A DNA stretch of 42,190 nucleotides from Nitrospirota bacterium (GTDB taxonomy: Bacteria > Nitrospirota > Nitrospiria > JACQCE01). Below the pieces are notes generated by a model that was not told where the DNA came from, ran no database searches, and was given only the letters and a program-made list of their open reading frames with translations. The stretch is from assembly GCA_016201765.1 (NCBI GenBank), contig JACQCE010000076.1, positions 1 to 42,190 of the forward strand, read 5' to 3'. Position 1 is the stretch's first letter. The number at the start of each line of letters is the position of its first letter. Shown one piece after another: positions 1 to 42,190 of the stretch. The translations under genes were made by a program, and so were the position numbers.

Positions 1-2
1 CC

Positions 3-98
3 CTCGAAGAAGAGTTCGGGGTTGAAATTCCCGATGAGGAAGCGGAAAAAATTCTGACCGTTCAACAAGCCGTCGACTACATCAAAGAGCGCGCCTGA
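3..98 (+). CDS. acpP: acyl carrier protein, C-terminal fragment (5' truncated by window)
   Basis: Reads [31 protein letters not shown], typical ACP C-terminus, directly upstream of fabF. Confidence 0.9.
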
Positions 99-157
99 CG
101 CCTGCCGGCAGGCGGAGCGTCTAGCGCGCACACGCCGCCGGCGGGGAGTGCCGTGCA

Positions 158-1402
158 GTGCCCATGAATCGTGTCGTCATCACAGGATTGGGAGCGATCA
201 CGCCGCTCGGGATCGGCGTCGAGCCGACATGGGCCGCGCTCTGCGCCGGCCGCTCGGGCGTCGGGCCGATCACCCGGTTCGATGCGTCGGCGTTTCCCGT
301 GCGCATCGCCGCCGAATTGCGCGGCTTTAATCCCGCCGACTATATCGAAGCCAAGGAAATCAAAAAAATGGACACCTTCATCCACTACGCCGTGGCGGCG
401 GCCGCCATGGCGGTGGAGGATGCGAAACTTCCGGTGCCCTCCCCGCAGCCCGAACGCGTGGGCGTCTATGTCGGCTCCGGCATCGGAGGGTTGGGCGCGA
501 TCGAGCACTGGCACGTCGTGCTGAAGACGAAGGGGCCGCAGCGCATCACGCCTTTTTTCATTCCCATGACGATCATTAATCTGGCTTCCGGGCAGATCGC
601 CATCCGTGTGAACGCCAAGGGGCCGAACTCCTGCGCGGTGACCGCCTGCGCCACCGGCAACCATTGCATCGGCGACGCCTACCGGATCATCCAGCGGGGT
701 GAGGCGGACGTCATGATCGCCGGCGGGTCGGAAGCGGCGATCACGCCGCTCGGCGTGGCCGGGTTTGCCGCCTCCCGGGCATTGTCGTCGCGCAACGACG
801 AGCCGGCCAAGGCCTGCCGGCCGTTCGACGTGAACCGGGACGGATTTGTGCTGGGCGAAGGGGCCGGCATCGTCGTGCTGGAGTCACTGGACCATGCGCG
901 GCGGCGGGGCGCCAACATCTACGCGGAGCTGGTGGGCTATGGGGCGACCGCGGACGCCTACCATATCACTGCGCCATCGGAGGACGGGGAGGGCGCGGCC
1001 CGCTGCATGCGGCTGGCGCTCGATGAGGCGCACATCGCCCCGTCGGAGGTGGGCTACATCAACGCCCATGCCACCTCGACCAGCGCCGACGCGGTGGAGA
1101 CCATGGCGATCAAGCGGGCGTTCGGCGACGCGGCCCGCCGCATCCCCATCAGTTCGACCAAATCCATGACCGGCCATCTGCTGGGTGCGGCCGGCGGGGT
1201 GGAGGCGGTCTTCACCCTCCTGGCGATGACGAGGGGCGTGTTGCCGCCGACCATCAACTACGAGCAGCCGGATCCGGCCTGCGATCTGGACTACATTCCC
1301 AACACCGCCCGTTCCGCCCGTGTGGACGTGGCGCTGTCGAATTCGTTCGGTTTTGGCGGCACGAATGCCTGCCTGCTGTTCCGCCGCCATGAGGCGGCGT
1401 GA
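158..1402 (+). CDS. fabF: beta-ketoacyl-ACP synthase II
   Basis: MNRVVITGLGAITPLG start, CATGNHCIGDA active site, NSFGFGGTNACLLF C-terminus; ATG start may be 164. Confidence 0.95.
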   Translation: MPMNRVVITGLGAITPLGIGVEPTWAALCAGRSGVGPITRFDASAFPVRIAAELRGFNPADYIEAKEIKKMDTFIHYAVAAAAMAVEDAKLPVPSPQPERVGVYVGSGIGGLGAIEHWHVVLKTKGPQRITPFFIPMTIINLASGQIAIRVNAKGPNSCAVTACATGNHCIGDAYRIIQRGEADVMIAGGSEAAITPLGVAGFAASRALSSRNDEPAKACRPFDVNRDGFVLGEGAGIVVLESLDHARRRGANIYAELVGYGATADAYHITAPSEDGEGAARCMRLALDEAHIAPSEVGYINAHATSTSADAVETMAIKRAFGDAARRIPISSTKSMTGHLLGAAGGVEAVFTLLAMTRGVLPPTINYEQPDPACDLDYIPNTARSARVDVALSNSFGFGGTNACLLFRRHEAA

Positions 1403-1462
1403 TCGCTCCGACCGGCTGTCGCCGGGTCGGACGATTCACGGTGTTGCCGCCCTGTCGATCGC

Positions 1463-2254
1463 ATGGTTCCGCCGTCCGCAACGCGTGAGCGTGATCCCCG
1501 GGCCGGTGCGTTGTTGACCACCCATACCTCCATGACTGAATCCCCGACATCCCAATGGGCCGACCTGGAAGCGGCTCTGCACTATGTGTTTCAAGATCAC
1601 CGGCGGCTTGAAGAGGCGCTCACCCACGCCTCCTCGCTCAATGAACGCCGGGGCGGCGAGCCGCGCCGGGATAACGAACGGCTTGAATTTCTCGGCGACG
1701 CCGTCCTCGATCTGATTGTCAGCGAAGCGCTGGTGGAGCGCGATCCGGCGGCGACCGAGGGCGCGCTGTCCAAAATGCGGGCGCGGCTTGTCAGCGAGAC
1801 CGCGCTGGCGCAGGCGGCCCGGCGGCTCGGATTGGGACGGTTCCTGCGGCTCGGGCGTGGTGAAGAGCTCAGCGGCGGGCGGGACAAAAGCTCGCTCCTG
1901 GCCGACGCCTTCGAGGCCGTCGTGGCGGCCGTCTATCATGACGGCGGCTATGACGCGGCGCGGCGCAGCGTGCTCACCGTGCTGGCGCCGGAGTTGACCG
2001 CAGAATCGACCTCGGGCGGCATCGATTATAAAACGCAATTTCAAGAGTATTGCCAGCAGCGTTTCGGCCAGTTGCCCGTCTACCGGGTCACCCGTGAATC
2101 GGGCCCCGATCATCAAAAAGTCTTCCAGATTGAATTGACGATCAACGGTCTGCCCTGCGGGCAGGGGACGGGGAAAAGCAAAAAGGAAGCGGAACAACAG
2201 GCGGCCCAAAAAGCCCTGGAATCTCTCCACGAAGAGACGGGGACTTCAAGTTGA
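1463..2254 (+). CDS. rnc: ribonuclease III (likely start ATG 1532)
   Basis: NERLEFLGDAVLDLIVSE signature, C-terminal dsRBD (DYKTQFQEYCQQRFGQLPVY). Confidence 0.93.
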   Translation: MVPPSATRERDPRAGALLTTHTSMTESPTSQWADLEAALHYVFQDHRRLEEALTHASSLNERRGGEPRRDNERLEFLGDAVLDLIVSEALVERDPAATEGALSKMRARLVSETALAQAARRLGLGRFLRLGRGEELSGGRDKSSLLADAFEAVVAAVYHDGGYDAARRSVLTVLAPELTAESTSGGIDYKTQFQEYCQQRFGQLPVYRVTRESGPDHQKVFQIELTINGLPCGQGTGKSKKEAEQQAAQKALESLHEETGTSS

Positions 2255-3411
2255 CAAAATCACCCGACCCAGTAATTGACAAAATCACCCGACCCAGTAA
2301 GATGAAACGTAGTGTAAAAAAACGACAATCTGAAGCCGGAAACCAGAGACCGTCCAGGGGGGGGGCCACCTATCGGTCGGCTGGAGTCGACATTGATAAA
2401 AAATCATTGTTTATCAAAGAGATCGCCGGTAAGGCCCGTTCCACTCATCGCTCAGAGGTTCTGGCCGGCATCGGCGGATTTTGCAGCGCGTTTGCGCTCC
2501 GCCGGGACCGGTACCGCCACCCCGTTCTGGTGGCCGGGACGGACGGCGTGGGGACGAAGCTCAAAGTGGCGGAAGCCGCCGGCCGCCATGACACCATCGG
2601 CATCGATCTGGTGGCCATGTGCGTCAACGATCTGCTCGTGTCGGGGGCGGAGCCGCTTTTTTTCCTTGATTATTTTGCCACCGGCCGTCTGCAGCCCCGG
2701 CAGGCCGCGTCGGTCGTGGGGGGCATCGTGAAGGGCTGCCGGCAGGCGGGCTGCGCGTTGGTGGGCGGGGAGACGGCCGAATTGCCGTCGATGTATCGAC
2801 CGGGCGAATATGATCTGGCCGGTTTCGCCGTCGGCGTCGTCGAACGGGACCGTCTGATCGACGGCCGGGCGATCAGGCCGGGCGACCGGTTGATCGCGCT
2901 GGGCTCGTCCGGGTTTCACAGCAACGGCTTCAGCCTCGTCAGGAAGGTGGTCTTCGATCGGGCCGGATACCGCGTGACCGACCGCGTCGCCGAACTCGGC
3001 GGCCGCATCGGAGAGGTGCTGCTCCGGCCGACCCGGATCTACGCCGGTGTGATCGCCGAACTCGGGAGACGGCTTCCGGTCGGTTCGCTCCACGGCATGG
3101 CGCACATCACCGGCGGCGGGATCACCGAAAATCTTCCCCGTATTCTGCCCAGGCGTTGCCGGGCCGTGGTGGATCGAGCCGCCTGGCGTGTGCCGGCGCT
3201 GTTCCGGTGGCTGCAGCGGTTGGGCTCGATTGCCGAGGAGGAGATGTGGCGGGTCTTTAACATGGGCGTCGGCATGATCCTGGTGGTGCCGCCGCAGGCC
3301 GAAGCCCGCGTCATGGCGACGGCCCGGCGGGCCGGCGAGCGCGCCTTCCCGATCGGACGGATCGAGCGGGGGCGTCCCGGCGTGCGGTATGAGGGGGGGA
3401 TCGACGCATGA
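2251..3411 (+). CDS. purM: phosphoribosylformylglycinamidine cyclo-ligase (start uncertain)
   Basis: TYRSAGVDID, GTDGVGTKLKVA, GGETAELPSMY, HITGGGITENLPR motifs. Confidence 0.94.
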   Translation: MTKSPDPVIDKITRPSKMKRSVKKRQSEAGNQRPSRGGATYRSAGVDIDKKSLFIKEIAGKARSTHRSEVLAGIGGFCSAFALRRDRYRHPVLVAGTDGVGTKLKVAEAAGRHDTIGIDLVAMCVNDLLVSGAEPLFFLDYFATGRLQPRQAASVVGGIVKGCRQAGCALVGGETAELPSMYRPGEYDLAGFAVGVVERDRLIDGRAIRPGDRLIALGSSGFHSNGFSLVRKVVFDRAGYRVTDRVAELGGRIGEVLLRPTRIYAGVIAELGRRLPVGSLHGMAHITGGGITENLPRILPRRCRAVVDRAAWRVPALFRWLQRLGSIAEEEMWRVFNMGVGMILVVPPQAEARVMATARRAGERAFPIGRIERGRPGVRYEGGIDA

Positions 3412-4091
3412 CTCGCCGATCGTCGCACCGGCCACGTCCGCTGAAACTTGGAGTGCTGGTCTCCGGGCGGGGATCGAATCTCGGGGCGATTCTTGACGAA
3501 ATACGACGGGGCCGCCTCCGTGCCGAGGTGGCGGTTGTCATCAGTGACAAGCCGGACGCGCCGGCGCTGCAGCTGGCGCGCACACGGGGCTGCGCGACGC
3601 TGGTGCTCGACCCCAAGAGCTATCCGACTCGCGAACAATTTGACGGCGCGGTGGCCGGCGCGCTCAAGCAGCACGGCGTCGAATTGGTGGTGCTGGCCGG
3701 CTACCTTCGGATCATCACGCCCGCGCTGATCGAGCCGTTTCGTCACCGGATCATGAATATTCATCCCGCGCTGTTGCCGTCGTTCCCCGGCCTGAAGGCC
3801 CAGTGGCAGGCGGTCGAGGCGGGGGTCAAACTGGCGGGCTGCACGGTGCACTTTGTGACCGAAGAGGTGGACCGGGGCCCGATCGTGATCCAGGCGGCCA
3901 TTCCGGTCCGGCCCGGTGAACGGGAGGCCTCGCTGGCCCGCCGGGTGCTGCGACAGGAGCACCGGATCGTTCCCCGCGCGATTGAACTCTACGCGCAGGG
4001 GCGCGTGCGCGTCACGGGTCGCACCGTGACCATCAGAGGACTGCGCGCGCCCAAGGACACGGCATTGATCAATCCGCCATTGATGGGGTAG
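3408..4091 (+). CDS. purN: phosphoribosylglycinamide formyltransferase
   Basis: LGVLVSGRGSNLGAILD, NIHPALLPSFPG motifs; ATGA overlap with purM. Confidence 0.93.
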   Translation: MTRRSSHRPRPLKLGVLVSGRGSNLGAILDEIRRGRLRAEVAVVISDKPDAPALQLARTRGCATLVLDPKSYPTREQFDGAVAGALKQHGVELVVLAGYLRIITPALIEPFRHRIMNIHPALLPSFPGLKAQWQAVEAGVKLAGCTVHFVTEEVDRGPIVIQAAIPVRPGEREASLARRVLRQEHRIVPRAIELYAQGRVRVTGRTVTIRGLRAPKDTALINPPLMG

Positions 4092-4110
4092 AGCGTTATG
4101 TGGTTGCAGG

Positions 4111-4256
4111 CTGCTCAAAAAGCTCCACGACCCGCTCTCGCGGGTGCCCCGAGGCCGCAGGGGCCGAGGAGACCGGAGTCCGACCATCTCGCAGAGCGGT
4201 GGTCGGATGAGGATCTCCGAGGACCCGAGAACGCAGCAGGTGGACTTTTTCAGCAG
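4111..4256. repeat. dispersed palindromic repeat family 2, copy 1
   Basis: Terminal inverted CTGCTCAAAAAGCTCCAC / GTGGACTTTTTCAGCAG; shared core with 18632-18762 in opposite orientation. Confidence 0.8.
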
Positions 4257-4273
4257 CTTGCCACGAGGATGTC

Positions 4274-5122
4274 ATGATCTGTCCACTGTGTGGCTACCAA
4301 CAACCCGATTACGCCAGCGAGTGTTTGCAATGCCATACGCGGTTCGAGGAGAGCAGTTCTGACGAGGCCGCCGCCAAACACTCCGAAGAAGCGGAGAAGA
4401 CCGATACCATCATCCGGGTGGAACGGCGCCGGAAAGCCCGGGCCCGGGGCGAAGGGACGGTCAACCGGGAACGGGTGGTCGTCCGCCGTCCGGAACCGCC
4501 TGACCCATCCGTCTCGGACGATTCCCCTCAGCCGGTGAAGCGGCCGCCGCAGATCCAGCCGCCGCCGCACGTGATTCCGCCTCCGGTCATCGGCAAACCG
4601 GCTGCACCGCCGGCCGTCTTCAGACCCCCGGTCGCCTCCCGAGTCGATGACAGTGAGCGATTGCCGGACGTCAGTCTCCCGCCGGCCGGTCGGGCGGGTG
4701 ATTTGAACCGGGGGGGCGACGCGCCATTGACACTCGACCGGACGCCGTCGCAATCCGGGGAGCAGCTGAACCAGATCGTCAACCGGTTGAAGCGGGTCAT
4801 TGTCTCGACGACGCCGGAGGTGCAGGGCCGGCCGGTCAAGGAGTATAAAGGCGTGGTGTCGACGGGCGCGGTCGTGAAGCTGGAGGGATGGTCCTCCTAT
4901 CTCGAAGGGGTCAAGGATATTGGCTCGCTGCGTCATGCGCCGTTTGATGCGCAGATTCGGAAGGCGCGCGACGTGCTGATCACCGATTTGAAGATTGAGG
5001 CCGCCAAGCTGGGCGCAAACGGCGTGGTGGGGATGAGCGTCCAACTCCATCCGGTTCAGGGAGGAACGGACCGGTTGTTGTGGCTGGTCGCCATTGGGAC
5101 CGCGGTGGTATTGCCGGAATAA
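4274..5122 (+). CDS. zinc-ribbon protein with proline-rich linker and C-terminal YbjQ/UPF0145-like domain
   Basis: N-terminal CPLCGYQQPDYASECLQC zinc ribbon; C-terminal VVSTGAVVKLEGWSSYLEG...AAKLGANGVVGM. Confidence 0.65.
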   Translation: MICPLCGYQQPDYASECLQCHTRFEESSSDEAAAKHSEEAEKTDTIIRVERRRKARARGEGTVNRERVVVRRPEPPDPSVSDDSPQPVKRPPQIQPPPHVIPPPVIGKPAAPPAVFRPPVASRVDDSERLPDVSLPPAGRAGDLNRGGDAPLTLDRTPSQSGEQLNQIVNRLKRVIVSTTPEVQGRPVKEYKGVVSTGAVVKLEGWSSYLEGVKDIGSLRHAPFDAQIRKARDVLITDLKIEAAKLGANGVVGMSVQLHPVQGGTDRLLWLVAIGTAVVLPE

Positions 5123-5157
5123 TCCATGAGGATGGGGGCGGGACAGGAGCGAGGAGC

Positions 5158-5643
5158 ATGACCGAGGAGAAGAGCCAGACCCTATCGGCCGAACGATCGG
5201 CCCAAACGACCACGATCGAGTTGGCCGTTGTGTATACCAAAGAGCGCAAGTATGACGAAGCGCTGCGCTATTTCCAGCAGGCCGGAGTGCTTTCGCCTGA
5301 GGGACAATCCTACTATGGGCTGGTGCTGGCGATCCGGCGACGGGATCTGGATCAGGCGCTTCGGCACTGCCGGGAGGCGCTGGACCAGGAGCCGCTGCGG
5401 GGGGATTTTTACCACAATCTTGGTCAGGTCTACCTGGCCCGGGGAGAAAAAAAGAAGGCCGTCCAGGTGTTTTTCGCCGGACTGCAGGCGGCGCACCGCC
5501 ATGCCGGATTGTCGGAGGCGCTCAAGCGGCTGGGGATTCGCCGGCCCCCGGTGGTTCCGTTTCTTTCCCGAACCAATCCCGTCAACAAATATCTGGGCTG
5601 GGTCCGGTATCAAATCACCATCGGGCTGAAAAAGGCGGCGTGA
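5158..5643 (+). CDS. TPR-repeat protein
   Basis: KYDEALRYFQQAG, DQALRHCREALDQEPLRGDFYHNLGQVYLARGEKKKAVQVF repeats. Confidence 0.75.
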   Translation: MTEEKSQTLSAERSAQTTTIELAVVYTKERKYDEALRYFQQAGVLSPEGQSYYGLVLAIRRRDLDQALRHCREALDQEPLRGDFYHNLGQVYLARGEKKKAVQVFFAGLQAAHRHAGLSEALKRLGIRRPPVVPFLSRTNPVNKYLGWVRYQITIGLKKAA

Positions 5644-5650
5644 GGATCGC

Positions 5651-5935
5651 GTGATGATCGGTGAGCAGAGCCGCGCGGTCCTGGAGGAGGAAGCCCGCCT
5701 GCGGCGCGTGCAACTGCTGGTCGATGCGGCGTGTTACCGCTTGCGACGGCAGGTCGCGACGCCGCGCGCGGCCGTCGATCTGATCGTGGAGACGAAAGCC
5801 AGGGTGCTGGAACTCTTCCCCGACAAAGCGTCCCAGTTTGATTTGCTCTACCTGCCGCGATTGCTGCGTTTAGTCAGGGCGCGGTGGGGAACGGTCGAGT
5901 CACGGAGTAGCGAACCGGTGGGGAGTTTGTTATAG
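5651..5935 (+). CDS. hypothetical small protein
   Basis: 94-aa ORF 8 nt after the TPR gene, GTG or ATG start. Confidence 0.5.
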   Translation: MMIGEQSRAVLEEEARLRRVQLLVDAACYRLRRQVATPRAAVDLIVETKARVLELFPDKASQFDLLYLPRLLRLVRARWGTVESRSSEPVGSLL

Positions 5936-5976
5936 GGCCGTGGCTGAGTAAATCGTAAATAGTAAATGGGGAGAAA

Positions 5977-6006
5977 TAAAAAGCCCGGCGAAGCCGGGCC
6001 TTTTTA
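5977..6006 (+). terminator. rho-independent terminator
   Basis: AAAAAGCCCGGCgaaGCCGGGCCTTTTT hairpin plus T-tract. Confidence 0.8.
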
Positions 6007-6076
6007 TTGCTGGTGGAGGGTTTTATCCCAGGCTCGAACCTCTTTCGAGCGCCAGTGACTTTCATTGTCGCAGGCC

Positions 6077-6125
6077 CTGCCTCCGCCTGCCTGTTCCTGC
6101 CTGTCCGGCAGGCGGGGGCAGACAG
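6077..6125. repeat. REP-like palindrome
   Basis: cctgcctgttcctgcctgtccggcaggcgggggcagacagg, closely related to ~13187-13228. Confidence 0.55.
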
Positions 6126-6269
6126 GATAAGCGGGTCTTGCAGGGGCCGCCGCAGCCCCATTCCCTGGAAATAAGGCGAGCGATGGAGCTTTTGCCGCTT
6201 GATGTTGCCTGCTTGCCTTCCTCTTGAAATATCTGTATCTTTTAGGAGTTTATCTGCTCGAACATCTCG

Positions 6270-9041
6270 TTGAAAAAGTGCTTTGGCACCGACACGTTGC
6301 GCATGAGTAGCAGCGACGATCTTGCCCTGACACCTGCCGGTTGCCTTCTCTTGCGAGAAGGTAAAGAGGATGGCGCCGGAGCGCCGGACGCCTGGTTAAA
6401 GAGGGTTGCCGTCGCTTTTTCGTCTTCCCAACCCGCAGGTCTTTTCTCGCTTGCCGCCACGAGGCCGGACGCACCACCGCCCCCCGCCCTTTCCTTTTGG
6501 CGGGATTTTACCTGCCACTACCTGACGCATCTCTGCCGCACGCCCGAGTCCGCCGGGAATCGGCTCGATCCGATCGATCCGCCTTCCACGACCGAACTGG
6601 CGGCCATGCTGCTCTCCGCGCCACCCATGCAGGGCGGTGAGTATCTGAGCGCCGAGGTCCTTCGGACCCTTTGGGTCGATCTGGACACGTGGACGCGGAA
6701 CGCGGTCGCCGCGTCGGAGGAAGGCTTGGGCGGGTGGTTGAAGAAGCACGCCGCCATCTGGCGCCAGGTCGGGCGCGTCTGCTTTCACCTTGCGGAAAAC
6801 ACGCGAGACCCCGAGTTGCCGTTTGCTTTTCTGGCCACCTACGCGCCGCGCCTTTCCAAGGAAGGGCGAGTGCAGTATCAGCCGTTGGGCAAGGCGCTGC
6901 AGGAATACGCCGGAGAACGAAACAAGCAGGCGCTGATCAACCTGCTGCTGCCGGTGCAGCGGGCGTCGGAGAAGGTCGATTTCGTCAAGGAACTGATCGA
7001 TTCGGGCGAGGTCTTTCACCCCCTGGCGTGGACTCCGGGCGAAGCCTACCGCCTGCTCAAGAATGTTCCGCTTCTCGAAGAACACGGTCTCTTGGTGCGG
7101 CTCCCGGACTGGTGGCGCAAGCGCCCGCGCCCGCGCGTGGCCGTGACCATCGGCGAGAAGCAACAGAGTCGTTTCACTGCCGATGCGATGCTGGACTTCA
7201 AGGTCGGCCTTGCCCTGGGAGACCGGAACCTGACCGAGAAAGAATGGCGCCGGATCATGGCGTCGGAGGACGGCCTCGTCCGCGTGAAGGGCCAATGGGT
7301 CGAGGTGAACCGGGAACAGCTCTCCCAGGCGCTTGCGCATTGGAAACACGTGGAAACCGGCGCGGCCGGAAAAGGCATCTCGTTCATTGAGGGCATGCGG
7401 CTTCTGGCGGGCGCGCCCGCGAATCTGGATGCCGGCGGCGCGGCCGGGAACGGGGATCGGGAATGGTCCTTCGTTGACACGGGCCAATGGCTCTCCACGG
7501 TCCTTTCAGGCTTGCGCGATCCCGATGGTTTGGCCTCGGGCGGACGCAGCAGGGAACTGCGCGGCGCCCTTCGCCCGTATCAGGAAACCGGGCACAATTG
7601 GCTGTGGTTCCTGTCGAACCTCGGACTCGGCGCCTGTCTTGCCGACGACATGGGACTGGGCAAGACCGTTCAGGTCCTGTCGCTCCTGCTGGCTTTGAAG
7701 GAACAGGATGCGTCCGCCAAACCGTCGCTTCTGGTGCTTCCGGCATCGCTTCTGGCGAACTGGAAGGCCGAGATGAAGCGCTTCGCGCCGACGCTCAAGG
7801 GGCGTTTCGTTCATCCATCGGAAACGGCCCAATCGGCCCTTGCCGCCATGGCCGGGAAGCCCGATGGGGCCCTCGAAAACGCCGACGTGGTCCTGACCAC
7901 CTACGGGATGCTGCTGAGACAGAAATGGCTGCTCGACGTGCAATGGCGGCTTGTCGTGCTGGACGAGGCCCAGGCCATCAAGAATCCGTCCGCGCGCCAG
8001 ACGAGAACCGTCAAGCAACTCAAGGCGGATGCCAGGATTGCCCTGACGGGCACGCCGGTGGAGAACCGGCTTTCCGATCTCTGGTCGCTGTTCGATTTTC
8101 TCTGCCCGGGTCTGCTCGGCTCAGCCGCCACGTTCAAAAAATTTGTCAAGGGCCTGGACGCGCGGGAGCATGACCGGTACGCGCCTCTCAGGAACTTGGT
8201 TCGACCCTATATCCTCAGGCGGCTCAAGACGGACAAGCGCGTGATTGCGGACCTTCCCGACAAGACCGAGATGAAGGCGTTCTGCGGCCTGGCGAAGAAG
8301 CAGGCCGCGGTGTACGCCAAGTCCGTGGAAGAGCTCGCACGGGCGCTCGAAGGACTCGACCGGTCCGCCGCGCCGGGGGCGGGACAGGCCGGCGGGATGC
8401 AACGGCGCGGGCTCGTGCTGGCCTACCTGATGAGGTTTAAGCAGATATGCGATCACCCGAGCCTGTTCCTCGGTGACGGCGGGTACGAACCGGCCGACAG
8501 CGGCAAGTTCGACAGGCTCAGGGCGATCGGCGAGGAAATTGCATCGCGGCAGGAAAAGGTGTTGGTGTTCACCCAGTTCCGCGAGATGACCGAACCGGTT
8601 GCCGCGTTTCTCGGGGACGTATTCGGGCGCGAGGGTCTTGTCCTGCACGGCGGGACGGCGGTCAGGAAACGCGGGAAGTTGATCGACGCGTTTCAGCGGG
8701 AAGACGGGCCGCCGTTTTTCGTGCTCTCGCTCAAGGCGGGCGGCACGGGACTCAACCTGACCGCCGCATCGCACGTGGTCCACTTCGACCGCTGGTGGAA
8801 CCCGGCCGTCGAAAACCAGGCGACGGACCGGGCGTTCCGCATCGGGCAGCATCGGAACGTGGTGGTGCACAAGTTCATTTGCCGGGGCACGGTCGAGGAG
8901 AAGATCGACGCCCTGATCGAGGAAAAGACGAACCTCGCCGACGATATCCTGAAGGCCGGGGCCGAATCCATGCTGACGGAGATGAGCAACGAGGCACTGC
9001 TCAAGGTCGTGGCCCTCGATATCGATCGGGCGGAATGGTAG
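6270..9041 (+). CDS. SNF2-family DEAD/DEAH-like helicase (ATG alternative at 6303)
   Basis: LADDMGLGKTVQVLSLL (Walker A), VVLDEAQAIKN, ALTGTPVENRLSDLWSLFDF, GTGLNLTAASHVVHFDRWWNPAVENQATDRAFRIGQ. Confidence 0.94.
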   Translation: MKKCFGTDTLRMSSSDDLALTPAGCLLLREGKEDGAGAPDAWLKRVAVAFSSSQPAGLFSLAATRPDAPPPPALSFWRDFTCHYLTHLCRTPESAGNRLDPIDPPSTTELAAMLLSAPPMQGGEYLSAEVLRTLWVDLDTWTRNAVAASEEGLGGWLKKHAAIWRQVGRVCFHLAENTRDPELPFAFLATYAPRLSKEGRVQYQPLGKALQEYAGERNKQALINLLLPVQRASEKVDFVKELIDSGEVFHPLAWTPGEAYRLLKNVPLLEEHGLLVRLPDWWRKRPRPRVAVTIGEKQQSRFTADAMLDFKVGLALGDRNLTEKEWRRIMASEDGLVRVKGQWVEVNREQLSQALAHWKHVETGAAGKGISFIEGMRLLAGAPANLDAGGAAGNGDREWSFVDTGQWLSTVLSGLRDPDGLASGGRSRELRGALRPYQETGHNWLWFLSNLGLGACLADDMGLGKTVQVLSLLLALKEQDASAKPSLLVLPASLLANWKAEMKRFAPTLKGRFVHPSETAQSALAAMAGKPDGALENADVVLTTYGMLLRQKWLLDVQWRLVVLDEAQAIKNPSARQTRTVKQLKADARIALTGTPVENRLSDLWSLFDFLCPGLLGSAATFKKFVKGLDAREHDRYAPLRNLVRPYILRRLKTDKRVIADLPDKTEMKAFCGLAKKQAAVYAKSVEELARALEGLDRSAAPGAGQAGGMQRRGLVLAYLMRFKQICDHPSLFLGDGGYEPADSGKFDRLRAIGEEIASRQEKVLVFTQFREMTEPVAAFLGDVFGREGLVLHGGTAVRKRGKLIDAFQREDGPPFFVLSLKAGGTGLNLTAASHVVHFDRWWNPAVENQATDRAFRIGQHRNVVVHKFICRGTVEEKIDALIEEKTNLADDILKAGAESMLTEMSNEALLKVVALDIDRAEW

Positions 9042-9051
9042 GAGACGACTG

Positions 9052-9927
9052 ATGAGCTGGTACGGCTGGAGACCCTACGTGCCCGTGGCCGCTCGCCGCG
9101 CGCGCGCCCTGAAGAAGATGGAGAAGCTGCGAGCGAAGGGACTTCATGTCCGGCCCGTGGAGATCGAAGGCCGGAAAATCGCCCGGACGTTCTGGGGCGC
9201 GGCCTGGTGCGATCACATCGAGTCGTTCAGCGACTACGAGAATCGCCTGCCGCGCGGGCGAACCTACGTCCGTAACGGTTCGGTGTGCCACCTCGACATC
9301 GCAAAGGGCGAGGTCAGCGCGATGGTCAGCGGCTCCGAACTGTACACGGTGAATGTCTCCATCAAGACGCTGGCCCGAAAAAAATGGAAGGACGTGAAGG
9401 ATCGATGCGCCGGGCGCATCGGCTCGCTCATCGAACTGCTTCAGGGCAGTCTGTCCAAGAACGTCATGACGGTTGTGACGGACCGGAACAAGGGCCTGTT
9501 TCCCTTGCCCGGTGAGATCCGTCTAACATGCACTTGCCCCGACTGGGCCGTCATGTGCAAGCATGTGGCGGCGGTGCTCTACGGGGTGGGCGCGCGTCTT
9601 GACGAACAGCCGGAGGCGCTGTTCCTCCTGCGCGGAGTGGACCATGAAGAGCTGATCGGCGCCGAGGTCGGTGTGGCCACCGCCGTCGCGCACGTGGGCG
9701 GCGGCCGCAGGCGCATCGCGGATGAGGCCCTGGCGGATGTGTTCGGCATCGAGATGTCGGACGAGGCGATGCCCGCCGTGACGAAGCCCTCGCGACGCCG
9801 GAAGAAGACCGCGTCAAAAAAGGCCGCCGGGGGCGCGGCCGAACGAACACTGAAACGCAAGGCGGGAACCCGCAAGAGTGCGGTCATAGTGAAGAAGACG
9901 TCCGCATCACGGAGACGGCTGGCATGA
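9052..9927 (+). CDS. SWIM zinc-finger protein
   Basis: CTCPDWAVMCKHVAAVLYGVGARLDEQPEALFLLRGV; 10 nt after SNF2 gene. Confidence 0.88.
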   Translation: MSWYGWRPYVPVAARRARALKKMEKLRAKGLHVRPVEIEGRKIARTFWGAAWCDHIESFSDYENRLPRGRTYVRNGSVCHLDIAKGEVSAMVSGSELYTVNVSIKTLARKKWKDVKDRCAGRIGSLIELLQGSLSKNVMTVVTDRNKGLFPLPGEIRLTCTCPDWAVMCKHVAAVLYGVGARLDEQPEALFLLRGVDHEELIGAEVGVATAVAHVGGGRRRIADEALADVFGIEMSDEAMPAVTKPSRRRKKTASKKAAGGAAERTLKRKAGTRKSAVIVKKTSASRRRLA

Positions 9928-10077
9928 AGTCGGCCTTGGGAAAACAATCGAGGAGGGACTGGTCCCGTCCCAGCAATGGGCGGATCGGAAACGGCGGGGA
10001 AAATAAATCCGTCCCCATTATTCATGACGTGCCACTGCGTCCATTTTCTTGAGATTTTCCACCGTATTGACTATAGT

Positions 10078-10158
10078 GTGTTGATCGTTGACCCAGAGGC
10101 CCTTCTGGAAGCGCGGAATGCGGCTGCTTTCTATGAAGACAGCCAGTCGCATTCTTGA
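10078..10158 (+). pseudogene. truncated ParE/RelE-like toxin N-terminal remnant
   Basis: VLIVDPEALLEARNAAAFYED then loss of similarity; short and decayed. Confidence 0.35.
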
Positions 10159-10385
10159 CTGGTGGCGAAGGCGAGGCGGTTGAATTGGTTGCAACGCTTG
10201 GCACCAAGGCCGAAGTGGCCCGCGAGCTGGCCTATCGGCTCTACACAATCTGCGAGCACAAAAAGCGCGCACAGAAAGCATTGTCCTACGACGCGCTTGT
10301 GCAGAGCTGGCCAGAGATCACGCGCCTTGCCTGCGAGGGTGGCAAGCCGGGCACCGCGCAGGCAGAGTTGTTCCGAGACGAGTAG
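10155..10385 (+). pseudogene. C-terminal remnant of a DUF1156-type adenine DNA methylase
   Basis: TGGEGEAVELVATLGTKAEVARELAYRLYTICEHKKRAQKALSYDALVQSWPEITRLA resembles the C-terminus of DUF1156 methylases as I remember it; no methylase motifs remain. Confidence 0.55.
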
Positions 10386-10394
10386 GAGTTTTAC

Positions 10395-11090
10395 ATGCTC
10401 TTGGTTAAACAGCTCGTTTGTCTGGCTAACTCGAGGAAACTCTCTGGCCGCTGTGTCGCCGGCAAAGAGTTGATCAAGGGGCGGGCCGAGCGTTGGGTGC
10501 GCCCCGTTAGCGCACGGCCATCGGAAGAGGTATCTGAGCAAGAACGCCAGTATTCTGATGGGAGTGACCCACGAGTATTGGATGTGATCAACGTTCCGCT
10601 ATTGGAGCCGCATCCAAAATCATGCCAGGTGGAAAATTGGCTGCTCGATCCGGATTCATACTGGGGATTTGTCGGTCGGATGACCTGGCACCAACTCACA
10701 GCTATGGCAGATGCGCCATCGATCCTCTGGCTCAATACCAGTAGCACACATCACGGACAAAATGATCGGGTGGCGCTGGCCGATGCAAAGCAACTTCATT
10801 GCTCGCTATACCTGCTCCATTTATCAATGGTATCGCTGCGAATCTTCGCGCCCGGAGTGGACTTTGGAAATCCGAAGCGGCGTGTACAGGCCATTTTCCA
10901 GTATAATGCCATCCAATACCGCCTGTGGGTGACGGATCCGGTTATTGAACGGGAGTACCTCGCAAAACCGGATGCCACGTATCCGCTCGGTGAATGTTGT
11001 GTCACCGTCAGCCTTGGCGAACCTGATGAGGATGGCTTCTGTTACAAACTGGTTGCTGCTCTGATCACGCCAGACCGTGCGGGGAGTTGA
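10395..11090 (+). CDS. hypothetical protein, probable dual-OB-fold-like domain protein
   Basis: MLLVKQLVCLANSRKLSGRCVAGKELI...WVRPVSAR; beta-rich; first gene of a tight operon with two DUF488 genes. Confidence 0.55.
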   Translation: MLLVKQLVCLANSRKLSGRCVAGKELIKGRAERWVRPVSARPSEEVSEQERQYSDGSDPRVLDVINVPLLEPHPKSCQVENWLLDPDSYWGFVGRMTWHQLTAMADAPSILWLNTSSTHHGQNDRVALADAKQLHCSLYLLHLSMVSLRIFAPGVDFGNPKRRVQAIFQYNAIQYRLWVTDPVIEREYLAKPDATYPLGECCVTVSLGEPDEDGFCYKLVAALITPDRAGS

Positions 11091-11095
11091 GGCTG

Positions 11096-11713
11096 ATGTC
11101 TAGTGAACAAGTCTTTACCATTGGGCACTCCACCCATTCATTAGATCAATTTATCAAACTGCTCAAGCAAGCCGGGATCACGGCCATCGCGGACGTTCGC
11201 TCCACGCCTTATAGCCGGATCAATCCGCAGTTTAACCGTGAGACGCTGGAGAGTAGTTTGAAGCAGGAGGGAATTGCCTACGTGTTTCTAGGTCTCGAGC
11301 TTGGGGCCAGGTCTGATGACCCTTCCTGCTATGAGAAGGGTCGTGTCCAATACGACCGATTGGCAAGAACAGACCTCTTTCGAGAAGGTTTGGAACGGGT
11401 GTTGAAGGGGGCGCTGTCTTTTCGGATCGCACTGATGTGTGCCGAGAAAGAACCGCTGGAGTGTCACCGAACGCTCCTTGTCAGTCGGGCTCTGGCCTCG
11501 CAGGGGGTCTCAGTATCCCACATTCTGGCCGACGGTCGCATAGAGCCTCATGCCGTTGCCATGAAGAGGCTCATTGGTTTCGTTGGTCTGCCGAACACTG
11601 ATTTGTTCCGCTCCAATAATGAGCTGATTGAGGCTGCCTGTGCGCTTCAGGAAGAGCGGATCGCTTATACCAAAAAGAACGCGCAACAGCCGGCTGCGGG
11701 TGCCGAACGATGA
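11096..11713 (+). CDS. DUF488 domain protein (copy 1)
   Basis: FTIGHSTHSLDQFIKLLKQAGITAIADVRSTPYSRINPQFN; C-x7-CHR motif CAEKEPLECHR. Confidence 0.88.
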   Translation: MSSEQVFTIGHSTHSLDQFIKLLKQAGITAIADVRSTPYSRINPQFNRETLESSLKQEGIAYVFLGLELGARSDDPSCYEKGRVQYDRLARTDLFREGLERVLKGALSFRIALMCAEKEPLECHRTLLVSRALASQGVSVSHILADGRIEPHAVAMKRLIGFVGLPNTDLFRSNNELIEAACALQEERIAYTKKNAQQPAAGAER

Positions 11714-12147
11714 CGCTGTTCACGATCGGATTTACTCACAAATCCGCCGAACAGTTCTTTGGGAAACTTCGACAATCCGGCGCCAAACGTGTCGTGGACG
11801 TGAGGCTGAACAATGTATCCCAATTGGCCGGCTTCGCAAAAAAGAAGGACCTGGAGTATTTCCTGAAAGCCCTCTGCGGTATGGAGTACGTGCACGTGTC
11901 CGAGCTGGCACCTACTCAGGACATGCTTGATGCATACAAGAAACAGAAAGGCGATTGGGCGGTCTATGAGCGGCAGTTCCTCGATCTAATGCGCAAACGC
12001 CAGGTTGAGAAGACTGTGTCGCGTGACGTGATTGCTGATGGTTGTCTGCTCTGCAGCGAAGAGAAACCCCACCGTTGCCACCGGCGGCTCGTCGCGGAGT
12101 ATCTGAAAGAGCAGTGGGGCAATCTCGAGATTCAGCACCTTGTCTAG
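11710..12147 (+). CDS. DUF488 domain protein (copy 2, short form)
   Basis: LFTIGFTHKSAEQFFGKLRQSGAKRVVDVRLNN; C-x7-CHR motif CSEEKPHRCHR; ATGA overlap with copy 1. Confidence 0.88.
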   Translation: MTLFTIGFTHKSAEQFFGKLRQSGAKRVVDVRLNNVSQLAGFAKKKDLEYFLKALCGMEYVHVSELAPTQDMLDAYKKQKGDWAVYERQFLDLMRKRQVEKTVSRDVIADGCLLCSEEKPHRCHRRLVAEYLKEQWGNLEIQHLV

Positions 12148-12359
12148 GGAGCCGAAGATGGCCGTTACGAATCACGAACGCGTCAAAGGAAAATTATTCT
12201 CTGACCCCATTTTATACATCGCCGCAGGCCACCTCTCACGGGTGAGCGATAACCCGCGACGGCGGGAGCGCGAACAACCTTCGGCTGGCGGGCCAAAGCC
12301 TGCAAATTTCTTATCAAAAGCCCTGGCCTCTCCTGGCCCAAAGACGCCGCAGTGAAAAA

Positions 12360-12435
12360 TGGTGGAGCTGGCCGGGATCGAACCGGCGACCTCCTGATTG
12401 CGAACCAGGCGCTCTCCCAACTGAGCTACAGCCCC
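12360..12435 (-). tRNA. tRNA-Ala (anticodon CGC), CCA encoded
   Basis: Reverse strand GGGGCTGTAGCTCAGTTGGGAGAGCGCCTGGTTCGCAATCAGGAGGTCGCCGGTTCGATCCCGGCCAGCTCCACCA folds as a cloverleaf. Confidence 0.93.
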
Positions 12436-12507
12436 ATCCCTGAAGTAGACATTCTACCTAACCCCACCGATGTTGTCTATTCGTCCTGCCGGCAGGGGAG
12501 TGTCAAT

Positions 12508-13065
12508 TTACTCCGGCGTACGGGTTGCGCTTCTCGGCAGGCGGGGGGGGCGGTTGACGGTGGTGGCTTGCAGTCCCTTGTCGCCCTGCTCCACGTTGAA
12601 CGAGACGCGCGTGCCTTCCTCCAGCGTCTCGAAGTCAACACCGTGGACGGCGTTCTGGTGGAAATAGACACGGTCGCCGCCTTCGATCAGGATGAAGCCG
12701 TGCCCCTGCGCCCGGTTCAGCGAGTCGATCACGCCGGTCAGCGGGGCCGGGGGCAGTCGGACTTCGGTGGATTTTTGCTTTCCGCGGTGGGCTTTCAGTT
12801 CCCGCCCGACGGCCAGAAAGGCCGCCTTGATCGCTTCTTCAAACGTTTTTTCGGTTTTGTTCGCGGTCATCGTCGCCCCGCGCACCGACAGCACCACCTG
12901 GACGGTCGCCACGCGTCCCTTCTTGTGGTGCAGGTTCTTTTCCAGCGTGACGCGGGCGTGGGTGACGTCCGTGAACCCCTTTTGCAGTTTTTCCATGTAT
13001 TGCTCGACGCTGGTCTTCCAGCGCGGGGCCATGGCGATGTTCCGGCAGTCAATGCGCAGATCCAT
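12508..13065 (-). CDS. ribosome-associated RaiA/HPF-like domain fused to a C-terminal cold-shock domain
   Basis: N-term sigma54-modulation/RaiA-like (VTHARVTLEKNLHHKKGRVATVQVVLSV); C-term GVIDSLNRAQGHGFILIEGGDRVYFHQNAV...LEEGTRVSFNVEQGDKGLQA. Confidence 0.82.
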   Translation of the reverse strand: MDLRIDCRNIAMAPRWKTSVEQYMEKLQKGFTDVTHARVTLEKNLHHKKGRVATVQVVLSVRGATMTANKTEKTFEEAIKAAFLAVGRELKAHRGKQKSTEVRLPPAPLTGVIDSLNRAQGHGFILIEGGDRVYFHQNAVHGVDFETLEEGTRVSFNVEQGDKGLQATTVNRPPRLPRSATRTPE

Positions 13066-13186
13066 ATGGGCTCGTCTCCGTTCTGATGAGTCAAGATACC
13101 GCGGCCGTCACGGCGTGACGGCCGGCAGGTATCGTAATAAAAACGACCCCCAAAAATAAAGCCCCCCGGCTCGGGGCGTGGGGGCA

Positions 13187-13228
13187 CATGCCTGCCCCTG
13201 CCCGTCCGGCAGGCGGGGGCAGGCAGGT
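13187..13228. repeat. REP-like palindrome
   Basis: atgcctgcccctgcccgtccggcaggcgggggcaggcagg; stem CCTGCCCC/GGGGCAGG. Confidence 0.6.
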
Positions 13229-13411
13229 CGGAGGGCGCACGCTGCGACGAGTAAGGAGCAGCGGGTCTGTGCGCGCCGCCGAGTCAGTGAGGCGGCTGGA
13301 TTCTGAAATCTCCCCGCACGGGCCCCCACATCAAATAACCGGTGCCGGCGTGCGCGATTGTCTTTCCCGCACAGGGTCTGCTATCGTAAATTCAATAGGA
13401 AGGGGGCGGGT

Positions 13412-14377
13412 ATGTTGTTAAGGGCGTTGGGGCGGACGGGGCTGCGGGTGTCTGAAATCGGGTATGGCGCGTGGGGCATCGGCGGCAGCTGGTGGGGCGG
13501 GACCGATGACGATGAATCGCTGCGGGCGCTGGTCCGGGCGCAGGAACTGGGCGTGAATTTTTTCGACACGGCGTATGTCTACGGCAACGGCCACAGCGAA
13601 CAACTCATCGCCAAGGCCTTTGCGCAGACCGGCCGGCGCGGCATTGTGGCGACGAAAGTGCCGCCCAAGAACTCTCAATGGCCGGCCAAGCCGGTGCCGG
13701 CGGCCCAGGCCTTCCCCGCCGACTGGATGGTCGCCTGCACGGAACGGAGCCTGAAAAATTTGCAGACCGACTGCGTTGATCTTCAACAATTGCACGTCTG
13801 GCATGACGACTGGGTCGGCGCGCCGGAGTGGCGCGAGGCCGTCGCCAGATTGAAAAAAGATGGCAAGATCCGATTTTTCGGCGTCTCGATCAACGATTAC
13901 GAGCCGGAAAACTGCTTGAAACTGATCCAGACGGGTTTGGTGGACACGATCCAGGTCATTTATAACCTCTTCGAACAGGCGCCGGCCGAGCGGCTCTTTC
14001 CCGTCTGCCAGGAGCACCGGGTGGGGCTGATCATCCGGGTGCCGTTTGACGAGGGAAGCCTGACCGGCGCGCTGCGACCCGACACCACGTTCCCGAAGGA
14101 TGATTTCCGGGGCGACTATTTTAAGGGTGACCGTTTACGGGAGGTGTGCGAGCGGGTCAAAGCCTTCGATTTTTTGATCCGCGACGACATCACGACGCCG
14201 GCGCAGGCGGCGCTCAAATTCTGCCTGAGCCATCCCGCGGTGTCGACCGTGATTCCGGGCATGCGGAAGGTGCGCCATGTGGAAGCCAACGCGCAGGTCT
14301 CGAACGGCCGGCTGCTGTCGCCGGAGGAATTGGCGCATCTGAAGCTGCTGGCCTGGCGCCGCAACTTTTATGATTGA
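13412..14377 (+). CDS. aldo/keto reductase
   Basis: LGRTGLRVSEIGYGAWGIGG, FFDTAYVYGNGHSEQLIAKAF, C-terminal AVSTVIPGMRKVRHVEAN. Confidence 0.9.
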   Translation: MLLRALGRTGLRVSEIGYGAWGIGGSWWGGTDDDESLRALVRAQELGVNFFDTAYVYGNGHSEQLIAKAFAQTGRRGIVATKVPPKNSQWPAKPVPAAQAFPADWMVACTERSLKNLQTDCVDLQQLHVWHDDWVGAPEWREAVARLKKDGKIRFFGVSINDYEPENCLKLIQTGLVDTIQVIYNLFEQAPAERLFPVCQEHRVGLIIRVPFDEGSLTGALRPDTTFPKDDFRGDYFKGDRLREVCERVKAFDFLIRDDITTPAQAALKFCLSHPAVSTVIPGMRKVRHVEANAQVSNGRLLSPEELAHLKLLAWRRNFYD

Positions 14378-14457
14378 ATCAGCTTTTTACGATTGAAGCG
14401 GCCGCCGGAGGTTGACAGGCTGGTTCAAATTGCTATTCTATCAATCGGACGACAGCC

Positions 14458-15762
14458 ATGCTGGATTACGCGCTCATCCTGGTTCCGCTGATTCTGGTCA
14501 GCTGGCTGTTCTACGCCCGGCTCACGCGCCGGCGGGATCGCCGGAGCCTCGCCCGGCTTGACGAGGCCGCCGCCTCGGGGCTGACGGAGCCGTTTTCCCT
14601 CCATCCCTTCATCGATCCCTATCGCTGCCTTGGCTCGGGCGCCTGCGTGCTGGCCTGCCCGGAGGGCGACGTCCTGGGGATGATCGGCGGCAAGTCCAAA
14701 CTGATCAATCCCACCCATTGCATCGGCCACGGCGCCTGCCGGGCCGCCTGTCCCCACGAGGCAATCACGCTCGTCTTCGGAACCGAGAAGCGGGGGGTCG
14801 ACATTCCCCATGTCAGTCCGACGTTTGAAACCAACGTGCCGGGGATCTTCATTGCCGGGGAGTTGGGGGGGATGGGATTGATCCGCAACGCCGTCGAGCA
14901 GGGGCGTCAGGCGATCGACTCGATCCGAAAATATCAGAAGCACCAGGCGCCGCTCGACGTCGTGATCATCGGCGCGGGGCCCGCGGGTTTTTCCGCCTCG
15001 CTGGCGGCGATGCAACACCGGTTGCGCGCGGTGACCATCGAGCAGGAGTCCCTGGGCGGTCGCGTGTTCCATTATCCCCGGGCCAAAATCGTCATGCTCC
15101 AGCCGGCCACGCTGCCGCTCGTCGGCAAGGTGAAGCTGGCAGCCACGAGCAAGGAGGCGCTGCTGGAGTTCTGGCAGGGAATCGAGCGGAAAACGGGCGT
15201 GAAGATCCAATATCACGAACGGATGGAGGAGATCGCCAGGACCGAAAAAGGCTTTGTGGTGAAGACATCCAAAGGCAGGTATGAAACGAGGACCGTCCTT
15301 CTGGCGGTCGGCCGGGGCGGCACCCCGCGCAAGCTGGGCGTGCCGGGCGAGGAGCTGGCCAAGGTCGTCTATCGGCTCATCGATCCGGAGCAGTATCGGG
15401 ACCGTCGCGTGCTGGTCGTCGGCGGCGGTGACGCGGCGTTGGAGGCCGCCTGCCGTCTGGCGGAACAGCCCGGCGCCACGGTCACCCTCTCCTACCGGGG
15501 CGAGGCCTTCGGTCGGGCCAAGCCGGCCAATCTCGAGAACGTGAAAAAGGCCGAGCGGGCCGGCCGGTTGCGGGTGTTGCTCAATTCGCAGGTGAAGTGC
15601 ATCACGCCGGAGGCGGCCGTCATCGAACAGGGAGGGGAGCAGGCGGGGAGGGAGGAACAGCTCCCCAATGACGGCGTGATCGTCTGCGCCGGCGGCGTGC
15701 TGCCGACGGAGCTGCTCAAATCGATCGGCGTGTGGGTGCAGACGAAATACGGGACGGCATAG
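14458..15762 (+). CDS. membrane-anchored ferredoxin (2x CxxxxxCxxxCP-like)-FAD pyridine-nucleotide oxidoreductase fusion
   Basis: N-term TM, CLGSGACVLACPEGD and CIGHGACRAACPHEA clusters, then VVIIGAGPAGFSASLAA and VLVVGGGDAALEAA Rossmann motifs. Confidence 0.85.
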   Translation: MLDYALILVPLILVSWLFYARLTRRRDRRSLARLDEAAASGLTEPFSLHPFIDPYRCLGSGACVLACPEGDVLGMIGGKSKLINPTHCIGHGACRAACPHEAITLVFGTEKRGVDIPHVSPTFETNVPGIFIAGELGGMGLIRNAVEQGRQAIDSIRKYQKHQAPLDVVIIGAGPAGFSASLAAMQHRLRAVTIEQESLGGRVFHYPRAKIVMLQPATLPLVGKVKLAATSKEALLEFWQGIERKTGVKIQYHERMEEIARTEKGFVVKTSKGRYETRTVLLAVGRGGTPRKLGVPGEELAKVVYRLIDPEQYRDRRVLVVGGGDAALEAACRLAEQPGATVTLSYRGEAFGRAKPANLENVKKAERAGRLRVLLNSQVKCITPEAAVIEQGGEQAGREEQLPNDGVIVCAGGVLPTELLKSIGVWVQTKYGTA

Positions 15763-15765
15763 AAT

Positions 15766-15842
15766 AAAGGGGACAGGCTACTTTTTTGCTGATTGATCCC
15801 AGCACAATGCATATTGCAGGAAAAAAGTAGCCTGTCCCCTTT
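15766..15842. repeat. 22-bp inverted repeat
   Basis: AAAGGGGACAGGCTACTTTTTT ... AAAAAAGTAGCCTGTCCCCTTT, perfect arms around a 33-nt loop. Confidence 0.85.
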
Positions 15843-15904
15843 TTATCGGTATCGCCTTGACGGCCCTGAAGCGCTATGTTACAGTCCTGCCAGATTCGAG
15901 GTCG

Positions 15905-16234
15905 ATGGTGATACACGGTCTGCGCACACCCCGAATCACATCCAGGGCGCTTGCCCTCTGCCTGGTCGCAGGCTATCTGACGTTTGCGACCGTCGCCGCG
16001 ACCTGCGTCGACCATCAAGCCGGTTCCCACCATCACGCCGGCCCGTCCGCCCATCACCATCCCCTCTGCGGCGAAACCCAATGCAGCGGCGCGGCGATCG
16101 TGGCCGACGGGCAGTCGGCGCTTGCCGGCCCGCCAACCTGCTCGGGATTGGTTGCGGTGGCCGCCGTTGTATCGATCACCCCGCTCAGCGTCTCGCTCGC
16201 GCCCTCTCGCGCGCCGCCGTTCCTCCTCTCCTAG
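15905..16234 (+). CDS. small His/Cys-rich secreted hypothetical protein
   Basis: CVDHQAGSHHHAGPSAHHHPLCGETQC after a hydrophobic segment; upstream of CopC/CopD genes. Confidence 0.5.
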   Translation: MVIHGLRTPRITSRALALCLVAGYLTFATVAATCVDHQAGSHHHAGPSAHHHPLCGETQCSGAAIVADGQSALAGPPTCSGLVAVAAVVSITPLSVSLAPSRAPPFLLS

Positions 16235-16319
16235 TCAGTTTCTGCATTCGCATACTGGCGCCCACGGTCTCGATTCGCCGTGCGGTTGAATTCATTCATC
16301 AGAGAGGAGCGAGGCAATC

Positions 16320-17216
16320 ATGCGGACGATGGTGTTACGTGCAGTGATGGTGTTGTGCGGAGTCTGTTTCTCACTGTGGCAGGCGGCGCCCGTCTGGGCG
16401 CACGGTTTTGCCGGCCAGCGGTTTTTCCCGGAACCGCTGGTGATGGAGGATCCCTTTGCCGCCGATGAAATGGACCTGGCGGCGATCCACTATCTGCGCG
16501 GCAAGGATGAGCGGGAGCTGTCCATCGGCGTTGAGCTGCAGAAACGGCTCACGCCCACGATCGGCGTCGCCGTTGGGGCGGAATACGCGCTGATCAATCC
16601 GCTGGACCCCACCGAGCCGAACATGAGCGGTTTTACCAATCCGGAATTCGCCCTCAAATGGGTGCCCCATATCAGCGCAGAGCATGAATCTGTGGTCGGC
16701 CTGCAGGTGGCCGTGGCGCCGAACATCGGCAACCACAATGTCAGCGAGGAGCATTCGACGATTCACGTCCAGGCCGCCTTTGGCCGGGGGCTTGGCGACC
16801 TGCCGGCCTCGCTGTCCGCGTTGCGGCCGCTCGCCATCGAAGGGGCGGCGGGACTGGAAACGCCACTCGGTGCCACCGACCCCGAAGGGACGCTGCTGAC
16901 CTATAACGTTGCGCTTCAATACAGCCTGCTCTACCTGCAGTCGTTCGTGAAGGATGTGGGGTTGCCCTGGCCGTTGAACCGGCTCTTCCCAACGGTCGAG
17001 TTCAGCGGTGAGATGCCCGTCAGCGGGGCCGGGAAGGGGCGGACCATGGCCTACGCCTATCCCGGCTTGGTCTTTACGGGCAAAAAGGTGGAGCTGGGGA
17101 TTGAAGCGCAGATACCGCTCAACGATGATTCCGGCGACAATGTCGGCGTCCTGGGGTTGATTCACCTCTTCCTTGACGATATGGCACCCTCGGTGTTTCA
17201 TCCCCTGTTCGAATGA
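16320..17216 (+). CDS. exported outer-membrane-type hypothetical protein
   Basis: Signal peptide (VLCGVCFSLWQAAPVWAHG), beta-strand-rich body. Confidence 0.6.
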   Translation: MRTMVLRAVMVLCGVCFSLWQAAPVWAHGFAGQRFFPEPLVMEDPFAADEMDLAAIHYLRGKDERELSIGVELQKRLTPTIGVAVGAEYALINPLDPTEPNMSGFTNPEFALKWVPHISAEHESVVGLQVAVAPNIGNHNVSEEHSTIHVQAAFGRGLGDLPASLSALRPLAIEGAAGLETPLGATDPEGTLLTYNVALQYSLLYLQSFVKDVGLPWPLNRLFPTVEFSGEMPVSGAGKGRTMAYAYPGLVFTGKKVELGIEAQIPLNDDSGDNVGVLGLIHLFLDDMAPSVFHPLFE

Positions 17217-17220
17217 GCGC

Positions 17221-17604
17221 ATGAACCGAAACGTATCGGCGATCATGTGGGGACTTGGCGTGGGCCTCTGGCTGGGGCTGACCTCCGGTCATGCGTGGGC
17301 CCACGCCTTCCCCGATCATTCGGAGCCCCACGTGGGGGCGGAGGTTACAAGCGCTCCCTCGACGGTGCGGATCTGGTTTGACGGCCGTTTGGAGCCGCTC
17401 TTCAGCACCATTCACGTGATGGATCACCAGGGCCGGCGCGTGGATACGGGCCCCGGCGGCGTGGATCCTGACGATCCCACCCTCCTGACGACGGCGATGC
17501 CGCCGGTCCCGCCGGGCGTCTACACCGTCGCGTGGGACGTCGTCTCCGTGGACGGCCACCACACCGAGGGGAAATTTAATTTTACAATCTTGGGTGGCTC
17601 GTGA
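17221..17604 (+). CDS. CopC-domain copper resistance protein
   Basis: AHAFPDHSEPHVGAEVTSAPSTVRIWFDGRLEP ... YTVAWDVVSVDGHHTEGKFNFTI. Confidence 0.9.
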   Translation: MNRNVSAIMWGLGVGLWLGLTSGHAWAHAFPDHSEPHVGAEVTSAPSTVRIWFDGRLEPLFSTIHVMDHQGRRVDTGPGGVDPDDPTLLTTAMPPVPPGVYTVAWDVVSVDGHHTEGKFNFTILGGS

Positions 17605-18635
17605 GCGACATGGAACTGTCGTTCAGCCATCTCCTCACGGGCTCGCTCCTGCGGGCGCTGGCGCTGATTCCGCTCATTGTGATGATGGGCTGGCTTGGTT
17701 TTTTGGCCGTGGTCGTCCGATCGGACGGCCTTGGCGTGCCGGGGGAGGGTCGGCGGCTCGTGAAGCGGTGGGATCGTTGGCTGGCCATCGGGACGCTGAG
17801 TGTAATTCCGGTGGTCTTGGTCGTCGGATTCGCCCATCAATCGATGATGATGAGCCGCCGCTCGTTGGGTGAACTGGGTCCATTCCTCTGGCCGATTCTG
17901 ACGCAGACGCATCTCGGCCGCGTGGCGATCGGCCAGGCGCTGTTGTGGATGGGTCTGGTGTGGGTCTGGAGCCGTGGCCGGATGGAAGCCGATCCTCTGC
18001 CCGATACAATAGACCGGCGCCTCGGCCTGCTGCTCGGCCTGGGCGCGCTCTTCTGCCTGACCCAGTCGCTGACCGGTCACGCGGCCGATCGGGGCGACTG
18101 GTCGGTGGACGTGCTGGCTGACTGGTTCCATCTGCTGGCCGTTTCGTTCTGGGCCGGCGGCGTCGTCCCACTCGCCCTGCTGGTGCCGGCGTTGATGCGA
18201 CGGTGCGGGCCGGTCGAAGCGAAGGCGGTGCTCATTCGTGCGCTGGAGCGGTTTTCTCCCCTGGCGATGACGTGTGTGGCGGTGCTGGTGTCCGCCGGCC
18301 TCTTCAATGCGTTCCGGCGTGGCGTCACGCTGCCGACGCTGGTGGACTCGACCTATGGCGGGATGCTGGCGCTGAAAATTGCCTTGACGGTGGTGGCAGT
18401 CGGACTGGGTGGGGTGAGCCGGTTTGTGGTGCTGCCGCGCCTGCGTCGAAACGCCCCAACGGATCAAACCTCCGGGACGTCACTGTTCCGGCGCGCCATC
18501 TCCGCTGAGGCCGGCGTGACGGCGATCGTGATACTGCTTGCGGCCATCCTCACGCAGACGCCGCCGTCCGGCACCGTCTCCATGACGACGGCCCCCATGC
18601 ATCATCCCCCCATGGAGCATCAGCAGGCCCGGTGA
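17601..18635 (+). CDS. CopD family membrane protein
   Basis: Multi-TM; LADWFHLLAVSFWAGGVVPLAL and ALERFSPLAMTCVAVLVSAGLFNAF motifs; overlaps copC. Confidence 0.88.
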   Translation: MSDMELSFSHLLTGSLLRALALIPLIVMMGWLGFLAVVVRSDGLGVPGEGRRLVKRWDRWLAIGTLSVIPVVLVVGFAHQSMMMSRRSLGELGPFLWPILTQTHLGRVAIGQALLWMGLVWVWSRGRMEADPLPDTIDRRLGLLLGLGALFCLTQSLTGHAADRGDWSVDVLADWFHLLAVSFWAGGVVPLALLVPALMRRCGPVEAKAVLIRALERFSPLAMTCVAVLVSAGLFNAFRRGVTLPTLVDSTYGGMLALKIALTVVAVGLGGVSRFVVLPRLRRNAPTDQTSGTSLFRRAISAEAGVTAIVILLAAILTQTPPSGTVSMTTAPMHHPPMEHQQAR

Positions 18636-18762
18636 AAAAGTCCATCTGCTGCGTTCTCGGCCCTTCGGGAATCCTCACGTACAACACAGTACGCTCCGGT
18701 TCTCTCAGGGCCTGCGGCCTCGGGGCACCCGCGTCAGCGGGTCGTGGAACTTTTTGACCGGC
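18632..18762. repeat. dispersed palindromic repeat family 2, copy 2 (inverted relative to copy 1)
   Basis: tgaaaaagtccatctgctgcgttctcgg ... cctgcggcctcggggcacccgcgtcagcgggtcgtggaactttttga. Confidence 0.8.
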
Positions 18763-18797
18763 CTGCCTGCAGACGCGTTATTCAACACCCTGTTAGA

Positions 18798-19391
18798 TCA
18801 TTGCGGTGGCGTCAGGAGTTCAGCCACCGCGCGGCGCAATTCGTCTTCATCCAGGCTTGATCGAATGGCGTCGGCCATCCGGCGGTCGACGGCGATGTCC
18901 ATCCCGTGGGTCGATTCGATCGGCTCGTCACGGGCGAGCCGGTCCATGAACTCGTCATACCGGCGCTGGTGCGCGAGCGTCAGCCAGCCGTCGCCCATCA
19001 GCTCCGCCTCCCACTGTGTCCGGGCCGCGCTCTTGACCGGCCGGTGTTCGGCGATTGCCTGCTGTGCGTCGGTCCAGAAGAGTCTCGGCCCCTGACCGAT
19101 CTTGAGGAAGATCGGCTCGAGTCCGCGCCGGACGGCCGCCGGCTCGACCCTGTGCGGGCGCAGAATCTCCCAGGCGCGTTTGCGCGCCTCCTCCATCGTC
19201 TCCTGCGGCGCCTCCGCGATCGTCAGCACCGCCTCCGCCAGTTGCGCGCGCTCGGTTGATGAGAGGTCGGCCGGATTGAACGAAGCCTGATGCGGCGGGC
19301 GAAACGGTCCGGCAACCCATGCCGCGATCAGCACCACCGGCAGCGAGGCGATGATCGCCGCCAACAGGCCCGGACGGGGGAGGGGCTTCAT
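18798..19391 (-). CDS. hypothetical membrane-anchored protein
   Basis: N-terminal TM, 4-nt overlap with the NtrC-type regulator stop. Confidence 0.6.
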   Translation of the reverse strand: MKPLPRPGLLAAIIASLPVVLIAAWVAGPFRPPHQASFNPADLSSTERAQLAEAVLTIAEAPQETMEEARKRAWEILRPHRVEPAAVRRGLEPIFLKIGQGPRLFWTDAQQAIAEHRPVKSAARTQWEAELMGDGWLTLAHQRRYDEFMDRLARDEPIESTHGMDIAVDRRMADAIRSSLDEDELRRAVAELLTPPQ

Positions 19392-20818
19392 GCGGCGGGC
19401 GATTGGTCCTGCGCGGACAAGCCCAGCCGGCGGATTTTCAGGCGTAGAGTTTTGTAATCGATCTGCAGGAGCTTGGCCGCCTTCACCCTGTTCCAGTCGG
19501 TGGCCCGGAGGGCGTCGAGAATCGCCCGTTTCTCCGCTTCCTCGGCCGCCTGCCGGCTGACATCCATCAGTGAGTCATGCGACGGTGGGGAGGGGGGCGG
19601 GGGCGGAACAGGGGAAGCGGATTGAAGGAGCGGTGCGGATTGCGGCGCCGCCGTGACGGGATGGATGTGGAGCTCGTGCGGCGTGATGACCGAACCGTCG
19701 GAGAGGATCACGGCCCGTTCGAGGAGGTTCTCCAGCTCCCGGACGTTGCCCGGATAGTCGTACTGGGTCAGGAGGGCGACGGCGTCGGGGGAGAGCGTCA
19801 TCCGTCGTTTGCCTTCCGTGTGAAATTTCTCCAGGAAATAATCGGCCAGCAGCGGAATGTCCTCCTTGCGCTCCCTCAACGGCGGCAGGGTGAGGGGGAC
19901 GATGTTGAGCCGGTAGTAGAGATCCTCGCGGAAACGGCCGGCCCGGACTTCGTCGCGCAGCGGTTTGTTCGTCGCGGCGAGAATCCGGACGTCGACCCGG
20001 TGGGTGCGCGTGCCGCCGAGCCGTTCGAACTCCTTCGACTGGAGCACGCGGAGCAGCTTGCCCTGGATCTCGGCGGTCAATTCGGCCACCTCGTCGAGGA
20101 ACAGCGTCCCCCGGTCGGCCAGCTCGAACCGGCCCGCCTTCGCCCCGGTCGCGCCGGTAAACGCGCCCTTCTCGTAGCCGAAAAATTCGCTTTCCATGAT
20201 GCTGTCCGGGATCGCCGCGCAGTTGACCGCGATGAACGGCGCCTCCCGCCTCGGGCTCATCTGATGAATAATCCGGGCCACCAGCTCCTTGCCGGTCCCC
20301 GTTTCCCCATCGATCAGCACCGTGGCCTTGTCGTCCTGGGCGATTTTGGCCATCATCTTGTAGATTTTCCGCATCACCTCGCTGCGGCCGATCAGCGTGG
20401 AGGCCGCCAGGCGCAGCCCCAGCTCCTCGCGCAGATAGACGTTCTCCCGGCTGAGCTCCAGGTGCTTCATCGCCCGCTGGACGGCGATCAGCAGCTCCTC
20501 CTTGGAGAAGGGCTTGGTCACGTAGTCGAAGGCGCCGTGGCGCATGGCGTTGACGGCCGTCTCGATCGTCCCGTAGGCCGTCATGATGATGACCGTCAGA
20601 TCGGGATGAATTTTCCTCAACTCGCGCAGCAATTCGACGCCGTCCATGCCGGGCATTTTCAGATCGCAGATCACCAGATCGAACGACTGGCGCTGCGCCA
20701 GCGCCAGGGCCTGCGCGGGCTGGGTGTGCGTGGTGACGTCGAACCCCTCGTGGGTCAGGATTTCGCCCAGAATGCCGGCCTGCACCGGCTCGTCATCGAC
20801 AATGAGGACGTTATGCAC
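19388..20818 (-). CDS. sigma54-dependent NtrC-family response regulator (GTG start)
   Basis: [15 protein letters not shown] receiver; [26 protein letters not shown] (sigma54 contact), C-terminal Fis-type HTH. Confidence 0.95.
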
Positions 20819-22373
20819 GGCGGGGCTCCGTCTCGACCGGCAGGAGGAGGGTGAAGGTCGAGCCATTGCCCGGCTGGCTGGCCACTTCGATCCGCCCCTC
20901 GTGATGCTGGACGATCTGCTCCACCATCGACAGCCCCAGGCCGAAACCCCGTTGTTTGGTGGTGTAGTAGGGATCGAAGAGACGGGGGAGGTGTTCCGGC
21001 GCAATGCCGCAGCCGGTGTCCTTGACGGCGATCGCGACGAACGAAGGGGCGCCCGCGCTCCCCCCCGTTCCATCAACCCCATCAACCAGGGCGGTGGACA
21101 GCTCCAGCTCGCCGCCGCCGGGCATCGCCTGCAAGGCATTGATCATCAGATTCAGCAGCGCCTGCCGCAACTGGTGGTAGTCGACCGACAGCTTGGGCAG
21201 CGCGCGGTCCAGGCGGCGGTGGATCTTCACGCGTTGTTGCTCGGCCTGTGGCGCGATCGACGTCACCGTCTCATCGATCAGATCGTTCACGTCGGTCGGC
21301 CGGCGCGAGAGCGTGGGCGGTTTGGCGGAGCGGAGAAACCCCTCCACGATCTGATTCAGCCGGTCGACTTCGTTGGTGATGTTGGACGAGAGTTCGATGA
21401 ATTTCCGCCTCGCCTCCGGATCCAGGGGCGCAAAGCGGTCCCGCAGGTGGTCGATCGTCAGTCCGATGCTGTTGAGCGGATTTTTGATCTCGTGCGCCAC
21501 GAGCGCGCCGAGCTGGCCGGCGATCTCCAGTTTTTTGAGCCGCTTCTGGGTTTCCTCCAGCCGGCTGATGCCGTCCGCCATCCGGTTGAACGCGGTCATC
21601 AACACGCCGATCTCATCCTTGCGCGACTCATCCAGGCGCGTCTGGAGCCTGCCCTCGCCGATCCGGCGGGCGGCCTGCACCAACTCCCCGATCGGCTTCG
21701 TGACGTTCTTCGCCAGCGACAGGGAGAAGATCAAGCCGAGCAGCAACAGGCCGCCGGCGGAAATCATGTCCCAGAACCTGATTTTGGCCAGCAGGGCTTC
21801 TTCTGCGTTCATCGACATCTCGATCCGCCCGAACCCGAGTAACCGCCCCTGTTGATAGACGGGGAAGGTGAGCAACAGGAGCGTGTCCCGCCCCCGGGTC
21901 AGCAGGCGCGTGTCAATTTCATTCAACTGCCTGAAGACGAACGTGGTCTCGTCGATCCGCTCGTCCGCGGGCAGCAGACGGCCCTCGCGCCGGCTCGGGT
22001 AGTCGATGGCCACCCTGTTGTCCAGGCCGATGAAGAACAGATCATGAATCCCTGCATTCTGGCCGTAGAGGTCCAGCCGGTCTTCCCCTTCGCTGAAGTG
22101 TTGAATAAATTGGCGAATGTCCTCTTTCTCATTCGGGAGCAGGCCGGTAAAATCCCGGTGCTCATTGTCGCCCAGGAGGGTCACCAGGTTCATCCGGACG
22201 GTTTTCCCAACCAGTTTGGCCCGTTGGCGGAGCTGGTCCGTGAGGATTTGCCGTTCGATTTGATAATTCAGAAAGAAAAAGAGGCCGGTCGTGGTCACCA
22301 GCATCGCCAGCATCACCCACGCCACCCGCCATCGATAGGACCAGACCAGCCGCATGTCGATCATTGTATGCAA
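20811..22373 (-). CDS. membrane sensor histidine kinase (HAMP, HisKA, HATPase)
   Basis: HAMP region, LGALVAHEIKNPLNSIGL H-box, GCGIAPEHLPRLFDPYYTTKQRGFGLGLSMV; overlaps regulator start. Confidence 0.93.
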   Translation of the reverse strand: MHTMIDMRLVWSYRWRVAWVMLAMLVTTTGLFFFLNYQIERQILTDQLRQRAKLVGKTVRMNLVTLLGDNEHRDFTGLLPNEKEDIRQFIQHFSEGEDRLDLYGQNAGIHDLFFIGLDNRVAIDYPSRREGRLLPADERIDETTFVFRQLNEIDTRLLTRGRDTLLLLTFPVYQQGRLLGFGRIEMSMNAEEALLAKIRFWDMISAGGLLLLGLIFSLSLAKNVTKPIGELVQAARRIGEGRLQTRLDESRKDEIGVLMTAFNRMADGISRLEETQKRLKKLEIAGQLGALVAHEIKNPLNSIGLTIDHLRDRFAPLDPEARRKFIELSSNITNEVDRLNQIVEGFLRSAKPPTLSRRPTDVNDLIDETVTSIAPQAEQQRVKIHRRLDRALPKLSVDYHQLRQALLNLMINALQAMPGGGELELSTALVDGVDGTGGSAGAPSFVAIAVKDTGCGIAPEHLPRLFDPYYTTKQRGFGLGLSMVEQIVQHHEGRIEVASQPGNGSTFTLLLPVETEPRRA

Positions 22374-22590
22374 TTCCGCCCGGGGGTTACAACACGCTCT
22401 CTCAGCCCATTACCAAGCAATCTTGGGGCCACGCAGCAGGCCCGCTCCCGTCACGCAGTGCGACCGGTCCGCCTCCGGATAGGGTGTGAATGCCTGAAAA
22501 TCGGGTCACACCTCCCTGCCCTGTGAGGGAAACCTGCCCGTTCACCCGTGTGGTGCAACCAAAACAGGCTTACAGATTCGATCTGATCAG

Positions 22591-22607
22591 TTGGTCTGCT
22601 CTTTGCA
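22591..22607 (+). promoter_or_regulatory. candidate sigma54 -24/-12 promoter
   Basis: TTGGTCTGCTCTTTGCA: GG-N10-GC spacing, TTGCA -12 box, upstream of the BON gene. Confidence 0.55.
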
Positions 22608-22667
22608 TTCCATCAATTGGGCAAGAAGGCGGATGACCAGCAGGCGCTACCACCAAGAGGATGCCCC

Positions 22668-23204
22668 ATGAGCCCGAACAGCCCGATAAGCAGCACGCGT
22701 GGTGTGATGATACTGATGGCGATCATGGCACTCTTCAACACGGCGCCGGCCTGGGCGGTGACCCCTGAGCCGGGCGATTTCTGGATTGAAACGACGCTCA
22801 AATCGTTGATGGAACACGAAGGCTATCTGGATGCCGGTCGGATCACGGTTTCGGCGCATGACGGATCGGTGCGACTCGATGGCCTGGCCCTGAGCCCGGA
22901 GGAAAAAGGAGCGGCCGAGCTGTTGGCCACGCAGGTGTCCGGGGTGACGGCGGTGATGAATAACATCCGGGTGGTCGAAGAGCTGAACCGGGATCTGGCC
23001 ATCGAACGGGAGAGCCGATCGACTCTTGAGGAAGCCCCGCTGCTTCATATCCGGGCGCTTCAGCTCTTCGTGAAGAACGGCCTCATCACGTTGCACGGGA
23101 TTGTCCCCAGCAAACAGGAACGACGATTGGCCTGCCGGTTCCTGACCATGCTGCCCGGGGTGGATGGCGTCATCGATCATCTTGAAGTGGTGCGTCACGC
23201 CTGA
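22668..23204 (+). CDS. exported BON-domain protein
   Basis: Signal peptide; two BON-like units (ITVSAHDGSVRLDGLALSPEEKGAAELLATQVSGVTAVMNNIRVV; LFVKNGLITLHGIVPSKQERRLACRFLTMLPGVDGVIDHLEVV). Confidence 0.85.
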   Translation: MSPNSPISSTRGVMILMAIMALFNTAPAWAVTPEPGDFWIETTLKSLMEHEGYLDAGRITVSAHDGSVRLDGLALSPEEKGAAELLATQVSGVTAVMNNIRVVEELNRDLAIERESRSTLEEAPLLHIRALQLFVKNGLITLHGIVPSKQERRLACRFLTMLPGVDGVIDHLEVVRHA

Positions 23205-23221
23205 AGGGGAGGGAACCGTCC

Positions 23222-23866
23222 ATGACCGCCATGTCAGAACGCAACGCCGTCATCGCCGTCTATCGCAATCACGAGCAGGCCAATGGCGCCGTCAGGACGC
23301 TGCTCCGGCAGAGCCCAGGGAGTCGTTTGTCCCTGGTGACCAGGGACCGGTTGGCCGGCGACCGGATCATGATCGATGATCACGGCGACGGCACGGTGTC
23401 GGCTTGGGGTAAATTGGGTGTTTTTGGGTCACATCTGTGGGGCCCGGGCCTGTGGGGAACGGTGATGGGATGGGCCTCGTTGTGGGTTCCCGGCCTCGGC
23501 CCATTGTTGATCGGCGGCCCGCTCGTCTCGCAGCTCCTGGGCGCGCATGACGGCGCGGCCGTCTTCGGCCCCCTGACGCCGGTGGGCGTCAGCCTGTACC
23601 GGATCGGCGTGTCGAAAAACGGAATCCGCCGGTACGAAGAGGCGATCCGAAAAAACCGGTACCTGCTGGTGGTGCAGGGCCGCCCGGATGAGGTCGTGCT
23701 GGCCGGACGGCGGCTGTCGGCCACCGACGCGGAGATTATTGCACTCCATGCCCCGATGACGCCGGTGTGGCATCGGTCGAAACCGGAGCGTGCGGGCGAG
23801 GAACTATCTGTCACAGCCGGCCGCACCGACCAGCCGTTTCCTCTTGGAGAGTCCAGCGGGGCATAG
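23222..23866 (+). CDS. hypothetical, general-stress/DUF1269-like glycine-rich membrane segment protein
   Basis: AVIAVYRNHEQANGAVRTLL N-terminus, Gly-rich hydrophobic middle. Confidence 0.5.
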   Translation: MTAMSERNAVIAVYRNHEQANGAVRTLLRQSPGSRLSLVTRDRLAGDRIMIDDHGDGTVSAWGKLGVFGSHLWGPGLWGTVMGWASLWVPGLGPLLIGGPLVSQLLGAHDGAAVFGPLTPVGVSLYRIGVSKNGIRRYEEAIRKNRYLLVVQGRPDEVVLAGRRLSATDAEIIALHAPMTPVWHRSKPERAGEELSVTAGRTDQPFPLGESSGA

Positions 23867-23883
23867 CCCCAATCAGAGAAAAT

Positions 23884-23907
23884 CCTCAGCCCTCCCTCAG
23901 GCTGAGG
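23884..23907 (+). terminator. hairpin, probable terminator
   Basis: CCTCAGCC ctccctca GGCTGAGG, after stop at 23866. Confidence 0.4.
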
Positions 23908-23967
23908 AGAGCCGGCGGCGCGGTGATCGACACCCGGAGATGGTCACCGTGCCGTCGGCATTTCCCG

Positions 23968-23997
23968 TTGACACCTCTTTCAGCGCTTTGATACGAT
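23968..23997 (+). promoter_or_regulatory. candidate sigma70 promoter for tRNA-Gly transcript
   Basis: TTGACA - 18 nt - TACGAT. Confidence 0.5.
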
Positions 23998-24092
23998 GCC
24001 GTTCGCTTGTCGTCTGCGGGAGGGTCGCCCTGGCAAGGTGATGCCCCGCAGGTATTGTTCTGGTGGTTTCGCTCTTTAGTCAATCTACGGAC

Positions 24093-24167
24093 GCGGGAAT
24101 AGCTCAGCGGTAGAGCATCGCCTTGCCAAGGCGGGGGTCGCGGGTTCAAATCCCGTTTCCCGCTCCA
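24093..24167 (+). tRNA. tRNA-Gly (anticodon GCC), CCA encoded
   Basis: GCGGGAATAGCTCAGCGGTAGAGCATCGCCTTGCCAAGGCGGGGGTCGCGGGTTCAAATCCCGTTTCCCGCTCCA cloverleaf. Confidence 0.96.
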
Positions 24168-24217
24168 ATTTTTTGTCCGCTTAACCGCGGACAAAAAATT
24201 GGTCCCGAAGCGAAGCT

Positions 24218-24320
24218 GAGGGACCATGATTCTTGTTTCAATCAGCGTATACGTGTTTTAGCCTAAGCCCTTCAGCCGAGGGACCATGACGGTTGTTTCC
24301 ATCACCGTATCGTCTGGTAG
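24218..24320 (+). repeat. two copies of GAGGGACCATGATTCTTGTTTCAATCACCGTATACG-type repeat
   Basis: Copies at 24218-24261 and 24278-24320; related copies at 25279-25323 and 25388-25431. Confidence 0.8.
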
Positions 24321-24351
24321 TAAAAATTGTTTCCCCTCGGTCGCCCTCCCA

Positions 24352-24693
24352 ATGAAAATTATCGCGGACAGATTAACGCTTGCCGAGCTGAAGGAAATGG
24401 CCGCCAATAGATTTGGTGATCTTGTCAAAGCAGTCGTTGATGTTGACCGGGAACTCGTCGCCGTTGATGCCGAGCTTCATGCCGATTTGGAGGCGTGTTT
24501 ATTGCAGGACGGATCAAAGCAGAGAAACCTTTGGGGGATCAATCTCTACCCGGAGATCTCGGGCGATGAGTGGGTTGAGTTTGATTCGATGATCAACGTT
24601 CGTCCATCGCAGGGGAATCGCAGTCGCGGGGTTGAGAATAAAGAGATGCGAAACACGATCGTTCGGATTGTCAACCAACGGATTGTCCGATGA
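24352..24693 (+). CDS. DUF5674-family protein
   Basis: MKIIADRLTLAELKEMAANRFGDLVKAVVDVDRELVAVDAELHADLE...WGINLYPEISGDEWVEFDSMINVRPSQGNRSRGV; ATG 24352 in frame with ORF start 24286. Confidence 0.7.
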   Translation: MKIIADRLTLAELKEMAANRFGDLVKAVVDVDRELVAVDAELHADLEACLLQDGSKQRNLWGINLYPEISGDEWVEFDSMINVRPSQGNRSRGVENKEMRNTIVRIVNQRIVR

Positions 24694-25043
24694 GCCTGAT
24701 GCACCGGGAACTGGCCGCGGGACGCTGGAATGCCCTGTCCTTGCTTGAGCAGATGGGTCATGTCGGCAGTGAAGTGGAACGGGCGCTCCAATGGAAGAAA
24801 AAAAACAACCCCGAATATTGCCTGCGGGCTCTGGAGCGGGCGTTGGAGTTGTTGGATCTCACGTTGGGCAGCCCCAAGAACCGGTTTCGTCTGAAAGAAA
24901 TCGCCCGAACCAGAGAAGTTCTGGTGGATTATTTTTATGGGGAGAACCAGTTCCTGACCTCCGCGGAGTTTTTGAGCAGGTATTTTTTGCAATTTGCCAT
25001 TGCGGCTCGCCAGGGCACGGCCGTTGTCCCGCCATCACGGTGA
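24690..25043 (+). CDS. hypothetical small all-alpha protein
   Basis: ATGA overlap with DUF5674 gene; HRELAAGRWNALSLLEQMGHVGSEVERALQW...RALERALELLDLTLGSPKNRFRLKEIARTREVLVDYF. Confidence 0.65.
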   Translation: MSLMHRELAAGRWNALSLLEQMGHVGSEVERALQWKKKNNPEYCLRALERALELLDLTLGSPKNRFRLKEIARTREVLVDYFYGENQFLTSAEFLSRYFLQFAIAARQGTAVVPPSR

Positions 25044-25221
25044 GCGCAGCCTTGATCGCTTTGCGGGTTCAAATCCCGTTTCCCGCTCCATTTTGTATAC
25101 CTGTTCAACTCGATTGAACGGGATTTGATCCGAGCGGAAGGCGCTGGCGCGCAGCATCAAAGGGTGTGCCATCCGGCCCACTCCGGCACAAATCTCCTTC
25201 GGCCTAGGGCCTCAGGACACG

Positions 25222-25431
25222 CCGTTTCCCGCTCCAAATTTTCCTGCAAGGAAAATTTGGCCCCGAGACCGTGAGGTCGAGGGGCCATGATTTTTTGCTT
25301 CAATCACCGTATACGTTCTTTAGTCCCCCCAAGGCCATCGGTAGTGAGAATCGGATGTTGCCTCTCATCTCCGATTCGAGGTAAACCGAGGGGCTATGAT
25401 TCTTGTTTCCATCACCGTATACGTTCTTTAA
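25222..25431 (+). repeat. third tRNA-Gly 3' end fragment (25222-25236) plus hairpin and two more repeats
   Basis: CCGTTTCCCGCTCCA then AAATTTTCCtgcaaGGAAAATTTGG and GAGGGGCCATGATTTTTTGCTTCAATCACCGTATACGTTC. Confidence 0.75.
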
Positions 25432-25568
25432 TCTTCCGCTCAGGCTGGTCTGTGCACTCCCCCCACCGAGGGTATCCCCCGATTGTGTCACAATTGTGTC
25501 ACGACTTGCGGTTTCCAGCGCCTTCACTACCCGGAGAGGAGGCGTGCAGGTTACTGCATGGAAAGGTG

Positions 25569-25707
25569 GGTAGTGGGCCAGTTTGATGGATTCCACCGTG
25601 GCAAAAATGGGGACACGTCCCAATTTCCTCGTGCGACGCACGGCACGCAACGAAATTGGGACGTGTCCCTATTTTTGAGCCGGTCGCGGTGAAACTGGCC
25701 CACTACC
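25569..25707 (+). mobile_element. MITE-like element copy A (139 nt)
   Basis: 16-bp TIR GGTAGTGGGCCAGTTT/AAACTGGCCCACTACC; 8-bp TSD GAAAGGTG (25561-25568 and 25708-25715); internal 18-bp palindrome. Confidence 0.88.
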
Positions 25708-25722
25708 GAAAGGTGCTGCGCA

Positions 25723-25752
25723 TTGACAGGAAAGACCGGCATTGTTTAAAAT
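25723..25752 (+). promoter_or_regulatory. candidate sigma70 promoter for marR
   Basis: TTGACA - 18 nt - TAAAAT. Confidence 0.65.
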
Positions 25753-25762
25753 GGAAGTGATA

Positions 25763-25776
25763 TTTTGTATACAAAA
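25763..25776. promoter_or_regulatory. candidate MarR-type operator
   Basis: Perfect 14-bp palindrome TTTTGTATACAAAA just downstream of the -10 box. Confidence 0.6.
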
Positions 25777-25788
25777 CATTTACGCCTC

Positions 25789-26256
25789 ATGACCAAATCC
25801 GCCGACATTGCCGAGATCATGCAGTCCCTGCGGCGGATTTTCAAGGCCATTCAACACTATTCGGAACAGGTGCTGAAGGAATTTGGCGTGACCGGACCGC
25901 AACTCTGGGCGCTGCGGGTCATCTACCGGGAAGGCCGACTCTCCATGGGGGAACTGAGCGAGCGGATGTACCTGCACATTAGCACCGTCTCCGGCGTGGT
26001 GGATCGCCTGGAAGAGAAAGGTTATGTGGAGCGCACACGGGAGTCGACGGACCGGCGGATCGTGAAGATCAGTTTGACCAAGGAGGGCAAACGGGTGGTG
26101 CAACGCGCCCCGGAAGCCGCTCAGGGCAAACTGCTGCATGGGCTTGAAAGTCTCTCACGGCAAGAGGTGAAAGGGATTCATGCTTCGTTGGACAAGGTGG
26201 TTCGGTTGATGGAGATCCAGGATGTGAAAGCGACCTTCTTTTTCAGTGAGGAATAG
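25789..26256 (+). CDS. MarR-family transcriptional regulator
   Basis: GVTGPQLWALRVIYREGRLSMGELSERMYLHISTVSGVVDRLEEKGYVERTRESTDRRIVKISLTKEG. Confidence 0.92.
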   Translation: MTKSADIAEIMQSLRRIFKAIQHYSEQVLKEFGVTGPQLWALRVIYREGRLSMGELSERMYLHISTVSGVVDRLEEKGYVERTRESTDRRIVKISLTKEGKRVVQRAPEAAQGKLLHGLESLSRQEVKGIHASLDKVVRLMEIQDVKATFFFSEE

Positions 26257-26286
26257 GTCGATGGAATGTGTTGATTGGAGGGGATC

Positions 26287-27123
26287 ATGAGAGGGACGAT
26301 ACTGAAAAGGTTTTGGGTGGTCGGCATGGGACTTGTTTGCTGGATCGGCATGGGAATGGGTGTTGGCTCTCCCGTGTTCGGGTATGACGAGGCCGCCGTC
26401 ACGAACGGCGGCATTCTGACCGGCAAGGTCATCTTGGATGGTCCGGTTCCGGAACTGCGCATTTTCCCGCTGGCGCTTTATCCTTTTGGACCGTTTTGTG
26501 GAAAGAACGCCTCGATCTCTGACGGCCATGGTAACGTCCGCATCAGCGAGTTCGTAGTGTCACCTGACCACGGGATGAAAGACGTGGTGGTGGCCGTGCA
26601 GGGGGTCGGCAAAGGAAAGCCGTTCCCTCCCCTCATTGCCGACATCGTGACGCGGGGCTGCGAATTTTTCCCCTTTGTCAGTATCGTACAAAACCACGGC
26701 ACGTTCACGGTGAAGAATGAAGATCCGATTCTCCACAACGCGCAGCTCTATCAGAGCGAGAAGGGCAATTTGTTGCTCACGGTGCCCAATCCACCCCACT
26801 CATTTGGCACGTTTCCGATCAAGTTTGAACATCACAGACGGATTTACCAGATGATCTGCGGGATGCACGAGTTCATGCAGACGTGGGGCTATGCGGTCGA
26901 TAATCCCTACTATGCGCTGACGGATGAGCACGGCGCGTTCCGGATCGATGCCCTGCCTCCAGGAACATATAAGGTGACGGCCTGGCGCCCCCACTTCCAT
27001 CCGGTCGAGCGGACGGTGACCATTGCGCCGAACGGAACGGCGTCGCTGGCATTCGAGTTCGACGCCAAGACCGTGAAGCGTCCGCATTATGAAACGCAGG
27101 AGAGATTCCGAATTCAGCAGTAA
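26287..27123 (+). CDS. exported cupredoxin-like / carboxypeptidase-regulatory-like protein A
   Basis: Signal peptide; C-x2-H-x2-M (CGMHEFM); VDNPYYALTDEHGAFRIDALPPGTYKVTAWRPHFHP. Confidence 0.72.
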   Translation: MRGTILKRFWVVGMGLVCWIGMGMGVGSPVFGYDEAAVTNGGILTGKVILDGPVPELRIFPLALYPFGPFCGKNASISDGHGNVRISEFVVSPDHGMKDVVVAVQGVGKGKPFPPLIADIVTRGCEFFPFVSIVQNHGTFTVKNEDPILHNAQLYQSEKGNLLLTVPNPPHSFGTFPIKFEHHRRIYQMICGMHEFMQTWGYAVDNPYYALTDEHGAFRIDALPPGTYKVTAWRPHFHPVERTVTIAPNGTASLAFEFDAKTVKRPHYETQERFRIQQ

Positions 27124-27239
27124 ATGGATATGGCTCGGGTACATGCCGGCACACCGATCAATCTCGCCGTCAGCGGCCGGCTGGCATGACAACACGTGAA
27201 GGAGGGGAAAGCAATCACATTCACACAAGGAGGACTCTG

Positions 27240-27773
27240 ATGATTTCACCGCAACGACTCTTGTTTGCAGGTCTTGCTCTACTGACGATCGCGATCCTGC
27301 CGGCCTGCGCCAGGACCACCACCACAACCACTGCCGATACGCCCGCCATTCATTCCGCCATGGCCCCGGCGGCTTCTGCGCCGTCAACCCCGACGCCAAC
27401 GACCCCACCGGCCATGACGCCGTCGGCCTCGCCTCGGTTCCAAGATGCCTTCTTTGATTTCGAAAAGGCCCTGATCAAGAGCGACATGAAACGGTCATTG
27501 CAGGAGGACGCACAGCTCCTCAAGGCTCATCCGGAGCTTGCCGTGACGATCGGCGGCTATTGCGATGAACGGGGGACGGATGAGTACAATCTGGCATTGG
27601 GCGAACGGCGGGCCAGGGCGGTCCAGCGTTATCTGACCGCGCTCGGGGTGAAGCCCGCGCAACTGAAGACGATCAGTTACGGGAAGGAAAAACCCTTTTG
27701 TACTGACCACACCGAAGCCTGTTATCAACAAAATCGCCGAGGCCATTTTATCAGCGCAGCGGACGGGCCCTGA
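27240..27773 (+). CDS. OmpA/Pal-family lipoprotein
   Basis: Lipobox LPAC; FDFEKALIKSD...VTIGGYCDERGTDEYNLALGERRARAVQRYLTALGVKPAQLKTISYGKEKP. Confidence 0.9.
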   Translation: MISPQRLLFAGLALLTIAILPACARTTTTTTADTPAIHSAMAPAASAPSTPTPTTPPAMTPSASPRFQDAFFDFEKALIKSDMKRSLQEDAQLLKAHPELAVTIGGYCDERGTDEYNLALGERRARAVQRYLTALGVKPAQLKTISYGKEKPFCTDHTEACYQQNRRGHFISAADGP

Positions 27774-27799
27774 CATCCACTCGGCACACACATAGTGAT

Positions 27800-28420
27800 G
27801 TGGGCCCTGTGGAGTGTGAGGCCGTGGTGAATCTGTCAACCACACAGAAACGACTCTTCCAGCGAAGAGGGGTGGTGATCGCTGGCGGTCTGATCCTGAT
27901 CGTGCTCGGGGTGACGCTGTATCTGCCAGCCGAATACCATTTTGGGACGACCATCACGGTGTCGAGAGCCCCGAAGCGTGTCTGGGCGTGGTTTGCGAAT
28001 CCGAGCCATTGGACGCAACGCTTCCCAATGGTTCAATCGATTGAGGGCGGCTCGACACTGATGACCAGCGTCGGGACCCAGCGTCGGGTGAACGTGCAGA
28101 TTCCCGGCGGCAACACACTGACCAGCGAGATCATGGTCACCGATTTTACCACCGGGCGCCTGTATGCCGATCGGCATCTTGAAGACTGGCTGGATGGACG
28201 GCCGCTCCCGGTCACCAATGTGACGGATCGGCTGGAATTTGATCCGGATGGGCAGGGCCACACTCGGATCACCTTCACAGGTGCCTTTGAGGTCACGGGC
28301 CTGTGGAATCGATGGCTGGCGTACTTCGCGTTGAAACCGATGGTGGATCGAGTCATCGCCAGGGTGTTAACCGAGTCTGCTCATTCCATGGAGAACGAGC
28401 ATCCAGGCCCGGCGACGTGA
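27800..28420 (+). CDS. SRPBCC/polyketide-cyclase-like protein with N-terminal TM
   Basis: TITVSRAPKRVWAWFANPSHWTQRFPMVQSIE; hydrophobic N-terminus; start uncertain. Confidence 0.7.
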   Translation: MGPVECEAVVNLSTTQKRLFQRRGVVIAGGLILIVLGVTLYLPAEYHFGTTITVSRAPKRVWAWFANPSHWTQRFPMVQSIEGGSTLMTSVGTQRRVNVQIPGGNTLTSEIMVTDFTTGRLYADRHLEDWLDGRPLPVTNVTDRLEFDPDGQGHTRITFTGAFEVTGLWNRWLAYFALKPMVDRVIARVLTESAHSMENEHPGPAT

Positions 28421-28490
28421 CCTGAGACACAAATTTATAGAATAGACCGGGAGCGGACGACATTAAGTTGGACCGTACAGGAGTTAGAAA

Positions 28491-28557
28491 AGGAGGAACA
28501 TACGGCACGATGACCCATAACTACGCGTAGCTTTTCCAATCAGGAAAGGAGAAAAAC
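28491..28557 (+). promoter_or_regulatory. translational leader: SD + MTHNYA mini-ORF + SD-sequestering hairpin
   Basis: AGGAGG 28491-28496; ATGACCCATAACTACGCGTAG 28510-28530; CTTTTCC aatca GGAAAGG 28531-28549 pairs over the SD of the gene at 28558. Confidence 0.5.
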
Positions 28558-29364
28558 ATGAAAGCATTGGTTGCGGGGCTTGCGCTTCTCGGCGCAATCA
28601 GTTCTTTGAGCCTGCCCCTTGCCTCAGCCTATGAAGAGATGTCTGTGAGTGGCGGGGGCAGTGTGAGAGGGAAGGTCACCTTTAAAGGCACGCCTCCCGA
28701 GCCTAAGTTATTTGAGTTCGTGAAATTTCCTCAGCCAGATTTCTGTTCGAAAGCGGACTCGGATGGGAAAGGGCATCGGATCCTTCGAGAGGTCAAGGTG
28801 AAAGACGGCGCGTTGGGGGATGTGGTGGTGTTCATCGAAGGGATAGAGAAAGGGAAGCCATTTAAGTTTACCGGGACCGATGTCACTGCCGATCTCTGCC
28901 GTTTTCTGGTGCAAGGCGGGCCATCAGCCATGGTAGGAGTGGTGATGAACCGGAACGAGATCCGGGTCAAGAACCTTGACGCCGATCCCAGCGACCCCAA
29001 ATCCGCAGACGGTGTACTTCATAACCCCCATGGCTATGAGGTGAAGGGCGGCGCGAGCAGCACGATATTCAACAAACCCCTCCCGACCAAGGGAATGGTC
29101 CTGACACAAAAACTGATTTTCCGGAAACATGACAGCTTCATGCTGATGCAGTGCGATCAGCACAATTTCATGAATGTCTGGTTCCATCCGGTGGACAATC
29201 CCTATTACGCGATTGTGGGTGAAGACGGGACGTTCTCGATCGGTGACATCCCGCCCGGCAGTTATGAGATCTATGCCTTCCATCCCACTCTGGGAACAGA
29301 AGAGCAGAAGCTCACAGTTGTCGCAGGCGGAAAGGAAACCGTGAATTTCGAATTCAAAAAGTGA
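28558..29364 (+). CDS. exported cupredoxin-like / carboxypeptidase-regulatory-like protein B
   Basis: Signal peptide; C-x2-H-x2-M (CDQHNFM); VDNPYYAIVGEDGTFSIGDIPPGSYEIYAFHP, paralogue of 26287-27123. Confidence 0.72.
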   Translation: MKALVAGLALLGAISSLSLPLASAYEEMSVSGGGSVRGKVTFKGTPPEPKLFEFVKFPQPDFCSKADSDGKGHRILREVKVKDGALGDVVVFIEGIEKGKPFKFTGTDVTADLCRFLVQGGPSAMVGVVMNRNEIRVKNLDADPSDPKSADGVLHNPHGYEVKGGASSTIFNKPLPTKGMVLTQKLIFRKHDSFMLMQCDQHNFMNVWFHPVDNPYYAIVGEDGTFSIGDIPPGSYEIYAFHPTLGTEEQKLTVVAGGKETVNFEFKK

Positions 29365-29411
29365 TGGGGGAAGCTTTTACATCAACAGGCAGAACGGCTT
29401 AGACGAGGAGG

Positions 29412-30483
29412 ATGAGAATGTCCTACGCGTTGGTGAGCCAGTTCGCACTGCCTGTTTTGGTGTTTGCGGGGGTGACGGCGTCAGCCCTCCTGGCGCGCAC
29501 ATTGGCGCTGCGGGGCCTCCTGCAATGGGCGCAGCGCACCCGCTCGACGATTGATGACGCGCTTGTGGGCGCGATCCGGACCCCCTCCATCTACTGGTGC
29601 ATGGCGATCGGGCTCTATCTGGCTATCGGCACTTCGAATCTTGCCGCGCAGTACATCGCCTACGCATTCAAGGTGCTGCACATCCTCGTCATCCTGTCCG
29701 TCACGCTGGTGGTGGCCAATCTCTCCACCCAATTCATGACATATGCCATTCGAAAAGCCGAAATCCCGCTCCCGGTCACCGGCCTGTCGCGGGCGGTGGT
29801 GAATGGGATCATATTGACCATAGGAATCCTGATCGTACTGGGCACGCTTGGCGTGTCCATCACCCCGCTGCTGACCGCACTCGGTGTCGGAGGGCTCGCG
29901 GTCGCTCTCGCGTTGCAGGACACCCTGGGCAACCTCTTTGCCGGCATGCATATTCTGGTGGAGAAAACCATCCGGGTCGGCGACTTCGTGAAGTTGGAAA
30001 GCGGGGAGGAGGGGTATGTGGCGGATATTGGCTGGCGAACCACCCGTCTTCGGCTGCTGCCGAACAATCTCGTGGTCATTCCCAACAGCAAGCTCGCCCA
30101 GAGCATCGTGACCAATTACGATCTGCCCGAGAAGAGAATGGCGCTGCTTATTCCCATCAGCGTGAGCTACGACAATGATCCGGGCCGGGTCGAGCGCATG
30201 CTGGTGGAGGAGGCGGTCAAGGGATCACAGGACATTCCCGGCCTGCTCTCCGAGCCGGCGCCCTTTGTTCGATTCATCCCCGGGTTTCGGCGATTCTTCG
30301 CTCAACTTTACCCTCATCTGCCAGGTGAAGGAGTTTGTGGATCAATACCTGGTCCAGCACGAATTGCGAAAGCGGATCTTCAACCGGTTTAAAGAGGAGG
30401 GGATAGAGATTCCCTTTCCCATTCGAACCGTGTATCTTAAAAAGACGCATGAAAGCGAGCCGACTCTTGAAGAATCGGCATAG
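29412..30483 (+). pseudogene. MscS-family mechanosensitive channel with apparent +1 frameshift near 30288
   Basis: ALGVGGLAVALALQDTLGNLFAGMHILVEKTIRVGDFVKLESGEEGYVADIGWRTTRLRLLPNNLVVIPNSKL; C-terminus continues in another frame (GDSSLNFTLICQVKEFVDQYLVQHELRKRIFNRFKEEGIEIPFPIRTVYLK). Confidence 0.85.
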
Positions 30484-30495
30484 GGGTCACAGGCG

Positions 30496-32763
30496 ATGCG
30501 CATTACATTTCGTTTAATCTTCTCCCTGGTGGTGACGGTGACCGTGGTCGTCACCCTCTTCGCCTTTTTCCAGGTGCGCCAGGAAAAGGCGCGATTGAGC
30601 GAGGAACTTGAACGGCGCGCGGGGATTCTGGCGGAAAGTCTTCAGGAAACCGTTGAGCCGTTGCTTGAGAAGCGCTCGGCCTCCAATCTGCAGCGAATCG
30701 TCGACAAATTCGGCAACAGGGAGCGGTTGTCTGGGGTGGCCGTGTATGACGCCAACGCCCATGCCTTGGCGATTACACCGAGCCTGGCCACCCAACTGGC
30801 GAATCCACCAGACGTGGTGACTGAAAGCCTGGCGAAAGACCGCGGCCTAGGGGGCTTCGACTCACTGAACGGGAAGAGGATGCATTTCTATGCGCTGCCG
30901 CTCAAGCAGGAGGGGCAACTCGCCGGCGCGCTGGTCATCGTTCATGATGCCAGTTATATCGGCGACCGTATTTCCGAAATGTGGCGCCACAACTTCATGC
31001 GACTGTTCCTCCATGCGCTGTTGGTGTCGCTGACCACGCTCATCGTGGTGCGCTGGAGCATTGTGGGCCCAATCGCAAAGGCCGCCGACTGGATGAAGAA
31101 ACTGCGTACGGGCGAGGCCGGCGAACCCCTGTCCTTCTTAAAGGCGGATCTCTTTACTCCCTTGACCCGTGAAATCACCGTGATGGCCAAAAACCTCCGG
31201 GTCGCCAGGGCGGCGGCAGAAGAGGAAGCCCGGCTTCGGGAAGCGGCGGAATCCGTCTGGACCCCTGAACGCCTCAAAGAAAATCTGCGCTCACGCCTCG
31301 AAGGAAAGTCGCTTTTCGTGATCTCCAATCGCGAACCCTACATGCATGTCCGGAAAGGCAACCGTGTGGAAGCCATCGTTCCCGCCAGCGGGTTGGTTAC
31401 GGCGCTGGAGCCCGTGCTCCGGGCCAGCGACGGGACGTGGATCGCTCACGGAAGCGGGGAAGCCGATATGGACGTGGTGGATGCGCAGGCGCGTCTTCGG
31501 GTGCCGCCCGAGGACCCTCGATACACGCTCAGGCGGGTCTGGCTCAGCCGGGAGGAGGAAGCCGGCTATTATTACGGCTTTGCCAATGAGGGGCTGTGGC
31601 CGCTCTGTCATATCGCGCACACCCGCCCCATCTTTCGGGCGGAGAACTGGGCGCATTACCAGAGCGTCAATGCCAAGTTCGCCCAGGCGGCATTGGAAGA
31701 ACTTGAGGGAACGGAAGCCCCGTGTGTGTTGATTCAAGACTATCACTTTGCCTTGCTCCCCCGGTTGATCAAGGAACAGCGGCCGGATGCCCGCGTGGCG
31801 ATCTTCTGGCATATCCCCTGGCCCAATCCCGAATCATTCGGCATCTGTCCCTGGCAACGGGAGCTGCTGTATGGCATGCTCGGCGCCGACCTGATCGGAT
31901 TCCACACCCAGTTTCATTGCAATAACTTCCTCGAAACGGTGGACCGCACGCTGGAATCGCGCATCGATTGGGAACGTTTTGCGGTGGAACGGGAGGGCCA
32001 CGCCACGCTGGTGAAGCCCTTCCCGATCAGCATCGCGTTCCATGATCGATCTGATGACCTGTCCGTTGAGAATGGATCACGGGCTCAAAAGGAGACCCTG
32101 CTGCGAGAGCTGGGGGTGACCACCAAATATTTAGGTGTGGGAGTGGATCGTATCGACTACACCAAAGGCATTCTGGAACGGTTTCGAGGTATCGAACGCT
32201 TTTTGGAAAAATACCCTCAGTATCAAGGCCAATTCACGTTTGTCGAGTTGGGCGCGCCAAGCCGCACCCTGATCACGCGGTACCACGATCTGGTCGGGGA
32301 GGTCGAGGCGATGGCCGACCGGATCAACTGGCGCTTCAAGACAAAGGAGTGGAAGCCCATTGTCTTTTTAAAGAAACATCACAGTCATCAGGAGATTGCC
32401 CCCTTCTATCGGGCGGCCGATGTCTGTCTTGTGACCTCGCTGCATGACGGGATGAACCTGGTGGCGAAGGAATATGTCGCGTCGCGTGACGATGAGCGGG
32501 GGAGCCTGATCCTCAGCCAATTTACAGGGGCCTCCCGGGAGCTACGGGACGCCCTGCTGGTCAATCCCTACGATACGGAACAGATGGCGGAGGCGATCCG
32601 GTACGCGTTGGAGATGGATGCCGATGAGCAGCAGGACCGGATGCGGAGGATGCGCGACACCCTGAAACAGCACAATATCTATCGTTGGACCGCGAATCTC
32701 GTGCGGGAGCTGAGCCAGATTCGGTTGGGACATCACCCCACCGTGAAGAGCGGGTCGATGTGA
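30496..32763 (+). CDS. trehalose-6-phosphate synthase (GT20) fused to N-terminal membrane sensor + HAMP-like module
   Basis: TM - ~130 aa periplasmic - TM (LFLHALLVSLTTLIVVRWSIVGPIAKAADWMKKL) then SLFVISNREPY...VIQDYHFALLPRLIKEQRPDARVAIFWHIPWPNPESFGICPW...SLHDGMNLVAKEYVA. Confidence 0.9.
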   Translation: MRITFRLIFSLVVTVTVVVTLFAFFQVRQEKARLSEELERRAGILAESLQETVEPLLEKRSASNLQRIVDKFGNRERLSGVAVYDANAHALAITPSLATQLANPPDVVTESLAKDRGLGGFDSLNGKRMHFYALPLKQEGQLAGALVIVHDASYIGDRISEMWRHNFMRLFLHALLVSLTTLIVVRWSIVGPIAKAADWMKKLRTGEAGEPLSFLKADLFTPLTREITVMAKNLRVARAAAEEEARLREAAESVWTPERLKENLRSRLEGKSLFVISNREPYMHVRKGNRVEAIVPASGLVTALEPVLRASDGTWIAHGSGEADMDVVDAQARLRVPPEDPRYTLRRVWLSREEEAGYYYGFANEGLWPLCHIAHTRPIFRAENWAHYQSVNAKFAQAALEELEGTEAPCVLIQDYHFALLPRLIKEQRPDARVAIFWHIPWPNPESFGICPWQRELLYGMLGADLIGFHTQFHCNNFLETVDRTLESRIDWERFAVEREGHATLVKPFPISIAFHDRSDDLSVENGSRAQKETLLRELGVTTKYLGVGVDRIDYTKGILERFRGIERFLEKYPQYQGQFTFVELGAPSRTLITRYHDLVGEVEAMADRINWRFKTKEWKPIVFLKKHHSHQEIAPFYRAADVCLVTSLHDGMNLVAKEYVASRDDERGSLILSQFTGASRELRDALLVNPYDTEQMAEAIRYALEMDADEQQDRMRRMRDTLKQHNIYRWTANLVRELSQIRLGHHPTVKSGSM

Positions 32764-33164
32764 TGCCGTCAATCCTCTTTGTCTGCCTGCATAACGCCTG
32801 CCGGAGCCGGATCGCGGAAGCGATCTGCACGAGCCTTGCGCCCGACTCCTGGACGATCGCCAGCGCGGGCACCCAGCCGTCCGCTGAGGTGGATTTGAAA
32901 GCGGTCGACATCCTACGGCAACATCGCCTGGCCATATCCACGGCCCGCCCGAAGGGGTTCGACGCCCTTCCCGCCGTTCAGTGGGACTGCCACGTGGATA
33001 TGACCTGCGGAGAGGCGCCGCATACGATTCCGGCGCGGACCCGCCTGACGTGGGACCTTCCGGACCCGTTGGACGGCCCGATGACGCGCTATGAGGAGCT
33101 TTTTCAAGAATTAACCGCCCGTATCCGCAACCTGATCCAGGAGCTTCAGCCATGCCGTCCCTGA
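32763..33164 (+). CDS. low-molecular-weight protein-tyrosine-phosphatase / ArsC-like protein
   Basis: ILFVCLHNACRSRIAEAI P-loop, DLPDP aspartate loop. Confidence 0.88.
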   Translation: MPSILFVCLHNACRSRIAEAICTSLAPDSWTIASAGTQPSAEVDLKAVDILRQHRLAISTARPKGFDALPAVQWDCHVDMTCGEAPHTIPARTRLTWDLPDPLDGPMTRYEELFQELTARIRNLIQELQPCRP

Positions 33165-33838
33165 TGCCGCGGGCCGCGGAGCCGTTCCGCTTTTTCACGC
33201 GGTCGTGTCTGACCCTGATGACCGGCAGGAAGGCGAAGGATCTCAACGAACTGGTCGACTACCTGAAAACGGCATCGGAGCCGGTGATCTATCAACACAC
33301 CCATCGATTTTTGCGACAGCACCAGTATCTGGTCCCGGAACCCTCCAACGATTTCGCCTACTGGACGACGCACATGCTCCAGGATGAGCGGTTGGGGGAG
33401 CGGCTTGCGGCGATCGACACGGTCCGGTTTCATTCGTTGAATGACTTGCGGCGGGCGCTCGTATCCACGATTGAACAGCATCTTGGAAAGGACGGAATTC
33501 TTCGTCAGGCGCCGGAAGGGAAGGAATTTCACTTCATGAGCGCCGTGCAATTTTCCGTGCCCATCCAGTATCAAGCCCATGATCTCGTCGAGTTCCGCGA
33601 TTGCCTGAGCAAGGTCGGCATCGCCAGCCTCTATCTGCATATCTTCGAGGCGATGCTCCGTCCCCCCCTGGGGACGAACGATTTCTCCCATTGGCTGGAC
33701 ACCTCGCTGCATGAGACCGAGTTGGCCGGACGGATGGCCGGACTGGATCTGTACAGCCACACCCTGGAAGAGCTGCGCGCCACGATGATCGGGTTCATCG
33801 AGGGGAGGCTCCAGGAATTGTCCCATGCCGAAGCTTGA
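33152..33838 (+). CDS. DUF5752-family protein
   Basis: EPFRFFTRSCLTLMTGRKAKDLNELVDYLKTASEPVIYQHTHRFL...NDFAYWTTHML. Confidence 0.65.
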   Translation: MPSLMPRAAEPFRFFTRSCLTLMTGRKAKDLNELVDYLKTASEPVIYQHTHRFLRQHQYLVPEPSNDFAYWTTHMLQDERLGERLAAIDTVRFHSLNDLRRALVSTIEQHLGKDGILRQAPEGKEFHFMSAVQFSVPIQYQAHDLVEFRDCLSKVGIASLYLHIFEAMLRPPLGTNDFSHWLDTSLHETELAGRMAGLDLYSHTLEELRATMIGFIEGRLQELSHAEA

Positions 33839-35048
33839 AGCCTACCGGGACGTTGTCGGGGCGCAGACGCTGGAGGAGCTGCGCACGCTCGCCCGGTATC
33901 TGGAAGGAAAGTCCGTCCTGCACGTCAACTCCACGGCGGTCGGCGGCGGGGTGGCTGAAATTCTGAACCGCATGGTCCCGCTCCTGTGCGAGTTGGGGCT
34001 GGTGGCGACATGGGACGTCATCAAGGGCGGCGAGGCCTTCTATGCCGCGACCAAACGATTTCACAATGCGCTCCATGACGATGCGCAGGAGGCGATGCCC
34101 GAGGATTATCAGGTGTATGAGGAGACGATCGAGCAGAACTTCGCCCGCCTGCGGTTGGACGCCCAGATCGTGTTTATTCACGACCCGCAACCGGCGGCAT
34201 TGGTGAAAAAAAGGCGGGACTCGAACAACCATTGGATCTGGCGTTGCCATATCGATGTATCCCGGCCCCATCCACAGGTCTGGGATTTTTTTAAGCCGTA
34301 TGTTGAACGGTACGACGCGTGCGTCTTTTCGGCTCCCGCCTTCGCTCGGCAACTGTCCATTCCCCAGGTGCTGATTTCCCCGTCGATTGATCCGTTGAGC
34401 GACAAGAACAGGGAACTCGACCGGACGGAGGTGACGGCTGTTCTGGATCGTCTTGGCATTCCCACGGACAAACCGCTGGTCACACAGGTCTCCCGCTTCG
34501 ACCGGTTGAAGGATCCGCTGGGGGTGATCGAAGCGTTTCAGATGGCAAAACCCTATGTGAATGCCAGGCTGCTGCTCGTTGGCGGGTCGGCCGATGACGA
34601 CCCGGAAGGCGCCCAGGTGCTGGCCGAGGTTCGGGAGCTGGCCCAGGACGATCCGGACATCCTGATCCTGTCGCTGCCGCCCACGAGCCACGTGGAGATC
34701 AACGCCATCCAACGGGCCTCCAGTGTGATTCTTCAAAAATCGTTGAGGGAGGGTTTTGGCCTGACCGTGGCCGAAGCGCTGTGGAAGGGCAAACCCGTGA
34801 TCGCGTCCGCCGTGGGCGGGATTCCCCTCCAGATCACCCACCAGCATTCCGGCATCCTGGTCCACTCGATCGACGGCGCGGCGTATTGGATCCGGCAGTT
34901 ATTGCGCGATCCGGAGTACGCGAGGCGGCTCGGCGAAAACGGCCGGGAACATATCCGCCAGAATTTTCTGCTGACGCGCCACCTGAGGGATTATCTGTTG
35001 CTCTTTCTTTCCCTTGACCATCCCGGGGAGGATTGGATCCATTTATGA
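33825..35048 (+). CDS. GT4-family glycosyltransferase, trehalose synthase TreT-like
   Basis: VLHVNSTAVGGGVAEILNRMVPLLCELGLVATWDVIKG...RFDRLKDPLGVIEAF...LREGFGLTVAEALWKGKPVIASAVGGIPLQI. Confidence 0.85.
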   Translation: MPKLEAYRDVVGAQTLEELRTLARYLEGKSVLHVNSTAVGGGVAEILNRMVPLLCELGLVATWDVIKGGEAFYAATKRFHNALHDDAQEAMPEDYQVYEETIEQNFARLRLDAQIVFIHDPQPAALVKKRRDSNNHWIWRCHIDVSRPHPQVWDFFKPYVERYDACVFSAPAFARQLSIPQVLISPSIDPLSDKNRELDRTEVTAVLDRLGIPTDKPLVTQVSRFDRLKDPLGVIEAFQMAKPYVNARLLLVGGSADDDPEGAQVLAEVRELAQDDPDILILSLPPTSHVEINAIQRASSVILQKSLREGFGLTVAEALWKGKPVIASAVGGIPLQITHQHSGILVHSIDGAAYWIRQLLRDPEYARRLGENGREHIRQNFLLTRHLRDYLLLFLSLDHPGEDWIHL

Positions 35049-35075
35049 CATTTCGCCCCTGCCTTCGATATCCGC

Positions 35076-36506
35076 TTACATCAATCTTGCGTTGATCCAG
35101 AGGTGCGCCAGGATGGAGGCCGCATAGCCCAGCGCGATCGCCCAGGCCCATTTCAGATGCTCGAAAAAGGTATACATGCCCCGCGCTTGGCCCATCAGCG
35201 CGACGCCGGCGGCAGAGCCGATGGACAGCAATGATCCCCCGACGCCGGCGGTCAGCGTGATCAGCAACCACTGTCCATGCGGCATCTCGGGCTGCATGGT
35301 TAGAACGGCAAACATCAGCGGGATGTTGTCCACCACGGCCGAGAGGATGCCGATGAGCACGTTCGCCCAGGTCGGCCCCAGCCCGCCATAGAGTGATGCC
35401 GAGAAGATGGCCAGGTACCCAAAGGCATGGAGTCCCCCGACACACAACACCACGCCGTAAAAGAACATCAAGGTGTCCCACTCGACCCGCTTCATGCTGA
35501 TGAAGATGTCGAAGGGCCGAACCCTGGGCTTCATGTGCTCTCGAATCTTCCGCCGCGCCTCGTCGTTCAATTCAAGCCCCAGGACCTCATCCGGTTCCCC
35601 GGGCGTGGTCTGGTTGAGTTCACCGCGCCGGATGAAAAACCCGTACAGCTTCAAGACGCCGAGCCCTGTCATCATTCCCAGCGCCGGCGGCAGGTGAAAG
35701 AAGTGGTGCATCGAGACCGTCAGGATGATCGTCAGTAGGAAGAGGCCGACAATGACGCCGCCGCCCGGTTTGATGGCGATCGCTTCCTGCGCGGCCTGGG
35801 GTTGTTCTCTTGGAACGGCAAACGACATGATGACGGCCGGGACCAGCCAGTTGATCACCGACGGCACGAACAGGGCGAAGAATTCGAAAAAGCCGACCCG
35901 CCCGTCCTGCCAGACCATCAGCGTGGTGATGTCGCCAAACGGGCTGAACGCCCCGCCGGCATTGGCGGCCACCACAATGTTGATGCAGGCCAGCGTGACG
36001 AACCGCGGCCGGCCGATCCCGACGGCCATCACGACGGCGGCCATGACCAGCGCGGTGGTGAGGTTGTCGGCCAACGGCGAGATGAAAAAGGCCAGCAGTC
36101 CGGTCATCCAGAAGATCGACGGGAGGGAATAGCCGGAGGAAACGAGCCGGGAGCGGAGCGCATTGAACACGTTCCGTTCGTCCATGGTGTTGACATAGGT
36201 CATGGCGGCCAAGAGGAACAGCAGCAGCTCGGCATACTCCAACAGATTGTGCCGTACGGCTGCGGCGGCAGTTGTCGTATCGCCATGGGACGCATAGGCG
36301 AGGGCGACCAGCACCCAAATCACGCCGGCGGCCACGATGACCGATTTCGATTTGCGAAGGTGGAGGAACTCCTCGCCGATGACCAGCGCATAGGCCAGGA
36401 TGAACACGGCGAGCGACAGCAGGCCGGCCCAGGTTGCGGTCAGATCAAGCGGCATCATCGTTTCCGCGGTCATCACAGGCCAGCATAGCGGGGTTTGACG
36501 CGGCAC
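35076..36506 (-). CDS. nhaD: NhaD-type sodium:proton antiporter
   Basis: FFISPLADNLTTALVMAAVVMA, INIVVAANAGGAFSPFGDITTLMVWQ, multi-TM. Confidence 0.85.
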   Translation of the reverse strand: MPRQTPLCWPVMTAETMMPLDLTATWAGLLSLAVFILAYALVIGEEFLHLRKSKSVIVAAGVIWVLVALAYASHGDTTTAAAAVRHNLLEYAELLLFLLAAMTYVNTMDERNVFNALRSRLVSSGYSLPSIFWMTGLLAFFISPLADNLTTALVMAAVVMAVGIGRPRFVTLACINIVVAANAGGAFSPFGDITTLMVWQDGRVGFFEFFALFVPSVINWLVPAVIMSFAVPREQPQAAQEAIAIKPGGGVIVGLFLLTIILTVSMHHFFHLPPALGMMTGLGVLKLYGFFIRRGELNQTTPGEPDEVLGLELNDEARRKIREHMKPRVRPFDIFISMKRVEWDTLMFFYGVVLCVGGLHAFGYLAIFSASLYGGLGPTWANVLIGILSAVVDNIPLMFAVLTMQPEMPHGQWLLITLTAGVGGSLLSIGSAAGVALMGQARGMYTFFEHLKWAWAIALGYAASILAHLWINARLM

Positions 36507-36533
36507 GCAAGAAGATTGGTGGGGGTGTGATTC

Positions 36534-36672
36534 GGTGGTGGGTCAGTTTGCTGGATTCCACCGTGGCAAAAATGGGGACACGTCCCAATTTCGTTGCGTG
36601 CCGTGCGTCGCACGAGGAAATTGGGACGTGTCCCTATTTTTGAGCCGGTTGCGGTGAAACTGACCCACTACC
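36534..36672 (+). mobile_element. MITE-like element copy B (139 nt), loop inverted relative to copy A
   Basis: TIR GGTGGTGGGTCAGTTT/AAACTGACCCACTACC; 8-bp TSD TGTGATTC (36526-36533 and 36673-36680). Confidence 0.88.
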
Positions 36673-36687
36673 TGTGATTCAGGCACC

Positions 36688-36718
36688 TTGACACATGAAC
36701 TGGGGCGGGGCTTATACT
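36688..36718 (+). promoter_or_regulatory. candidate sigma70 promoter for htrA-like gene
   Basis: TTGACA - 19 nt - TATACT. Confidence 0.55.
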
Positions 36719-36750
36719 AGAAAGACACCGTTGAAGAAGGAAGGTGTCCC

Positions 36751-37815
36751 ATGACGCACGCGCTGGCATGGCTTTCCGAACACGAATCGAACAACGGCCT
36801 TGAGACCACTGAGAGGCCGTCACCCGTTCCCCCGTCGCGTTCCGATGACCATCTCCTCGACGCCTATTCGCGAGCGGTGATCGCGGCGGCCGAGGCCGTC
36901 GGCCCATCCGTCGTCAATATCGAGGTGCATCACGCGCCGAGGGGACGGGCGTTGACCGATCCGCGCCGGCCGCGTGAGGCGCAGGGCTCGGGCTCCGGGT
37001 TCATCTTCACGAAAGACGGCCTCATCCTGACGAACAGCCACGTGGTGCACGGCGCCGCGGAGATCGATGTGGCGCTCCCGGACGGCCGGCGGTATGCGGC
37101 CGATCTGATCGGGGACGATCCGGCCACGGATCTGGCCGTTCTCAGGATCTCGGCCCCGAATCTGGTCCCGGCCCGGTTGGGCGATTCCAAATCGGTCCGC
37201 CCGGGCCAGTTGGCGATCGCCATCGGCAACCCCTACGGTTTTCAGGCCACGGTGACGGCCGGCGTCGTGAGCGCGCTCGGCCGGTCGCTCCGCTCCCGGT
37301 CAGGCCGGCTGATCGATGACGTGATCCAGACGGACGCGGCGCTCAATCCTGGCAACTCCGGCGGCCCGCTGGTCGATTCGCGCGGCGCCGTCATCGGCGT
37401 GAACACGGCCGTCATCATGGGCGCGCAGGGCATCTGCTTTGCGATCGGGATCGACACGGCCAAGTTCGTCGCGGGCCGGCTGATCAGGGACGGCAGGATC
37501 CGGCGGGGCTACATCGGCGTCGCCGGCCAGAATGTCCCGCTCCACCGGCGTGTAGTCCGGTTTCACAACCTACCGGTCGAGACGGGCGTGCTGATCGTGT
37601 CGGTCGAGCCGGACAGCCCGGCGCGGCGGGCCGGATTGCTGGAGGGCGACCTGATCATCCGGTACGACGATCGGGTCGTCTCCGGCATTGACGACCTCCA
37701 CCGGCTCCTGACCGACAAGGAAGTCGGGCAGGCGGCCGTGCTCACGATTCTTCGCCGGACGGAACTGATGACGCTGCAGGTGAGGCCTGAGGAGTCAAAA
37801 TCTCAAGCGGCCTGA
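36751..37815 (+). CDS. S1C-family trypsin-like serine protease with PDZ domain (HtrA/DegP-like)
   Basis: GSGFIFTKDGLILTNSHVVHGA, LAVLRI, NPGNSGGPLVDSRGAVIGVNTA, C-terminal PDZ. Confidence 0.93.
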   Translation: MTHALAWLSEHESNNGLETTERPSPVPPSRSDDHLLDAYSRAVIAAAEAVGPSVVNIEVHHAPRGRALTDPRRPREAQGSGSGFIFTKDGLILTNSHVVHGAAEIDVALPDGRRYAADLIGDDPATDLAVLRISAPNLVPARLGDSKSVRPGQLAIAIGNPYGFQATVTAGVVSALGRSLRSRSGRLIDDVIQTDAALNPGNSGGPLVDSRGAVIGVNTAVIMGAQGICFAIGIDTAKFVAGRLIRDGRIRRGYIGVAGQNVPLHRRVVRFHNLPVETGVLIVSVEPDSPARRAGLLEGDLIIRYDDRVVSGIDDLHRLLTDKEVGQAAVLTILRRTELMTLQVRPEESKSQAA

Positions 37816-37898
37816 AGAGTCAAACCAAAGGCGGCCTCAGGAATCAAGACCGAAAACAGAAGACTGGCCTGCTGAAACGGTGATGAATCAGGACGCGT

Positions 37899-37922
37899 CG
37901 CAGAGGGCTGTGTCCCTCTGCG
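37899..37922. terminator. bidirectional hairpin between convergent genes
   Basis: CGCAGAGGG ctgtgt CCCTCTGCG. Confidence 0.45.
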
Positions 37923-37929
37923 GGCTCGA

Positions 37930-38301
37930 TCACTGGAACACTTTGACCTGCAGCGCCATTTTCAGGTAGTTGAGATCGACGGGTTTGGTGATGTAGTCAT
38001 AGGCGCCGGCTTGCAAGGCGCGTTGCCCCGTCTCTTCCTCCCAGAGCGCCGTGACCATCGTCACCGGAAGAGCCGGCGCGATCGACTTGATCCGCTTCAG
38101 GCACTCCAGGCCGTTCATATCCGGCATCATGATGTCCAGCAGGACCAGATCCGGTTTGTGTTGTGTCACCATCTCGATGGCCGCCTTCCCGCTGTTGGCC
38201 GTGAAGATTTCGTAGTCGGTATTTTTCTCCAGATAAAATTTGAATAACTTGGCCAGTTGCGCCTCATCATCCACGATCAGAATTTTGCTCTTCGTTCGCA
38301 C
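37930..38301 (-). CDS. single-domain response regulator
   Basis: KILIVDDEAQLAKLFKFYL, DLVLLDIMMPDMNGLE, DYITKPVDLNYLK. Confidence 0.93.
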   Translation of the reverse strand: MRTKSKILIVDDEAQLAKLFKFYLEKNTDYEIFTANSGKAAIEMVTQHKPDLVLLDIMMPDMNGLECLKRIKSIAPALPVTMVTALWEEETGQRALQAGAYDYITKPVDLNYLKMALQVKVFQ

Positions 38302-38320
38302 GGCCGCTCCTCGGAGGGCG

Positions 38321-38554
38321 TTATCTCATCGCCACGACCATCCGGCTGTAGAGGGCAGCGGGCAGAATGTCGCGAAACTTCTGGCGAAGCCGCTCAATGG
38401 AGGGGGCATCGATGACCAGCGTATCGTCCGGATGCAACTGGACTTCAAGGCTGTAGCTCGTCACGCCTTCCCAATTCTGGTGTTTAAAATATCGGACCTG
38501 GTAGGTGGCGTTGTTGAATGCAATCCGCTCGGCCTTGATAAATGTCGTAAACAT
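38321..38554 (-). CDS. hypothetical small protein
   Basis: 77-aa ORF between response regulator and sensor kinase. Confidence 0.5.
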   Translation of the reverse strand: MFTTFIKAERIAFNNATYQVRYFKHQNWEGVTSYSLEVQLHPDDTLVIDAPSIERLRQKFRDILPAALYSRMVVAMR

Positions 38555-38692
38555 GGGATGCCTCCTTTCACGGCCGGGCGGTCGACCTGCGCCGCCTGCG
38601 CTGTTTGACGTCCGGTCCCGGTTTGGAATGTCACATATGGCATGACTATGAGAGGCAAGGAGCGTGCCAAGCCGCTGTAAGGACAGAGCCGT

Positions 38693-40260
38693 TCAGATCG
38701 GCGGGCGTGTTTCGGCGGCTTTTCCCGCAGCTTTCAAGGAGAGGGTGAAGGTCGAACCGCGCCCCACGGTGCTGCTGACTGAGATCGTACCCCCTAGTTC
38801 TTCAACGATTTTTTTCGTCACGGCCAGGCCGAGCCCCAATCCCTTTCGCTTGGTGGTGAAATAGTCCTCAAACAGCGAAGGAAGCCGTTCCGGGGGGATC
38901 CCATGGCCGGTGTCGGTCACGACTACAAGGACAAGATCTTGTCCTTCGGTGAGCGGCTGCCCGGGGGGGCTGACCCGGATTCCAAGCGTCCCGCCCTCGG
39001 CCATGGCGTCCAGGGCGTTGCGGATCAGGTTCTTCAACACGCGGCCGATGGCGAATTTGTCCCCCCGGACGAAGACGGGGGCCCCGCCGTCGCCTTCCAC
39101 CTGGCACAGGATCTTCACCCGCTGCCGTTCGGCCTCTTCCTGGAACAGCTCGGCCAGCTCCGCCAGCTCACGCCGAAGGTCCAGCGCGACCATGGTCAGC
39201 GGCGTCGGCCGGGTCAGATCGCGAAGATCGTCGAGAAACCGCTTGATCTCGGCCAGCTCACGCGCCACGATTTTGACGAACCGGTCCCGCGCCTCCTCAT
39301 CAAACCGCCGCTGCAGCAGCCGGCTGTTGTTTTCGATATTGAGAATGGGGTGTCTCAGATCATGGGCCAATCCGGCCGCAATTTTGCCGAATACCACGGC
39401 CCGCTCATCCCGCCGAATCCGCTCCTGGAGCCCCGCCAGTCTGGCCGTCATCTGATTAAAGGCCTCCCCCAATGCCTGAAATTCATCATGGGTCAGGATC
39501 TTGACCGTTTCGGTCAAATTCCCGGCCGCCACCCGGTCGGTGGCCTGCATGAGCTGCCGGATCGGTTCCACGATATATTGTTTCCCCCCCAGGTACCCGA
39601 TCCCAACCGCCAGCAGCAGGAAGACCCCGATCAAGCCGGCCAGCTCAACCGTCATGGTACTGGCCTGTGCATAGGCTTCCCGGGTCGGTTGCTCGATGAT
39701 CAACCCCCAGCCCAGCCCGGTGATCGGCGCCGACACCCCGATCATTTCAACCGGCGTCTCGCCATCGGCGGCCCCGTAGTAGACGACCGTTTGTGAACGG
39801 CCCTGACGCACGGCCTGGACAACCGCCAGGGAGGACAAATCGGCCTGCTGCAAAACCTTCGGTTTCTGCGCGCCGCGCCCATGCGCCAGCAATTGGCCCG
39901 TCTCCGACACCACAAAGGCATACCCTTCCCGGCCGATGCGGATCGAATCGACCAGTTCCCACATCGCAATCAGATTGACCTCGCCGATCAGGACGCCGGT
40001 CACCTGACCCGTTCCTTCTGCCACGGTTGCAGGTCGGTCTGCCCCAGATGCTGGGCCAGCGCCTGGAGGATGGCCACCCGGTCCGCGACATAGGATTGAA
40101 TCTGGTCGGCCGCCCGCTGGGCCACGGCGAGATGGCCCTGATTCACCTCACGGAAGGCGGCGGTTCTGGCCGTCCAGATCGACAGGATGCCGAAGAGCGT
40201 CAACGGCAGAAACGCCGCAACGAGGAGCAGGGCGATCAGTTTGGTCGAAATCCGCTTCAT
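38693..40260 (-). pseudogene. Cache-type sensor histidine kinase split by frameshift/internal deletion
   Basis: N-terminal ORF 40000-40260 (TM + start of extracellular domain) and ORF 38693-40024 (distal sensor, TM, HAMP, GLAHDLRHPILNIENNSRLL, HATPase) in different frames. Confidence 0.8.
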
Positions 40261-41843
40261 GATCGGCTCTGCTGGCCGTCGTCAACGTGCCATTCGAGAA
40301 TAGTGGCAAACGGCCCGGCAGGACTGATTCTCACGCCTTTGAACCGTTCATTGACGCCAACGAGATAGTCGGTCCAAAATAGGAAAATCCCCGGAGGGTC
40401 ATCATGGAGCTCACGCTGAAACCGGGCGTAGATCGCTTTTCGCTCATCCCGGTCAAACGTCCGGCGGCCCGCCTCGAGCAATCGGTCAATCGCGACATTG
40501 CGATACGACCCCACATTGAATCCCCCATGAATCTGAGAGGAATGCCAGAACTTGTAATTGACATCGGGGTCCCTGCCGGCATCGATCTCCGGAAAGTGCG
40601 CCTCAAATCGCTTTTGGAAAAGGAAATCGATTTGAGCGGCATCGAGCAGCGACACATTCATTTGAATGCCAAGATCAAAAAGTTGTTGTTGAACCAGCAA
40701 CAACGCCCGTTTTTTCAGATCGTCGCCAACGTTGGAATAGACCGTAAACTCAAAACGCCGGCCGTTTTTAACCAGGAAATGATCGCCGTCATGACGGCGC
40801 CAACCGGCTGTTTCCAGCAGCGCCAGCGCCTGTTGAGGATCATAGGGGTAGGCTTGGAGCGTGGCATCATAACCCCACGAACCGGGATAGACCGTCCCGG
40901 CCGCGACCTGCCCCTGTCCCTTGAGGATTTTGTTGACGATCGCTGTCTTGTCAACGGCGTAATTCAATGCCTGACGAACGGCCTGGTCCCGAAACAATGG
41001 AGTTTGAAGATTGAATGCCAGAAGATAGTAATAAGGCTTCAGCGCCGAATAGGACTGAAACCCTGGGATATGGTGCAATCGCTGAAAACCTGCCGGGCTC
41101 AGATACCAGAAAAAATCACTGTCACCTCGGGTGAGCCCAACCCAGGCCGATTCCTGACTGGGATAGACTTTGACAGCCAACCGGTCCAATTGCGGTGGGC
41201 CGAGAAAGTAGTGCTCATTGGCCTGCAAGACACTCCCTGTTTCAGACCCGCTGACAACTTTAAACGGTCCGGTGCCAATCGGGTGAAAGCCAAAGCCGGA
41301 GTCGCCGAACTTTTTGCCCTCCAATAGATGTTTGGGGAGGATGCCGATGACGAGATCGCTCAGAAATGTCGCCACGACACTTTTGAGTCGAATCTGAACC
41401 GTATACCGATCTTGCACGGTGATCTCCTCGATCTCATTGATGGTGTATGAATAGGTGGTTTCCAACCCGGGTTTTCTGAGTTGGTTCAGTGTAAATTTGA
41501 CATCCTCGCCGGTCAATTCAACGCCGTCGTGGAATGTCACACCCTGTCGGAGATGCAAGGTCCAGGTGCGTTGATCACCGGAAAGTTCCCATGAAGCGGC
41601 CAGATGGGGCTTGATCTCAAGCTTATCGTCAAATCTGACCAGGCTGTCGAAAACCAATTCGGTCAACCGTGCAGACAGTGTTGTAACTGACTCAAGGGGA
41701 TTGTACGGCGACAAGGGCTGATACGTTGCAATGGTCAACGACTGCGCTGTATCCGGCGAGGTTGATTGGGAGTGGCGGCAGGAAGAAGAGGACAGCAAAA
41801 GACCAATCAGCAAGAAGACCACCGCTCCTCTTCGATTCGGCAC
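40257..41843 (-). CDS. ABC-transporter peptide-type solute-binding lipoprotein (SBP family 5)
   Basis: Lipobox SSSSC; LPHLAASWELSGDQRTWTLHLRQGVTFHDGVELTGEDVKFTLNQL-type motif. Confidence 0.9.
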   Translation of the reverse strand: MPNRRGAVVFLLIGLLLSSSSCRHSQSTSPDTAQSLTIATYQPLSPYNPLESVTTLSARLTELVFDSLVRFDDKLEIKPHLAASWELSGDQRTWTLHLRQGVTFHDGVELTGEDVKFTLNQLRKPGLETTYSYTINEIEEITVQDRYTVQIRLKSVVATFLSDLVIGILPKHLLEGKKFGDSGFGFHPIGTGPFKVVSGSETGSVLQANEHYFLGPPQLDRLAVKVYPSQESAWVGLTRGDSDFFWYLSPAGFQRLHHIPGFQSYSALKPYYYLLAFNLQTPLFRDQAVRQALNYAVDKTAIVNKILKGQGQVAAGTVYPGSWGYDATLQAYPYDPQQALALLETAGWRRHDGDHFLVKNGRRFEFTVYSNVGDDLKKRALLLVQQQLFDLGIQMNVSLLDAAQIDFLFQKRFEAHFPEIDAGRDPDVNYKFWHSSQIHGGFNVGSYRNVAIDRLLEAGRRTFDRDERKAIYARFQRELHDDPPGIFLFWTDYLVGVNERFKGVRISPAGPFATILEWHVDDGQQSRS

Positions 41844-41874
41844 CGCCCCAGCATAGAAAGTTTCTCCGATCCTG

Positions 41875-42190
41875 TCAACACAGAGGGGATTGCCAGGGCA
41901 ATCCCCTCTGTGGACAGTGTTTTGTTCCAGCTAGGCTACGTACCACGTTTTTCAGAGACTCCCGCTTGACGAGCTCGATCGCCACGTTTTCAAAATAGGG
42001 TTTCTCGCAGGCCACGGCATGAAAGTCGTTCGACTGGGTGACCGAGCTCCCCCGGCAGCCGCCGCCGCAGATCGGGCGATAGCTGCAGCCGGAGCAAAAG
42101 GGATCGCGCCAGAGATCGACCGTCATGAATTTCGTGTTCAGGCCGTTCAATCCGGTCTTCGCCACGTCGCCGATGATGAACGATTCCCGG
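41875..42190 (-). CDS. radical SAM protein, C-terminal SPASM domain (5' end outside window)
   Basis: FCSGCSYRPICGGGCRGSSV cysteine pattern C-x2-C-x5-C-x3-C; reading frame open to the window edge. Confidence 0.75.
   Translation of the reverse strand, partial: RESFIIGDVAKTGLNGLNTKFMTVDLWRDPFCSGCSYRPICGGGCRGSSVTQSNDFHAVACEKPYFENVAIELVKRESLKNVVRSLAGTKHCPQRGLPWQSPLC
41879..41912. repeat. 16-bp perfect inverted repeat overlapping the end of the SPASM gene
   Basis: CACAGAGGGGATTGCC ag GGCAATCCCCTCTGTG. Confidence 0.85.

Follow-up and report, generated by a model that had tools for sequence, protein, structure and literature searches.

How does the central loop of a small mobile element come to lie in opposite orientations in two copies whose arms point the same way? 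The question is raised by a window of 42,190 nt (the whole stretch of DNA analysed, contig C72 in our numbering) from the genome of a Nitrospirota bacterium, which is available as a 1.96-Mb draft of 121 contigs and is 85.6% complete. A preliminary description of the window had identified two MITE-like copies, A and B, as independent insertions, and had proposed that their loop is either an invertible micro-switch or is flipped by a mechanism of transposition or replication. Its coordinates and lengths, TIRs, target duplications, stems, and inverted loops were correct base for base.

Two copies with opposite loops

Each copy is 139 nt long and has 16-bp TIRs, with one mismatch in the case of B. 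Inverted stems of 18 bp, GGGACACGTCCCAATTTC and GAAATTGGGACGTGTCCC, enclose a 24-nt loop. The asymmetric arms and bulges have the same orientation in both copies, and the loop of B reads as the exact reverse complement of that of A. The features are as follows.

25561..25568, plus strand: left 8-bp target duplication of copy A, GAAAGGTG
25569..25707, plus strand: copy A, 139-nt MITE of subfamily I, loop orientation f
25569..25584, plus strand: left TIR of copy A, GGTAGTGGGCCAGTTT
25610..25627, plus strand: left stem of copy A, GGGACACGTCCCAATTTC, REP-like
25628..25651, plus strand: loop of copy A, CTCGTGCGACGCACGGCACGCAAC
25652..25669, plus strand: right stem of copy A, GAAATTGGGACGTGTCCC
25692..25707, minus strand: right TIR of copy A
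25708..25715, plus strand: right target duplication of copy A, GAAAGGTG
36526..36533, plus strand: left 8-bp target duplication of copy B, TGTGATTC
36534..36672, plus strand: copy B, 139-nt MITE of subfamily I, loop orientation r
36534..36549, plus strand: left TIR of copy B, GGTGGTGGGTCAGTTT, one mismatch
36575..36592, plus strand: left stem of copy B
36593..36616, plus strand: loop of copy B, GTTGCGTGCCGTGCGTCGCACGAG, exact reverse complement of the copy A loop
36617..36634, plus strand: right stem of copy B
36657..36672, minus strand: right TIR of copy B
36673..36680, plus strand: right target duplication of copy B, TGTGATTC

When folded as single strands, A and B reached -54.5 and -52.6 kcal/mol, respectively, compared to approximately -21 kcal/mol for shuffled sequences (z ca. 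-11 in each case).

The window contains other repeats as well. An inverted pair at positions 4106-4252 and 18633-18766 belongs to another repeat family of ca. 140 nt, in which the ends are conserved and the centres differ (GACCATCTCGCAGAGCGGTGGTCGG versus TACTGTGTTGTACG). A perfect 25-nt tandem duplication, TTGACAAAATCACCCGACCCAGTAA, is located at a gene junction (2251-2300). Positions 25063-25094 are a 32-nt near-copy (97%) of positions 24140-24171, which span the 3' end of a tRNA-Gly gene (24093-24167) and its flank; the near-copy is a possible trace of an integration event.

A multicopy family with three kinds of loop

With A and B as queries, dozens of copies were revealed in the host genome, in two identity classes (ca. 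95-100% and ca. 88%). DNA and pattern searches of this genome were combined, the stretches around the matches were extracted, and at least 83 distinct copies carrying both 18-bp stems were obtained; a further few were degraded or cut by contig ends. Since dozens of copies exist in two identity classes, and 83 could be extracted and oriented, we conclude that the loop inversion between A and B is not due to chance. Of the 77 copies for which both ends are available, 60 have retained their 8-bp target duplication, either perfectly or with a single mismatch. The copies are therefore independent insertions, as had been proposed for A and B.

Three subfamilies, which differ in their loops, were distinguished. 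The TIRs and the stem are common to all of them, and the stem is nearly identical throughout. The loops of subfamily I (CTCGTGCGACGCACGGCACGCAAC) and subfamily II (CTCATGCGGCGCGCGGCGATCAAC) are both 24 nt long and homologous; subfamily III has a 37-nt loop close to CCCAGAGTCAGTCACAAGCAGGCAGCAGGAACTCACC, unrelated to the other two, and different outer arms. Four intermediate or divergent copies (L040, L041, L050, and L060) were placed in subfamily I by their loops. The arms recombine between subfamilies: in L088/L090, the left arm and loop of subfamily III are joined to the right arm of subfamily II, and in L015 a subfamily II left arm is followed by the loop and right arm of subfamily I. One subfamily III copy, L064 (C29:375-623), holds a second insertion in its loop.

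No orthologous insertion was found in 57 related genomes, which yielded a single weak match of 26 nt. The TIR was absent from 269 other genomes of the class, and exact patterns of the element matched neither the genome contigs of 84,980 species nor viral contigs. The element was found in no other genome among those searched, and hence a flip was not observed between orthologous copies.

IS1-type ends and a REP-like core

A transposase with matching ends was found in the host genome, which bears out the earlier reading of the copies as MITE-like. It is encoded by the following element.

C65:20639-23285 (L058): IS1-type element of 2.65 kb that starts with GGTAGTGGGTCAGTTTGAA and ends with its reverse complement, the same ends as those of the MITE

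The element is bordered on both sides by the 8-bp duplication CTCTCAGG. Its 277-aa transposase matched PF03400 (DDE_Tnp_IS1) with 31.6 bits, above the cut-off of 24.1. Among NCBIfam models the best was IS1, yet its score of 67.7 is below the cut-off of 100, and we therefore consider the protein a divergent member of the IS1 family. One copy of the transposase gene was found in the host genome. The MITE and the IS1-type element have their ends alone in common, and the MITE interior did not arise from the IS by deletion. Beside the transposase gene (L058:448-2773), there are a DUF6932 ORF of 155 aa and a 311-aa ORF without a known family, perhaps a passenger gene pair. Two stretches, L018 (C99:1-242) and L058 (C65:20537-23393), have ca. 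100 bp in common on each side of one site, as well as the same duplication CTCTCAGG; at this site, one contig carries a subfamily I MITE and the other the 2.65-kb IS1-type element. The two contigs appear to represent alternative alleles of this site within the population.

The 23-mer AAAATRGGGACACGTCCCMATTT was present, with up to two mismatches, in 16 of 396 genomes of the phylum, including the host, while a reversed control pattern was present in none. A Y1_Tnp (RAYT-type) gene in L126 lies between two inverted copies of AAAATAGGGACACATCCCATTTT (compare the MITE stem, AAAATAGGGACACGTCCCAATTT), and a similar REP copy adjoins a Y1_Tnp gene in L124. Because the stem resembles these REPs, the core is probably derived from a REPIN and nested in an IS1-type MITE. 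Judged by its sequence, the element as a whole is a non-autonomous MITE with IS1-family ends and a REPIN-like core, i.e., two inverted REP-like stems and a short loop.

The host genome has four Y1_Tnp genes. In the 85.6% complete assembly, the MITE stem does not border any of the four, except as part of a MITE copy upstream of the one in L117. The REP that flanks the Y1_Tnp gene at C63:85906 (L115) is another one, GGGGACAGGCTACTTTT. In the window, positions 15766-15842 form a REPIN-like palindrome, AAAGGGGACAGGCTACTTTTTTGCTG and its inverse, which has ca. 40 relatives in the genome, and the REP of this palindrome also flanks the gene at C63:85906. Loop flips in the GGGGACAGGCTACTTTT REPIN family cannot be scored, since asymmetric arms are absent there.

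Loop flips are rare and inherited

Each copy was oriented by its asymmetric outer arms, and its loop was then scored as f or r. The f to r counts were 20:20 in subfamily I, 8:20 in subfamily II, and 6:9 in subfamily III. Both orientations are thus common genome-wide, and B is not the exception to a single fixed orientation, a case for which the preliminary description had allowed. Once normalised, the loop is uniform among the members of one subfamily and distinct from the loops of the others; at least one separate flip is therefore required for every subfamily. We conclude that at least three independent inversions of the loop relative to the arms have occurred, three being the safe minimum. 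The loop of subfamily III is unrelated in sequence and has flipped too, and the flips therefore follow the palindrome and not the loop. The orientation of the loop as such is probably without function.

On a tree of family I built without the loop columns, six orientation changes were counted (4-6 in bootstrap samples), compared to a mean of 11.4 with shuffled labels, and on the corresponding tree of family II there were three (2-4) compared to 5.4; these arm trees are based on few columns and are weakly supported, and the counts could be raised by recombination among copies. Orientation was also linked to neighbouring mutations. In family I, the right-arm variant CGCA was present in 10 of 15 r copies and in none of 19 f copies (Fisher test worked by hand, P ca. 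2e-5). One loop variant of this family occurred in 4 of 14 r copies and in none of 19 f copies, and other variants were seen in f copies only. Two copies, L005 and L021, have identical arms and opposite loops. From the clustering of orientation on loop-free trees and its linkage to neighbouring mutations, we conclude that flips are rare and inherited, and that copies of each orientation multiplied afterwards. At two places, contig ends overlap within the same element; opposite-loop alleles were sought there, and none were found (C23 and C28 are both r; C6 and C62 are both f).

Covariation in the stem and in the TIRs

Within the 18-bp stem, 10 paired changes were observed versus 5.5 expected (P 0.0015, in a permutation that ignores relatedness). 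An example is L011, in which ACACGT/ACGTGT has become ACGCGT on both sides. Immediately beyond the stem lies a single asymmetric base (G on the left, A on the right), which is a hot spot: 6 and 4 of 34 copies have a change there, compared to an average of 0.87 per site. In subfamilies I and II, these changes were in every case to the base of the partner. Ordinary G/A transitions could account for part of the excess. In L037, L065, and L080, G and A are swapped at this site, as expected from a wider inversion. In the case of the TIRs, covariation across all copies was not significant (P 0.17), and the CC state of the copy A TIRs was found in just one other subfamily I copy. The compensatory change earlier proposed for the TIRs is thus not convincing there, while in the 18-bp stem such change is seen.

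Template switching and its alternatives

We put the probability at ca. 0.6 that replication template switching in the perfect stem inverts the loop and that transposition multiplies each orientation; of the readings offered in the preliminary description, the one best supported is that the loop is flipped by replication. The flip would be a replication accident in the perfect stem, which is 18 bp long, or ca. 26 bp with the CAAAAAT-R outside it. The growing strand would jump to the complementary strand, copy the loop backwards, and return in the other stem. Short switches of a similar kind would restore the match between the two stem arms, and the IS1-family transposase would move the MITE in trans. 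The template-switch model predicts inverted loops and restored or compensatory stems, with examples that include bacterial rRNA genes (PMC8794818). A single unreturned switch is expected to yield elements in which both arms are of the left type or both of the right type; a search for such elements revealed no clear case.

The main rival to template switching is ectopic gene conversion, in which one copy would pair with another in inverted register via the identical stems and take the loop of the other copy backwards. More than 80 copies have the extended stem of ca. 26 bp in common, and the inter-subfamily chimeras L088/L090 and L015 indicate that exchange between copies happens. However, two exchanges would be required, in the two short stems on either side of a loop that lacks homology, and private loop variants of family I keep to one orientation, which argues that loops seldom pass between f and r copies. 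We consider conversion unlikely. Inversion could instead be driven by an enzyme, a RAYT (HUH) nuclease or a site-specific recombinase, that acts on the REP-like stems and re-inserts the core either way. With a near-identical stem in all subfamilies, a stem-recognising enzyme would leave the same pattern; the stem is like REPs that flank or adjoin RAYT genes in the same phylum, four Y1_Tnp genes are present in the host, and a cognate gene could be missing from the incomplete assembly. Yet none of the four Y1_Tnp genes lies beside a MITE-type REP outside MITE copies (L115 is flanked by GGGGACAGGCTACTTTT), the flips are rare, and the exchange at the outer asymmetric site varies between copies, so the breakpoint is not fixed. 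An enzyme of this kind appears distinctly improbable. We are at least as doubtful that a single-strand nuclease, RAYT-like or other, cuts at the REP-like stems and puts the REPIN core back, one way round or the other, within the IS1-type MITE; if it did, two enzymes would move the element, one acting on the whole and one flipping the core.

A fast invertible micro-switch that varies per locus and controls neighbouring genes would agree with the ca. 50:50 orientation in family I and with the location of A and B just upstream of a MarR-like and an HtrA-like ORF (names are from our reading of the translations). Orientation is, however, clustered (4-6 changes in family I versus ca. 11 with shuffled labels) and linked to arm substitutions (CGCA in 10/15 r versus 0/19 f copies), and overlapping contig ends on the same element agree. 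Ordinary double-strand inversion needs a loop of more than 24 bp, and the loop is too short for it. This part of the preliminary description we regard as extremely improbable. Equally improbable is an assembly artefact at the palindrome, against which the preliminary description had cautioned. The assembly is a draft, with several contig ends in or near copies, but the C65/C99 overlaps of just over 100 bp suggest a word length of ca. 100, which would anchor the loop, ca. 60-80 nt into the element, to unique flanking DNA. Random flipping, moreover, would not tie orientation to arm bases (10/15 versus 0/19) or to private loop variants.

Related systems and implications

Small hairpin-associated inversions of chloroplast DNA were reportedly described by Kelchner and Wendel in 1996. 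In chloroplast trnH-psbA, an inversion of 25-27 bp within inverted repeats of at least 18 bp is variable within species (PMC2903610). A loop of ca. 25 nt, perfect inverted repeats of ca. 18 bp, recurrence, and inheritance are common to the chloroplast inversions and those described here, but the former concern one locus across plants, whereas the latter affect a multicopy mobile element in one bacterial genome, in which three subfamilies and loops of two lengths occur. The template-switch mutations described for RNA hairpins are alike in that an inverted loop and compensatory stem changes are the predicted products; those cases are RNA genes selected for structure (PMC8794818), whereas the MITE is non-coding. 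With IS1-family MITEs, the element has in common a 16-bp TIR matching that of an IS1-type element, 8-bp duplications, the lack of a transposase, a length of 130-150 nt, and many copies; it differs in that the interior is a REPIN-like palindrome and not an IS deletion derivative. Like the REPINs and REPs of RAYT (TnpA-REP) systems, it has two inverted REP-like units around a variable loop and a stem similar to REPs beside RAYT genes. In contrast to them, it lies inside IS1-type ends with 8-bp duplications, and no cognate RAYT was found in the host genome. Searches of a limited open-access literature revealed no earlier account of a bacterial MITE with an inverted loop.

The element appears to represent a REP-like core captured by an IS1-type MITE. 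Evidence for hairpin-loop inversion generally comes from cross-species comparison of one locus at a time. This one genome offers more than 80 independent copies that have a common stem, three loops, and both orientations, which makes switching rates, breakpoints, and stem repair measurable. Stem covariation in such elements need not signal selection for structure.
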